From positions 62,001-126,000 of the forward strand of contig DXCV01000048.1 of NCBI GenBank assembly GCA_019115825.1: DNA of 64,000 nucleotides. The letters are read 5' to 3'. The position numbers and the translations under genes are program-made. The first letter of the stretch is position 1. Every line of letters begins with the position of its first letter. Source of the DNA: Candidatus Bacteroides pullicola. Its GTDB lineage: Bacteria > Bacteroidota > Bacteroidia > Bacteroidales > Bacteroidaceae. The notes beneath the pieces are model-generated. The model was given only the letters and a program-made list of their open reading frames with translations. It had not been told where the DNA came from and did no database searches. Below, in pieces: positions 1-64,000 of the stretch.

Positions 1-414
1 TCCTGCCTTCTCCAGGATGCTGCCCTGCACGGTGGTCACCTGTGCATCGCCCTTCAGCCGCACCTTGGGCAGGTCGGCCTTCACTACCACTTCGCCCAGC
101 AACTGTGCGTCGGGGCTGAGTTGCAGGGTGCCGAGGTCTTGCCCTGCACACCTTTTATATAATGTAGTATAACCGATGGAGGAAACACGGATAAGCCGGT
201 TGTCACATACGGCGTTCAACCGAAACGTACCGTCGTCCGCGCTGACGCTACCCGTCACAAAGGCGGAGTCAGGCAAGGAGAGCAGCACGACATTGGCGTA
301 GGGAAAAGGTTGATGGTTCTCGTCCACAATCCGACCCGTGAGGGCAGTTTGCGCAAAGGCTCCTGTCAGGAGGAAAAGGGTTGCCAAGAGGCAGAAGATT
401 CGTTTCATATCCAT
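1..414 (-). CDS. N-terminal part of outer-membrane protein with carboxypeptidase-like regulatory (CarboxypepD_reg/TonB receptor-type) domain, truncated by window edge
   Basis: Minus-strand translation MDMKRIFCLLATLFLLTGAFAQTALTGRIVDENHQPFPYANVVLLSLPDSAFVTGSVSADDGTFRLN...; signal peptide plus typical beta-sandwich start; open at position 1. Confidence 0.7.
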   Translation of the reverse strand, partial: MDMKRIFCLLATLFLLTGAFAQTALTGRIVDENHQPFPYANVVLLSLPDSAFVTGSVSADDGTFRLNAVCDNRLIRVSSIGYTTLYKRCAGQDLGTLQLSPDAQLLGEVVVKADLPKVRLKGDAQVTTVQGSILEKAG

Positions 415-587
415 AGCTTTTCAGTTTGATTTTCTGCCGCAAAGTTACGGGGAGAACGAGTCTCAAACGCTCTATATCGGCAACTTAAAAGTCTATATAA
501 GGAGCTATGGAAACGCTGACAATCAACGAAGTAAAAGACATGCAGTCTATATCGGGCACTTCCGGGGCTATATGCGGCCTCAAAGGC

Positions 588-2231
588 TCAACCCTGCACG
601 AACGCCACGATGTCCCCCTTCTCGTCCATCCCCAGCTTCTTGCGGATGGTGGTCTTGCGCTGGTAGATGGTGGGGATGCTCTGTCCGGTGAGCACGCTGA
701 TTTCCTTGGTCGTGAAGTCGGCGCGGAGCAGGCAGCAGAGTTGCTCCTCCTTGTCCGTCAGCAGGGAGCCGAAACGGTTGTGCAGGTGGGAATAGAATCC
801 GTCGTACACGCGGTCGATGACGGGATAGAGGTCGTCCCATACCAGCAGACCTTCCACCGCCTCGTTGGGATGCGGCAAGGTGGAGACGCGGCGCAACAGT
901 TCCTGGTTCTGCGCTGTGGGCTGTCCGGCCACGAGGCGTATCAGTCCCAACTGTTGCAGGAGGATACGGCGAAACAGACGGTCGTTCCCCTCGGACACGG
1001 CAGAGGCGGACGGCGCGACGGCAGTGGCTTCGGCCAGGAGGCGGTCGAGGGTCTCGATGCGCTCTTCGGCCTCAATCAGGCGGTTGCGACGGCTGCGGAA
1101 ATACCAGACGCCCCCTCCTCCGGCCAGCAAGAGCAGCAGCAACGCGCCCAGCAACCAGAGCTGCATCCGCTGGCGGTCTACCTGGAGACGCAGGTTGGCC
1201 TCGGACAGGTCGCCGCGGGTGCGGTCTTTCTGGCGGACAGCACTGCGATAGGCATAAAGGGCATTACCCACCGAGTCGTTGTAGCGCATCAGGTCGAGAT
1301 AGTCGAAAGTGCCCGTGCGGGTGTAGTCCAGCAGGCCTTGCAAATAGCCCAACTGATTTTCGGACGTGACGAACTTGCGTCCCCAGCTGTGGTAACACTC
1401 CCACCCCTTGTCCAGGTAGTATTGGGCGGAATCCAACCGGTGCTGTTTGAGGAAACATTCGCCCATCGTGGCGTAAGTAATGCCCAACTCTTCGGGACGG
1501 GCCGTGAGGGCCAGCACGCGGTGAAACAAGCGGATAGCCTCGCGATAATCGGGCGAGACGTAGACCATCACCTGGGCATGGTTGCGCAGGTAGTGAACGG
1601 CCCGGGCAGTATCGCCACGCTGCAGGGCCAGCTCCACGCTGCGGTTCGTATGCCACGTGGCAGAATCTTCCTTCAGCAATCCCAACGTGATGCCCAACGA
1701 GAAATGAGTGTCGGCCGTCTCGCGCAGGGACAACGCACGACGGTAAGCATCGGCGGCACGGCGGTAATCCTTGTAGGCATAGACGTAACACTCGCCCTTC
1801 TCGGCCAGGAAATTGCCTGCCCGGACACTGTCGCCCACCGACAGGGCACGGACACTGCCGCTGTCCAGCACGGCCTGTTCCGCGTCGTGACGACCGTGGG
1901 CGTGCAGGTAGGCGGCCTTCAGCAGGTAGGAAGTCAGGAGGCGGGCGGTGTCGCCTTGCGCCGTGAAATGGTCGAAGGCGGGAAGGACAAGCGAGTCCTC
2001 GGACAGGGAGGCATTGTCCTCATAATGCCGGTAGGCCGTCAGCCAGCCATAATGCAGCAACTCCCGGCGGGGCAGCAGTTCGGGCCGCTCCACCCGGGCC
2101 AGCAGGGCGGCGACACTGTCCATGTCGGTCTGCCACAGGGCATCGGCACGGCGCACCAGGTCAAGGTCGTCCGCTCCGGAACGACAGGCGGTTACCATCA
2201 ACAAGAAAAGCAAGAGAAGCCATTGTCTCAT
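588..2231 (-). CDS. Transmembrane regulator: TPR-rich N-terminal region, single TM helix, C-terminal LuxR-like HTH
   Basis: Start taken at MRQWLLLLFLLMVTACRSG; TPR-like repeats; TM LWLLGALLLLLLAGGGGVWYF; C-term TKEISVLTGQSIPTIYQRKTTIRKKLGM. The longer 884-aa ORF runs into the antisense of the next gene and is not the real start. Confidence 0.75.
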   Translation of the reverse strand: MRQWLLLLFLLMVTACRSGADDLDLVRRADALWQTDMDSVAALLARVERPELLPRRELLHYGWLTAYRHYEDNASLSEDSLVLPAFDHFTAQGDTARLLTSYLLKAAYLHAHGRHDAEQAVLDSGSVRALSVGDSVRAGNFLAEKGECYVYAYKDYRRAADAYRRALSLRETADTHFSLGITLGLLKEDSATWHTNRSVELALQRGDTARAVHYLRNHAQVMVYVSPDYREAIRLFHRVLALTARPEELGITYATMGECFLKQHRLDSAQYYLDKGWECYHSWGRKFVTSENQLGYLQGLLDYTRTGTFDYLDLMRYNDSVGNALYAYRSAVRQKDRTRGDLSEANLRLQVDRQRMQLWLLGALLLLLLAGGGGVWYFRSRRNRLIEAEERIETLDRLLAEATAVAPSASAVSEGNDRLFRRILLQQLGLIRLVAGQPTAQNQELLRRVSTLPHPNEAVEGLLVWDDLYPVIDRVYDGFYSHLHNRFGSLLTDKEEQLCCLLRADFTTKEISVLTGQSIPTIYQRKTTIRKKLGMDEKGDIVAFVQG

Positions 2232-2266
2232 ATCAAAAACTGCAAGTATATCATTCAATAACGGCG

Positions 2267-2305
2267 GCAAAAGTACGAAATATCCTCCGATTTTCTTACT
2301 TTTGC
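2267..2305. promoter_or_regulatory. Putative divergent promoter pair: inverted -7 boxes GCAAAAGTA...TACTTTTGC
   Basis: TACTTTTG (TAnnTTTG) on both strands facing outward between two divergent genes. Confidence 0.5.
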
Positions 2306-2360
2306 AGGCGATAACTGTGCCCGCAAAACACCATTCCGGGCCGCAACGTCCCCGCCTTCG

Positions 2361-2404
2361 GGCGGAGGTACGGGTAAGCACGGACGCAGGCACGGGTAAA
2401 CAAC
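2361..2404. repeat. 22-bp tandem repeat, 2 units (locus A)
   Basis: ggcggaggtacgggtaagcacg | gacgcaggcacgggtaaacaac. Confidence 0.7.
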
Positions 2405-2465
2405 ACACTGGAATACAAGCATTTGCAAATCCAACTCCATACAACAGGCTCAATAGAACAAATTT

Positions 2466-3257
2466 ATGACAAAAGCAATTTTCTTTGACATAGACGGCAC
2501 GTTGGTCAGCTTCGAGACGCACGAGATTCCCGCCTCCACCATCGAGGCCATCGCCGCCGCCCACGCACGGGGCGTCCGGATGTTCATCGCCACGGGTCGT
2601 GCGCCGGGCTTCATCAACAACCTGGGCGGCCTGCAAGAACGCGGGCTGATAGACGGCTACGTCACGATGAACGGTGGCTACTGCTACGTGGGCGACGAGG
2701 TCATCCACAAGCAAGTCATCCCCGCCGCAGAGGTGAAGGCCATCCTGGACTACTGCAAAGCACGGCGCATCACTTGCACCGTGGTGGACGAGCACCTCAT
2801 CTGCGCCTGCTACCCCAGCGAACTGCTGCGCCAGGTGTTCGTGGAGTATCTGCACGCCAAGGAGGTGCCCGGCGTGACCCCGGCGGAAGCCCTGCGCCTC
2901 ATCCCGGAGGTCTGCCAGTTGTCCCCCTTCTTCAACGAGGAGCAGGAGCGGGAAATCCGCCCGCTGTTGCCCAACTGCGAGATTGGCCGCTGGCATCCCG
3001 CCTTTGTGGACGTCAGCGCCCTGGGCTGCAACAAGCAGTTGGGCATCGACCTGATGTGCCGTCACTTCGGCATCGACGTGGCGGACACGATGGCCATCGG
3101 CGACGGGGGCAACGACATCCCCATGCTGCGCCACGCGGGCATCGGAATCGCCATGGGCAATGCCAACGACACGGTGAAGGCCGAGGCAGACTATGTGACG
3201 GACACGGTGGACCAAGACGGCATCGCCAAGGCCCTGCAACACTTCGGACTCGCATGA
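2466..3257 (+). CDS. HAD-superfamily Cof-like phosphatase
   Basis: FFDIDGTLVSF motif I, GDGGNDIPML motif; Cof-type cap. Confidence 0.9.
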   Translation: MTKAIFFDIDGTLVSFETHEIPASTIEAIAAAHARGVRMFIATGRAPGFINNLGGLQERGLIDGYVTMNGGYCYVGDEVIHKQVIPAAEVKAILDYCKARRITCTVVDEHLICACYPSELLRQVFVEYLHAKEVPGVTPAEALRLIPEVCQLSPFFNEEQEREIRPLLPNCEIGRWHPAFVDVSALGCNKQLGIDLMCRHFGIDVADTMAIGDGGNDIPMLRHAGIGIAMGNANDTVKAEADYVTDTVDQDGIAKALQHFGLA

Positions 3258-5002
3258 CCGCTTTCCTGCCCGACACCAGCAACCGGGAGTTCCGCCAAGC
3301 GTTGGAGCTCATCAAGTACACCCACCAGTCGCTCTTCCTGACGGGAAAGGCCGGCACGGGCAAATCGACCTTCCTGCGCTACATCTGCGACAACGTGAAG
3401 AAGAAGCACGTGGTGCTGGCCCCCACGGGCATCGCCGCCATCAACGCCGGGGGCAGCACGTTGCACAGCTTCTTCCGCCTGCCCTTCCATCCGCTGCTGC
3501 CGGACGACCCCAACCTGAGCCTGCAACGCGGACGCATCCACCAGTTCCTGCGCTACACCAAGGAGCACCGCAAGCTGCTGGAGGAGCTGGAACTGGTCAT
3601 CATCGACGAGATTTCCATGGTGCGGGCAGACATCATCGACGCCGTGGACCGCATCCTGCGGGTCTACTCGCACAACCTGCGCCAACCTTTCGGCGGCAAG
3701 CAACTGCTGCTGGTGGGCGACGTCTACCAACTGGAGCCGGTGGTGAAGGCCGACGAGCAGGAGATTCTGAACCGCTTCTACCCCAGCCCGTTCTTCTTCT
3801 CGGCGCGGGTGTTCAGCCAGATTGACCTCGTGTCCATCGAGTTGCAGAAGGTGTACCGCCAGAGCGACCCGGTGTTCGTCGGCGTGCTGGACCACATCCG
3901 CAACGCCACCTTGAGCGATGCCGACCTGCGGACGCTCAATGCCCGTTGCGGCACGCAGATAGAGGACTCGGAGGCGGACATGTACATCACCCTGGCCACG
4001 CGCCGCAACACGGTGGACTACATCAACGAGCGCAAGCTGGACGAGTTGCCGGGTGCCCCGACCGTCTTCAAGGGCCAGGTGGAAGGCGACTTCCCCGAAA
4101 GCAGCCTGCCCACCACCCGCGACCTCGAACTGAAACCCGGCGCACAGGTCATCTTCGTCAAGAACGACCCGGAACGCCGCTGGGTGAACGGCACCATCGG
4201 CGTGGTCAGCGGCTTCGACGAGGGCGGGGAGGCGCTCTACATCATCACCGACGACGGGCACGAGTGCGACGTCCGCCCGGAGTCGTGGCGCAACATCCGC
4301 TATAAATATAATGAAGAGAAAAAGGTGATTGAGGAGGAAGTGCTGGGCACGTTCACCCAGTTCCCCGTGCGGCTGGCGTGGGCCATCACCATCCACAAGA
4401 GCCAGGGGCTGACCTTCAGCCGCGCCGTGGTGGACCTGACGGGCGGTGCCTTTGCCGGCGGACAGACTTACGTGGCGCTGAGCCGCTGCACCTCGCTGGA
4501 GGGCCTGCAACTGCGCCAGCCCATCCGGCGGAACGATGTCTTTGTGCGGCCGGAAATCACGCAGTTCGCCCGCCGCTTCAACAATCCGCAGGCCATCGAC
4601 CGTGCCCTGAAGGAGGCAGAGGCGGACATCCGTTATGCCGCAGCGTCCCGCGCGTTCGACAAAGGAGATTTCGACACCTTCCTGACGGAGTTCTTCCGCG
4701 CCATCCATTCGCGCTACGACATCGAGCGGCCCGCCGCCCAACGCCTCATCCGCCGCAAGCTGAACGTCATCAACCGTCTGCGCGAAGACAACATGCGCCT
4801 CCGTCAAGAGGCCGTGGAGAAAGAAAAGAGTCTGGTGAAATATGCCCGTGAATATATACAGATGGGCGACGAATGCCTCCATGTGGGGATGAAGGACGCA
4901 GCAATGCGCAACTATGAAAAGGCCGTGGCACTCTGCCCGAAATTCAAGGAAGCTTGGACAAAAATCAAGAAGCTGGAGAAGGAGATGAGGAAGGAAGGCT
5001 AA
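3254..5002 (+). CDS. PIF1/RecD-like AAA helicase with C-terminal TPR-like extension
   Basis: Walker A GKAGTGKSTFL, Walker B ELVIIDEISM, AITIHKSQGLTF; ATGA overlap with preceding CDS. Confidence 0.85.
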   Translation: MTAFLPDTSNREFRQALELIKYTHQSLFLTGKAGTGKSTFLRYICDNVKKKHVVLAPTGIAAINAGGSTLHSFFRLPFHPLLPDDPNLSLQRGRIHQFLRYTKEHRKLLEELELVIIDEISMVRADIIDAVDRILRVYSHNLRQPFGGKQLLLVGDVYQLEPVVKADEQEILNRFYPSPFFFSARVFSQIDLVSIELQKVYRQSDPVFVGVLDHIRNATLSDADLRTLNARCGTQIEDSEADMYITLATRRNTVDYINERKLDELPGAPTVFKGQVEGDFPESSLPTTRDLELKPGAQVIFVKNDPERRWVNGTIGVVSGFDEGGEALYIITDDGHECDVRPESWRNIRYKYNEEKKVIEEEVLGTFTQFPVRLAWAITIHKSQGLTFSRAVVDLTGGAFAGGQTYVALSRCTSLEGLQLRQPIRRNDVFVRPEITQFARRFNNPQAIDRALKEAEADIRYAAASRAFDKGDFDTFLTEFFRAIHSRYDIERPAAQRLIRRKLNVINRLREDNMRLRQEAVEKEKSLVKYAREYIQMGDECLHVGMKDAAMRNYEKAVALCPKFKEAWTKIKKLEKEMRKEG

Positions 5003-5343
5003 CCGGCCAGCCCGTTCTTCTGCAACAAATCCTCTATTTCCTTCCGGCTGATGGAAGAACGCTCCGCCTTGTCATAAATATACAGCAGGTTGATTTCCGT
5101 TTCCTCCACGGCCACGACTACCGTAAAGGTGATGACACGGGCCCCGCCGCTTTTGCCCCGGCCCTTGGAGGTGATGGCCATGCGGATTTTGCGCAGGCCA
5201 CCGCCGAGGTCGATGCCGAGATGGGGATTGGCATGGAGTTCTTCCAACAGATGGGCATAATCATCTACGATGGAAGCATAACGCTTTCCCAGCCTTTTAA
5301 GTTCTTTCTCAAAAGACTTCGCCGTTTTTATCTTATAATCCAT
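4999..5343 (-). CDS. RelE/ParE-like toxin of a type II toxin-antitoxin pair
   Basis: MDYKIKTAKSFEKELKRLGKRY...GGLRKIRMAITSKGRGKSGGARVITF; small ORF directly downstream of antitoxin-like ORF. Confidence 0.7.
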   Translation of the reverse strand: MDYKIKTAKSFEKELKRLGKRYASIVDDYAHLLEELHANPHLGIDLGGGLRKIRMAITSKGRGKSGGARVITFTVVVAVEETEINLLYIYDKAERSSISRKEIEDLLQKNGLAG

Positions 5344-5563
5344 GGCGCAATTCCTCCAAAAATTCTTCTGCCGGGCGTGTACGTCCGGCCACTACATCTT
5401 TCAGTCCCGCATCAATACCCGCCAGCACTTCTTCCTTGCTGATGTACTCCGTCTTTTCTGAATGCAGGTCTTCCTGCAACTTCTCGGACAACCACTTCTT
5501 GTTGCTTTTGGGCAAAGATTGCAGATAAAGCCAAAGATTCTCCATGGCAACACTCGTCTTCAT
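5333..5563 (-). CDS. Putative antitoxin
   Basis: MKTSVAMENLWLYLQSLPKSNKKWLSEKL...; start preceded by ATAGGAGGAACTGAT; 11-nt overlap with toxin ORF. Confidence 0.65.
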   Translation of the reverse strand: MKTSVAMENLWLYLQSLPKSNKKWLSEKLQEDLHSEKTEYISKEEVLAGIDAGLKDVVAGRTRPAEEFLEELRHGL

Positions 5564-5600
5564 ATCAGTTCCTCCTATTCTTAACTTATGATTCATGGCA

Positions 5601-5632
5601 CAAAGATACGACAAACGCCTGTGCGGCACAAA
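5601..5632 (-). promoter_or_regulatory. Bacteroidetes-type promoter of TA operon
   Basis: Minus strand TTTG-N20-TATCTTTG. Confidence 0.6.
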
Positions 5633-5671
5633 AATAAGGACGAAATAATTCGCACTTCCTAACGGATTTCC

Positions 5672-5679
5672 TATCTTTG
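5672..5679 (+). promoter_or_regulatory. -7 box TATCTTTG
   Basis: TAnnTTTG match 22 bp upstream of the CDS at 5701. Confidence 0.5.
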
Positions 5680-5700
5680 CGGGCAACTGTATCATCGCCC

Positions 5701-8283
5701 ATGAAACGGAGATTACTTCTACTGACCTTCATCCTTGGAGTCTGCCTTCCCTGCCTGCACGGGCAGCCTGCGGACAGCCTGGCCCAACGTCTGTTGCACC
5801 ATGCCTATGCCGTGCAACGCTTCGGGCAGACATTCCCGCAGGAGAAGGTATATGTGCACTTCGACAACACCGGCTATTACCAGGGTGATGACATCTGGTT
5901 CCAGTGCTACGTGGTCAGTGCGGAGCGGAATCGTCCCAGCCCCCTCAGCAAGACACTCTACGTGGAACTGCTCAACCCCGGCGGGGAAATCATAGCCAAA
6001 CAGACCTTGCCCATCCGGAACGGACGTGCCCACGGCAACTTCTCCCTGACACGATTGCCTTTCTACGCCGGATTCTACGAAGTCCGGGCCTACACCCGAT
6101 ACATGCTGAACTTCGGCGAAGGAAGCGTATTCTCGCGCCTCCTGCCCGTGTTTGAGAAGCCGGATACGCCGGGCGACTACACACAGAAGGAGGTGCGTCC
6201 GTATGCTGTCTACAAATACCTGCGCCTGCGCAAGCGGCAAAAGAAACAAAAGAAACTCAACTTGGCCTTCTATCCGGAGGGGGGACAAGCCGTGGAGGGA
6301 CTACCCTGCCGGGTGGCCTTCGAGGCGACCGATGCGTATGGCAATCCGGTGGACGTGAGCGGGCTGGTCATCAACCGAGACAAAGAGACACAGGTCCGTT
6401 TTTCTTCCCTGCACGAAGGCCGGGGCACATTCACCTACACCCCCCAAGCAGAAGAGAAATACAAGGCAGTGGTAGAATGGCAGGGCAAGACCTACCGATT
6501 CGACCTGCCGGAAGCCCTGCCGCAGGGTGTCGTCTGGTCCGTGGATGCCACCAGCCACCCGGACAGCCTGTCCGTCCGGATACTGAAACACCCGGACACG
6601 CCTCCCTGCATACTGGGGATGGCACTGATGTGCCGGGGACAGTTGCACGGATTCTACCTGACCGAGATGTACGGGGACAAGCCCGTGGACTTCCAGGCAA
6701 GCCTCAAGAACTTCCCGCCGGGCGTGGCGCAAGCGGTGCTGTTCGACACGGACGGGCAAGTCGTGGCCGACCGCCTGTTCTTTGCCGGACGGCCGGACAC
6801 CGTGGGCATCTCTGCCCGGACGGACAAAGTGCTCTATCAACCTTATGACTCCATCCGTGTGGAGTTTAGCGTACACGATGACCAAGGACAGCCTGTCTCC
6901 CACACACCGCTGTCGGTGTCCGTCCGCGATGCACAAGATGAGGTGACGGAACGCCACTCCCTGCTGACCGACCTGCTGCTGATGTCGGAAATCAAGGGCT
7001 ACGTCCGCCGCCCCGCCTGGTATTTCGAGGCAGACGACACCACCCACCGCCGCGCCTTGGATCATCTGCTGATGGTGCAGGGCTGGCGCCGCTACGACTG
7101 GAGCCGGCAAGCCGGACTTACCCCTTTCGAGCTGAAGTGTCCGCCGGAACAGGGCATCGAAGTACGCGGACAAGTGGTCTCGATGGTCCGCAGCAAGCCA
7201 CAGGCCGGCATCGACCTCACTGCCGCCCTGATGAAACGCGACACAACAGGAACGGACAGCACACAGACCATGATAAGTACCTTCACGACCGACAGCCTGG
7301 GACGCTTCGCCTTCCGCACCGATGTGGAGGGACGGTGGAACCTGGTACTGGCCGCCACCAAGAATGGCAAGAAGAAGGACCACCGCATCGTGCTGGACCG
7401 CTTGTTCAGTCCGACCCCCCGGCCCTATCCTTTGGCCGAAATGCAGGTAGAAGTGGATGAGAAGGCAACCTCCTACGCGGACACGCTGCAGCCGGGTGCC
7501 CCGGAAATCAACCTCGATTCCCTCCTCACGGTCTACGAGGACTCTTTGCGCCGAACCGGTGTGCACGACAAGGTACATCGTCTTCGGGAAGTGGTGGTCA
7601 CGGCCAAGAAACGCAACCGGGCCCACGACATCTACGAGGCACGCCGCAAGTCGGTGACTTACTACGACGTGGCGGCCGAAATGGATGACATCACGGACCG
7701 GAACAAGTTCGTCGGCGATGATTTCAACGAAATGATGGTGAACATGAATCCCCACTTCCAGATATACAGGGAGTCCCAGGGACGGGACTTGTTGCTGTAC
7801 AACGGTCGCCTGGCTCTCTGCGTCATCAACTACAAACGTGTCTATTACAACGAGATGGATCTCTTCCAGTACCAGTTGCTGACACTGGAATCCATCAAGT
7901 CCATCTACATCACGGAGGACACCCGTACGATGCTGGAGTATGCCGATCCGAAATTCACGGCCTTTGACATCAACGAAGCTTTCGGCTGCGCCGTCCTGAT
8001 AGAGACCTATCCTGAAAACCAGATTCCGGCCAAAGCCGCCAAAGGTGTGCGCAAAACCCGTCTGGAAGGATACAGCCAGGTGAAGGACTTCTACCAACCC
8101 GACTACGGCATTCTGCCCAAGGAGGAGGACTACCGCCGGACGCTCTATTGGAATCCCGAAGTGCAGACCGACAAGAACGGTCGGGCCACCCTCCGCTTCT
8201 ACAACAACAGCCGGTGCCGCAAGCCCCGCATCGTCGTGGAAACACTGACGGAGGACGGAAGCATCGGTACGCTCGTCCAATAA
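5701..8283 (+). CDS. Large secreted MG2/alpha-2-macroglobulin-like and TonB-plug-like protein of unknown function
   Basis: Signal peptide MKRRLLLLTFILGVCLPCLHG; KVYVHFDNTGYYQGDDIWF MG-type motif; REVVVTAKKR plug-like segment; no beta-barrel evident. Confidence 0.65.
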   Translation: MKRRLLLLTFILGVCLPCLHGQPADSLAQRLLHHAYAVQRFGQTFPQEKVYVHFDNTGYYQGDDIWFQCYVVSAERNRPSPLSKTLYVELLNPGGEIIAKQTLPIRNGRAHGNFSLTRLPFYAGFYEVRAYTRYMLNFGEGSVFSRLLPVFEKPDTPGDYTQKEVRPYAVYKYLRLRKRQKKQKKLNLAFYPEGGQAVEGLPCRVAFEATDAYGNPVDVSGLVINRDKETQVRFSSLHEGRGTFTYTPQAEEKYKAVVEWQGKTYRFDLPEALPQGVVWSVDATSHPDSLSVRILKHPDTPPCILGMALMCRGQLHGFYLTEMYGDKPVDFQASLKNFPPGVAQAVLFDTDGQVVADRLFFAGRPDTVGISARTDKVLYQPYDSIRVEFSVHDDQGQPVSHTPLSVSVRDAQDEVTERHSLLTDLLLMSEIKGYVRRPAWYFEADDTTHRRALDHLLMVQGWRRYDWSRQAGLTPFELKCPPEQGIEVRGQVVSMVRSKPQAGIDLTAALMKRDTTGTDSTQTMISTFTTDSLGRFAFRTDVEGRWNLVLAATKNGKKKDHRIVLDRLFSPTPRPYPLAEMQVEVDEKATSYADTLQPGAPEINLDSLLTVYEDSLRRTGVHDKVHRLREVVVTAKKRNRAHDIYEARRKSVTYYDVAAEMDDITDRNKFVGDDFNEMMVNMNPHFQIYRESQGRDLLLYNGRLALCVINYKRVYYNEMDLFQYQLLTLESIKSIYITEDTRTMLEYADPKFTAFDINEAFGCAVLIETYPENQIPAKAAKGVRKTRLEGYSQVKDFYQPDYGILPKEEDYRRTLYWNPEVQTDKNGRATLRFYNNSRCRKPRIVVETLTEDGSIGTLVQ

Positions 8284-8319
8284 TAACCACCCCATCGCCA
8301 ATCCCCAAAAAGAAAGAAT

Positions 8320-8931
8320 ATGCTGCTGAAACTCTACAACAAGAACAACGATCCCGCCGACCTGCAACGCGTCATCGACGTGCTGAACGACGGCGGCCTG
8401 CTCATCTACCCCACCGACGGACGCTATGCCATTGGTTGCCACGGCCTGAAGGAACGGGCCATCGAGCGCATCTGCCGCCTCAAGGGCATTGACCCGAAGA
8501 AGAACAACCTGGCCATCATCTGCTACGACCTGGCCGCCATCAGCGAGTATGCCAAGGTGGACAACACGACCTTCAAGCTGATGAAGCGCAACCTGCCAGG
8601 CCCCTTCACCTTCATCCTGAACGGCACGACCCGCCTGCCCAAAATCTTCCGCAACCGCAAGGAAGTAGGTATCCGTATGCCGGACAATCCCATCATCCGT
8701 GAAATCGCCCGCCTGCTGGACGCCCCCATCATGACCACCACCCTGCCCCACGACGAGGACGACGACCCGGAATACACCACCGACCCGGAACTCATCGACG
8801 AGAAATACGGCGACCTGGTGGACCTGGTGATAGACGGCGGCATCGGCGGACTGGACGGCTCGACGGTAGTGGACTGCACGGGCGACGAGCCGGTCATCGT
8901 GCGGCAGGGAGCGGGGGAATTGCTGGAATAG
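8320..8931 (+). CDS. Sua5/YciO/YrdC/YwlC-family protein (YciO-like)
   Basis: GGLLIYPTDGRYAIGCHGLKERAIERICRLKGID; NLPGPFTFIL. Confidence 0.9.
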   Translation: MLLKLYNKNNDPADLQRVIDVLNDGGLLIYPTDGRYAIGCHGLKERAIERICRLKGIDPKKNNLAIICYDLAAISEYAKVDNTTFKLMKRNLPGPFTFILNGTTRLPKIFRNRKEVGIRMPDNPIIREIARLLDAPIMTTTLPHDEDDDPEYTTDPELIDEKYGDLVDLVIDGGIGGLDGSTVVDCTGDEPVIVRQGAGELLE

Positions 8932-8998
8932 GGTGAACAATTCCGGTTGGCCGGGGTTATATAGGCATATATGTATCACTCTTAAAACCCACACGTAT

Positions 8999-10084
8999 AT
9001 GAAAAAGAAACTATCCCTCATCTTACTGGCCGCCCTAACAGGCACGGCCCACATCCCCGCCGATGCCTGCACCGGCATCACCCTGAAGAGCCAGGACGGC
9101 CGGACCATCGTGGCCCGCACCATCGAATGGGGCGGCAGCGACCTGAATAGCCAATATGTTATCGTGCCGCGCGGCTACCGGCAACAGTCCTTCCTGCCCG
9201 GCGGCACAACGGACGGCATGAGCTTCACCGCCCGCTACGGCTATGTGGGCCTCTCCGTGGAGCAGGAACAGTTCGTGGCCGAAGGACTGAACGAAGCTGG
9301 TCTGTCCGCCGGACTGTTCTATTTCCCTGCCTACGGCCAATATGAGACATACGATCCCGCAGAGAAAGCAACTACCCTCGCCGACCTACAGCTGGTGGCC
9401 TATGTGCTGGGCGAATGTGCCACGGTGGACGAAGTGAAAGCCGCCGTGCAACGCGTCCACATCGTGCAGATTGACCCGCGTGCCTCGACCGTGCATTGGC
9501 GGTTCACCGACCCCTCCGGACATCAGATTGTACTGGAAATTGTGGAGGACGGCCAACTGCGTTTCTACGAGAATCCATTGGGCGTGCTGACCAACTCACC
9601 CGACCTGCCTTGGCACCTGACCAACCTGAACAACTACGTCAACCTCTTCCCCGGTTCGGCACCCGCCCGAAAGCTGGGCAGCGTGGAACTGAGGCAATTC
9701 GGCGCAGGCAGCGGTTTTCTCGGCCTGCCGGGTGACGTGACACCTCCCTCACGCTTCGTGCGTGCCGCCTTCTACCAAGCCACGGCTCCCCTACAGGCCA
9801 CGGCGGAAAAAGCCATCCTGCAAGGCTTCCAGATCCTGAACAACTTCGACATCCCCGTGGGCATCGAGTTTGCTGACGGCAAGATACCGGCCGACATCCC
9901 CAGCGCCACGCAATGGACCTCAGCCACGGACATGACGGGACGGCGCATCTACTTCCGCACGATGTACGACAGCCGCATCCGCTGCATCGACCTGAACAAC
10001 ATCGACTTCGCCCGGACCACGTACCAAGCCCAGCCGATGGACACGAAGAAAGAACAACCCATCCAACACATTGACATCAAATAG
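8999..10084 (+). CDS. Linear amide C-N hydrolase (choloylglycine hydrolase/penicillin V acylase family)
   Basis: Signal peptide then ADACTGITLKSQDGRTIVARTIEWGG (N-terminal nucleophile Cys); LTNSPDLPWHLTNL. Confidence 0.85.
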   Translation: MKKKLSLILLAALTGTAHIPADACTGITLKSQDGRTIVARTIEWGGSDLNSQYVIVPRGYRQQSFLPGGTTDGMSFTARYGYVGLSVEQEQFVAEGLNEAGLSAGLFYFPAYGQYETYDPAEKATTLADLQLVAYVLGECATVDEVKAAVQRVHIVQIDPRASTVHWRFTDPSGHQIVLEIVEDGQLRFYENPLGVLTNSPDLPWHLTNLNNYVNLFPGSAPARKLGSVELRQFGAGSGFLGLPGDVTPPSRFVRAAFYQATAPLQATAEKAILQGFQILNNFDIPVGIEFADGKIPADIPSATQWTSATDMTGRRIYFRTMYDSRIRCIDLNNIDFARTTYQAQPMDTKKEQPIQHIDIK

Positions 10085-10099
10085 TACGAAAACAAAGCA

Positions 10100-10156
10100 A
10101 GGCGCGGATCACGCGAATTACATACGGTATCTTTGTAATCCGCGCAATCCGCGCCT
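10100..10156. repeat. REP-like stem-loop element (GGCGCGGAT family), copy 1
   Basis: AGGCGCGGATCACGCGAATTAC ... GTAATCCGCGCAATCCGCGCCT; convergent intergenic, may act as terminator. Confidence 0.7.
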
Positions 10157-10175
10157 AATTCTATAGCCTCCGGAC

Positions 10176-12602
10176 TCAATATACGAAGCGCAACTCCGCG
10201 GCTTCGCCTTTCGCCAACTTCAGCTCAATCATCTCGTCAGAAAGCGTAGTGGCCTTGCCGCCGATGGTCACTGTGGCCTCCGTGGCTCCGGCGGGCATCC
10301 GGACAAGGAATGTACCCGGACAGAGCGCACGAACCGTAGCCTGCACGGCACGCCCTCCCTGCCAATCCAAATCGACAGACGCACCACCCCGTACCCTCAT
10401 GTGACGGAAACTGCCTTCATCCCAACTGTCCGGCAAGGCAGGCAGAAGGTGGATAAAGCCCTCGTGGCTCTGCAACAGCATCTCGCCGATGCCGGCCGTG
10501 CCGCCGTAATTGCCGTCTATCTGGAAAGGCGGATGCGCACAGAACAGGTTGGGGAAAGTGCCGCTGCCGTGCGCCCCGGTCTGCGGATCGACAGCAGGAT
10601 GCAGGAGGCTGCGGAACAGCTTCCACGCCCGGTTGCCGTCGCCCAGACGGGCCCAGAAGTTCATCTTCCACGCACGGCTCCAGCCGGTGGCCTCATCGCC
10701 ACGGCGGTTCAGCGTGACGCGGCAAGCCTCGGCCAATTCGGGTGTACGGAGGGGTGAGATGAGATTGGCGGGGTGCAACCCATAGAGGTGGGAGACGTGA
10801 CGGTGGTGTACATCCACCTCGCGATAATCCTCCAGCCACTCCTGCAAATAGCCTTCCTTGCTGACTTGCATCGGCGGGAACTGCTTCATGTCGGCTTCCA
10901 AGCGGGCAACCAAGTCGGCGTCGCGACCCAAGATGCGGGCAGCGGCGATGACATTGGTATACAGTTCGGTCAGCAGTTGCACGTCCATCGTGGGTCCCAT
11001 GCAGATGCTGACCGAATGCACGGTGTCGCCCGGCACGTAGAACGCATTCTCCGGCGAGGAAGTCGGTGCCGTGACCAACCAACCGTGGCGGGGTTCGCGC
11101 ACCGTGGTGGAAGCAAAGAACCGGGCAGCCCCCTTCAGGATGGGATAGATGCGCTCCAGGTAAGCCTTGTCCTGCGAATACTGGTAATGCTCCCACAGAT
11201 GGGCGCAGAGCCATGCCCCGCCCGTATTGGTAGCTCCCCACGAGGGATGCTCGCCGGGGGCGGTATAGTTCCAGACGTTGGTCATCATGTGCAACACCCA
11301 ACCTTCGGCGTCTTCACCATAAAAGGCACGGGCAGTCTCCTCGCCCGAGGGGATAAGGCGTTCCATCAGTGTGGTCAGCGGCTGGTAGAGTTCGGAGAGC
11401 CCGGCCTGCTCCAGCGGCCAATGGTTCATCTGGATATTGATATTGGTGTGGTAGTCACCGTTCCAAGGCGTGAGCACACCGTTGGCCCAAAGCCCCTGCA
11501 AATTGGGAGGCAAGGAGCCGGGACGCGTGCTGCTGATGAGGAGGTAGCGGCCATAGTTGTAATACAGGGCAGCCAAGCCGGGCACAGGACGGTCTGCGAA
11601 GCGCAAGAGGCGTTCGTTGGTGGGCAGGGCATCGTCCGGCGAGGCGGGCAAAGTGAGGGAGACGCGGTCGTAGAGGTCACGATGGGCAGCCATGTGGGAT
11701 TGCTCCATCCCGGACACTTCATCCACGGCTTTCAGCAGACTGTCGCACACCTCCACATAGCGGTCGCCGGAAAAGTCCGTACCTTCTGCCGCAAAGGAAG
11801 TCGTGGCGGACAGAATCAACCAGGCTTCCTGCCCTTCCTTCAAGGTAATGCCCTTCTCCGGGGAGATGCTCACGGCTCCACCTTTAGAAAGCAGATGCAT
11901 GGCCACGCGGTACTTCATGCCTTTCTTGCCGGGATTGCCGCTGGAGAGCTGGCCGCTCATCAGCAACACATCGCCATCAGCCGAAACCGTTGCTTGGGCC
12001 GCACGACTCAGGCGGGCCGAGAACGACAAGGCACCCGGACGGCTGGCCGTCAGCCGGACAAGCATGACGTCACGGTCGCGAGAGACGAAGTATGTCCGCC
12101 CATAGTCCACACCGCCCAACGTGAAGGAGGTATGCGCCACACCGTCGCGAAGGGAGAGGGAACGGACGTACTTCTCCGGACCGGATGACGCCGGATAAGA
12201 GAAGTCAATATCCAGGTCACCCAGCACTTGATAGGAGCCATAACGGCCATCGGTTTCCTGCTTCTTGGGGACGAAGCTGCGGTACATCAGTTCCTGCGCC
12301 TCCAGGTTCTTGCCCTCGAAGAGCAGTTGACGGATGGCGGGCAGGCTCTTGGAAGCCTCGGGATTGCGATAGTCGGATTCCGAGCCGCTCCACAAGGAAA
12401 TTTCATTCAAGACAATATGTTCACGGTCTACTCCCCCATCGGGCATCATGCCCAAGCGGCCATTGCCCAAGGGAAGGGTTTCCTCCCAGATGGAGGCGGG
12501 GGCGGTGTACCACAGACGATGGTTGCAAGTGTCCGTCGGAGCAGTGGCAGCCATTGAGAAAAGGGGAAGCCACGCACAAAGAAAGGTTATCAGGGATTTC
12601 AT
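10176..12602 (-). CDS. GH95 family alpha-L-fucosidase
   Basis: LWYTAPASIWEETLPLGNGRLGMMPDGGVDREHIVLNEISLWSG; PPNLQGLWANG; DGNYGGTAGIGEMLLQS. Confidence 0.9.
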   Translation of the reverse strand: MKSLITFLCAWLPLFSMAATAPTDTCNHRLWYTAPASIWEETLPLGNGRLGMMPDGGVDREHIVLNEISLWSGSESDYRNPEASKSLPAIRQLLFEGKNLEAQELMYRSFVPKKQETDGRYGSYQVLGDLDIDFSYPASSGPEKYVRSLSLRDGVAHTSFTLGGVDYGRTYFVSRDRDVMLVRLTASRPGALSFSARLSRAAQATVSADGDVLLMSGQLSSGNPGKKGMKYRVAMHLLSKGGAVSISPEKGITLKEGQEAWLILSATTSFAAEGTDFSGDRYVEVCDSLLKAVDEVSGMEQSHMAAHRDLYDRVSLTLPASPDDALPTNERLLRFADRPVPGLAALYYNYGRYLLISSTRPGSLPPNLQGLWANGVLTPWNGDYHTNINIQMNHWPLEQAGLSELYQPLTTLMERLIPSGEETARAFYGEDAEGWVLHMMTNVWNYTAPGEHPSWGATNTGGAWLCAHLWEHYQYSQDKAYLERIYPILKGAARFFASTTVREPRHGWLVTAPTSSPENAFYVPGDTVHSVSICMGPTMDVQLLTELYTNVIAAARILGRDADLVARLEADMKQFPPMQVSKEGYLQEWLEDYREVDVHHRHVSHLYGLHPANLISPLRTPELAEACRVTLNRRGDEATGWSRAWKMNFWARLGDGNRAWKLFRSLLHPAVDPQTGAHGSGTFPNLFCAHPPFQIDGNYGGTAGIGEMLLQSHEGFIHLLPALPDSWDEGSFRHMRVRGGASVDLDWQGGRAVQATVRALCPGTFLVRMPAGATEATVTIGGKATTLSDEMIELKLAKGEAAELRFVY

Positions 12603-12628
12603 AAACAGGCGTATATTATTAAAAGGTA

Positions 12629-14848
12629 TTACATCAGTTCGAACGTCACCGTGCCGCGGATGTCCGTGGACGAAGCACCGACATAGACCTTGAACTTGCC
12701 CGGCTCGGCCGTCCACTGCCCGGCCTTGTCGTCATAGAACTTCAGGTCGTCGGGCGTGAGGGTGAAGGAGACGGTCTTTTCCTCGCCCGGCTGGAGTAGA
12801 ATCTTGTCGAAGTGCTTCAGCTCCTTCTGCGGACGGAGCACGCTGCATTTCTCGTCGCCCACGTAGAGCTGGACGATTTCCTTGCCGGCCACGCTGCCGG
12901 TGTTCTTCACGGGCACGGTGAGGGTCAACGAGCCATCGGCCTCCATCTTCTTGGCGGAGAGGACGGGCTTGCCATACTCGAAGGTGGTGTAGCTCAAGCC
13001 ATGACCGAAGGAGAAGAGGGCCGGAATCTTCTTCGTGTCGTGCCAACGATAGCCCACAAGGATGTCTTCCTTATATTCCTCCCGGATGCTGTCGCCGGGA
13101 TAGGCCATCTCGTCAAAGGCATGGGCGGCACAGTCCGTCAGCTTGGCGGGGAAGGAGAAGGGCAGCTTGCCGCTGGGGCAAACGGCACCGCTCATCACGT
13201 CGGTCAGAGAGCGTCCGCCCATTGAGCCGAGATACCAACCCTGCACGATGGCGGGCACCTTGTCCACCCAAGGCATCTCCACGGCATTGCCGGTGAGGAG
13301 CACCAATACCAGGTTGGGATTGACGGCCTGGATTTCTTCAATCAACTCGTCTTGGCCGAAAGGCAGGCCATACTCCAAGCGGTCGCCGCCCTCGCAGTCC
13401 TGGAAATGGTTCTTGTTCAAGCCACCGACCACGATGACCAAGTCGGCTTCCTTGGCCATAGCGACAGCCTCGGTACGCAGGGAATCCACCACGTTTTGGG
13501 GAATCTCCTCAATCTGGCCGTACATCGGGCGGCCGGCGGCATAGCCCTGGGCAAACTGCACCTTGTCGCCATACAGCTCGCGCAGGCCGTCCAGCGGGGA
13601 CACCATGTCCTTCACCTTCAGCTCGGAGGATCCGCCGCCCTGGTTCAGCAGGCGCACGGCGTTGTCGCCCACCACGAGGATGCGGTCATACTTGGAAGCA
13701 TCAATGGGCAGCAGGGGATTGCCTTTCTTCGCCACGGGCGCATTCTTCAGTAGGACAATGCCTTCGTTGCCAATCTCGCGGGCGGCGGCATAGTGCTCGT
13801 CCGTGCAGATGGAGCCGTAGGGTTTGTGGCGGTTCATGGCGGTGCGGAAGATGAGGCGCAGGATGCGCGTGGCTTTGTCATCGACCGTAGACACAGGCAC
13901 CTTGCCTTCCTTCAGCATATTGAGGTAGGCATCGGCCATGTAATAATCGTTGTAGCCGAAGGCACTTTCCGACGTCAGGCCGTTGGTGTACGAACCCATC
14001 TCCACGTCCAGTCCGTTGACGGCGGCCTCATACGTGTCGTGCGCACCGCCCCAGTCGGTAACAACCACACCGTCGAAGCCCCAGTCGCCCTTCAGAATCT
14101 TCTGGAGCAGCAGCTCGTGGTGGCAACAGTGCTGGCCGCGGAATTTATTGTAAGCGCCCATGATGGTCCACGCGCCACCCTCTTGCACGGCAGCCTTGAA
14201 GGCGGGCAGATAGAGTTCGTAGAGGGCACGGTCGCTGGCCTGCACGTCGATGTGTCCGCGCCACAGTTCCTGGTTGTTCAAGGCATAGTGTTTCACGCTG
14301 ACGGCCACGCCGTTCTTCTGCACCTCCCGGATGTAGGGCACGCACATCACGCTGGCCAGGTAGGGGTCTTCGCCCATGTACTCAAAGTTGCGCCCGTTCA
14401 GCGGCGTGCGGTAGATGTTGACGCCGGGGCCGAGCAACACGTCCTTCTCGCGGTAGACGGCTTCCTCGCCGATGGCCTTGCCATACTTGGCGGACATCTC
14501 GGGATTCCACGTGGCGGCCAGGCAGGTCAGGGCGGGGAAAGCGGTGATGCTGTCGTTGGTCTGGTTGGCATAGCCCCAGTCGTTCCAGTTGATTTCGGCA
14601 CGCACGCCGTGGGGGCCGTCGCTCCACCACAGTTCGGGAATGCCCAGGCGGGGCACGCCGGAGCTGGCAAACTTGCCGTAGGCGTGGCACAAGGCCACTT
14701 TCTCTTCCAGCGTCATGCGGCTGAGGGCATCCTGCACCCGCTCTTCGATGGGTTTCGTGTCATCCAGATACACCGGCGTCTGGGCTGACAGGCTGCCTGC
14801 TGCCATGAGCGCGGCACAGGCAAAGGTGGTAAAGAGTTTGTTTCTCAT
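12629..14848 (-). CDS. GH3 family beta-glucosidase/xylosidase-like enzyme with FnIII-like C-terminus
   Basis: DALSRMTLEEKVALCHAYG; VTDWGGAHDTYEAAVNGLDVEMG; FSFGHGLSYTTFEYG. Confidence 0.9.
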   Translation of the reverse strand: MRNKLFTTFACAALMAAGSLSAQTPVYLDDTKPIEERVQDALSRMTLEEKVALCHAYGKFASSGVPRLGIPELWWSDGPHGVRAEINWNDWGYANQTNDSITAFPALTCLAATWNPEMSAKYGKAIGEEAVYREKDVLLGPGVNIYRTPLNGRNFEYMGEDPYLASVMCVPYIREVQKNGVAVSVKHYALNNQELWRGHIDVQASDRALYELYLPAFKAAVQEGGAWTIMGAYNKFRGQHCCHHELLLQKILKGDWGFDGVVVTDWGGAHDTYEAAVNGLDVEMGSYTNGLTSESAFGYNDYYMADAYLNMLKEGKVPVSTVDDKATRILRLIFRTAMNRHKPYGSICTDEHYAAAREIGNEGIVLLKNAPVAKKGNPLLPIDASKYDRILVVGDNAVRLLNQGGGSSELKVKDMVSPLDGLRELYGDKVQFAQGYAAGRPMYGQIEEIPQNVVDSLRTEAVAMAKEADLVIVVGGLNKNHFQDCEGGDRLEYGLPFGQDELIEEIQAVNPNLVLVLLTGNAVEMPWVDKVPAIVQGWYLGSMGGRSLTDVMSGAVCPSGKLPFSFPAKLTDCAAHAFDEMAYPGDSIREEYKEDILVGYRWHDTKKIPALFSFGHGLSYTTFEYGKPVLSAKKMEADGSLTLTVPVKNTGSVAGKEIVQLYVGDEKCSVLRPQKELKHFDKILLQPGEEKTVSFTLTPDDLKFYDDKAGQWTAEPGKFKVYVGASSTDIRGTVTFELM

Positions 14849-14887
14849 AATTGATGGTTTATTGCAATGAATTGGATACTAAGGAAA

Positions 14888-14993
14888 GGAATCAATGGCA
14901 TTGATTCCATAAAAAGGTGGCACCTTTTTATGAAAGAGGTGGCACCTCTTTATAGAAAAGGTGGCACCTTTAATAGGCAAAGGTCGTACCTTT
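14888..14993. repeat. Array of five 22-bp-period dyads (AAAGGTG/CACCTTT and AATCAATG/CATTGATT modules), array 1
   Basis: GGAATCAATGGCATTGATTCC, CATAAAAAGGTGGCACCTTTTTATG, AAAGAGGTGGCACCTCTTT, AAAGGTGGCACCTTT, AAAGGTCGTACCTTT; centres 14898, 14920, 14942, 14964, 14986. Confidence 0.9.
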
Positions 14994-15020
14994 GTTCGTC
15001 GATGCATCAGCTTATACCTG

Positions 15021-17543
15021 TCAATCGGCGTTCAAGGTGGTGCCGGCTTCCTGCAATCCGTCGGCCGTGGCCTTCAGGTTGATGGAGCCGCCCTCGCCAT
15101 TGTTCTGTATCACCACGAGACACTTGCCGTAGAAAGCCTTGCGGTGGTTGGCCTTGAAGCGCTCCATGGAGACGGGGCTGCCGTTGTCCACGCCGGCAAT
15201 GAAGCCCGCGCCCTGCACGTCGAAGGTCACGTCGTTCTCCGCCCACGGACAGAGGTTGCCGTCCTTGTCGAGGATTTCCACGGTGACAAAACTCAGATCG
15301 CGGCCATCGGCGTGGATGGACGCGCGGTCGGGCGTCAGGCGGATTTGGGCGGGTTCGCCGGCGGTATGGATTTCCTGCTCGGCCACCACTTGCCCACCGC
15401 GGCGCGAAACGGCTTTCACCGTGCCGGACCGATAGGTGACGCGCCAGCTGACGTGGAAGTCGTCCTTGCCCTTGCTGCGCACGCCCTGGGACTGCCCGTT
15501 GACGAAGAGTTCCACCTCGTCGGCGTTGTTGTAGTAGGCCCAGAGGTCTATCTCCTGGCCTTCCTTCCAGTTCCAATGCGGGAAGAGGTGCAGGACGGTC
15601 TTGTCGGGCCGCCACTCGCTCTGGTACATGTAATAAATGTCCTTGGGGAATCCGGCCAGGTCGATGACGCCGAAGTAGGAGCTGCGCGCGGGCCAGCCGT
15701 AGGGCGTGGGCTCGCCGATGTAGTCGAAGCCGGTCCAGATGTATTGGCCGGAGATGAAGTCGTTGTTCTTCACGTGGCGCAGGGTGCCTTCGTGGGTATT
15801 GCCCCAAGGCACGTGGCAGTTGTCGTAGGACGAGCACGAGAAGGATTCGTCATAGAAGGGTATGTCCCAACGGGAAGGCCAGATGTACATCGAGTCGCTG
15901 GGCATCCGGTAGTAGCCGCGGGTCATCAGGGCGGAAATGCTCTCCGTGATGATGAAGGGCTTGCCGGGGAAATTCTGCGGCACGCCGGCAAACCAGTCGT
16001 CGTGGTAGTTGAAGCCGATGATGTCCAACGCACCCGAGCGGAACAGGTGGTTGCCGGGATTCGGCTCGTTGCAACCGGCGGTGACGGGGCGCGTGGGGTC
16101 GAGGGCACGGGTCATGTCGGCCAGTTTCTTGGTCAGCAGGGAGTTGACGGACAGTTCGCCGCCTTCCTGGGCCAGCATGTCGGCGCTATGGCCGAAGTTC
16201 AGGATGAGGTTGGCCTCGGCCAGGCTGAGGGTGTCGGCCTTGGCGTCGCTCCACTGCTCCAGCACCTCGTTGCCGATGCTCCACATGAAGATGGAGGGAT
16301 GGTTGCGGTCGCGCATCACGAGGTCGGTCAGGTCGCGTTCGTGCCATTCATTGAAGTAGCGGGAATAGTCGTGCGCGGTCTTCTTCTTGCGCCACATGTC
16401 GAAGGTCTCGTCCATCACGATGAAGCCCATGCGGTCGCAGAGGTCCAGCAGCTCCGGGGCGGGCGGGTTGTGCGAGCAGCGGACGCCGTTGCACCCCATC
16501 TCTTTCAGGATTTCCAACTGGCGCTCCAAGGCACGGACATTGACGGCCGCACCCAGGCAGCCCAAGTCGTGGTGCATGCAGACACCGTTAATCTTCATCG
16601 GTTTCCCGTTGAGCGAGAAGCCCTTCTGCGCATCGAAGCTGAAGTAGCGGAAGCCGAACGGAGTGACATACGTGTCCACCACTTGGCCGTCGGCCAGCAG
16701 GGTGGTCTTCACGTCATAGAGGTAGGGACACTCCACGCTCCACAGTTCGGGCGAGGGGACCTCCGCTTGTTGCAGGGTCTCGGTCAGGGTGTCGGCCTTG
16801 GCGGTCACGACGGCGGGGTCAAGGGTGACGACGGTCTTGCCTTGGGCATCCACCAGCTCGGTGCGGAGTTCCAAGGTGGCATCGGCCTCCTGCGTGTTCT
16901 CCACCGTGGTGCGGACAGTCAGTCGGGCACCTTCCTCGGAGACGTTCTCGGCCGTGACATACGTGCCCCATTGGGCCACATGCACGGGATTGAGCTTGGT
17001 GAGCCATACGTTACGGTAGATGCCGCAACCGGAATACCAGCGGGAGTTGGGCTGCTCGGCATTGTCCACGCGGACGGCCACCACGTTCTCACCGCCCCAG
17101 TTGAGGTAGGGCGTCAGGTCGTAGCGGAAGGAGATGTAGCCGTAGGGGCGTGTGCCCAGCTTATGGCCGTTGATGTAGACGGTAGAGTTCATGTACACGC
17201 CGTCAAAGTCGATGTAGAAGCATTTGCCCTCGTCGGCCTTGTCCACGGTGAAGGTCTTGCGATACCAGCCGATGCCGCCGGGCAGGGCCCCGCCGCCCGT
17301 GCCGGAGGGATTGTCCTTGCTGAAGTCGCCCTCGATGGCCCAATCGTGGGGCAGATTCAAGCGTCGCCAGCCCGAATCATCGTAAGCAGGCTGCGCGGCA
17401 GCAGTGTCGTCCGCCAGACGGAATGTCCAGTCGGCGGTGAAGTCCTGGCTGCGTGTGTTGGCCGCCTTGTCGGCAGACGGAGTGCAAGCCACCGTTCCAG
17501 CCAGCAGCAGACAGGAGAGAGATAAAGTGATGAGAGATTTCAT
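15021..17543 (-). CDS. GH2 family beta-galactosidase-like lipoprotein
   Basis: Lipobox LLLAGTVAC; WRRLNLPHDWAIEGDF; HDLGCLGAAVNVRALERQLEILKEMGCNGVRCSHNPP. Confidence 0.9.
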   Translation of the reverse strand: MKSLITLSLSCLLLAGTVACTPSADKAANTRSQDFTADWTFRLADDTAAAQPAYDDSGWRRLNLPHDWAIEGDFSKDNPSGTGGGALPGGIGWYRKTFTVDKADEGKCFYIDFDGVYMNSTVYINGHKLGTRPYGYISFRYDLTPYLNWGGENVVAVRVDNAEQPNSRWYSGCGIYRNVWLTKLNPVHVAQWGTYVTAENVSEEGARLTVRTTVENTQEADATLELRTELVDAQGKTVVTLDPAVVTAKADTLTETLQQAEVPSPELWSVECPYLYDVKTTLLADGQVVDTYVTPFGFRYFSFDAQKGFSLNGKPMKINGVCMHHDLGCLGAAVNVRALERQLEILKEMGCNGVRCSHNPPAPELLDLCDRMGFIVMDETFDMWRKKKTAHDYSRYFNEWHERDLTDLVMRDRNHPSIFMWSIGNEVLEQWSDAKADTLSLAEANLILNFGHSADMLAQEGGELSVNSLLTKKLADMTRALDPTRPVTAGCNEPNPGNHLFRSGALDIIGFNYHDDWFAGVPQNFPGKPFIITESISALMTRGYYRMPSDSMYIWPSRWDIPFYDESFSCSSYDNCHVPWGNTHEGTLRHVKNNDFISGQYIWTGFDYIGEPTPYGWPARSSYFGVIDLAGFPKDIYYMYQSEWRPDKTVLHLFPHWNWKEGQEIDLWAYYNNADEVELFVNGQSQGVRSKGKDDFHVSWRVTYRSGTVKAVSRRGGQVVAEQEIHTAGEPAQIRLTPDRASIHADGRDLSFVTVEILDKDGNLCPWAENDVTFDVQGAGFIAGVDNGSPVSMERFKANHRKAFYGKCLVVIQNNGEGGSINLKATADGLQEAGTTLNAD

Positions 17544-17572
17544 AATTGGAGATTGTTCTTAATTATAAAAGG

Positions 17573-17639
17573 AGGCGCGGATTACGCGGATTTACGCAGG
17601 TTAGTTCATCTATCCATGGAATCCGCGCAATCCGCGCCT
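17573..17639. repeat. REP-like stem-loop element, copy 2
   Basis: AGGCGCGGATTACGCGGATT ... AATCCGCGCAATCCGCGCCT. Confidence 0.75.
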
Positions 17640-17657
17640 GAATTCAAGTAGTTTTCA

Positions 17658-20543
17658 TCAGAGCTTCACCGTCTGGGCCTTGCCGTCATACTTGACGACT
17701 TGTCCCTTTGCGTTCAGATTGAAAGGCTGTGCCTTGTCCTTGCCGACCTTCACCACGTTGAAGGTACGCTCCTTCAGCATGCCAGGGAACTCGCCCTTGC
17801 GGTCGCCGATGGTCAGTGTGCCTTCAGCCTCGTTATAGGTGAAAGGTATCATGGCATACTGGCCCTTCTCGTAGTTGTAGTTGGTGCCTTCGTCCTCGTA
17901 GAGGGTGAACGTGCCGTCTTGTCCGGTGTAGACGTAGAGGTTGATGACCTCGGCCGGCTTCTCGTCGCTGTACTGCATATCCGGGCCGTAAGGAATAATG
18001 GCACCCTCACGTACATAGAGCGGGATGCGTTCATAGGGAGCATCCACGGTCAACTGCTGGCCACCGTCGATGTGCTTGCCGGTGTAGAAGTCATACCAGC
18101 CACAGCCTGCGGGGAAGTACATGTCACGTTTGCGGACACCGTACTCGTAGACGGGAGCCACCATCAGGGCGGGACCGAACATGTATTGGTCGCCGATGTT
18201 GTACACCTGTTGGTCGGCGGTGAAGTCCATCACCAGCGGACGCATGATGGTGTAGTCCTGGAAGTGGGTCATGCCGGCCATCGAGTAGATGTAGGGCATC
18301 ATGTTGTAGCGCAACTTCGTGTAATATACAATAGAATTATAGCAGGGATGTCCTTTCGGGGCGATGTTCCACACTTCGCGGTAAGGATACTGGCCGTGTG
18401 CACGGAACAGCGGGCAGAACGCGCCAAACTGATACCAACGGGTGTTCAATTCACGCCATTCCTTGTAGTCGGCATTCTCGCGGCCCGTCTTGTTGAACTC
18501 TTGCTGTCCGGCCACGTAGCGGTTCTCCACACAGAAGCCGCCGATGTCCATCGTCCAGTAAGGAATGCCGCTGACAGCGAAGTTCAGGCCGGCAGAAATC
18601 TGGGCTTTCATGTCCTCCCAACGGGTAGCGATGTCACCGCTCCATGTTGCTGTGGAGTAGCGTTGCAGGCCAGCGAAGCCGGAACGGGTCAGCAGGAAGA
18701 CGCGCTTGTCGGGCTCCACGCCGCGCTGTCCGTCATAGATCGCCTCGGCGTTCATCAAGGCGTAAGCGTTGAAGAATTGGGCAGACGGGCCCAGGTAAGT
18801 CGGTCCGCAGAGGTCTTTGCGGTATTGCAGGTCGGTGCAGTCGCGCACGTTCGGTTCGCTGGCATCCATCCACCAGGCATCCACGCCCAAAGGATAGTAA
18901 TGGTCCTGCATCTGCTTCCAGAAGAGCTTGCGGGCTTCGGGCTGGTAAGCATCATAGAAGCCGTACGTATAGCCGGGGCCTACCCAGTCGTGGAGGCTGT
19001 CCTTGACGGACTGCATGTACATCCAGCCCTTGTCGGCAAATTCCTTGAAGTGCTCGGTGGTCGTATAGAATTTGGGCCAAACGGATACCATCAGACGGCC
19101 GTTCATGCCGTGGATGTCGTCCACCATCTGCTTGGGATTGGGGAAGCGTTCGGGGTCGAACTCATGGCAACCCCATGAATCCTGCGGCCAGTGCAGCCAG
19201 TCGATAACGATGTTGTCGATAGGAATCTGACGCTGACGGAACTCCTTCAGCGTGGAGAGCACTTCCTCCTGCGTGTTATACTTCTCGCGACTCTGCCAGT
19301 AGCCCATCGCCCACTTGGGCATCACTTGGGCCTTGCCGGTCAGCGTGCGGTAACCGCTGACTACATCGTCCATGTCTTCACCATAGACAAAGTAGTAGTC
19401 AATCTCGTTCTGCATCTCGCCCCACCAGGACATCTTCTGTTGCTGTTCGTCAGCCACAGGCGTCAGCACGCGCAAACCACAGTAAGAAACGCCGCCATCG
19501 GGCTTCCACTCAATCTTGACGGGCACGCGCTTGCCGGCTTCCAGATTGACCGCAAACTTGTAGCTGTTGGGGTTCCAAGCCGTGCGCCAGCGTTCGGGCA
19601 CAACCAGCTCGTTATTGATATAGACTTTCGTATAACCTGCATAGTAGAGGATGAAACGGAAGAGACCGCTCTCGGACGGCTCAATTTCGCCCTCATACGT
19701 CACTTGTGAACCCATAAAGGGGAAGTTTTCGGGCAGATTCACCACACGTTCCTTCCGCTTCGCCAAGTCTGCACGCACCAAGTGCTCAAAGTAGATGGAA
19801 TCTTCGCGGCGGACAATCGTCTGGACAGTCTTGTCGCCGGGCACGTATGTTCCGGTCAAGGCTCCTTCCTTGCCGTCTTTGTCATACAGCTTGAAGACAT
19901 CGTTCAACTGGGAATAATTGCGCGGATCACCGAAACGGCAGAGAGAATAGCTGTCCCACAGCACACCGTAATTCTTGGTCGATACGATGAAGGGAACGGA
20001 TACCTTTGTATTATATTGGAAAAGTTCCTCGTTCTTGCCTTTGTAGTTGAACTCGTCGGCCTGGTGCTGGCCCAATCCGTACCAGCCTTCGTCATTGCCT
20101 GCGGATTGGAACACTTGTTGCACGGTGTAAGCCTTCGTCCCTTCCACCTCAATGGGCTGGAAACTGCGGCTATCTTCGGCCAAGACCTGATTGCCTTGCG
20201 CGTCCAGGAAGCGGACCTGGCCTGTCGTCTTGGAAACGAGGGCACTGACCTGCGCAGTCTTTACCACAATGTCATCCCCTTCTTCGGCCACCGTGAAATC
20301 GGTCTTCTGTGTCTGGGGCACAACGATGAGGCTCTGTGCCTCCGAGAACTGTTTCTCGGGCGTGGCTGATACATGAAACAGCTTCTCGCCCATTACTTCC
20401 ACGCGTACTTTGCGTACGTCTGTCGGCTGATCCTGGTTGACAGTCACAACCACTCCACTATCGGTCTGCTGATAGCCTGTGCCCGAACAGGCAGCCAACA
20501 GCAAGCCGGTAAACAAACAAACTGAAGTGCTTTTCAAATTCAT
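17658..20543 (-). CDS. GH31 family alpha-xylosidase-like enzyme with PA14 insertion
   Basis: VDAWWMDASEPN; FLLTRSGFAGLQRYSTATWSGD; PA14-like GLFRFILYYAGYTKVYINNELVVPERW; lipobox. Confidence 0.88.
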   Translation of the reverse strand: MNLKSTSVCLFTGLLLAACSGTGYQQTDSGVVVTVNQDQPTDVRKVRVEVMGEKLFHVSATPEKQFSEAQSLIVVPQTQKTDFTVAEEGDDIVVKTAQVSALVSKTTGQVRFLDAQGNQVLAEDSRSFQPIEVEGTKAYTVQQVFQSAGNDEGWYGLGQHQADEFNYKGKNEELFQYNTKVSVPFIVSTKNYGVLWDSYSLCRFGDPRNYSQLNDVFKLYDKDGKEGALTGTYVPGDKTVQTIVRREDSIYFEHLVRADLAKRKERVVNLPENFPFMGSQVTYEGEIEPSESGLFRFILYYAGYTKVYINNELVVPERWRTAWNPNSYKFAVNLEAGKRVPVKIEWKPDGGVSYCGLRVLTPVADEQQQKMSWWGEMQNEIDYYFVYGEDMDDVVSGYRTLTGKAQVMPKWAMGYWQSREKYNTQEEVLSTLKEFRQRQIPIDNIVIDWLHWPQDSWGCHEFDPERFPNPKQMVDDIHGMNGRLMVSVWPKFYTTTEHFKEFADKGWMYMQSVKDSLHDWVGPGYTYGFYDAYQPEARKLFWKQMQDHYYPLGVDAWWMDASEPNVRDCTDLQYRKDLCGPTYLGPSAQFFNAYALMNAEAIYDGQRGVEPDKRVFLLTRSGFAGLQRYSTATWSGDIATRWEDMKAQISAGLNFAVSGIPYWTMDIGGFCVENRYVAGQQEFNKTGRENADYKEWRELNTRWYQFGAFCPLFRAHGQYPYREVWNIAPKGHPCYNSIVYYTKLRYNMMPYIYSMAGMTHFQDYTIMRPLVMDFTADQQVYNIGDQYMFGPALMVAPVYEYGVRKRDMYFPAGCGWYDFYTGKHIDGGQQLTVDAPYERIPLYVREGAIIPYGPDMQYSDEKPAEVINLYVYTGQDGTFTLYEDEGTNYNYEKGQYAMIPFTYNEAEGTLTIGDRKGEFPGMLKERTFNVVKVGKDKAQPFNLNAKGQVVKYDGKAQTVKL

Positions 20544-20695
20544 ATAGCTAATTATTTAATTGGTATTTGTTCCTGATTTTACCCGAGTGTAAAGGTAGGC
20601 ATTTCCCTCTTAAATCAAGGTCTCTCCCTGTTTTAAGAATAGGTATGTTTTGATGTCAGAGGTAGACCGTATGTCTTTTTTAAGGGCATCATTTG

Positions 20696-23600
20696 TCATT
20701 TCCCCTCTTTTTCTTGGTAAACAGATGGCAAAACACCAAATTCTTCCTTGAAATAGCGGCTGAAATACTTGGGGTTGTTGAAGCCCACTTGGAAGGCTAT
20801 TTCCGAGATATTCTGCTGGCTCGCACGCAACAATTGCGCCGCCCGCTTCAGGCGGATGATACGGATGAATTCTATCGGCGTCTTTCCTGTTATCTGCAAT
20901 ATCTTCTTGTACAGATGCGCCCGACTCATGCCGAGTTCGCGGCTCAGCTCCTCCACCGAGAGATCACTGCGGGCCATGTTCTTCTCCACGTATGCGATGG
21001 CATCGGCCACCAGTTTCTCGTCCATCGAGGTAATGGTTATCTCGCTGGGCTCCGGATCGATGTGCGCCCGAGGCTTGTCCTTCCGGCTCAGTTCTATCAA
21101 CTTACGCATACGCAACACCAGAACTTCCACATTGAACGGTTTGGTCACATAATCATCCGCACCGATGGACAATCCCTCCACATTCATCTCCACCGACTGC
21201 CGGGCCGTGAGCAAGACAAAGGGGATGTTTGCCGTCCGTTTGTCAGACTTTAACCGCCGACAAAGTTCCTTGCCGTCCATGACCGGCATCATCAGGTCAC
21301 ACAGAATCAAGTCGGGCTTGCACTGAGCCAGCAACTCCAAGGCTTCCTGTCCGTTGGCAGCGGTACGCACGGCAAAGTAGAGGTTCAGGGTATCCTTCAT
21401 AAAATCTACAAAGTCGCGGCTGTCATCCACCACCAGCACAAGCGGCTTCTTCCCCTCCTGATGGACGGACGGTTCTGTTTCCGGCTCCTTGCTTACTGCT
21501 GGTTCCGGCGGGAGGGCCACGGCTTCCACGTGCTTCACGGGAATGGCCACGGTAAAGACACTCCCCCCACCGGGATTGTCGGCCACGCTCACCGTCCCCC
21601 CGTGCAGGGATACAAAATCGCGCACCAGGCTAAGGCCTATGCCGCTTCCTGTTGACGGAGGCATTTCCCCGGTATGCTCCACTTGATAGAAACGCTCAAA
21701 GACATGACTCTTGTCAGCATCACTGATACCTATTCCCGTATCAGCCACTCTGATTTCCACCCTATCGGACCGGTCTTCCGGCATCTCCACCGAGACCGCC
21801 ACACGGCCTCCCTCCGGCGTAAACTTAAAGGCATTGGACAACAAATTCATCACGACCTTGCCCACCTTGTCGGCATCGAAAGCCATAGTCAAGCTTTCCA
21901 GGGTCGAGGAGAATGTCAGGCGGACGTCTTTCTTCTCGGACAACATCAGGAAAGAATTGCAAATGTTGTGTACGAACGAAACGAGATCGCCCTCGGAGAG
22001 CGACAAGCGCAAACCCGCCATCTCGTTCTTGCGGAAATCCAATAATTGATTGACCAGGTTCAACAGGCGCAGGGCATTACGGTGCATCATCTTTATTTTC
22101 TCCGCCATCTTTTCATCCTTGACCTCCTTAACCAGGCTTTCCAAAGGGGATATGATGAGCGTGAGCGGTGTGCGCAACTCGTGACTGACATTGGTAAAGA
22201 AGCGGAACTTCAACTGATTGAGTTCGTCCTTACGACGCGCGTCTTCCTCAATCTGACGCATCCGATACTTATTGCGCTCCCGACGCTTCACCTGGACATA
22301 GGCCAACAACAAGCCCCCTGCCAGCAACAGGGCATACAACACATAGGCCCAAGGCGTCAACCAGAATGGCGGACGAATGACAATCTTCAACGACGCCTCG
22401 TCCTCGCTGGTGAAGCCATCGTTGTTGGTCGCCTTCACCCGCAACCGGTAGGTGCCCGGCGCCAGATTGGTATAGGTGACACGATGCAGGTTTTCCCGGT
22501 CGGACAGCCAATCCTCGTTAAAGCCTTCCAACTTATAATAATAACGCGTTTTCTCGGGCAAGACATAATTGTCCGAGGCCAGAAAAACAGTGAAGACATT
22601 CTCCTCATAGTCCAACACGACTTCCCGCGACTTGTTCAACGCCTCTGTCAGGATAATCCGCCCGTTCACCGGGACACCCACTTTGACTTCTTCATTGAAC
22701 AACTGCAAACCGGTGAATATCACCCGGGGCATAGCACCGTTGTATTTGATATTGCCCGGCCGGACCATATTGATGCCATACAACCCGCCTGCAACGATCT
22801 CGCCCGTATGCAACAGTTTCAGCGAACGCTGGTTGAAGTCACAGCTCTGCAACCCGTCCCGGTCCGAATACGTACGGCAATCGAAACGCAGACGCCCCGT
22901 CTCCACATCGGCTTCCGGCCAGATGCGGACAAGCCGGCCTCCCACACTGGCCCACAGATAGCCTTGCCCGTCTTCGGCAAGCCCCTGCACAGGCTGGCGG
23001 GGGAAATCCGCATCCACAGGAACCTGATACAAGGAATCCTGAACCGGGTCATATACCTTCAGTCCCGTCAACGTGGCCACCCACAGCCGGGAACGGTTGT
23101 CCTCATACACTTGATTGACCATGTCGGACGCGAAAAGCACCTCACCGGACCGCGCACTTTGCAAGCGGCTTACCTTCCGCGTAGCCAAGTCCAGGACGAA
23201 GACACCTTCCGTGGTGCCCACAAACAACTGTCCCTTCCGCCCCACATAAAGGCTGGACACCCAATCAGAGGTCAATCCCGAATTGCCGACATGATAGGAC
23301 GTGAACCGCCCGGACCGAGGCTCCAAGCATTGCAGCCCGCCTCCCAACATACCTATCCAGATGTTCCCGTCCTTGTCTTCTGCCAAGGCCCACACATTGT
23401 CGCTGGCCAATGAATTGGACTCACCTGCCGTCCGGCGATAATGCGTGAAGCGATGTCCGTCATAGACGTTCAAGCCGCCGTAGTAAGTGCCCGCCCAAAG
23501 ACGTCCCCGGCTGTCGCGAAACAAGGATACGATAATGTCGCTCGACACCGACCGACCATCACCCGGCACATGCCTGTAACGGGTCTGGCTGCCGGTACGC

Positions 23601-24739
23601 ACATCGCGCCGTATCAGCCCCTCGCCATTGGTGCCCAACCAAACCGTGCCGTCGCCTCCGTCTTCGATGCAATGGACATCACCCACTTCGGCCAGGCTGA
23701 ATTTGAAGGTACTTTCATTATAATAGGAAATGCCTTTCTTGTACGTGCCCACCCAGACGGTGCCATCCTCATCTTCGTAGAACGCGTCGATGGTATTGTT
23801 GGACAGCGTGCGCGCATCTTCGGGATTATTGGCCAAAGAAACGGAGCGGCCATCGCCCTCGATAATCTCAATGCCCTTTTGGTCCTTACCCAGCCAAACA
23901 CGTCCGTCTTTGCTTTCCAACACCGCCCGTATGGCGTCGAACGGCTCATTCGCCCGACGGAGTTGTTCCCACTGCCCATGCACAAGATCATAACATCCCA
24001 TCCCGCCTTCACAATAGACCCATATGCGCCCGGAACGTCCGGCATAGACGGAGGTGGGCGGTATCCGCCCGTCATCCATCAGGACTTTGAAACCGTCTTC
24101 CCTCCACTTCGTCTGCAAGGTCTGCCTGTCCAAGCCATACAGCACGCCTGCGGCATCCACCAGCAGCAGGCATTCGCCATATTCGGAAAAAGACTCCACC
24201 GCATTCCCTTCCGACAACTGGAAGATCCCCGGAATCGGCACGGCCTTTTCCTCTCCCGGCACATAACGGAACAACTGTCCGGAAGCGGAGAGATAGACCC
24301 AAAATGCCTTATCGGAATCAATATACACCACAGAAGGCGCGCCCACGATACCCATCCGCCGCATCCACGCCTCGGTCACACGGCTGAAAGTCTCCGTGGC
24401 CGGATTATAACGGGCATATCCTTTGCCCGTCCGTATCCACAGGAAACCGTCCCCGTCCTCCTGAATGGAAGATATGAAGTTGTCCGGCAAGGAAGTGGAA
24501 TCGCCTGGTTCGCTGCGGTAGACCCGGATATCGTAACCATCATAGCGGTTCAACCCGGAGGCCGTGGCAAACCACATATAGCCGTCCGAATCCTTATATA
24601 TGGCATTCACCTGGTTGTTGGACAAGCCGTCTTTCACCTCCAGATGCTTGAACATATAACTTTGGGCATTCGCCGTACATAGGACGGTAAGCATCCACAC
24701 CACACACAGGACCATATTTTTCATTTGTTCGGACATCAA
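20696..24739 (-). CDS. Hybrid two-component system regulator (HTCS): Reg_prop propeller, Y_Y_Y, histidine kinase, receiver, AraC HTH
   Basis: DGLSNNQVNAIYKDSDGYMWFATASGLNRYDG; FFTNVSHELRTPLTLI; PDLILCDLMMPVMDG; AraC end GFNNPKYFSRYFKEEFG. Confidence 0.95.
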   Translation of the reverse strand: MMSEQMKNMVLCVVWMLTVLCTANAQSYMFKHLEVKDGLSNNQVNAIYKDSDGYMWFATASGLNRYDGYDIRVYRSEPGDSTSLPDNFISSIQEDGDGFLWIRTGKGYARYNPATETFSRVTEAWMRRMGIVGAPSVVYIDSDKAFWVYLSASGQLFRYVPGEEKAVPIPGIFQLSEGNAVESFSEYGECLLLVDAAGVLYGLDRQTLQTKWREDGFKVLMDDGRIPPTSVYAGRSGRIWVYCEGGMGCYDLVHGQWEQLRRANEPFDAIRAVLESKDGRVWLGKDQKGIEIIEGDGRSVSLANNPEDARTLSNNTIDAFYEDEDGTVWVGTYKKGISYYNESTFKFSLAEVGDVHCIEDGGDGTVWLGTNGEGLIRRDVRTGSQTRYRHVPGDGRSVSSDIIVSLFRDSRGRLWAGTYYGGLNVYDGHRFTHYRRTAGESNSLASDNVWALAEDKDGNIWIGMLGGGLQCLEPRSGRFTSYHVGNSGLTSDWVSSLYVGRKGQLFVGTTEGVFVLDLATRKVSRLQSARSGEVLFASDMVNQVYEDNRSRLWVATLTGLKVYDPVQDSLYQVPVDADFPRQPVQGLAEDGQGYLWASVGGRLVRIWPEADVETGRLRFDCRTYSDRDGLQSCDFNQRSLKLLHTGEIVAGGLYGINMVRPGNIKYNGAMPRVIFTGLQLFNEEVKVGVPVNGRIILTEALNKSREVVLDYEENVFTVFLASDNYVLPEKTRYYYKLEGFNEDWLSDRENLHRVTYTNLAPGTYRLRVKATNNDGFTSEDEASLKIVIRPPFWLTPWAYVLYALLLAGGLLLAYVQVKRRERNKYRMRQIEEDARRKDELNQLKFRFFTNVSHELRTPLTLIISPLESLVKEVKDEKMAEKIKMMHRNALRLLNLVNQLLDFRKNEMAGLRLSLSEGDLVSFVHNICNSFLMLSEKKDVRLTFSSTLESLTMAFDADKVGKVVMNLLSNAFKFTPEGGRVAVSVEMPEDRSDRVEIRVADTGIGISDADKSHVFERFYQVEHTGEMPPSTGSGIGLSLVRDFVSLHGGTVSVADNPGGGSVFTVAIPVKHVEAVALPPEPAVSKEPETEPSVHQEGKKPLVLVVDDSRDFVDFMKDTLNLYFAVRTAANGQEALELLAQCKPDLILCDLMMPVMDGKELCRRLKSDKRTANIPFVLLTARQSVEMNVEGLSIGADDYVTKPFNVEVLVLRMRKLIELSRKDKPRAHIDPEPSEITITSMDEKLVADAIAYVEKNMARSDLSVEELSRELGMSRAHLYKKILQITGKTPIEFIRIIRLKRAAQLLRASQQNISEIAFQVGFNNPKYFSRYFKEEFGVLPSVYQEKEGK

Positions 24740-24877
24740 AGGTTTTTATTGTTTTCCGCCACAAAAAAACGAAAAAACCGACAAAAAAGCAAGAGGAAAG
24801 CCGCTTATAAAGAACTTTCCTCCTGTTTATATAGGTTGTCAACGCATTATTCTCTCGGCGTTGCCACTATCCGGACA

Positions 24878-25005
24878 TTACAAATTCCTGCTGCCCAAGT
24901 ACCACGTACAGCGGTCCTCGCCGTACTTGTTCTTCAGCACCAGTTCGTTCTTACCCTCACGCAGGCGGATATACTCGCTTGAAAGACGTTGATTCCCAGC
25001 CCATA

Positions 25006-25009
<4 letters not shown>
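24878..25009 (-). pseudogene. 3' remnant of a truncated secreted-protein gene
   Basis: Minus-strand in-frame C-terminus WAGNQRLSSEYIRLREGKNELVLKNKYGEDRCTWYLGSRNL*; no start; upstream side runs into the 22-bp array. Confidence 0.4.
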
Positions 25010-26885
<1,876 letters not shown>

Positions 26886-26900
26886 ACCCACGCTCACCTC

Positions 26901-26942
26901 AAGAAAGAGAGGCAGCCCGGACAGGTTGCCTCTTTCTTTTTG
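26901..26942 (+). terminator. Rho-independent terminator after GH43
   Basis: AAGAAAGAGAGGCA...TGCCTCTTTCTTTTT. Confidence 0.7.
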
Positions 26943-26996
26943 CCCTAATTTATAGGAATTTCCTTGCAACGGTGCACACCCAACCCAAATTTTCCC

Positions 26997-27004
26997 TACC
27001 TTTG
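26997..27004 (+). promoter_or_regulatory. -7 box TACCTTTG
   Basis: TAnnTTTG match upstream of the M13 peptidase ATG. Confidence 0.45.
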
Positions 27005-27039
27005 CGCCCCGAAACATACTACACATTATATCTACGTAT

Positions 27040-29073
27040 ATGAACGCAAAGCAAACCCTTTCCGTTGCAGCCCTGTGCCTGACGATGGCCGCCTGCAACA
27101 CGGGCAAGAACGGTGGCCAGACTATGGGCATCGACCTTGCCAACCTCGACACCACGGCACTGCCGGGCACCGACTTCTACCAGTATGCCTGCGGCGGATG
27201 GATGAAAGCCCATCCCCTGACAGACGAGTATTCACAGTATGGCTCCTTCACCGTCCTGGCCGAGAACAACCGCACGCAGATGCAGGGCCTCATCGAGGAA
27301 CTGGCCAAGGCCGAGAACCAGCCCGGCTCGATAGCGCAGAAGGTGGGCGACCTGTACAACATCGCCATGGACAGCGTGAAGCTGAACGAAGACGGCGTGA
27401 AGCCCATCCAGGCTGAAATCGAGGAAATCAACGCCCTGACGGACAAGTCGCAACTCTATGCCTTCCTGCCCTCGCTGGCACAGCGCGGCATCGGCGGCTA
27501 CCTGGGCCTCTACGTGGGCGCCGACGAGAAGAACGCCGGAATGAACGCCGTGCAAATCGGACAGTCGGGCCTGTCGATGGGCGAGCGCGACTACTACCTG
27601 GCCGAGGACGAGGCCACCACGAAAATCCGCGAAGCCTTCAAGGCGCACGTGGTGAAGATGATGCAACTGGCCGGCTATGACGACGCCACCGCCACCCGCA
27701 CCCGCGACATCGTGATGGACGTGGAGACGCGCCTGGCCAAGGCGTTCCGCAGCCGCGTGGAACTGCGCGACCCGCAGGCCAACTACAACAAGATGACCGT
27801 GGACCAGCTCAAGAAGCAATATCCCACCTTCAACTGGGACGCCTATCTGGGCGGATTCGGATTGCAGGACACGAAGGAGGTGATTGTGGGCCAGCCCGCT
27901 TCCCTGGCCGAGGCTGCCAAGATACTGGACACCCTGCCCCTGGACCAGCAGAAGCTGTACCTGCAATGGAAACTGGTTGACGCATCGGCTTCCTGCCTGA
28001 GCGACGCCCTGAACGAGCAGAACTTCGACTTCTACAGCCGCACCATGTCCGGACAGAAGGAACAGCAGCCCCGCTGGAAGCGTGCCGTGAGCACCGTGAG
28101 CGGTGTGCTGGGCGAGGCCGTGGGACAAATGTACGTGGAGAAGTACTTCCCCGCCGCCGCCAAGGAGCGCATGGTGGCTCTGGTGAAGAACCTGCAGACC
28201 GCCCTGGGCGAGCGCATCCAAGCCCTGGAGTGGATGGGCGACAGCACCAAGGCCAAGGCACTGGAGAAGCTCTCGACCTTCCGCGTCAAGATCGGTTATC
28301 CCGACAAATGGAAAGACTACTCTGACCTGGAAATCAAGAAGGACTCCTACTGGGCCAACATCGAGCGCGCCAGCCAGTGGGGCTACAAGGAGATGCTGGC
28401 CAAGGCCGGCAAGCCCGTGGACCCCGAAGAATGGTTCATGACGCCGCAGACTGTCAACGCCTACTATAACCCGACGACGAACGAAATCTGCTTCCCCGCC
28501 GGCATCCTGCAGCCGCCTTTCTTCGACATGCAGGCCGACGATGCCTTCAACTACGGCGCCATCGGCGTGGTGATTGGCCACGAGATGACCCACGGATTCG
28601 ACGACCAGGGACGCCAGTATGACAAGGACGGCAACCTGCGCGACTGGTGGACAGCAGAGGATGCCGAACGCTTCAACCAACGCGCACAGGTGATGGTCAA
28701 CTTCTTCGACAGCATCCAGGTGGCTCCAGGCGTACACGCCAACGGCCGTCAGACGCTGGGCGAGAACATCGCCGACTACGGCGGCCTGCAAGTGGCCTAC
28801 CAAGCCTACAAGAACGCCACCAAGGACCAGCCCCTGCCCGTGGTGGACGGTCTGACGCCCGAACAGCGTTTCTTCCTGGCCTACGCCGGCTTGTGGGCAT
28901 CGAACTCCACGCCCGAATATGATCTCTACCTGACCAAGGTAGATGTGCACTCCATCGGCCGCTGGCGCGTGAACGGCGCACTGCCCCAGATAGATGCGTG
29001 GTACGAAGCCTTCGGCATCACCGAGCAAGATCCGATGTACCTGCCCAAGGAAGAGCGCGTGTCCATCTGGTAA
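27040..29073 (+). CDS. M13 family (neprilysin-like) metallopeptidase
   Basis: VVIGHEMTHGFDDQGRQYD zinc motif; LGENIADYGGLQVAY. Confidence 0.95.
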   Translation: MNAKQTLSVAALCLTMAACNTGKNGGQTMGIDLANLDTTALPGTDFYQYACGGWMKAHPLTDEYSQYGSFTVLAENNRTQMQGLIEELAKAENQPGSIAQKVGDLYNIAMDSVKLNEDGVKPIQAEIEEINALTDKSQLYAFLPSLAQRGIGGYLGLYVGADEKNAGMNAVQIGQSGLSMGERDYYLAEDEATTKIREAFKAHVVKMMQLAGYDDATATRTRDIVMDVETRLAKAFRSRVELRDPQANYNKMTVDQLKKQYPTFNWDAYLGGFGLQDTKEVIVGQPASLAEAAKILDTLPLDQQKLYLQWKLVDASASCLSDALNEQNFDFYSRTMSGQKEQQPRWKRAVSTVSGVLGEAVGQMYVEKYFPAAAKERMVALVKNLQTALGERIQALEWMGDSTKAKALEKLSTFRVKIGYPDKWKDYSDLEIKKDSYWANIERASQWGYKEMLAKAGKPVDPEEWFMTPQTVNAYYNPTTNEICFPAGILQPPFFDMQADDAFNYGAIGVVIGHEMTHGFDDQGRQYDKDGNLRDWWTAEDAERFNQRAQVMVNFFDSIQVAPGVHANGRQTLGENIADYGGLQVAYQAYKNATKDQPLPVVDGLTPEQRFFLAYAGLWASNSTPEYDLYLTKVDVHSIGRWRVNGALPQIDAWYEAFGITEQDPMYLPKEERVSIW

Positions 29074-29097
29074 ACGAGGAGATATTCCTTATAGGAT

Positions 29098-29165
29098 AGG
29101 CGCGGATGGCGCGGATTTCACGGAACGGCAGTGAGCTGTCCGGGGAATCGGCGTGATCCGCGCCT
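29098..29165. repeat. REP-like stem-loop element, copy 3
   Basis: AGGCGCGGATGGCGCGGATTTC ... GGAATCGGCGTGATCCGCGCCT. Confidence 0.65.
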
Positions 29166-29268
29166 TGCTTATAAAGAAAGTTAATAACGCCTCTGTTCCT
29201 TAGCCGCATCCTTGGTTTTTTTTTTATTATTTCGTAACTTGCAGCCGTTAAATTAAATAATACCACTT

Positions 29269-31413
29269 ATGAGAACAAGGCTTTTCCACGGCATCTTCCT
29301 GATGCTGTTTGCCGCCCTCTCCCTCTCTGCGGCGGCGCAATCGCAAGACAACTTCTTGTGGCCCATCCAAGGCAAAGAGGCGGGCGAGGACATACTCTAC
29401 CGCCCGCAAGAGTACATCGGCAGCAAGCAGAACTTTGCCAATCTGTACATCGGTGCCCCGCTGGGTACGGTAGTGGTTGCTCCCGCGGATGGCACGGTGA
29501 CTTTCTTCGGGGTAGGCTACCAACCCTCTATGGGACAGTTGGTAATGGATCGGCCGGACGGTACGGAACCTACTTTCGACGCGATGATTGCCGCTTTCCA
29601 GAAGGAAGAGAAGGACATCTCTGTACCTCCCCAATACGTCTGCGGGGTGTTGATTCTCCGCTTGGCCGACGGGCGTAAGCTGGAGTTTTCCGGACTGCGG
29701 GGCGACGTGACCTGGAAGACGGGCATGGCTGTCAAGCGAGGTGACATCATAGGCACCGTGGGATATGCATACAAGGAAATCAAAGAGCCGCACATCAATC
29801 TTTCCGTCATCGGACATGACTCGCAAGCTGCCGATCCGATGACTCCCTTCGGGCTGAAATCGACCTTCCTTCCCCCGAAGAAGCTCAAGGCGACCGATCT
29901 CCTGACGCAGGCCCAGGCTCTGGAGGACTTCGGCATCCTGACCGCTTGCTTGGAGGAGGCTTATCCCAGCCTTTACGATGTCATCAGCCGCGAGGAGTGG
30001 GCGGCCAACGACTCCACGACCCGCGTCCGGCTGGCTGCGGCGGACGAGATTTCCTACGCGGACTTCTATGACGTGGTGACACGCTTCCTGAATCGCGTGC
30101 ACGACAGCCACCTGGAACTGCTGACCCTGAATCCGGCGTTCGAGACGATGGATTACTACTTGCCCCGTTGTATCCTGAACTATCAAGGCGATTCCCTGTA
30201 TATAGCCATTACCTCGCCCGAACTGAGTGCCTACAAGGGTCGGCGTGTGGCAGCCATCGACGGCGAGGACGCGGTGACCCGCCTGGCCCGCCTGCGCCCC
30301 CAAATACCCGGAGCAGACGGAGACAGCCAGAGTTGGGCGGACAAAAAACTTATCTCTTCTTGGGCGCTGGTCTATGGGGACAGCATCCGCGCTCCCCGTA
30401 CCACGGTCCTGACACTGGACAACGGCGAGACGGTAACGGACCAATGGCAGCACATACGCGAGGTTAACATCTTTCGTCGGTTCGTGCGTGTAGACACGGT
30501 GAACTATCACCGTCGTGAGAGCCGCAACTATAATTATCCCTATGCTTTCAGCCAGCTCAACGACTCCACAGGCTACTTCAGCCTCTCCCACTTCGACCTC
30601 GGCCAGGTGCAGATAGAGCAGTTGCAGGATTCCTTGCGTCCGCTGTTCCGCCTCCCGAACCTGGTGGTGGACCTCCGGCACAACCGTGGCGGCAACGGCG
30701 ATGTGATGCAGCAGTTACTATCGTGGTTTCTCAACGCTCCGGGCCGTCTGACCGGTTCCTACCAGCGCGTCACCAAGCCCGGTCCTTTCCGCAGCTTTGC
30801 CTATTCCCTGAACTTCGACTCCACGATAGTGGTCTTCCCCGAAGCACGGCGTGTGGAGGGCAAGGACGGCTACATCATGAACGACAGTGCCGTGGCCCTC
30901 ATGCCCGACACCGCCTTCCACTACGGCGGGCGGCTCTACGTGCTAACAGACGAGACCTCGACCTCCGCCGCCACACTCTTCCCCGCTACCTTGGTGCGCA
31001 ACCACCGCGCCGTCACCGTGGGACGCGAGACCCGTTCGGGCTATCACTACATGACTGCCGCCAAGTTCGTGCAGCTGCGCCTGCCCCATTCGCTGCTGAT
31101 GTTCCGCATCCCGCTGGTGCAGTGCGTCTTCGATCCCGACACCACGGCCCGCACCCCCTGGAACCGAGGCCTGCTGCCCGACTATCCTGTGCCGGTGACG
31201 GTGGACGAACTGCAGTACTCGTCGCGGGACACGGTGCTGAACCATGCCCTGCGCCTCATTGCCGAGGGGAAATACCTCGGTCCCGACCCGTTCCCGCAAG
31301 AGGTTGACGAAGAAGCCACGGACTGGCCCATGAAAGCCACGATTATCGTCATTGTGCTGCTGGTGGCGTACATCATCCTGCGCCTGACGCTATTTAGAAA
31401 GCGTACAAATTAG
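29269..31413 (+). CDS. Fusion of degenerate M23/LytM-like domain and S41 (CtpA-like) peptidase domain, C-terminal TM
   Basis: VVVAPADGTVTFFGVGY...VKRGDIIGTVGY...EPHINLSVIG; then NLVVDLRHNRGGNGDV and VLTDETSTSAATLFPA. Confidence 0.8.
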   Translation: MRTRLFHGIFLMLFAALSLSAAAQSQDNFLWPIQGKEAGEDILYRPQEYIGSKQNFANLYIGAPLGTVVVAPADGTVTFFGVGYQPSMGQLVMDRPDGTEPTFDAMIAAFQKEEKDISVPPQYVCGVLILRLADGRKLEFSGLRGDVTWKTGMAVKRGDIIGTVGYAYKEIKEPHINLSVIGHDSQAADPMTPFGLKSTFLPPKKLKATDLLTQAQALEDFGILTACLEEAYPSLYDVISREEWAANDSTTRVRLAAADEISYADFYDVVTRFLNRVHDSHLELLTLNPAFETMDYYLPRCILNYQGDSLYIAITSPELSAYKGRRVAAIDGEDAVTRLARLRPQIPGADGDSQSWADKKLISSWALVYGDSIRAPRTTVLTLDNGETVTDQWQHIREVNIFRRFVRVDTVNYHRRESRNYNYPYAFSQLNDSTGYFSLSHFDLGQVQIEQLQDSLRPLFRLPNLVVDLRHNRGGNGDVMQQLLSWFLNAPGRLTGSYQRVTKPGPFRSFAYSLNFDSTIVVFPEARRVEGKDGYIMNDSAVALMPDTAFHYGGRLYVLTDETSTSAATLFPATLVRNHRAVTVGRETRSGYHYMTAAKFVQLRLPHSLLMFRIPLVQCVFDPDTTARTPWNRGLLPDYPVPVTVDELQYSSRDTVLNHALRLIAEGKYLGPDPFPQEVDEEATDWPMKATIIVIVLLVAYIILRLTLFRKRTN

Positions 31414-31457
31414 AAGTTTTTTCCGTCCCTACATGAACAACGTAAGCGGAAAAACCC

Positions 31458-31465
31458 TACATTTG
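31458..31465 (+). promoter_or_regulatory. -7 box TACATTTG
   Basis: TAnnTTTG match 46 bp upstream of the ferredoxin ATG. Confidence 0.5.
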
Positions 31466-31510
31466 CACCACATAACTCTTTAGACTAACAACTATTTAAA
31501 CTTTGACAAA

Positions 31511-31681
31511 ATGGCTTACGTAATTAGTGACGATTGCATCGCATGCGGTACTTGCATCGACGAGTGCCCGGTAGGCGCCATCTCTGAAGGCGACAAGTAT
31601 TCCATCGACCCCGAGGCTTGCACCGAATGCGGTACATGCGCAAGTGTTTGCCCCTCTGAGGCTATCCACCCGGGAGAATAA
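31511..31681 (+). CDS. 2[4Fe-4S] ferredoxin, 56 aa (absent from the supplied ORF track because of its size)
   Basis: MAYVISDDCIACGTCIDECPVGAISEGDKYSIDPEACTECGTCASVCPSEAIHPGE; two CxxCxxCxxxCP motifs. Confidence 0.95.
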   Translation: MAYVISDDCIACGTCIDECPVGAISEGDKYSIDPEACTECGTCASVCPSEAIHPGE

Positions 31682-31711
31682 TCCGAGAAAGCTATCAAGG
31701 GTTTAACCAAA

Positions 31712-31751
31712 AAAGGAGGATAACGGATTCCCGTTGTCCTCCTTTTTTCTT
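31712..31751 (+). terminator. Rho-independent terminator after ferredoxin
   Basis: AAAAAGGAGGATAACGG-ATTC-CCGTTGTCCTCCTTTTTT. Confidence 0.85.
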
Positions 31752-31782
31752 TAGTCCTATGCGAAGACTGTCAACCCGGCCG

Positions 31783-33741
31783 TCATTTCTCCGCTCGAAG
31801 TCTTTCCAATTCCTCTGATACTTGTTCCCAAAGTAGCATCGTCTCTTCCTGCTGTTTCTTGAAGCGGTTGTGTTTCTCGTAGAGGGAGACATCCGCCGCG
31901 CCCTCAGGGGTGGACATCTGTTGCTCCAGGATGGCGATAGCGGCATCAGTCTCTTCCACCGAAGCCTCGCAGTCGGCAATCTGCTTCTCCAGTTTCTTGA
32001 TGCGGCGGTTCAGTTCCTTCTGGGCTTGCCAGTCCAATACGCCTTTGGCAGGCGCATCGGGTACGGGGATGTCGGTGGCGGGTTTCTTCTTGTCCGGCTG
32101 GAAGAGGGCATCAAGACGTTCGGCGTCCTGGTCCACATTCTTGGCACGGAGGAAGTCGTAGATGCCGCCGATGTGCTCACGAACGCGTCCGCCACCAAAC
32201 TCATAAACTTTGGTAACCAGACCGTCCAAAAAGTCGCGGTCGTGACTGACGAGTATAACGGTGCCCTCAAACGAAGCGATAGCCTCCTTCAACACATCCT
32301 TGGAACGCATATCCAGGTGGTTGGTCGGCTCGTCCAGAATGAGGAAGTTGACCGGCTGCAACAGAAGCTGAATCATGGCCAGACGGGTACGCTCACCTCC
32401 GCTCAGCACGCGGACAGGCTTTTCCGAAGCCTCACCACCAAACATGAAAGCTCCCAGAATGTCGCGGATCTTCAGACGGATGTCGCCGGTGGCCACGCGG
32501 TCGATGGTGTCGAAGACGGTCAGGTTTTCGTCGAGCAGCTGCGCCTGGTTTTGAGCAAAGTAGCCTATCTGAACGTTGTGGCCCAAGGTCAGGCGGCCGG
32601 TGTAGTCCTGAATTTGACCCATGATACACTTCACCAAGGTTGATTTACCCTCGCCATTGCGACCCACGAAAGCCACCTTCTCCCCACGTGTGATGGTCAG
32701 GTCTACGTGGTCGAAGACGACGTGGTCACCATAGGCCTTGCCCACGTCCTCACAGATGACGGGATAGTTGCCCGAACGGGACGAACAGGTGAACTTCAGC
32801 CGGAGAGCCGACGTGTCTTCCTCGTCCACCTCGACGCGCTCCAACTTCTCCAACTGCTTGATGCGGCTCTGCACCTGTACGGCCTTAGTGGCTTTGTATC
32901 GGAATCGTTCGATGAAGGCTTCCGTGTCCTCTATCTGCTTCTGCTGATTCTCGTAGGCACGCAGTTGTTGCTCCCTCCGTTCCTGGCGCAAGCGGACAAA
33001 CTCGTCATACTTCACCTTGTAGTCGTAGATGCGGCCGCAAGAAATCTCGATGGTGCGGGTGGTCACATTATTGAGGAAAGCACGGTCGTGGCTGACCAAC
33101 ACCACAGCGTTGGCACGGGTGGCGAGGAATTGCTCCAGCCACTGTATGGACTCGATGTCCAAATGGTTGGTAGGCTCGTCCAGCAAGAGGACGTCGGGCT
33201 TCATCAGCAGGAGTTTGGCCAGCTCGATGCGCATGCGCCAGCCGCCGGAGAACTCGCTGGTGGGACGGTCGAAGTCCTCGCGGCGAAAGCCCAAGCCTTG
33301 GAGGATGCGTTCCAGCTCGCCTTGATAATTGTCGCCGCCCATCAGGGTGAAGCGGTCGTTCTCGCGGGTGAAGCGGTCTATCAGCTCCTGGTAGGAAGCG
33401 GACTCGTAGTCCGTTCGCTCGGCCATTTCCAACTGGAGGTCCACCAGGTGCGCCTTCAGCTCGTGGATGTGGGCAAAGGCGGTCTCTGCCTCCTGACGCA
33501 CCGTGCGGGTATCGGCCAGGCGCATCACCTGGGGCAGGTAGCCCACGGTGCACTCGCGCGGCAGGCTGACCGTGCCCGTCGTGGGGGGCTGCTGTCCGGC
33601 CAGAATCTTGAGGAGGGTGGACTTTCCCGCACCGTTCTTCCCGACGAGGGCGATGCGGTCCTTACGGTTGATGACGAAACTCACGTCTCGGAAGAGAGGC
33701 GTGGCGTTGAACTCCATGGAGAGGGCGTCTACTGAAATCAT
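31783..33741 (-). CDS. ABC-F family ATP-binding protein
   Basis: Two Walker A motifs (GKNGAGKSTLL, GRNGEGKSTLV), signature motifs SGGWRMR and SGGERTR, no TM domain. Confidence 0.93.
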   Translation of the reverse strand: MISVDALSMEFNATPLFRDVSFVINRKDRIALVGKNGAGKSTLLKILAGQQPPTTGTVSLPRECTVGYLPQVMRLADTRTVRQEAETAFAHIHELKAHLVDLQLEMAERTDYESASYQELIDRFTRENDRFTLMGGDNYQGELERILQGLGFRREDFDRPTSEFSGGWRMRIELAKLLLMKPDVLLLDEPTNHLDIESIQWLEQFLATRANAVVLVSHDRAFLNNVTTRTIEISCGRIYDYKVKYDEFVRLRQERREQQLRAYENQQKQIEDTEAFIERFRYKATKAVQVQSRIKQLEKLERVEVDEEDTSALRLKFTCSSRSGNYPVICEDVGKAYGDHVVFDHVDLTITRGEKVAFVGRNGEGKSTLVKCIMGQIQDYTGRLTLGHNVQIGYFAQNQAQLLDENLTVFDTIDRVATGDIRLKIRDILGAFMFGGEASEKPVRVLSGGERTRLAMIQLLLQPVNFLILDEPTNHLDMRSKDVLKEAIASFEGTVILVSHDRDFLDGLVTKVYEFGGGRVREHIGGIYDFLRAKNVDQDAERLDALFQPDKKKPATDIPVPDAPAKGVLDWQAQKELNRRIKKLEKQIADCEASVEETDAAIAILEQQMSTPEGAADVSLYEKHNRFKKQQEETMLLWEQVSEELERLRAEK

Positions 33742-33774
33742 TGCGTTGCTGGGTTAGAAAATACAAATCGGCTG

Positions 33775-33811
33775 CAAAGGTAGTGATTTTCCGATAAAAC
33801 CCGTATCTTTG
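33775..33811. promoter_or_regulatory. Divergent -7 boxes (TACCTTTG minus; TATCTTTG plus)
   Basis: TAnnTTTG on both strands between the ABC-F gene and trpS. Confidence 0.5.
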
Positions 33812-33857
33812 CCACCCGATTACCCCTTGGCATGACACATTATAATATAAATAACCT

Positions 33858-34955
33858 ATGAGCAAACAGAAAATCATCCTGACCGGCGACCGGCCCACCG
33901 GACGCCTGCACATCGGACACTACGTAGGCTCGCTGCGCCGCCGTGTGGAGCTCCAGAACGCCGGAGACTACGACCGGATGTTCGTCTTCATCGCGGACGC
34001 ACAGGCCCTGACCGACAATATGGACACGCCCGAGAAGGTACGCCAGAACGTCATCGAAGTCGCACTGGACTACCTGGCCTGCGGGCTGGACCCCGCGCGC
34101 TGCACACTGTTCATCCAGTCGCAGATACCGGAACTGTGCGAACTGACCTTTTACTACATGGACCTCGTCACCGTATCGCGCCTGCAACGCAACCCCACAG
34201 TGAAGACCGAAATCCAAATGCGCAACTTCGAGGCCTCCATCCCCGTGGGCTTCTTCACCTACCCCATCAGCCAGGCGGCGGACATCACGGCGTTCAAAGC
34301 CACGACCGTCCCCGTGGGCGAAGACCAAGAACCCATGTTGGAGCAGGCCCGCGAAATTGTGCGCCGCTTCAACCATATTTATGGCGAGACCCTCGTGGAA
34401 CCCGAAATCCTTCTGCCGGACAATGCCGCCTGCCTGCGCCTGCCCGGCACGGACGGCAAGGCCAAGATGAGCAAGAGCCTGGGAAACTGCATCTACCTCA
34501 GTGACGATGCCGACACCGTGACTGCCAAGATCAAGACGATGTACACCGACCCCAACCACCTCCGCGTGCAGGATCCCGGCCAGGTGGAGGGCAACCCCGT
34601 CTTCACCTACCTGGACGCCTTCTGCCGCCCCGAGCACTTCGAGCGTTACCTGCCCGACTATCCCAACCTGGAGGAGCTGAAGGCACACTACCGCCGCGGC
34701 GGACTGGGCGACGTCAAGGTGAAGCGATTCCTGACGGCCATCATGCAGGAGACGCTGGAGCCTATCCGCACCCGCCGCAAGGAGTTCGAGCAGGACATCC
34801 CCGCCATCTACGCCATGCTGAAGCAGGGCTGCGAGCAGGCACGCGAGGCCGCCGCACAGACGCTGGACGACGTGCGCCGCGCCATGAAGATCAACTACTT
34901 CGACGACGAAGAGCTGATCCGCGAACAGGCCGCCCGCTTCGCCCAAACCGTATAA
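33858..34955 (+). CDS. trpS: Tryptophan--tRNA ligase
   Basis: [26 protein letters not shown] (KMSKS). Confidence 0.95.
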
Positions 34956-34990
34956 GCATCCCCCTCATCTATCAAGAGTGTAACCCCCTA

Positions 34991-35028
34991 CGGGAGAGGA
35001 CCGAGACACGGTTCTCTCCCGCTTTTTT
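34991..35028 (+). terminator. Rho-independent terminator after trpS
   Basis: CGGGAGAGGACCG AGACA CGGTTCTCTCCCG CTTTTTT. Confidence 0.85.
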
Positions 35029-35076
35029 ATGCCTGCACATGGATAACTACACGTATAGGTAACGACTACGTGAAGC

Positions 35077-35160
35077 AAAGGTGGTACCTTTGGTATAAAA
35101 AGGTGGTACCTTTAATATAAAAAGGTCGTACCTTTATTAGGAAAAGGTGGCACTGATTCT
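35077..35160. repeat. Array of 22-bp-period dyads, array 2 (four units, last a hybrid)
   Basis: AAAGGTGGTACCTTT x2, AAAGGTCGTACCTTT, AAAAGGTGGCACTGATTCT; centres 35084, 35106, 35128, 35150. Confidence 0.9.
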
Positions 35161-35180
35161 ATGTGTTACATCTACCCATA

Positions 35181-35233
35181 AAAGAAAACGGGAGGCAGAC
35201 AAGCCGTTGAGTTCCGACTGTCCGTCTCCCGTA
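35181..35233 (-). terminator. Putative terminator of mutL operon
   Basis: Minus-strand ACGGGAGACGGAC...GTCTGCCTCCCGTTTTCTTTT. Confidence 0.6.
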
Positions 35234-35263
35234 CCTTCGCACATACCCGGTTCTTCGCGGGCA

Positions 35264-37111
35264 CTATGCAAAGCGCTTCTCTATCTCCTCTTCCTTCACC
35301 GTGACGAGCACCGTCCGGCCGTCCGGCGTATAGCCCGGGGTGGGACTGGCAAAAAGGCTGTCCACCAGATTGGCCATCTCTTCCTCGCTCAACACTTGAC
35401 CGTAGACTATCGCGGCAGAGCGGGCCAAGGTCAAAGCCAGGATGGACTGCACTTCCTCACGGACATCGGCCCCTTTCTCCTGAGCCGTATGCACCATATT
35501 CTTGATGAGGTCCACCGGGCTAAGCCCCTCGATACCGGCAGGCACCCGGTTGATTGCATAACTGCCTCCCCCCAAAGGCGAGAGGTCAAAGCCTACGGCA
35601 GCCAGGTCATCCGCCAACGCATCCAGCACGACGGTTTCTGCCGGGGTCAGTTCCACCACCTCCGGGAAGAGCACACCCTGCGACACCCCCTTGCGCGTAC
35701 GGATTTGCTCCATGTAGCGGTCGAACAACACCCGGACATGGGCGCGATGCTGGTCGATGAGCATCAGGCCGGACTTCACGGACGTCAGGATGAAGCGTCC
35801 TTTGAGCTGGAAATGTTGGGCGCCCCTCTCCACCACCGGTTCCTCGGGCACCAACGAGGCCGTCACCAACTCTTCTTCGTCGGGCAGGAGGTCGGCTTCC
35901 GGCTCATTCATCTTGCTGGCCCGGGCCACGCCTGCATACAGCTGTTCCCAGTCGCCGGATGCGGAGCGGGTATGTCCTCCGCCGTATGACACAGACGCCG
36001 CACTCTTGAAGGGGTCGAAGCCACTGTCATAGCTCACTTTCGGCGGTTCGGGAACCGACGTGCCTCCAAAGGCGGGCAAATCCGGCATATCCTCCGTGTC
36101 GAAGTCAATGCTCGGCACAGCACTGAAGCGTCCCAAGGTCTCCTTGACAGCTGCTGCCAATATCTGCCAAATGGCTTGCTCGTTCTCAAACTTTATCTCG
36201 GTTTTGGTCGGATGTATGTTGACATCGATGTTCTTGGGGTCCACGTCGAAATAGATGAAATAGGACACCTGCTCGCCTGCGGGGATAAGCCGTTCATAGG
36301 CCTCCATCACCGCCTTGTGGAAATACGGGTGCCTCATGTAGCGGCCGTTGACAAAGAAGTACTGGTGCGTCCCCTTCTTGCGGGCGGTCTCGGGTTTGGC
36401 TACGAAGCCGCTTATCTTGACCAAAGTCGTCTCCACCTCCAAGGTCAATAGTTGCTGGTTCATCTTCTTGCCGAAGACGGCCATTACCCGTTGACGCAAC
36501 GGCATGGCCGGAAGGTTGAGCAACTCGGCGTCGTTGTGCTGCAAACTGAAAGACACGGCAGGGTGCACCAACGCAATGCGCTCAAACTCTGTCATGATGT
36601 TGGAAAGTTCGGTGCTGTTGGACTTGAGGAATTTCCGCCGTGCCGGCACGTTGAAAAAGAGATTCTTCACCAGGAAGTTGCTGCCACGGGGACACGTCGC
36701 CGGTTCCTGACTCTCCAGCTTCGAACCGGCAATCCGCAGGCGGGTGCCCAATTCGTCCTCCTCGCGGCGGGTCTTCAACTCCACCTCGGCCACGGCAGCA
36801 ATAGAGGCCAACGCCTCGCCGCGGAAGCCCATGGTGTGCAGGGCGAAAAGGTCTGCCGCTTCACGTATCTTGGACGTGGCGTGCCGTTCGAAGGACAGCC
36901 GGGCATCGGTCTCGCTCATGCCCTTGCCGTCATCAATCACCTGTATGGAAGTCTTGCCCGCATCGGTCACCAACACGTGTACCTCCTTTGCATCGGCGTC
37001 GATGGCGTTCTCCACCAGTTCCTTGACCACGGAGGCCGGGCGCTGAATGACCTCGCCGGCAGCTATCTGGTTGGCCACGGAATCGGGCAGCAGATGAATA
37101 ATGTCACTCAT
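35264..37111 (-). CDS. mutL: DNA mismatch repair endonuclease MutL
   Basis: [50 protein letters not shown]. Confidence 0.97.
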
Positions 37112-37143
37112 GTAACTACACTCCTTTCCTAATATGTTGTTAT

Positions 37144-37434
37144 CTAAATTTTACCATTGAACAGGACGTACCACAGGAACGCCAACAGCGCGATGAGGAA
37201 GAGCAATACGGCAGGATGCCACGAGCGTGTGCCACGTTCCTTCCGACGGCGGAGGTGCGTGGTCTGTCCGACAAATTGCCCACGGATGTCCTCGGGCCGA
37301 ACCGGCTTCTCACGGGGCAGGCCAAGGTCTTCCCTCGCCTTCTCGCGCATACGCTCCAAGCGTTCCTTGCGTTCATCCACATAGATGTAGGGATGGTGAA
37401 AGCGCCTGGGTTTCGGTTGTCTGAACAGTCCCAT
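37144..37434 (-). CDS. Small single-TM membrane protein of unknown function
   Basis: Basic N-terminus then [20 protein letters not shown]; tightly packed between OstA and mutL genes. Confidence 0.7.
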
Positions 37435-37440
37435 GCGCGA

Positions 37441-39111
37441 CTACTTCTTCTCGATACGGCCGATTTTCATCTCCCGTGGCGAGACGACAGGGCCGCGATC
37501 TGTCTTCTTCAGCACCTGGTCTGCGTGCTTGCCCCGCCAGTTGAAAATGTCCTCCTTGCTGAGTGGGCGCACATAGTCGAACCATGCGAAAGAGGGCAAG
37601 CGAGACTTGTCCGGGGGTATCTGATCCATGGGATACATCGTGCCCGTAGCCTTGCCTATGAAAGCGCCACGTTCCAATTTACGGTCCTTGAGGTGCATCC
37701 GCAGGAATCCGCCCTCAGTATAGTCCATGCCTATCTTCGTGGAGTCTTTCTCGTCTATGGGATAATAAACCACGAGGACGCTGCCATTAACATCTACTTG
37801 GCGCATCTCCCCGCCGCGGAAATAGGCCATCATCTCCTGTCCGGACACCTGGTTGTAGTGCACGGAATCCATCTGCTCGACGGCCAGGGCCTGGTTGATG
37901 ATATGCGCCCAGTCGATGGTGCTGTCATTCATGTAAACCTTGATTTCCTCGCCCAAAAGTTGCTGGGCACCGCTCCACAAAATGGGGTCGCGGTACATGG
38001 TCAGACAGGAATCCTTGGAAATGTAGACCAGCGAATCGCACACTGCCTGCACATTGGAACGCCAGGCCCGCACCTTGTAGTAAGCCCGCATCTCGCGCCA
38101 TACGGAATCCGTGTCAAAGTTGTGCGTCACCAGCCTCAGCGTGTCGGCGTGCATGAAGAGCGAGTCGCCCTGGCTGTAGTCCACGGCCACCGCACGGTCC
38201 GTGGCCACGGCATTGCCCGTCAACTCGTTATAGAAACAATAATCGCCCGTCAGCATATTGCGGTTCACCGTATCGTTGAGCTGGACGTTGCGGAACGCCT
38301 CACCATAGCCCGCTATGCGGTCGTAGAACAAGCTGTCACCCGTCAACTTCCGACCTTGGTTGGTCAGGATAGAGCGGTCCATCAGTTCGGCCTGCTCGGT
38401 GACGGTGTTGTAAACGCCTCGTTCGGAATAGATATGGTTATTATCGCTCACGATGTCCGAAGGTCCCAGGATGGTGGCCACCTTGGTCAGGGTACTGTAT
38501 TTCAAGGTGTCCGAAGTCAGCACGAAGCGGGGATTGACCAACTCGACATCCTCGTTGAAGACAGCCAGCTTGGTGGCGGGACTGTACTCGCCCCACCAAG
38601 AATTGAGGACGTTGACCGTGTCTTGCAAGGTGCCTCCCTCGAAGTAATAGCCCAAGTTCATCACCCGGTCATAGTTCAAGCTGTCCGTAGTAAGGACGGT
38701 CTCCCGGTTAATCATCCGCACATTCTCGCGAAGCATGGCCAACTGCGAAATGCCGTCGTAGTAGAGGTAGTCGCCGTAGATGAAGAGCGTGTCACCCTGT
38801 TCCATCCGGACATTGCCGAAAGCTTCCACGGAGTTGATTTTCTCGAAGATAAGAGCGCTATCGCACCACATGTACATGCTGTCGTGCTTCAGGCTGACGT
38901 TGCCGATGAGCACCAGCACGTCGGGACGATATTCCTTATCCGCCACGGCGGAGTCGGCATAGAGCAGATCCACGCGGGTCTTCTTCTTTTCCGGCTGCCC
39001 GCCTTGGGGTTCCTGGGCGCCCAGCCATGCAACGCCAAACAGGCACAGAATCCCCACCCAGAGGAATCTGTGCCTGCCGGTTAATAGGCTTTTCGTCTTG
39101 TATTTCTGCAT
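37441..39111 (-). CDS. OstA/LptA-like protein
   Basis: Repeated ...YADSAVADKEYRPDVLVLIGNVSLKHDSMYMWCDSALIFEKINSVEAFGNVRMEQGDTLFIYGD... pattern. Confidence 0.85.
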   Translation of the reverse strand: MQKYKTKSLLTGRHRFLWVGILCLFGVAWLGAQEPQGGQPEKKKTRVDLLYADSAVADKEYRPDVLVLIGNVSLKHDSMYMWCDSALIFEKINSVEAFGNVRMEQGDTLFIYGDYLYYDGISQLAMLRENVRMINRETVLTTDSLNYDRVMNLGYYFEGGTLQDTVNVLNSWWGEYSPATKLAVFNEDVELVNPRFVLTSDTLKYSTLTKVATILGPSDIVSDNNHIYSERGVYNTVTEQAELMDRSILTNQGRKLTGDSLFYDRIAGYGEAFRNVQLNDTVNRNMLTGDYCFYNELTGNAVATDRAVAVDYSQGDSLFMHADTLRLVTHNFDTDSVWREMRAYYKVRAWRSNVQAVCDSLVYISKDSCLTMYRDPILWSGAQQLLGEEIKVYMNDSTIDWAHIINQALAVEQMDSVHYNQVSGQEMMAYFRGGEMRQVDVNGSVLVVYYPIDEKDSTKIGMDYTEGGFLRMHLKDRKLERGAFIGKATGTMYPMDQIPPDKSRLPSFAWFDYVRPLSKEDIFNWRGKHADQVLKKTDRGPVVSPREMKIGRIEKK

Positions 39112-39125
39112 AAAGTCTATGAATA

Positions 39126-40490
39126 TCAGTCTTTAATCCACCCGGGATACTTGAAGGCGCAATTATGCTTCCACGAGTCCTTGATGCGCACGTAGGTACT
39201 CTTCTGCTTCTCGCGAATCCAGTCCTCCAGCACTTCGCCCCGGCGTTTCTCCAGCACGATGTCCTTCAGGCGCTGGTAGTCCTCGGAGATGGTGGCTTTG
39301 TGGCCGTTCAGGCGGCTCTTCAGCTTGACGATGACACAGACCTCCTTGCCCGTGTTCTGGGGAATCATCGTGAAGGCTTTGGAGATTTCGCCGACCTCCA
39401 TCTTGTCTACCACCTTGGCGATCTCGGGGGGCAGGTCCTGCATCTCGAAGCGGGACGTGTTGTTATAGGGATTGGGCAGCAGACCGTGGTTCATCTTCGT
39501 ATCCTTATCATCGGACAAGACGGCGGCTGCCTCTTCGAACTTGAACTTCTCGTTGCGGATGTCATCGGCTATGGAGTCCAGACGTGCCATGCCGGCGGTC
39601 AGAGCCGAATCGGGCACATGGGGCTTCAGGAGGATGTGGCGCACACGGATACGGTCGCCGCGCTTCTCCAGCAATTGGATAATGTGGAAACCGTATTCAG
39701 ACTCCACAATCTTGGAAATCTTCTCGGGCGTCTGCAGGTTGAAGGCCACATTGGCAAAGGCGGGATCCAACTGTCCGCGCCCCATGAAAGGCATTTCACC
39801 ACCGTTCATCGCCGAACCACGGTCCTCGGAATACATACGTGCCAGGGTGGAGAAACTGGTCTCGCCTTTGTTGACACGGTCTGTGAAATCGCGCAGACGG
39901 GCCTTGACAGCTTCTATCTCCTCGATGGGGACACGGGGCTGCTGGGTGATGATCTGCACCTCTACCTGGGTGGGTACGTAGGGAATGCTGTCCGGCGGCA
40001 GGTTCTGGAAGTGGCGGCGTACCTCGGCGGGCGTCACCTTGATTTCGCCCACCAGCTTGCGCTGCATCTCCTGCACACGCAGGCCGTCGCGGACATTCTC
40101 GCGCAGCGTTTCACGGATCTGGCTGGAAGTTTTGTTGAAATATTCCTCCATCTTCTCGCGCGAGCCGATGGCAGCGATATACTGGTTGGTCTGCTGGTCT
40201 ACCTGGCTGATGACCTGGCTCTCGGACACCTCGATACTGTCCAACTCGGCCTGGTGGAGGAAGAGCTTCTGCACGGCAATTTCCTCAGGTATCACACAAT
40301 AGGGGTCGGCATCGAAGCGGCGGCCCTGCCAGATGGCCTGGAGGCGTGCCTCCTCGACTTCGGATTTCAGGATGGCCTCGTCGCCCACCACCCAGACTAC
40401 TTCGTCCACCACATTGTCTTGCGCAAAGGCGCTCACGCCCAAACAAAGCATCAAGACACACAATACGGCTGTTCTCACGTTCATTATCAT
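39126..40490 (-). CDS. SurA-like peptidyl-prolyl isomerase
   Basis: VDEVVWVVGDEAILKSEVEEARLQ; two parvulin-like segments (YSEDRGSAMNGGEMPFMGRGQLDPAFANVAF; RVRHILLKP). Confidence 0.88.
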   Translation of the reverse strand: MIMNVRTAVLCVLMLCLGVSAFAQDNVVDEVVWVVGDEAILKSEVEEARLQAIWQGRRFDADPYCVIPEEIAVQKLFLHQAELDSIEVSESQVISQVDQQTNQYIAAIGSREKMEEYFNKTSSQIRETLRENVRDGLRVQEMQRKLVGEIKVTPAEVRRHFQNLPPDSIPYVPTQVEVQIITQQPRVPIEEIEAVKARLRDFTDRVNKGETSFSTLARMYSEDRGSAMNGGEMPFMGRGQLDPAFANVAFNLQTPEKISKIVESEYGFHIIQLLEKRGDRIRVRHILLKPHVPDSALTAGMARLDSIADDIRNEKFKFEEAAAVLSDDKDTKMNHGLLPNPYNNTSRFEMQDLPPEIAKVVDKMEVGEISKAFTMIPQNTGKEVCVIVKLKSRLNGHKATISEDYQRLKDIVLEKRRGEVLEDWIREKQKSTYVRIKDSWKHNCAFKYPGWIKD

Positions 40491-41404
40491 TCTTCTATAT
40501 TATCCTTATCATAATAAGTTATCTCTTCGTTCTCCACCGCACGCCGGTAGAGGTCGTCCCGCATTTGGCGCATAAATTCCACCTGGCGGATGTTCAGCAA
40601 AAGGTCGCGGGCATGTGCCCGGGCCATCTCGTAGGGTTCTTCCTCGCCCACCGCCCGGTAATCGGTGACGTTCAGGAAGTAATGAAAGGCGGTATCCGCC
40701 AATTCCACAGGTCGCTTCTGCCGCAAGGCCGTTTCTGCCGACACGCCTCCCTCGGGCAATCGGCCCAATATGTCGGCCGCAGGCACCCACTTGTCGTAGA
40801 AATACTCGTATGACACAGCGTTGCGCAGGCTGTACTTCTCCAGATGCTCCACGGCTTCTCGGCTGTCCGACCGGTACCAACGGCGCACGTCGGACAAGTG
40901 CGGTGCCTTGAGCGGCACCTTGATGAACAGGCCCTTAATCAGCGGACGGTCCACCTTGAACAGGTTGAGATTGTCCCGGTAATAAGCCTCGACATCTTCT
41001 TCAGTCACCTGAGCGGACAGTTTCTGGTGAATCAGCGCCTGCTGATAGAGGTGCAGGATGAGCGACTTGCGGTAGTTGGCCACCAAACGCTCCACCTCGG
41101 CATTGTCCGGGATGTTTTCCTCGGCCTTGTCATAGAGCAGCACCTCCTCCGCCCAGTTGCGCACGTAGTCATCGGCAAACAACAAGCTGTCATCAGCCGA
41201 CAAGCCGACAGGCATCACCGCCTGCAAGTCCTCGCGGTAGAGAAAACGGCCGTCCACCTCCACCAGCGGCGTCTTGCCCTTGTGGTCATACGCAGGGCTG
41301 CACGACAGGCAAAGCCCAATCAGCCCCAATCCGCAAAAGGTCATTCGCATTCGGCACATTATTTTATTTACAAGCAGCGAAGATACGGCTTTAATCGGTT
41401 GCAT
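40487..41404 (-). CDS. PpiC/SurA-like lipoprotein
   Basis: Lipobox GLCLSC; VEVDGRFLYREDLQAVMP; 4-nt overlap with next gene. Confidence 0.75.
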   Translation of the reverse strand: MQPIKAVSSLLVNKIMCRMRMTFCGLGLIGLCLSCSPAYDHKGKTPLVEVDGRFLYREDLQAVMPVGLSADDSLLFADDYVRNWAEEVLLYDKAEENIPDNAEVERLVANYRKSLILHLYQQALIHQKLSAQVTEEDVEAYYRDNLNLFKVDRPLIKGLFIKVPLKAPHLSDVRRWYRSDSREAVEHLEKYSLRNAVSYEYFYDKWVPAADILGRLPEGGVSAETALRQKRPVELADTAFHYFLNVTDYRAVGEEEPYEMARAHARDLLLNIRQVEFMRQMRDDLYRRAVENEEITYYDKDNIEE

Positions 41405-42822
41405 CAGTGATTATTAACGGTTTTTAAAACCTCTTGGTTAATTTCAACCTTACCACCGGCCCGCAACGCAGCCAGCCATTGGCTCTCGCTGGCGGCACAA
41501 TAGTCGGCCAAGAGAGCGGGACGCACCTCACGATAATCGGAAGGTCCCTTCAGTTTCTTGCCCACTAACACCGTGTGCGGGAAACCGTTGACCTCGGGCG
41601 CTTCGCCTCGTTTGAAGACCCGTTCGTCCACGGAGGCATTATCACCGGGAGCAAAAGTGCCTTGCTCGACCCGGATCTGCACCTCGTCCTTGTTGAACAT
41701 CAAGCGGACGGCATTGCTCCATTCTGCCTCGGGCAAGTGTTTCAGCATCTTGCGTGCCCGCTTGGCTACACGCTTGCCCGTACAGTGCAGCACGATGCCC
41801 CGGAAGCGCGGCGTGTCCCAATGGTAATCAGCCCTATGCCGGTCAAAATAGGCTTGCAGGGTTTCCTCGTCGGCATCGGCCACCCGCTCAGCCTCCCGTC
41901 GGTCAACCGCACGGGCCAAGGCATCTTCGCGATAGGACTGCAAGGCCAGACGATAAACCGGATCCTCTCTTTCCAGACGGGTATATTCGGCAGCCAGTAT
42001 CTGCTGCACCTGCCGGTCGGTCAGACGGCGTGAAGCGACAAAGCCGTAAGCCTCCTTCCGACGCTCTGCCCAGGCACGCGCCGCCTCGGCCACACAACGA
42101 GGACAGGCCTGCAACAACGAATCGCGTACAGCCTCGAACGGCGGAACCTCCGCCCGTTCCAGCACGCGGACGATGTGCAAGCCCCGGGGAGTGAAGAAAG
42201 GACGTGTCCAAGTGCCGGGCTTCAAGGCAAACACCGTGTCCGCAAACTCTGCCGTCTCCTCCAGGCGGCGCACCCAACGGACGGAATCATCGTCCGAAAA
42301 GCGTTCCACAAAGTCCCCAAAAGCCTCGGGGCCGACCTGGCACAAGGCTTCATAAATGGAATCCATCTGCACGATGGCTGCCCGTAGCGCAGTGCCTGTG
42401 ACATTCTGCGGCAAGCGCCTCCACACCTGTTCCACACGGACAGCCGGACCGGCCGCCACCACACGCGCGTAGCGGCGGCGCAAGGCGCGGTCCAACACGG
42501 CCGAGTCCGTCAGCCACGCGACAGACAACCGGGCACGGTAGGCAGCCATCTCGCCGCGAAAAGCCAAGAGGGTATCCAAACCCGCAGCCTCGGCAGCCTG
42601 CACCTTCAACTTGAAGTCGGTGAACAAACGGGCATACGTCTTCGGCGTAAGTTCTCCGCTTGCCAGACGGACAGCACGGTTGTAGTAATATTCAAACTCC
42701 GAGCGGGTCACGTCGCAACCGCCCACGCGCATCAGCACGGGGTCAACGTCACTGCCAGCCATCGCACGCAGTGACGGGAGGCACGCCAGGAGGGCCAAAA
42801 GAGATACAAGAATCTTCTGCAT
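41404..42822 (-). CDS. PpiC-type peptidyl-prolyl isomerase
   Basis: DPVLMRVGGCDVTRSEFEYYYNR; FALKPGTWTRPFFTPRGLHIVRVLER; TGATG coupling to next gene. Confidence 0.8.
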   Translation of the reverse strand: MQKILVSLLALLACLPSLRAMAGSDVDPVLMRVGGCDVTRSEFEYYYNRAVRLASGELTPKTYARLFTDFKLKVQAAEAAGLDTLLAFRGEMAAYRARLSVAWLTDSAVLDRALRRRYARVVAAGPAVRVEQVWRRLPQNVTGTALRAAIVQMDSIYEALCQVGPEAFGDFVERFSDDDSVRWVRRLEETAEFADTVFALKPGTWTRPFFTPRGLHIVRVLERAEVPPFEAVRDSLLQACPRCVAEAARAWAERRKEAYGFVASRRLTDRQVQQILAAEYTRLEREDPVYRLALQSYREDALARAVDRREAERVADADEETLQAYFDRHRADYHWDTPRFRGIVLHCTGKRVAKRARKMLKHLPEAEWSNAVRLMFNKDEVQIRVEQGTFAPGDNASVDERVFKRGEAPEVNGFPHTVLVGKKLKGPSDYREVRPALLADYCAASESQWLAALRAGGKVEINQEVLKTVNNH

Positions 42823-42855
42823 ATCGGGTCAATACGTTCAATTTCATTTCGTATG

Positions 42856-42886
42856 CAAAGTAACACATAATTCCGCGATATGCCAA
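42856..42886 (-). promoter_or_regulatory. Putative promoter of the PPIase-OstA-mutL operon
   Basis: Minus strand TTGG-N19-TTACTTTG; flanks resemble 25124-25157. Confidence 0.4.
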
Positions 42887-42937
42887 TGCCGGAAGGGGAA
42901 AATATGCAATCTGTAACCCCCTATTTCTGAGCACATA

Positions 42938-43025
42938 GGCGGAGGAGCGGGTAAGCACGGGCGCACGAGCAGGTAAGCACGGGCGGAGGTACGGGTAAGC
43001 ACGGGCAGCGGCTACATCCCGCAAC
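42938..43025. repeat. 22-bp tandem repeat, 4 units (locus C)
   Basis: ggcggaggagcgggtaagcacg | ggcgcacgagcaggtaagcacg | ggcggaggtacgggtaagcacg | ggcagcggctacatcccgcaac. Confidence 0.88.
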
Positions 43026-43040
43026 TGGGCGGAAGCGGAC

Positions 43041-43077
43041 AAAAAAAGCGGGCAAAACGGTTGTCCGTCTTGCCCGC
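43041..43077 (-). terminator. Rho-independent terminator after guaB
   Basis: Minus-strand GCGGGCAAGACGG ACAA CCGTTTTGCCCGC TTTTTTT. Confidence 0.88.
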
Positions 43078-43108
43078 CAATCCTATATTTTAAGGAACAC
43101 GCTTCGCC

Positions 43109-44656
<1,548 letters not shown>

Positions 44657-44705
44657 TCAGAGTGGGCCAAGTAGGCAAAGTTTTATTTTCTTTTAACGGA
44701 AAACA

Positions 44706-44743
44706 AGCGCGGACTCCGTATCAAAGCCTACGAAATCCGCGCT
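44706..44743. repeat. REP-like stem-loop element, copy 4 (short, divergent)
   Basis: AGCGCGGACTCCGT ATCAAAGCCT ACGAAATCCGCGCT. Confidence 0.5.
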
Positions 44744-44789
44744 AAAATCACATTATCCTAAAACAGCTTTTTAACCATGTTTCTGTCCG

Positions 44790-48377
<3,588 letters not shown>

Positions 48378-48404
48378 TTAAGTAGGTTCGTGTTAAGTTG
48401 TCTG

Positions 48405-49868
48405 TTATCTGAATAGTTCAGACTGCCGATACACTCCGAAAGAATGGAGAGCCGGACAAGCCCGCCCGTCCTCAATGCGAAGGCGTACATAACGCGCCGT
48501 GACAGGAGCGAAACGGACTATCCACTTGTGACCGATGCACTGCTTGCCGGTAGCCTCCGTTATGGGATTCCACTGACGGCCGTCGTCCGAATATTCCACA
48601 CTCCAACGGGAAGTGCGATGCCCCAGTTCTATCACCTCTTCCGCCATCAGGCAGTCGAAAGTAGCGGCCTTGGACATACGGAAAACAATATCGCTCTTCA
48701 CATTGCCGTCGCGCCCCGCATAATAAGTGGACTTGTCATTATCCACCAAATACTTGGCCGCAAACTTTCCCCCTCGCTCGTTGGTGGCCGTCACACGGCT
48801 GCCTGCCAACAGATTGTGGCCGAATGTTTCCTTCAGGCCCTGCGCCAGCAAAGCCACATGCAAGGAGTCCGTGGGATGAATGAGTCCCCGACGGTCCGGA
48901 GGCAGATTGAGCAACAAGACGCTGTTATGGCCTACCGACGTGCAATAAATGTCCCACAATTCCTTGACCGACTTGACACGGACATCCTCCTCGGCATGGT
49001 AGAACCAACTGGGACGGATGGAAACGTCGGTCTCGGCAGGCACGTATGCGTCGCCGTCCCAGACACCTTCGTTCAAAGCCTGGTAATAAGCGGCCTCATC
49101 GCGGATAGCCACAGAGTCTGTGGTGGCCCAGCAGGGGTCGCCAGCCTCTCCCCGTTCATTGCCCATCCAGCGCACGTCGGCAAACGGATAGGAGTTCTTG
49201 GTACCGAAGATGACGCAATCCGGCTGCAGGCGACGCACGATTTCATGCCAATGGGTGTAGAGCGGAGTGGTCAGCTCATCCGCCCCGGCACCATCCCACC
49301 AGGTTTCCCAAATCTTCCCGTACTGGCTCATCAGTTCGGTCAACTGGGCGGCATAATAATGCTTGTAGCGTTCTGTGCTGTAGTCCGGATGGAGATGCTC
49401 ATGGCGGTCGTGCGGACCCAAGTAAATACCTGCCTTGATGCCATATTCCTCACATGCATCCACAAATTCGCGCACCACATCGCCCTGCCCGTTTTTCCAA
49501 GTGGCATTCTTGACGCAATAATCCGTATAGCGGCTGGGCCAGAGGCAAAAGCCGTCGGCATGTTTGGCCGTGAGGATACCGGCAGGGATGCCCGCCGATT
49601 TCAGCACTTGCATCCATTGGGTGCAATCCAGAGCCGTGGGGTTAAACAGGGCGGCCGGAGCCTTGCCGTCTCCCTCGTTCACAAATTCCTCGAAGGTGTT
49701 AAGCCCGAAATGAAAGAAAGCAATCATTTCGCGGTCATACCACTCCAATTGTCTTTCACTGGGCACAAGTCCGCATGGTTCGGGAGCTTTCTGTGCCATC
49801 ACGCCGACTGTGGCTGCCGCACTTATCCCTGCGGCGAGGAAGAATTTTTTCATCTTCATGGTCTTCAA
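48405..49868 (-). CDS. GH29 family alpha-L-fucosidase with C-terminal F5/8-type (discoidin-like) domain
   Basis: WYDREMIAFFHFGLNTFEEFVNEGDGKAPAALFNPTALDCTQWMQVLKSAGIPAGILTAKHADGFCLWPS; LLLNLPPDRRGLIHPTD. Confidence 0.93.
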   Translation of the reverse strand: MKTMKMKKFFLAAGISAAATVGVMAQKAPEPCGLVPSERQLEWYDREMIAFFHFGLNTFEEFVNEGDGKAPAALFNPTALDCTQWMQVLKSAGIPAGILTAKHADGFCLWPSRYTDYCVKNATWKNGQGDVVREFVDACEEYGIKAGIYLGPHDRHEHLHPDYSTERYKHYYAAQLTELMSQYGKIWETWWDGAGADELTTPLYTHWHEIVRRLQPDCVIFGTKNSYPFADVRWMGNERGEAGDPCWATTDSVAIRDEAAYYQALNEGVWDGDAYVPAETDVSIRPSWFYHAEEDVRVKSVKELWDIYCTSVGHNSVLLLNLPPDRRGLIHPTDSLHVALLAQGLKETFGHNLLAGSRVTATNERGGKFAAKYLVDNDKSTYYAGRDGNVKSDIVFRMSKAATFDCLMAEEVIELGHRTSRWSVEYSDDGRQWNPITEATGKQCIGHKWIVRFAPVTARYVRLRIEDGRACPALHSFGVYRQSELFR

Positions 49869-49897
49869 TAAGCTAAAAAATAAATGAGTTACGTCGG

Positions 49898-49943
49898 CAA
49901 AAGTAAACTGGCAGGCTTAGGAAAGGGATTAATAAAGGATTAA
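49898..49943 (-). promoter_or_regulatory. Promoter/operator of GH29-GH2: phased TTAATCC repeats plus -7 box
   Basis: Minus strand TTAATCCTTTA-TTAATCC-N20-TACTTTTG (repeat spacing 11 bp). Confidence 0.65.
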
Positions 49944-49957
49944 CGGGCCATGAATTT

Positions 49958-52534
49958 TCAATTAACCGTACCAACATCTTCAAAACGAAGAGGATAGGGT
50001 TCACCCATCATCTGCTGGTATTCCTTGGCAAACAAGACATACGCCTGCAAAGCCTTATCGCGTTGCCCCTGTTGCCGGTATATGGCAACCGTATGCGTCA
50101 AGGCTGTTTCGGACAAAGGATCCCACTTCTGCAGGATTCTGCATACACGCAGCCGGGCGACGCCACCAACCTCTATCTGACGTTCCAGGAAAGAGATGAC
50201 GAATGTCTCCACCTGTTGTTTGACATAATCGAACAATTCCGTCCGTACCGTATCCAGGAATTTGCCGCGCGACAACAGACGAATCATTTCCTCCCGTTCT
50301 TCCTCGGATTCCGGCACTTGTGTCAAGCGATCCGTCAGCACGGACAGACGCCAGAAATCGCAGTTGCATTCTTCAGACAACTCCAGCCGATAATATCCCG
50401 AATTATGCGTCAGGACAATCCCATCCATGTCCTGCAAAGCCTTGCGCAGATGGTTTATGTTCACGTTCTTCAGATTCTTTATCTTTTCCTCGGGCTTGTC
50501 CGGCCAAAACAGCACATTCAGATCGGAAGACAATACCCCGTCCTTCAAGACGCTGTTCACCAGAATATACAGGAAAAGATGGCGTATCTTGGGACTGAAC
50601 AAATGGCTTATGTCCAATCCGTTTCTGTCCACTGCATAAAACGGGCCGAACAGACACAACCGATTGTGTGCCTGCTGCGGTGCGGATTGCTCTTCATCCG
50701 CACCGGCTTCCCAGAGAAGAGGAGCAGAAGGTACTTCGTCCCTTGTGACCTCATCGGCAGACTGCTGCGGTTCGGCCTCATCCACGACCGGCTTTTGATG
50801 CCGACGGATGCGCATACCCAATATCCATACGACTCCCCCACCGGCAGCCAACGCGACAAGCATCCATATCCACCAAGGCAGGGAAGCCTGCCGGTCATAC
50901 CGGTGGACTGCCTCCTCGCCGACAGGCGGATCGGAAAGGGCATAAATGCGCGTCTCGTTATCGCCGTATTTCCCAAATTCCTGGATGACGCAATAAAACT
51001 CGCGCAAACGTGCGCTATAATACAGATTGGCGTTGGTGGCTATCTCTTCGGATGTCATGGGAATGCTGTCGCCCAAGACTTCGCAATGCCCGTCGGCCAC
51101 GGAATAGCGGTAAAGCCGGAGATGCGTCTGTGGCTTATATTCCGGATAGGCCAAGAGATAAAGCCACTTCCCGTCGGGCGAAGGGATCATGTCGCGGACA
51201 GGCACCCTGTTCTCGGCCGGGGTGGGATGTTCCCAAAGTTTCTCAATGCGGTGCCGCTCCAAGTCCAGGCGGTACAGGTCGTAATAATAACGGATGCCCA
51301 CATTTTGGTCGCCCGCCTCATTGCCTTTGCCGCCATACAGATAGGCCTGCTTGCCATCGGATGCCAAAGCCATGCCGGCAAAGAAACGGGGCGCGACGGC
51401 AGGACCGTCGAAATGCACCGTATCCCAACGGTTGGCGGCCAGGTCATAACTGATGAACGAGTTGTAATAGCTGCGGTTGCCATATCCGCCAAAGAACAGG
51501 ATACGCCTGGACTGCTGGTCGAACAAGGCCCCGTGATGATGCAGCTGCAAATCGGCATGGCCTTTGTCCAACATCTCCCAACGGCACGAGGACGGTTCTA
51601 TGCGGGCCACATACGTGTCCGGCCCGTTCAGCTCGTATGCATAAATGCAACTGTCCCGCTCGCCATAAAAGCACATACCCAAACGGACAGGCAAAGCCGG
51701 ACTGTCATAGGGCCTGCCTTGCGCCACATTCCGATAGAGGTCGTAAGCAACCAGCGAGTCGCGGTTGTACACATAGGCCATCTGGCGACCGACGGAAAAA
51801 GCGAAACCGGCCGGCGAGAGGGAATAATAGCGATACAAAGGCTTCCAATGATAGGCATCATTGACCAGCCAAACCGGATTTTGCACATATCCCCGGACAA
51901 CCCCCTCGCTGTCATGCACCCCGCAGCCTGTGCTTTCATCCAAGGGGAAACGCCGCACCTCGCCATTGCATTCCACCTCCAGATTGCGCAGGCAGAACGA
52001 AGCCGTCTCCAGGATATGCTGATACATTCCAAAGTAGAGGACGGGCACAAACGGGATGCCGGCGCCTTTCGTCCCGATGTCACGGATGGAGGCCGAATCA
52101 TTGTCTATGCGCACAAAAGCCTCGCCCGCCTCAAAGTCCAGACGCAACGACACGTCTATCCACCGCCGATGCACCTCGCGGACAGGCACCGTGAACGTGT
52201 GAAAAATCTGTTTCCCGTCCTGGGCCAACATAAAACTGCCCGTATTCTTCTCCGCGTCATAGACGTAAGTCAGGTTATAAGCCCAATCTGTCTCCTTATC
52301 TTTCAGATAAAAAATATAGCCGGGGCTCTCGTAGTTCTGGGCTTTATATTCGAAAGAGATTGACAAATAGCGGGCAGCCGGCAAGGCATGGCGCTCGTCG
52401 AAGACACAGAAAGAAGACCTTTCAGCTATCCGGCTCTCATTGCCATAGAACCGCAGCCCCTGCGCATAACCGTTACCTACCAGGCAGGAAAACACGAAAA
52501 AGAATATGAATAGTAAACACCTCATGGCTAACAA
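49958..52534 (-). CDS. Transmembrane one-component regulator: LamG-like and kelch-like extracytoplasmic region, single TM, cytoplasmic SARP-type winged helix plus BTAD-like domain
   Basis: Signal peptide; kelch-like RRILFFGGYGNRSYYNSFISYDLAANRWDTVHF / KQAYLYGGKGNEAG; TM WWIWMLVALAAGGGVVWILGM; LFSPKIRHLFLYILVNS...LSSDLNVLFWPDKPEEKIKNLKNVNINHLRKAL; TPR-like end. Confidence 0.75.
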   Translation of the reverse strand: MLAMRCLLFIFFFVFSCLVGNGYAQGLRFYGNESRIAERSSFCVFDERHALPAARYLSISFEYKAQNYESPGYIFYLKDKETDWAYNLTYVYDAEKNTGSFMLAQDGKQIFHTFTVPVREVHRRWIDVSLRLDFEAGEAFVRIDNDSASIRDIGTKGAGIPFVPVLYFGMYQHILETASFCLRNLEVECNGEVRRFPLDESTGCGVHDSEGVVRGYVQNPVWLVNDAYHWKPLYRYYSLSPAGFAFSVGRQMAYVYNRDSLVAYDLYRNVAQGRPYDSPALPVRLGMCFYGERDSCIYAYELNGPDTYVARIEPSSCRWEMLDKGHADLQLHHHGALFDQQSRRILFFGGYGNRSYYNSFISYDLAANRWDTVHFDGPAVAPRFFAGMALASDGKQAYLYGGKGNEAGDQNVGIRYYYDLYRLDLERHRIEKLWEHPTPAENRVPVRDMIPSPDGKWLYLLAYPEYKPQTHLRLYRYSVADGHCEVLGDSIPMTSEEIATNANLYYSARLREFYCVIQEFGKYGDNETRIYALSDPPVGEEAVHRYDRQASLPWWIWMLVALAAGGGVVWILGMRIRRHQKPVVDEAEPQQSADEVTRDEVPSAPLLWEAGADEEQSAPQQAHNRLCLFGPFYAVDRNGLDISHLFSPKIRHLFLYILVNSVLKDGVLSSDLNVLFWPDKPEEKIKNLKNVNINHLRKALQDMDGIVLTHNSGYYRLELSEECNCDFWRLSVLTDRLTQVPESEEEREEMIRLLSRGKFLDTVRTELFDYVKQQVETFVISFLERQIEVGGVARLRVCRILQKWDPLSETALTHTVAIYRQQGQRDKALQAYVLFAKEYQQMMGEPYPLRFEDVGTVN

Positions 52535-52626
52535 ATTATCCGCTTACAACCACGAAGCGGAGAAAACGGTGGCAAGTTATCAAAAAAAGCCGGTTCTGCC
52601 AAACCGAAACAGTAAAAATGCCGCCC

Positions 52627-52736
52627 GCGGACGGCTATACCCGCGCCCGCAAGCGGGGATACCGCCGCCCACGGGCGCAGATACCGCCGCCCGTGTCCGG
52701 AGATACCCCCGCCCAAAGGCGTGGATACAGTCCTTG
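52627..52736. repeat. 22-bp tandem repeat, 4-5 units (locus D, GC-rich variant)
   Basis: gcggacggctatacccgcgccc | gcaagcggggataccgccgccc | acgggcgcagataccgccgccc | gtgtccggagatacccccgccc | degenerate. Confidence 0.85.
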
Positions 52737-52745
52737 CTTCCAAGG

Positions 52746-54443
52746 TTATTCCCAGCCCGGATTGTTTGGTAATAAATTCGGATTCAACGTCGTCTGGTCG
52801 ATGGGAATGGGATGCAGGTAGAGCTTGTCGTCCCATGTGCGCGTCTCGTTATCCGGATAGACCACCAGGAATCCGTCCGCATTGACCGTCCGCCCGAAGG
52901 AATCGCCATAAGCGGCCCGCATCTCGTCGGACACCCACATGCCCAACATCGACTTGGGATTTTCTATCAGCCGGCCTGCGGCCCAACGCACGATGTCGTC
53001 CCACCGGAAGCCCTCGCCCAGCAACTCGACGGCCCGCTCGCGGCGGATTTCATAGAGCAACGGGGAAAGATCGTATCCATAATCCGGCCAATTGGGGTCG
53101 GTATAGCCGACTTCAACGGAAAGAGGGGGCATCCCCACACGGTTGCGCAAGGCATTGACGGTGAGGTTCAGCACCTCTTGGTCGCACTCGCCCAGTTCGG
53201 CCTTGGCCTCCGCATAGTTCAGCAACACCTCGGCATAACGGAAGATGAAGACATCCAGCGTGGAGAGTCCGATGTTCCACTGCTCGGGGTCGGGCGAATG
53301 CCACTTCATCACGTGATAACCCGTCGTGCAATACTTGGTATCCAGGGAGGGCACCGCATTATACGTGGGCGTGCCGTCACCACTGAGTTTATAAGGCAGG
53401 GTCGGATTGTCAATGCTTTGCCGCAGGCGGGGGTCACGCCTCATCAGTTCGTCGGACAACATGGGCGCCTCGCTGCCGTAGTCCGGGCTGACAGCCGTAG
53501 GCAGACCGTCGGCACAGAGGTATTGCTCGAACATGGCGCGGCTCATGCCCGTATAGGATTCCTCCATCTGGCGCGTGTTGTTCTGCATCAGCAGTTCCGC
53601 CTCGTACACGCGGGGCATGATGCACTCGCTGTTACCCGACAAATCCTCCTGGATGAACAGGTTGTAGTAGTCGCGCTCCGTATCGCCCGTGCTCCATACC
53701 GAATAACGCCCTTCCGTAATCAAGGTGTTGGCGGCATCGGCCGCTTCGCGGAACACCTCGTCGGCGTCGCCCAGGCCGTGGTATTTGCGGTAAGAGGCTT
53801 CGTACAGGCAGACGCGCGACTTGAACGCCAAGGCAGCCTGGCGGTGCAGGGCGCCCGCCTCCACGCCGGAAGCGTCCGGCAGGTGCTCGATGGCAAAGTC
53901 AAGGTCTTCCAGGATATGCCCGTAGACCACCTTGCGGTCATCGCGGCCCTTATAGAGCTCCTCGGAATTGGTGTTGAGGTCAGTCTCATACCAAGGCACG
54001 TCGCCGAAACGGCGCACTTTGTAGAAGTATTCCCAAGCACGGAAGAAACGGACAACGGCCACCTGGCGGTTGATGTTGTTCTCATCGCCTTGCACCCGGC
54101 TGTAGCGGGTCATGAAGTAATTGGCCGAACGGATATTGCCCCAGTCGCCGCTGCTCCATCCCCCGCCGCTGGTCGGCACAACTTCGAGGTTGAAAAGCCA
54201 GGTGTTGGGCTTCTCGTTGACGTAGCAGTCGGACTGGTCGTCAGCACCCGGTCCCTGCGCACCCGGCAAGATGCCGTAGAAGCCATTGGCAAACAGCTCC
54301 AGGTCTTGCTCGTTCTTCCAGAAATTCTCGTCGGACACGGATGATTCAGGATACAAATCCAGCATGTCCGAACACGACACAAACAGCGGCGAAGCGCACA
54401 AGGCGGCGACCGCCAATATATGCAAATGATTCAATCGTTTCAT
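52746..54443 (-). CDS. SusD/RagB-like nutrient-binding lipoprotein
   Basis: LFVSCSDMLDLYPESSVSDENFWKNEQDLELFANGFYGILPG; RYAEVLLNYAEAKAELG; IRRERAVELLGEGFRWDDIVRWAAG. Confidence 0.96.
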   Translation of the reverse strand: MKRLNHLHILAVAALCASPLFVSCSDMLDLYPESSVSDENFWKNEQDLELFANGFYGILPGAQGPGADDQSDCYVNEKPNTWLFNLEVVPTSGGGWSSGDWGNIRSANYFMTRYSRVQGDENNINRQVAVVRFFRAWEYFYKVRRFGDVPWYETDLNTNSEELYKGRDDRKVVYGHILEDLDFAIEHLPDASGVEAGALHRQAALAFKSRVCLYEASYRKYHGLGDADEVFREAADAANTLITEGRYSVWSTGDTERDYYNLFIQEDLSGNSECIMPRVYEAELLMQNNTRQMEESYTGMSRAMFEQYLCADGLPTAVSPDYGSEAPMLSDELMRRDPRLRQSIDNPTLPYKLSGDGTPTYNAVPSLDTKYCTTGYHVMKWHSPDPEQWNIGLSTLDVFIFRYAEVLLNYAEAKAELGECDQEVLNLTVNALRNRVGMPPLSVEVGYTDPNWPDYGYDLSPLLYEIRRERAVELLGEGFRWDDIVRWAAGRLIENPKSMLGMWVSDEMRAAYGDSFGRTVNADGFLVVYPDNETRTWDDKLYLHPIPIDQTTLNPNLLPNNPGWE

Positions 54444-54469
54444 AATCTAACGGAGTATTTAAGGTGTTT

Positions 54470-57400
54470 TTACAAGGTGATGTTCAATCCGAAGGAAATG
54501 GACTTCTGGATGGGATAGACGTCCATGCCCAAGGATTCGGGGTCGTAAATGTCAAACAGATGGTCGAATGTCAGCAGGTTCTGTCCGGTGACATAGACAC
54601 GCAGGTTCTCGATGCCCCACTGTGCCAGCAGCGACTTGGGAAGCGTGTAGCCCAACGTCAGGTTCTTCAGGCGCAGGTAAGAGGCGTCCTGCAGGTAGCG
54701 CGTCTGCGTCTGGCGGTTGCCGGTGACATTATCAAACGTGGAACGGGGGAAATAAGCGTCGCGGTTGTCCTCGCGCCAGGAATCCAAAGCGTGCGGGAAG
54801 GGAACGTGCCACTCATTGCCGAAGCCCCAGAACTGGTTGCCTCCCAGCACGACATCGCGCTTGCCCACACCTTGCAGGAAGATGTTCAGGTCAAATCCTT
54901 TATAAGAAAGGTCGGCACGAATGCCATAAGCATAGCGCGGCTCGCTGTTTCCTATCACTGTGCGGTCGCCGGGATCGGACAGGGTGTTCTGCCCGAACGA
55001 GATTTTGCCGTCACCGTCCAGGTCCTTGTACTTCACATCGCCCGGATACCAGCCTCCACCATAAATCTCGGACTGGTCTGCATGGGCAGCCACTTCCTCC
55101 TCGCTTTGGAACAGGCCTTCCGTGACAAATCCCCAGATGTCGCCGATGTGCTGGCCCACATAATATGTATCGTCGCTAATCAGCCCTTCCGGGTTGTTGA
55201 AGCGGGTAATGGTAGCCTTGTAGTCCGACAGAATCAGGCTGACATCATACGAAAAGCCATTTTCCATGCGGTCGCGCCAGCCGACGGTCAATTCCCAGCC
55301 ATTGGTCTTGAGGTCGGCCGTGTTGGCGTTGGGAGTGCCCGTGCCCAGGACAGCAGGCAACGGGGTGCCCGCCGTAATCATGTCGTCCGTGCGGCGCTGA
55401 TACCAGTCGAACGTGCCGTAGAAGCGGTTCCGGAAGGCAGCCCAGTCAAGGCCGACATCCACCTGCTTCACCGTTTCCCAAGTCAAAAGGGCGCTGACCA
55501 ACCCACCGGGGCTCACGCTGGCCAGTTTGGAACCGCCCAACAGGTAACCCATCTCCATATTGGTGCCCATCGTGGAGATATAGGGATAGTCCCCGCCCAC
55601 GTTCTGATTGCCCAACGTACCGTAGGAGACGCGCACCTTCAACTCGTCCACCCAACGCTTAGCGGGTTCGAAGAACCGTTCGTTGGAAAGGCGCCATGCA
55701 GCAGAGAACGAGGGGAAGAACGCGAAACGGTCATCCTTGGGGAACTTGGACGAACCGTCATAGCGGCCGTTCAGCTCCAGCAGGTAGCGGTCATCATAAT
55801 TGTAGTTGATGCGCGCGAAGTAACCCATCGTGGCCCAGGCATGTTCGTTGCTGTCGGTAAATTTCTCGCCGTTGGCCATGTTCAGCGAGGGAACATCCTG
55901 GCTGATAAGGCCGTAACGCTGTGCATCGAACCAACGGTAATCCTTGCGCTCGTAAGTCCAGCCCGCCAGGAACTTGAAGCCATGCTTGCCGAAATTGCGT
56001 TCATAATCGGTGTAAAGGTTCACTACCTGGTAGTAATCATCGTCCGAAGAATATTCCACACGGCTCGGCGTGGTATGTGGGAAGATGGTGGTCACGTCCG
56101 GATTGGCATAGTGCTCGATGATTTCCTTGCCATGGTATTTCTTGTGCAGCGTGTAGAGGTTGAAGGTATAGTCCAGCTTGATGTTCCAACCCTTCAGCGG
56201 CGTAATCTGCAAGTTTCCGCCCAGCCACAGGTCGTTGGCCTTGTGCTTGCGGCTACCGGACAGAGCCTGTATGCAGGCATAGTTGGTGAAACTGCCCTGG
56301 CCGGAGAAGTAGCCGTCCGGATGGCGTACGGGCATCAAGGGACGCGAGTCTGCCCCATAGAAGGACGAATTCATGTCGTTGCTGTTCGTGCCGTAAGGCG
56401 CGTCGCGGTAAGTATTGTTGTAGTTCATGCGCATACCAACCTGCAGCCAGTCGGTGATGGACGTGTTGACATTCAAGGCAGCATTCACACGGCGGTATTC
56501 ATCATCGTAGTATTTCAGGATACCTCCTTGGCTCATGAAGCCCACAGACCCATAGTAGGTGCTCTTGTCCGTGCCTCCGTTGATGGAGAGGGTGTACTGC
56601 TGCATGAAGGTGGATGTCTTGCGGATTTCGTCCACCCAGTCCGTATTGCCGCAATACTGGTATTTGTCCGGGTCGGAAGGGTCTATGAACACAGGCGAGT
56701 TATGCTCCGGGTCCGTATAATAAGCATAGATGTGGTCCATATAATTCTGGTCGAAATAATCGCCTCCGCCCGAATTGCGGTTGGTCTCGTTCAGGAAGTT
56801 GGCGTATGACCACGAATCAATGTAATCGGGAATCTTCGTCGGACTGTTCCAAGCCCAGTTGCCCGAGAAAGACACTTTGGGCTTCTGCGCCTTGCCTTTC
56901 TTCGTGGTAATCAGCACCACGCCATAGGCAGCCTGCGTACCATAGATGGACGCGGAAGCGGCATCCTTCAGGACGGAAACGCTCTCCACATCGGCGGGAT
57001 TGATGAGGTTGGGGTCCATCTGCACGCCATCCACCAGGATGAGGGGCGAGGAACTGTTGATGGACGTCGTGCCACGCACGTTGAAGCTGTATCCGTTGCC
57101 CGGCGCACCGTTGCCCGCCGTCAGGTTCAGGTTGGCAATAGCGCCTTGCAGGCCCTGTGCCAAGTTGGTCAGCGGACGGCTTTCCAGCACATCGGACGAG
57201 ACACTGGCCACGGCTCCGGTGACGTTCACCTTCTTCTGCGTGCCATAACCCACCACGACCACTTCGTCCAACAGGGCATTGTCTTCCTGCAATACGATGT
57301 GTAGCGGTTTCCCATCCGTGCCGACAGTCACCTGACGGGTTGCGTAACCGATAAAGGAAATCTCCAGCACTTCGCCTTGGGCTGCCTCCAGGCTGAAACG

Positions 57401-57655
57401 GCCGTCGAGGTCGGTAATCACTCCGCTTTTTTGCGCCGCATCCACCCTGCGTATGCTGGCGCCGGGGATGCCTTCACCATTGGCATCCACCACCCGCCCC
57501 TTGACAGGCAATAATTGTTGTGTAACTTCGGACAATTCCACACCCGGCATTCCGGCAACAGGACCTGCAAAGGCCGGTTGCCCTATCGCGCCGGTCATAA
57601 AAGCCGCCAGACCTACGGTCCAAAGGCCTTTCCATACATGTTCTTGCTTTTTCAT
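54470..57655 (-). CDS. SusC/RagA family TonB-linked outer-membrane protein
   Basis: GRVVDANGEGIPGASIRRVDA; LDEVVVVGYGTQKKVNVTGAVASV; SLGMDVYPIQKSISFGLNITL end; start at MKKQEHVWKGL. Confidence 0.97.
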   Translation of the reverse strand: MKKQEHVWKGLWTVGLAAFMTGAIGQPAFAGPVAGMPGVELSEVTQQLLPVKGRVVDANGEGIPGASIRRVDAAQKSGVITDLDGRFSLEAAQGEVLEISFIGYATRQVTVGTDGKPLHIVLQEDNALLDEVVVVGYGTQKKVNVTGAVASVSSDVLESRPLTNLAQGLQGAIANLNLTAGNGAPGNGYSFNVRGTTSINSSSPLILVDGVQMDPNLINPADVESVSVLKDAASASIYGTQAAYGVVLITTKKGKAQKPKVSFSGNWAWNSPTKIPDYIDSWSYANFLNETNRNSGGGDYFDQNYMDHIYAYYTDPEHNSPVFIDPSDPDKYQYCGNTDWVDEIRKTSTFMQQYTLSINGGTDKSTYYGSVGFMSQGGILKYYDDEYRRVNAALNVNTSITDWLQVGMRMNYNNTYRDAPYGTNSNDMNSSFYGADSRPLMPVRHPDGYFSGQGSFTNYACIQALSGSRKHKANDLWLGGNLQITPLKGWNIKLDYTFNLYTLHKKYHGKEIIEHYANPDVTTIFPHTTPSRVEYSSDDDYYQVVNLYTDYERNFGKHGFKFLAGWTYERKDYRWFDAQRYGLISQDVPSLNMANGEKFTDSNEHAWATMGYFARINYNYDDRYLLELNGRYDGSSKFPKDDRFAFFPSFSAAWRLSNERFFEPAKRWVDELKVRVSYGTLGNQNVGGDYPYISTMGTNMEMGYLLGGSKLASVSPGGLVSALLTWETVKQVDVGLDWAAFRNRFYGTFDWYQRRTDDMITAGTPLPAVLGTGTPNANTADLKTNGWELTVGWRDRMENGFSYDVSLILSDYKATITRFNNPEGLISDDTYYVGQHIGDIWGFVTEGLFQSEEEVAAHADQSEIYGGGWYPGDVKYKDLDGDGKISFGQNTLSDPGDRTVIGNSEPRYAYGIRADLSYKGFDLNIFLQGVGKRDVVLGGNQFWGFGNEWHVPFPHALDSWREDNRDAYFPRSTFDNVTGNRQTQTRYLQDASYLRLKNLTLGYTLPKSLLAQWGIENLRVYVTGQNLLTFDHLFDIYDPESLGMDVYPIQKSISFGLNITL

Positions 57656-57724
57656 ACGATGTTTTTTATTGGTATTAATGTATTCTTGAATGCAAGGGGG
57701 CGCGCTCCCCTCGCCATCCGAATG

Positions 57725-57802
57725 CAAAAGTATGTAACCCTCCTTAAGAAAAGGGTTAAAAGACGATTAATAGAAACGGTTAATGAAACCCTTTCTCGTT
57801 AA
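57725..57802 (-). promoter_or_regulatory. Promoter/operator of susC-susD: phased TTAAYC repeats plus -7 box
   Basis: Minus strand TTAACCGTTTCTA-TTAATCGTCTT-TTAACCC-N20-TACTTTTG. Confidence 0.65.
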
Positions 57803-57811
57803 CCATAAGAT

Positions 57812-60052
57812 TCATGGCTTGCCATGACTATAGGAGTAGGGCAAATCCTCTGCTTGTGTACCGCGCATGGTATTGGGCACGCTGTCCATCTCGAGCACCA
57901 ATTCGCCGCCTTGCAGCAATTCATCGTGCGTCAGGTAGTTGCGAGTGAACTCCCGGCCATTCAGCGTAGCGCGGCGGATGTAAGGACGGGAAGGCGAGTT
58001 GCCTTCGGCATGGATGACAAAAGTCCGGCCACCGGGCAACGAAAGCGTCGCCTTGTCAAAGAGAGGACTGCCCAACACATATTCACCCGTGCCCGGACAA
58101 ACGGGATAGAAACCGAGAGCGCTGAAAACGTACCAGGCAGAAGTCTGCCCGTTGTCCTCATCACCGCAATAACCTTCCGGCCCCGACTGATAAAGGCGGT
58201 CCATCACCTCGCGCACACGCTGCTGGGCTTTCCAAGGCTGAGCGACGTAATCATACAAGTAAATGGCGTGCTGCACAGGCTGGTTGCCATGGGCATATTG
58301 CCCCATGTCGAGAGCCACCATCTCGGCTATCTCGTGGATGACAAAACCATAAGTTCCATAGTCATACGTATTAGGAGCGGCAAACATCGAGTCCAGCCGG
58401 GCTGCCATCACGTCGTGGCCACCCATCAGCCGGGCCAGGCCTTCAGGGTCGTGCAGGACGCTCCAGGTCCAATGCCACGAACTGCCTTCAGTGAAAGGTC
58501 CGCCCCACTCTGTTGCATCAAAATCTTTGCGCCAACGCCCTTGGGCATCCTTAGCCCAGACAAAGCCTTGCTCCGGATAGAATACGTTACGGTAGTTCTG
58601 CGCTTTCGCGTAATACTCCTCAGCGATGTCCATACGCCCCAAGGACTCGGCAAAGCGGGCCAAGCACCAATCGGCATAAGCGTATTCAAGCGTCTTGGCC
58701 GTGGCTTCCGGCACCTCAGGATAGGGCACATAACCCAACGAATCGTACCACTCATGCCCATCACGCCCCACAGAAGAAATTTCGGCATGCCGTGCCCGGG
58801 TCTGGTGCAACATGGCTTCCAACAACTGTGCAGAGTCGACAACGCAAATGCCTTTCAGCCAGGCATCGGCCGCTATAGAAAGGGAGTTGTTGCCTATCAT
58901 GCAACCACGATGTCCCGGACTGGCCCACTCGGGCAGGAAACCACTCTCCGCATAAGCATGAAGCAAAGACTGCTGGACGCCCTCGCTCACCTCAGGATAG
59001 AGCAAGGTGAAAAGCGGATGCACGGCACGGAAGGTATCCCAAAAGCCGTTGTCAGTATACATCTCACCGTTATGCACCTGCCCGTCGTAAGGGCTGTAGT
59101 ATTTCGGTTCATTGACCGGACCAAATTCGGTCAAACTGCGGGGAAACAGCAATGTACGGTATAGGCAAGAATAGAACACACGCCGTTGTTCTTCCGTGCC
59201 TCCCTCCACACGAATACGCCCCAACATTTCCTCCCAGACCTGCCGGGCGGACTCGGTCACTTCTGCCAAAGTACGGTCATTCACCTCACGGTCAAAATTA
59301 AGCCGCGCTTGTTCCGGGCTGATAAACGAAGAAGCCATCCGGACCGTAAGCTTCTCGCCAGGCTGCAGGTCAAAGCGAGCATAAGCTCTTCCCTCCTCGT
59401 CCGTGCCGGTTTCCACCATAGGCTTATCGAACTTTACCAAAAAATAGTTTCCGAAATTATCGGGCACTCCACCGTTATTATAGCGTGACACCCCGTGAAT
59501 GAGCCCGCTTTCACGCTCTACTTTTACAGAACCGCCATGCCCGTAAGCATCTACCACGATATACGGCGATTTCACCTCAGCCGGCCAGGCGACTTCCATC
59601 ACGGCGCCGCGTGCGGTGGCCGCCAATGACGCAACTGTCCCGTCTTCCAACCGGACCTGATAGACATGGGGTGCAGCCTGCTCTTCAACATGGCTAAAGC
59701 GCACGCCACGTTCCTTGTCATCCAGTTTCAACTCGCCGGACAAAGGCATAATGGAAAAAGTGCCGTAATCGTTAATCCAAGGGCTGGGCTGATGTGTCTG
59801 CCGGAAACCACGCAACAGTGTGTCACCATAAGCATACATCCATCCGCTACCGTTTTCGCCTGTCTGCGGACTCCAAAAGTTCATACCCCAAGGTATAGCT
59901 ACGGCCGGATATGTATTACCATGGGAAAAGGCAAAGGTCGATGCCGTGCCCATCAACGGATTGACCGCATCCACAGCAGAAGGGACAAACGGCTGCCTGC
60001 ATGCCGCAAGCAGGAACAAGAGGCATACTCCTAACAATTTCTTTGTGTTCAT
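57812..60052 (-). CDS. GH92 family alpha-mannosidase-like lipoprotein
   Basis: VNPLMGTASTFAFSHGNTYPAVAIPWGMNFWSPQTG; GDEDNGQTSAWYVFSALGFYPVCPGTGEYVLGSPLF. Confidence 0.95.
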   Translation of the reverse strand: MNTKKLLGVCLLFLLAACRQPFVPSAVDAVNPLMGTASTFAFSHGNTYPAVAIPWGMNFWSPQTGENGSGWMYAYGDTLLRGFRQTHQPSPWINDYGTFSIMPLSGELKLDDKERGVRFSHVEEQAAPHVYQVRLEDGTVASLAATARGAVMEVAWPAEVKSPYIVVDAYGHGGSVKVERESGLIHGVSRYNNGGVPDNFGNYFLVKFDKPMVETGTDEEGRAYARFDLQPGEKLTVRMASSFISPEQARLNFDREVNDRTLAEVTESARQVWEEMLGRIRVEGGTEEQRRVFYSCLYRTLLFPRSLTEFGPVNEPKYYSPYDGQVHNGEMYTDNGFWDTFRAVHPLFTLLYPEVSEGVQQSLLHAYAESGFLPEWASPGHRGCMIGNNSLSIAADAWLKGICVVDSAQLLEAMLHQTRARHAEISSVGRDGHEWYDSLGYVPYPEVPEATAKTLEYAYADWCLARFAESLGRMDIAEEYYAKAQNYRNVFYPEQGFVWAKDAQGRWRKDFDATEWGGPFTEGSSWHWTWSVLHDPEGLARLMGGHDVMAARLDSMFAAPNTYDYGTYGFVIHEIAEMVALDMGQYAHGNQPVQHAIYLYDYVAQPWKAQQRVREVMDRLYQSGPEGYCGDEDNGQTSAWYVFSALGFYPVCPGTGEYVLGSPLFDKATLSLPGGRTFVIHAEGNSPSRPYIRRATLNGREFTRNYLTHDELLQGGELVLEMDSVPNTMRGTQAEDLPYSYSHGKP

Positions 60053-60141
60053 GACATTTCACAGATTTGAATTAAACATAAGTAGATATTTAAAATTAGT
60101 TTATACCATCAAGAAGCAGAGGGTAGTAAACATCTTGCCAT

Positions 60142-60252
60142 AGAATCAGTGCCACCTTTTCTAGGAATCAATGCCAATGATTCCCCCCAATCAATGCCAA
60201 TGATTCCTCCCAATCAATGCCAATGATTCTAGGAATCAGTGCCACCTTTTTC
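60142..60252. repeat. Array of 22/23-bp-period dyads, array 3 (three AATCAATGCCAATGATT units flanked by two hybrid units)
   Basis: AGAATCAGTGCCACCTTTT ... GGAATCAATGCCAATGATTCC ... GGAATCAGTGCCACCTTTTT; centres 60152, 60174, 60197, 60220, 60242. Confidence 0.9.
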
Positions 60253-60366
60253 TCATATCGTTGTAGCCGATGTCTAAACATACTATCTCTGATACCGCTA
60301 AATAATATAGACTAAAAATGATTAGTTTCTTATATAAGCGATGCTCACAAAGTTCCGGCAGAGGGA

Positions 60367-60415
60367 TTAAAGAAAAGGTTAATGACTGATTAAACCGCAC
60401 GTATTTTATGCTTAA
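60367..60415 (-). promoter_or_regulatory. Phased TTAA repeats upstream of GH92, putative operator
   Basis: Minus strand TTAAGCA-(22)-TTAATCA-(11)-TTAACCT-(12)-TTAATCC start-to-start spacings. Confidence 0.45.
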
Positions 60416-60432
60416 CCTAAGACTTTTATACC

Positions 60433-60482
60433 AAAAAGAACCGCGCCAACAGCGGGATTCCCCACTACCGGCGCGGTTCTTA
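60433..60482 (-). terminator. Rho-independent terminator after recQ
   Basis: AAGAACCGCGCC...GGCGCGGTTCTT with T-run on the minus strand. Confidence 0.8.
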
Positions 60483-60505
60483 TTCCTATCTTATCACGTC
60501 TTTGC

Positions 60506-62695
60506 TTAGTTTGCCATCTCCGAAATGAACTTGATGCGGACCAGCCGGACTTCTTCTTCCGTAAAGTCCTCGCCCAACTCTTCGAGTGCCTCCTCGATAT
60601 CGTCAGTAGTGGACTCCTTGAAGTAGTCGTAAATGTCCAGCATGTGATCCTCGTCCATGATTTCGTCCAGGAAGTAGTCGATATTCAGCTTGGTGCCGGA
60701 ATAGACGATGGCCTCTATCTCATCCAGCAGTTCATCAAACTCAATGCCCTTGGAAACGGCTATGTCGTCCAACGCTACCTTGCGGTCGATGGCTTGGATG
60801 ATGGATACCTTCAGTTTCGACTTGTTGGCCACGGTGCGGACGCGCAGATCTTCGGGACGCTCAATCTCGTTCTCCTCGCAATGCCGCTTGATGAGCTTGC
60901 AGAATTCTTCACCATAACGCTTGGCCTTGCCCGCGCCCACGCCGGGAATGTTCTGAAGTTCTTCCAGCGTCACCGGATAAATGGTGGCCATCGCCTCAAG
61001 CGACGGGTCTTGGAAGATTACGTAGGGCGGCACCTCCAATTGCTTGGACAGCTTTTTGCGCAAGTCCTTCAGCATGGAGAACAAGGCCGGGTCTACGGCG
61101 CATGCTCCGCTGCCCCGCATCGGAGCCTCTTCCTCCACCTCCTCGAAGTCAATGTCCTCGGTAATCTTGAAGGATTTGGGATGCTTCAGGAACTTCCGGC
61201 CGGCATCCGTCACCTTCAGCAGACCGTAATTTTCCACGTCCTTGCTCAAGTAGCCGGCAATCAAAGCCTGGCGGATGACAGAGTTCCATGTGCGGTCTTC
61301 CTCGCCCATGCCGGTGCCGAAGATTTCCAGGTCTTCGTGCCGATGAGCCAATACCTCGGTGGTTTCCCGTCCTTGTATAATATCTATGATGTAATCTGAT
61401 TTGAAATTTTCTTTCACCGCGAGGATAGCCTCGATGACGGTGCATAATAGCTCTTGAGCTTCCACTTGTTTCTTAGGATTTAAACAATTGTCACAATTAC
61501 CACAATTGTCCTCCGTATATTCTTCACCAAAATAGTGCAACAATGTCTTTCGGCGGCATACGGAAGACTCGGCATAAGCAGCGGTTTCTTGCAGAAGCTG
61601 CTTTCCTATTTCCTGTTCTGCCACAGGCTTGCCCTGCATGAACTTCTCCAGTTTCTGCAAGTCCTTGTTGGAATAAAAAGTGATGCACTTCCCTTCCCCG
61701 CCGTCGCGCCCGGCACGTCCTGTCTCTTGATAATATCCTTCCAGGCTCTTGGGCATATCGTAATGAATCACATAGCGCACGTCCGGCTTGTCGATGCCCA
61801 TACCAAATGCGATGGTGGCCACAATCACGTCTATGCGCTCCATCAGGAAGTCGTCCTGGTTTTGGGTGCGCGTGGCCGAATCCATACCGGCGTGATAGGC
61901 ACGGGCGTTGATGCCGTTGGCCTGCAAAATCTCGGCCAGTTCTTCCACCTTCTTGCGGCTGAGGCAATAGATGATGCCCGATTTCTCCGGATTGGCCTTG
62001 ATGAACTTGATGATGTCCTTGTCAATGTTGGCCGTCTTGGCACGTACTTCGTAGTACAGGTTCGGGCGATTGAACGATGACTTGAACACCTTGGCGTCCA
62101 CCATACCCAGGTTCTTCTGGATATCATGCTGCACCTTGGGCGTGGCCGTGGCGGTCAATGCAATCACCGGCGCTTTGCCTATCTCGTTGATGATGGGGCG
62201 GATGCGGCGGTATTCCGGACGGAAATCGTGTCCCCACTCCGAAATACAATGTGCTTCGTCGACCGCATAAAATGAAATCTTCACCGTCCGCAGGAACTCC
62301 ACATACTCATCCTTCGTCAACGATTCGGGAGCCACGTAGAGCAACTTGGTCTTTCCGGCCAGGATGTCGGACTTCACCTGCTCAATGGCGCCTTTGTTCA
62401 GGGAAGAATTAATGAAATGCGCCACACCGTCTTCTTCGCTGTAATTGCGCATCGCATCGACCTGGTTCTTCATCAAGGCAATCAAAGGTGAAATGACAAT
62501 GGCCGTCCCTTCCATCAACAACGATGGCAACTGATAGCACAAGGACTTTCCTCCGCCGGTAGGCATCAGCACGAACGTGTCATTACCTGCCAACAGATTC
62601 TCTATAATCGCCTGTTGATTCCCCTTAAATGTATCGAACCCGAAGTATTTCTTCAGTTGGTCTGCTAAATTAATGTTCTTCCCTGTCATATTCAT
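60506..62695 (-). CDS. recQ: ATP-dependent DNA helicase RecQ
   Basis: VLMPTGGGKSLCYQLPSLL; AVDEAHCISEWGHDFRPEY; YYQETGRAGRDG; zinc-binding Cys cluster; HRDC-like region. Confidence 0.96.
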   Translation of the reverse strand: MNMTGKNINLADQLKKYFGFDTFKGNQQAIIENLLAGNDTFVLMPTGGGKSLCYQLPSLLMEGTAIVISPLIALMKNQVDAMRNYSEEDGVAHFINSSLNKGAIEQVKSDILAGKTKLLYVAPESLTKDEYVEFLRTVKISFYAVDEAHCISEWGHDFRPEYRRIRPIINEIGKAPVIALTATATPKVQHDIQKNLGMVDAKVFKSSFNRPNLYYEVRAKTANIDKDIIKFIKANPEKSGIIYCLSRKKVEELAEILQANGINARAYHAGMDSATRTQNQDDFLMERIDVIVATIAFGMGIDKPDVRYVIHYDMPKSLEGYYQETGRAGRDGGEGKCITFYSNKDLQKLEKFMQGKPVAEQEIGKQLLQETAAYAESSVCRRKTLLHYFGEEYTEDNCGNCDNCLNPKKQVEAQELLCTVIEAILAVKENFKSDYIIDIIQGRETTEVLAHRHEDLEIFGTGMGEEDRTWNSVIRQALIAGYLSKDVENYGLLKVTDAGRKFLKHPKSFKITEDIDFEEVEEEAPMRGSGACAVDPALFSMLKDLRKKLSKQLEVPPYVIFQDPSLEAMATIYPVTLEELQNIPGVGAGKAKRYGEEFCKLIKRHCEENEIERPEDLRVRTVANKSKLKVSIIQAIDRKVALDDIAVSKGIEFDELLDEIEAIVYSGTKLNIDYFLDEIMDEDHMLDIYDYFKESTTDDIEEALEELGEDFTEEEVRLVRIKFISEMAN

Positions 62696-62854
62696 TAGGT
62701 TGTTTATAGGTTAAATAATAAACGCGCTCACGTGTTATGATCAATCAGAGCCTAACAAAGTTATAAACAACTTCTTAAATACCCAACATTATCCCCAAAT
62801 ATTTTTTCAGCGATAAAAGTCGGACAAGAGACGTTCGCTCGTTACAAGCTGATT

Positions 62855-64000
62855 TTAAGCGTTTTGCAATCTAGCGACATTTGCCTTCTCCAACTGCTTT
62901 TTTGCATAATCCAGCGTGACAACGAAGCTGTCCGCGTGTTCGGAAGGAATTTCGTACATGGCATCCATCATGATAGCCTCCACGATGGAGCGCAGGCCGC
63001 GGGCTCCCAACTTATATTCGATGGCCTTGTCCACCACATATTCGTAGACCTCATCCTCGAAACTGAGTTTGACGTTGTCCATCTCGAACAGCTTGACATA
63101 CTGCCTGATGATGGAGTTCTTCGGCTCGGTCAGGATGGCGCGCAAGGCGGTGCGATTCAGCGGATTGAGATACGTCAGCACCGGCAGGCGGCCGATGATT
63201 TCGGGTATCAATCCGAAAGACTTCAAGTCTTGCGGGGAAATGTATTGCATCAAGTTGTTTTTGTCGATGCTGGCGGTATTGCGCACGGCGTTGTAGCCCA
63301 CCACATGGGTGTTCAGACGCTGGGCAATCTTCTTCTCGATGCCGTCGAAGGCGCCGCCGCAGATGAACAGGATATTCTTGGTGTTCACCGCAATCATCTT
63401 CTGCTCAGGATGCTTGCGCCCGCCCTGGGGCGGCACGTTCACCACGGAGCCTTCCAGCAGCTTCAGCAAGCCTTGCTGTACTCCCTCGCCGCTGACGTCG
63501 CGGGTGATGGAAGGATTGTCCCCCTTGCGGGCTATCTTGTCAATCTCGTCGATGAAAACGATGCCCCGTTCAGCTTCGGCAACGTTATAGTCGGCCACCT
63601 GCAGCAGGCGGGTCAGGATGCTCTCGATGTCCTCGCCCACGTAGCCGGCCTCGGTCAGCACCGTGGCATCCACGATGGTGAAAGGCACGTGCAACAGCTT
63701 GGCTATGGTGCGCGCCAGCAAGGTCTTTCCCGTGCCGGTGCTGCCCACCATGATGATGTTGGACTTTTCAATCTCCACATCATCGCCGTTGTCCTTCTGG
63801 AGCAAACGCTTGTAGTGGTTGTACACGGAGACGGAGAGGTAGCGTTTGGCATCGTCCTGCCCGATGACATACTGGTCGAGGAAAGCCTTTATCTCCTGCG
63901 GCTTGGGCAATTCGTCCAAGTTCAGGCTGGAAACGCCCTTGCTCTTGCGCTGCGTCTCCTGCACGATGTCGTAGGCCTGCCGCGCACAGTCATCGCAGAT
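62855..64000 (-). CDS. clpX: ATP-dependent Clp protease ATP-binding subunit ClpX, N-terminus truncated by window edge
   Basis: Walker [31 protein letters not shown]; upstream [14 protein letters not shown] zinc-finger end at window boundary. Confidence 0.97.

Follow-up and report, generated by a model that had tools for sequence, protein, structure and literature searches.

Control of Bacteroides PULs is usually described in terms of three types of regulators (PMC3878776). One of these, SusR, is a kinase-free membrane regulator of a PUL, and its predicted sites consist of repeats at a distance of 67 or 77 bp (PMC3878776). The operators of SARPs are built differently, as direct repeats at 11 or 22 bp, of which the 3´ one lies 8 bp away from the -10 element (PMC10936776), and the PimR operator consists of three heptamers with 4-bp spacers (PMC5930380). 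The Bacteroides -7 box is TAnnTTTG (PMC7366714). A survey text on transmembrane transcription regulators (PMC10269533) mentions neither SARP nor BTAD, and we found no paper on a TM-bearing SARP/BTAD regulator in Bacteroidota in the open literature, coverage of which was incomplete, so that absence is unproven. Here we describe a glycan locus with a regulator that most likely is a membrane-tethered SARP-type activator, distinct from the SusR, HTCS and ECF systems.

The regulator gene lies on the minus strand at 49958..52525 of the window, the whole 64,000-nucleotide stretch of DNA that was analysed, in a Bacteroides genome of 2.86 Mb. The sequence-only reading had listed the ORF as 49958-52534 (-) with a TTG start; most plausibly, translation starts at the ATG at 52525, three codons inside, giving a protein of 855 aa, and the assignment of the gene is based on the ORF list together with relatives of the same architecture. 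That the gene sits inside a SusCD locus, as had been claimed, was borne out by the Pfam domains of its neighbours, which on the minus strand are ordered GH92, SusC, SusD, regulator, GH29 and GH2. The predicted targets are a GH92 alpha-mannosidase (57815..60052; PF07971, 5e-167), a SusC-like TonB-dependent transporter (54473..57727; Plug, TonB barrel and CarbopepD_reg_2 domains) and, with it, a SusD-like lipoprotein (52749..54443; PF07980, 1.5e-43), and a GH29 alpha-L-fucosidase with an F5/8 C domain (48408..49868; PF01120 and PF00754), all on the minus strand. The GH2 beta-galactosidase gene on the same strand (44793..48368; Pfam), which encodes an N-terminal ricin-B-like lectin domain, probably is co-transcribed with GH29, from which it is separated by a 36-nt gap. 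The locus is flanked by genes for a recQ helicase and an IMP dehydrogenase, the second named from its sequence. No other regulator was found between GH92 and GH2 in the ORF list and Pfam scan of the window, no sigma factor or FecR-type anti-sigma Pfam domain was detected in the regulator or the seven neighbour genes scanned, and the Pfam scan of the regulator lacked histidine kinase, receiver and AraC domains.

The signal peptide and single TM helix noted from the sequence alone were located by hydropathy at residues 1-21 (MRCLLFIFFFVFSCLVGNGYA; 52463..52525, minus strand) and 553-571 (50813..50869, minus strand), and both hydrophobic segments recur in most relatives. Given that RIRRHQK directly follows the TM helix, the C-terminus is predicted to be cytoplasmic. 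Having a DNA-binding domain, an extracytoplasmic sensor and a TM helix with no kinase, the protein has the makeup of a membrane-bound one-component regulator, with the topology predicted from sequence. Two domains are found in the extracytoplasmic region, which was modelled with AlphaFold2 from the family alignment (pLDDT 87). Residues ~22-228 (51842..52462, minus strand) form an all-beta sandwich of LamG/ConA-like type. The LamG-like label of the sequence-only reading stands at the level of this fold only, because there is no Pfam LamG match and no PDB match by sequence for the domain; LamG identity by sequence was rejected as unsupported by the sequence libraries. Residues ~229-534 (50924..51841, minus strand) form a kelch beta-propeller, in agreement with the kelch-like region claimed earlier, given an above-cutoff match to Pfam PF24681 (E=3e-14, residues 309-446) and Foldseek matches of the ectodomain that are dominated by kelch domains at E about 1e-10.

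This periplasmic ectodomain may sense an oligosaccharide or a periplasmic partner. Binding of a periplasmic or outer-membrane protein, such as a SusC/SusD component or a lipoprotein, in place of a glycan would fit with kelch propellers often binding proteins, as most of the nearest solved kelch domains found by Foldseek do (LZTR1, KLHDC2, Keap1), and with the absence of any carbohydrate-binding Pfam match for the N-terminal domain in the window protein. We nevertheless regard a protein ligand as a tentative, somewhat unlikely reading, since the propeller is joined to a lectin-like beta-sandwich, the neighbours are mainly glycan enzymes, and HTCS with the COG3292 sensor domain bind oligosaccharides (PMC3878776).

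The sequence-only reading also had proposed a cytoplasmic winged-helix plus BTAD/TPR-like region resembling SARP regulators and had named structure prediction as the way to check it. The modelled C-terminal segment (49961..50692, minus strand), comprising the end of the linker, a SARP-type winged helix and a BTAD/TPR region as judged by AlphaFold2, Foldseek and profile matches, was predicted from the family alignment with a pLDDT of 92.7. Six PDB matches to this domain were returned by Foldseek at E<1e-3, and all are SARPs, namely AfsR in transcription complexes (8hvr/8k60) and EmbR (2fez/2ff4), aligned across the whole domain over ~250 columns with a TM (query) of 0.58-0.63. The check thus came out in favor of the proposal, and the model has the order expected for SARPs, an OmpR-type winged helix predicted to be followed by a BTAD helical domain, though placed at the C-terminus behind a TM helix rather than at the N-terminus of a cytoplasmic protein. 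Fold comparison was required, since a search of the PDB by sequence with the C-terminal profile returned only TPR and other noise; Pfam BTAD matched neither the window protein nor 7 relatives. A profile of 20 C-terminal domains matched Bacteroidota proteins carrying Pfam BTAD with 30-61 bits, compared with a best score of <9 bits in 4,422 shuffled or reversed sequences. The winged-helix and BTAD parts of this profile each matched separately, and it also has ties to BTAD/Trans_reg_C proteins. As Pfam leaves the DNA-binding domain unlabelled, proteins of this type can readily be mistaken for kelch/galactose-oxidase-like proteins. Homology to SusR was considered and rejected: family profiles of both halves gave no significant match to the proteins of the DUF6377 search, B. 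faecis SusR included, where SusR-like proteins are those with DUF6377, identified by the context of the B. faecis sus operon (GH13 and GH97 neighbours).

Relatives of the regulator were detected in 5 of 151 genomes of the family, in a few percent of genomes across the phylum and in the cultured species B. faecis, B. bouchesdurhonensis, B. faecalis and B. ndongoniae, counts that are lower bounds given that the alignment searches scored two candidates per genome. A scan of genome contigs with a single protein query gave no relatives; a three-row alignment query worked. The nearest named proteins, from Candidatus Bacteroides merdipullorum and intestinipullorum, are 64-70% identical. In a tree of 33 proteins, the window protein falls into a 14-member, mostly Bacteroidaceae clade (support 100/99), here subfamily 1, and a second clade (L035-L039 with L041) constitutes subfamily 2. 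The kelch-TM-SARP architecture recurs across Bacteroidota in the 33 rows of this tree, and therefore is not a chance fusion. Collectively, the protein is real, well conserved and new in its combination of parts, and probably is a regulator.

Some members of the wider group are organized differently. Other ectodomains are joined to the TM-SARP part in three loci: LamG_3 (L089 7890-10001), a beta-helix (L025 1465-3363) and a short one (L088 5062-6594). Tandem regulator pairs were observed outside Bacteroidia, away from PULs (L046 6828-11319, L047 6866-11357 and L049 8849-12570), with one copy of each pair having a shorter ectodomain or the cytoplasmic domain alone. In Candidatus Bacteroides intestinipullorum locus L070, the orthologue is disrupted (8507-10652), having lost ~140 codons and its reading frame. 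GH92 and the regulator have no SusCD pair between them in this locus, which nevertheless retains two predicted operator sites.

The sequence-only reading had suggested a survey of gene neighbourhoods for co-occurrence with SusCD. In eight class-level genomes, GH92 was found within 10 kb of 6 of the 11 regulator genes (expected 0.42, P about 5e-6) and SusD near 8 of the 11 (expected 1.67, P about 3e-4), P values that are indicative, the relatives being non-independent draws. The regulator is divergent from GH92 across 130-300 bp in B. faecis, B. bouchesdurhonensis, B. faecalis and others. The substrate varies, since the regulator of B. ndongoniae adjoins GH127 and arabinofuranosidase genes. The expected association therefore holds for relatives in Bacteroidia, which are linked to SusCD and GH92, but not for the relatives checked outside Bacteroidia, which adjoin housekeeping or unrelated genes rather than PULs.

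Shared intergenic sequence first suggested TTAA repeats as candidate sites, and some of the pattern initially came from visual inspection of these loci. In a loose scan of 775 kb of loci, TTAA repeats were almost only intergenic, many facing GH92, SusC, GH29 or the regulator. The probable operator reads TTAAYC-N5-TTAAYC-N6-YTAA-N11-TAnnTTTG(C), three direct repeats with an 11/12-bp pitch, the last of which ends 8 bp before the Bacteroides -7 box; laid out in full, three heptamers, the first of the form TTAAYCN, are separated by spacers of 4 bp and 5 bp, with 8 bp between the third and the -7 box. On the minus strand of the window, operator/promoter sites are predicted before SusC (57724..57770; TTAATCG-TCTT-TTAACCC-TTTTC-TTAAGGA-N8-TACTTTTGC), before GH29 (49897..49943; TTAATCC-TTTA-TTAATCC-CTTTC-CTAAGCC-N8-TACTTTTGC) and before GH92 (60347..60393), the last with one mismatch in the -7 box (GAACTTTG) and conserved in L070. 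Counterparts of the GH29 site are present in L070, L071, L072 and L073 (there just past the regulator gene), all with CTAA as the third repeat.

The form of the predicted operator was constrained in several ways. The 7/8/11 spacing gave 21 strict matches in the loci examined versus 0-3 for each of 13 altered spacings. YC, which was not a criterion in collecting sites, follows the first TTAA in 28 of 28 collected sites and the second in 25, with YT in the other three. A scan that made no use of TTAA, asking for three similar heptamers at 11/12 bp, 8 bp before TAnnTTTG, placed mostly the same sites on top. For subfamily 2, the half-site is TTAAKG, with an 11/11 pitch in most sites and again 8 bp to the -7 box. 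The predicted sites resemble SARP operators both in the pitch of the repeats and in the distance of the last repeat from the promoter box, and since this geometry matches the SARP rule, we propose a membrane-tethered SARP-type activator, a reading of the regulator that is strengthened considerably by the predicted promoter sites. Given that the sites abut the -7 box, the protein might conversely be a repressor that occludes the promoter in the absence of ligand, but SARPs are described as activators at exactly such a position (PMC10936776), and we consider repression very improbable.

Two other repeats were evaluated as operators and rejected, a tandem array of 22-bp repeats located before the regulator gene (52637-52728; similar in L082), considered as a 22-bp-spaced SARP operator, and a 23-bp repeat array (60161-60244), because arrays of ~22-bp period occur ~1 per 10 kb in the window with unrelated sequences. 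Short, mostly intergenic tandem arrays with a near-constant period of 22-23 bp are present in the window at 14912-14993, 25013-25074, 35077-35150 and 42938-43006 as well as at these two positions, and similar arrays occur in other Bacteroides loci.

The predicted operator was associated with the regulator across genomes. In the host genome of the window, the triplet has five matches, two in the locus and three that are copies of one identical element. Triplets were near the regulator in 18 of 31 cases in 11 further genomes (expected 0.24) and in 7 of 12 cases in the five genomes whose loci played no part in making the pattern (expected 0.11), and near-identical species inflate some counts. The strict composite occurs 6 times in the 151 family genomes, and 3 of these copies adjoin subfamily 1 regulators, of which three in total were found in those genomes. 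The TTAAKG composite has 3 matches in the 151 genomes, one in each genome with subfamily 2 and 0.6 to 7.5 kb from the gene, a result that speaks to absence elsewhere since the pattern was written from subfamily 2 loci. No such exact site was found near the gene in the class-level relatives G527, G398 and G845. These distributions bear on whether the TTAAYC element belongs to an unlinked transcription or sigma factor, with the kelch-SARP protein being a mere neighbour or responding to another signal. A few sites away from the regulator gene (G074, G090, G055:C5 and G877:C12) are in line with an unlinked factor, but the strict composite is almost absent from genomes without the regulator, the half-site tracks the protein subfamily with the geometry kept, the locus has no other regulator, and the geometry is that of SARP operators (PMC10936776), such that an unlinked factor appears highly unlikely. 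The shift in half-site with protein subfamily at constant geometry is the strongest argument that the family reads these sites. Within the host genome, the likely operator is largely confined to the promoters of this one cluster, which suggests a fourth kind of controller for glycan clusters.

Other matches were noted in these scans. A strong operator-type site (L108 9983-10029, in G877:C12) lies upstream of a run of genes for 6-bladed propellers (DUF5128) and may mark a distant regulon member. One TTAACCC-type triplet in G135, a genome in which no relative was found, was taken as chance, as there is no -7 box at the right distance and no relative nearby. G107, of the same genus with no regulator found, has ~20 TTAACAC/TTAACAG-type matches, which look like the sites of another regulator.

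Taken together, the protein very probably is a membrane-spanning, kinase-free one-component activator of its own glycan locus, acting via the SARP domain at TTAAYC sites. A signal received by the ectodomain would be carried by the single TM helix to the cytoplasmic SARP-type domain, which would bind the three direct TTAAYC half-sites as tandem head-to-tail protomers and may then recruit RNA polymerase to the promoters, for a regulon in the host genome that would essentially be its own locus: GH92, SusCD and GH29-GH2. The linker of ~45 residues between the TM helix and the winged helix is poorly conserved and target sites can be several kb from the gene, both of which could be explained by regulated proteolysis, with ligand triggering cleavage near the membrane and the free SARP domain reaching the promoters. 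This is unlikely, given that neither a cleavage motif nor a linked protease was identified and that SusR, which is functionally the closest parallel, has been described as a promoter-binding membrane protein (PMC3878776). The model of a tethered activator is directly testable because some relatives are in cultured species.

More broadly, we think it rather likely that membrane-anchored SARPs are a general, undescribed signalling class in Bacteroidota, in which a SARP activator and one TM helix are combined with interchangeable beta-rich ectodomains (kelch/beta-sandwich, LamG or beta-helix). In Bacteroidia, this class would add a fourth PUL regulator type to SusR, HTCS and ECF/anti-sigma and would have an operator code of its own that can be read. 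If so, PULs would gain a regulator type with a precise predicted operator and named promoters (GH92, SusC and GH29), and the SARP mode of contacting RNA polymerase, known from Streptomyces, would also work at Bacteroides -7 promoters. The sensor and its promoter might then also be used together as a glycan-inducible switch.

Among known systems, SusR already provides a precedent for kinase-free control of a PUL from the membrane (PMC3878776), a control logic that the sequence-only reading had expected to be unusual. Like the SusR-like proteins (BT3705 type, DUF6377), the window protein would regulate a PUL as a single membrane-spanning component, sensing outside and binding DNA inside through its C-terminal region. 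As for HTCS, a periplasmic sensor and a DNA-binding domain reside on one membrane-crossing chain for local PUL control, but the window protein is without the histidine kinase, receiver and AraC domain. ToxR, CadC and TcpP have an N-terminal DNA-binding domain and a C-terminal sensor. They likewise use a single TM helix to anchor a winged-helix domain at the inner membrane, though in the opposite domain order to the window protein and with no BTAD. The SARPs (AfsR, EmbR, RedD/ActII-ORF4 and PimR) share the OmpR-type winged helix and BTAD fold, along with direct-repeat operators of 11-bp pitch in which the last repeat is 8 bp from the -10/-7 element, as predicted here apart from one additional base that separates the second and third repeats. 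In contrast to the canonical SARPs, in which the DNA-binding domain is N-terminal, the domain here forms the C-terminus and is preceded by a periplasmic kelch domain and a TM helix, in a family of Bacteroidota tied to glycan loci rather than antibiotic clusters.
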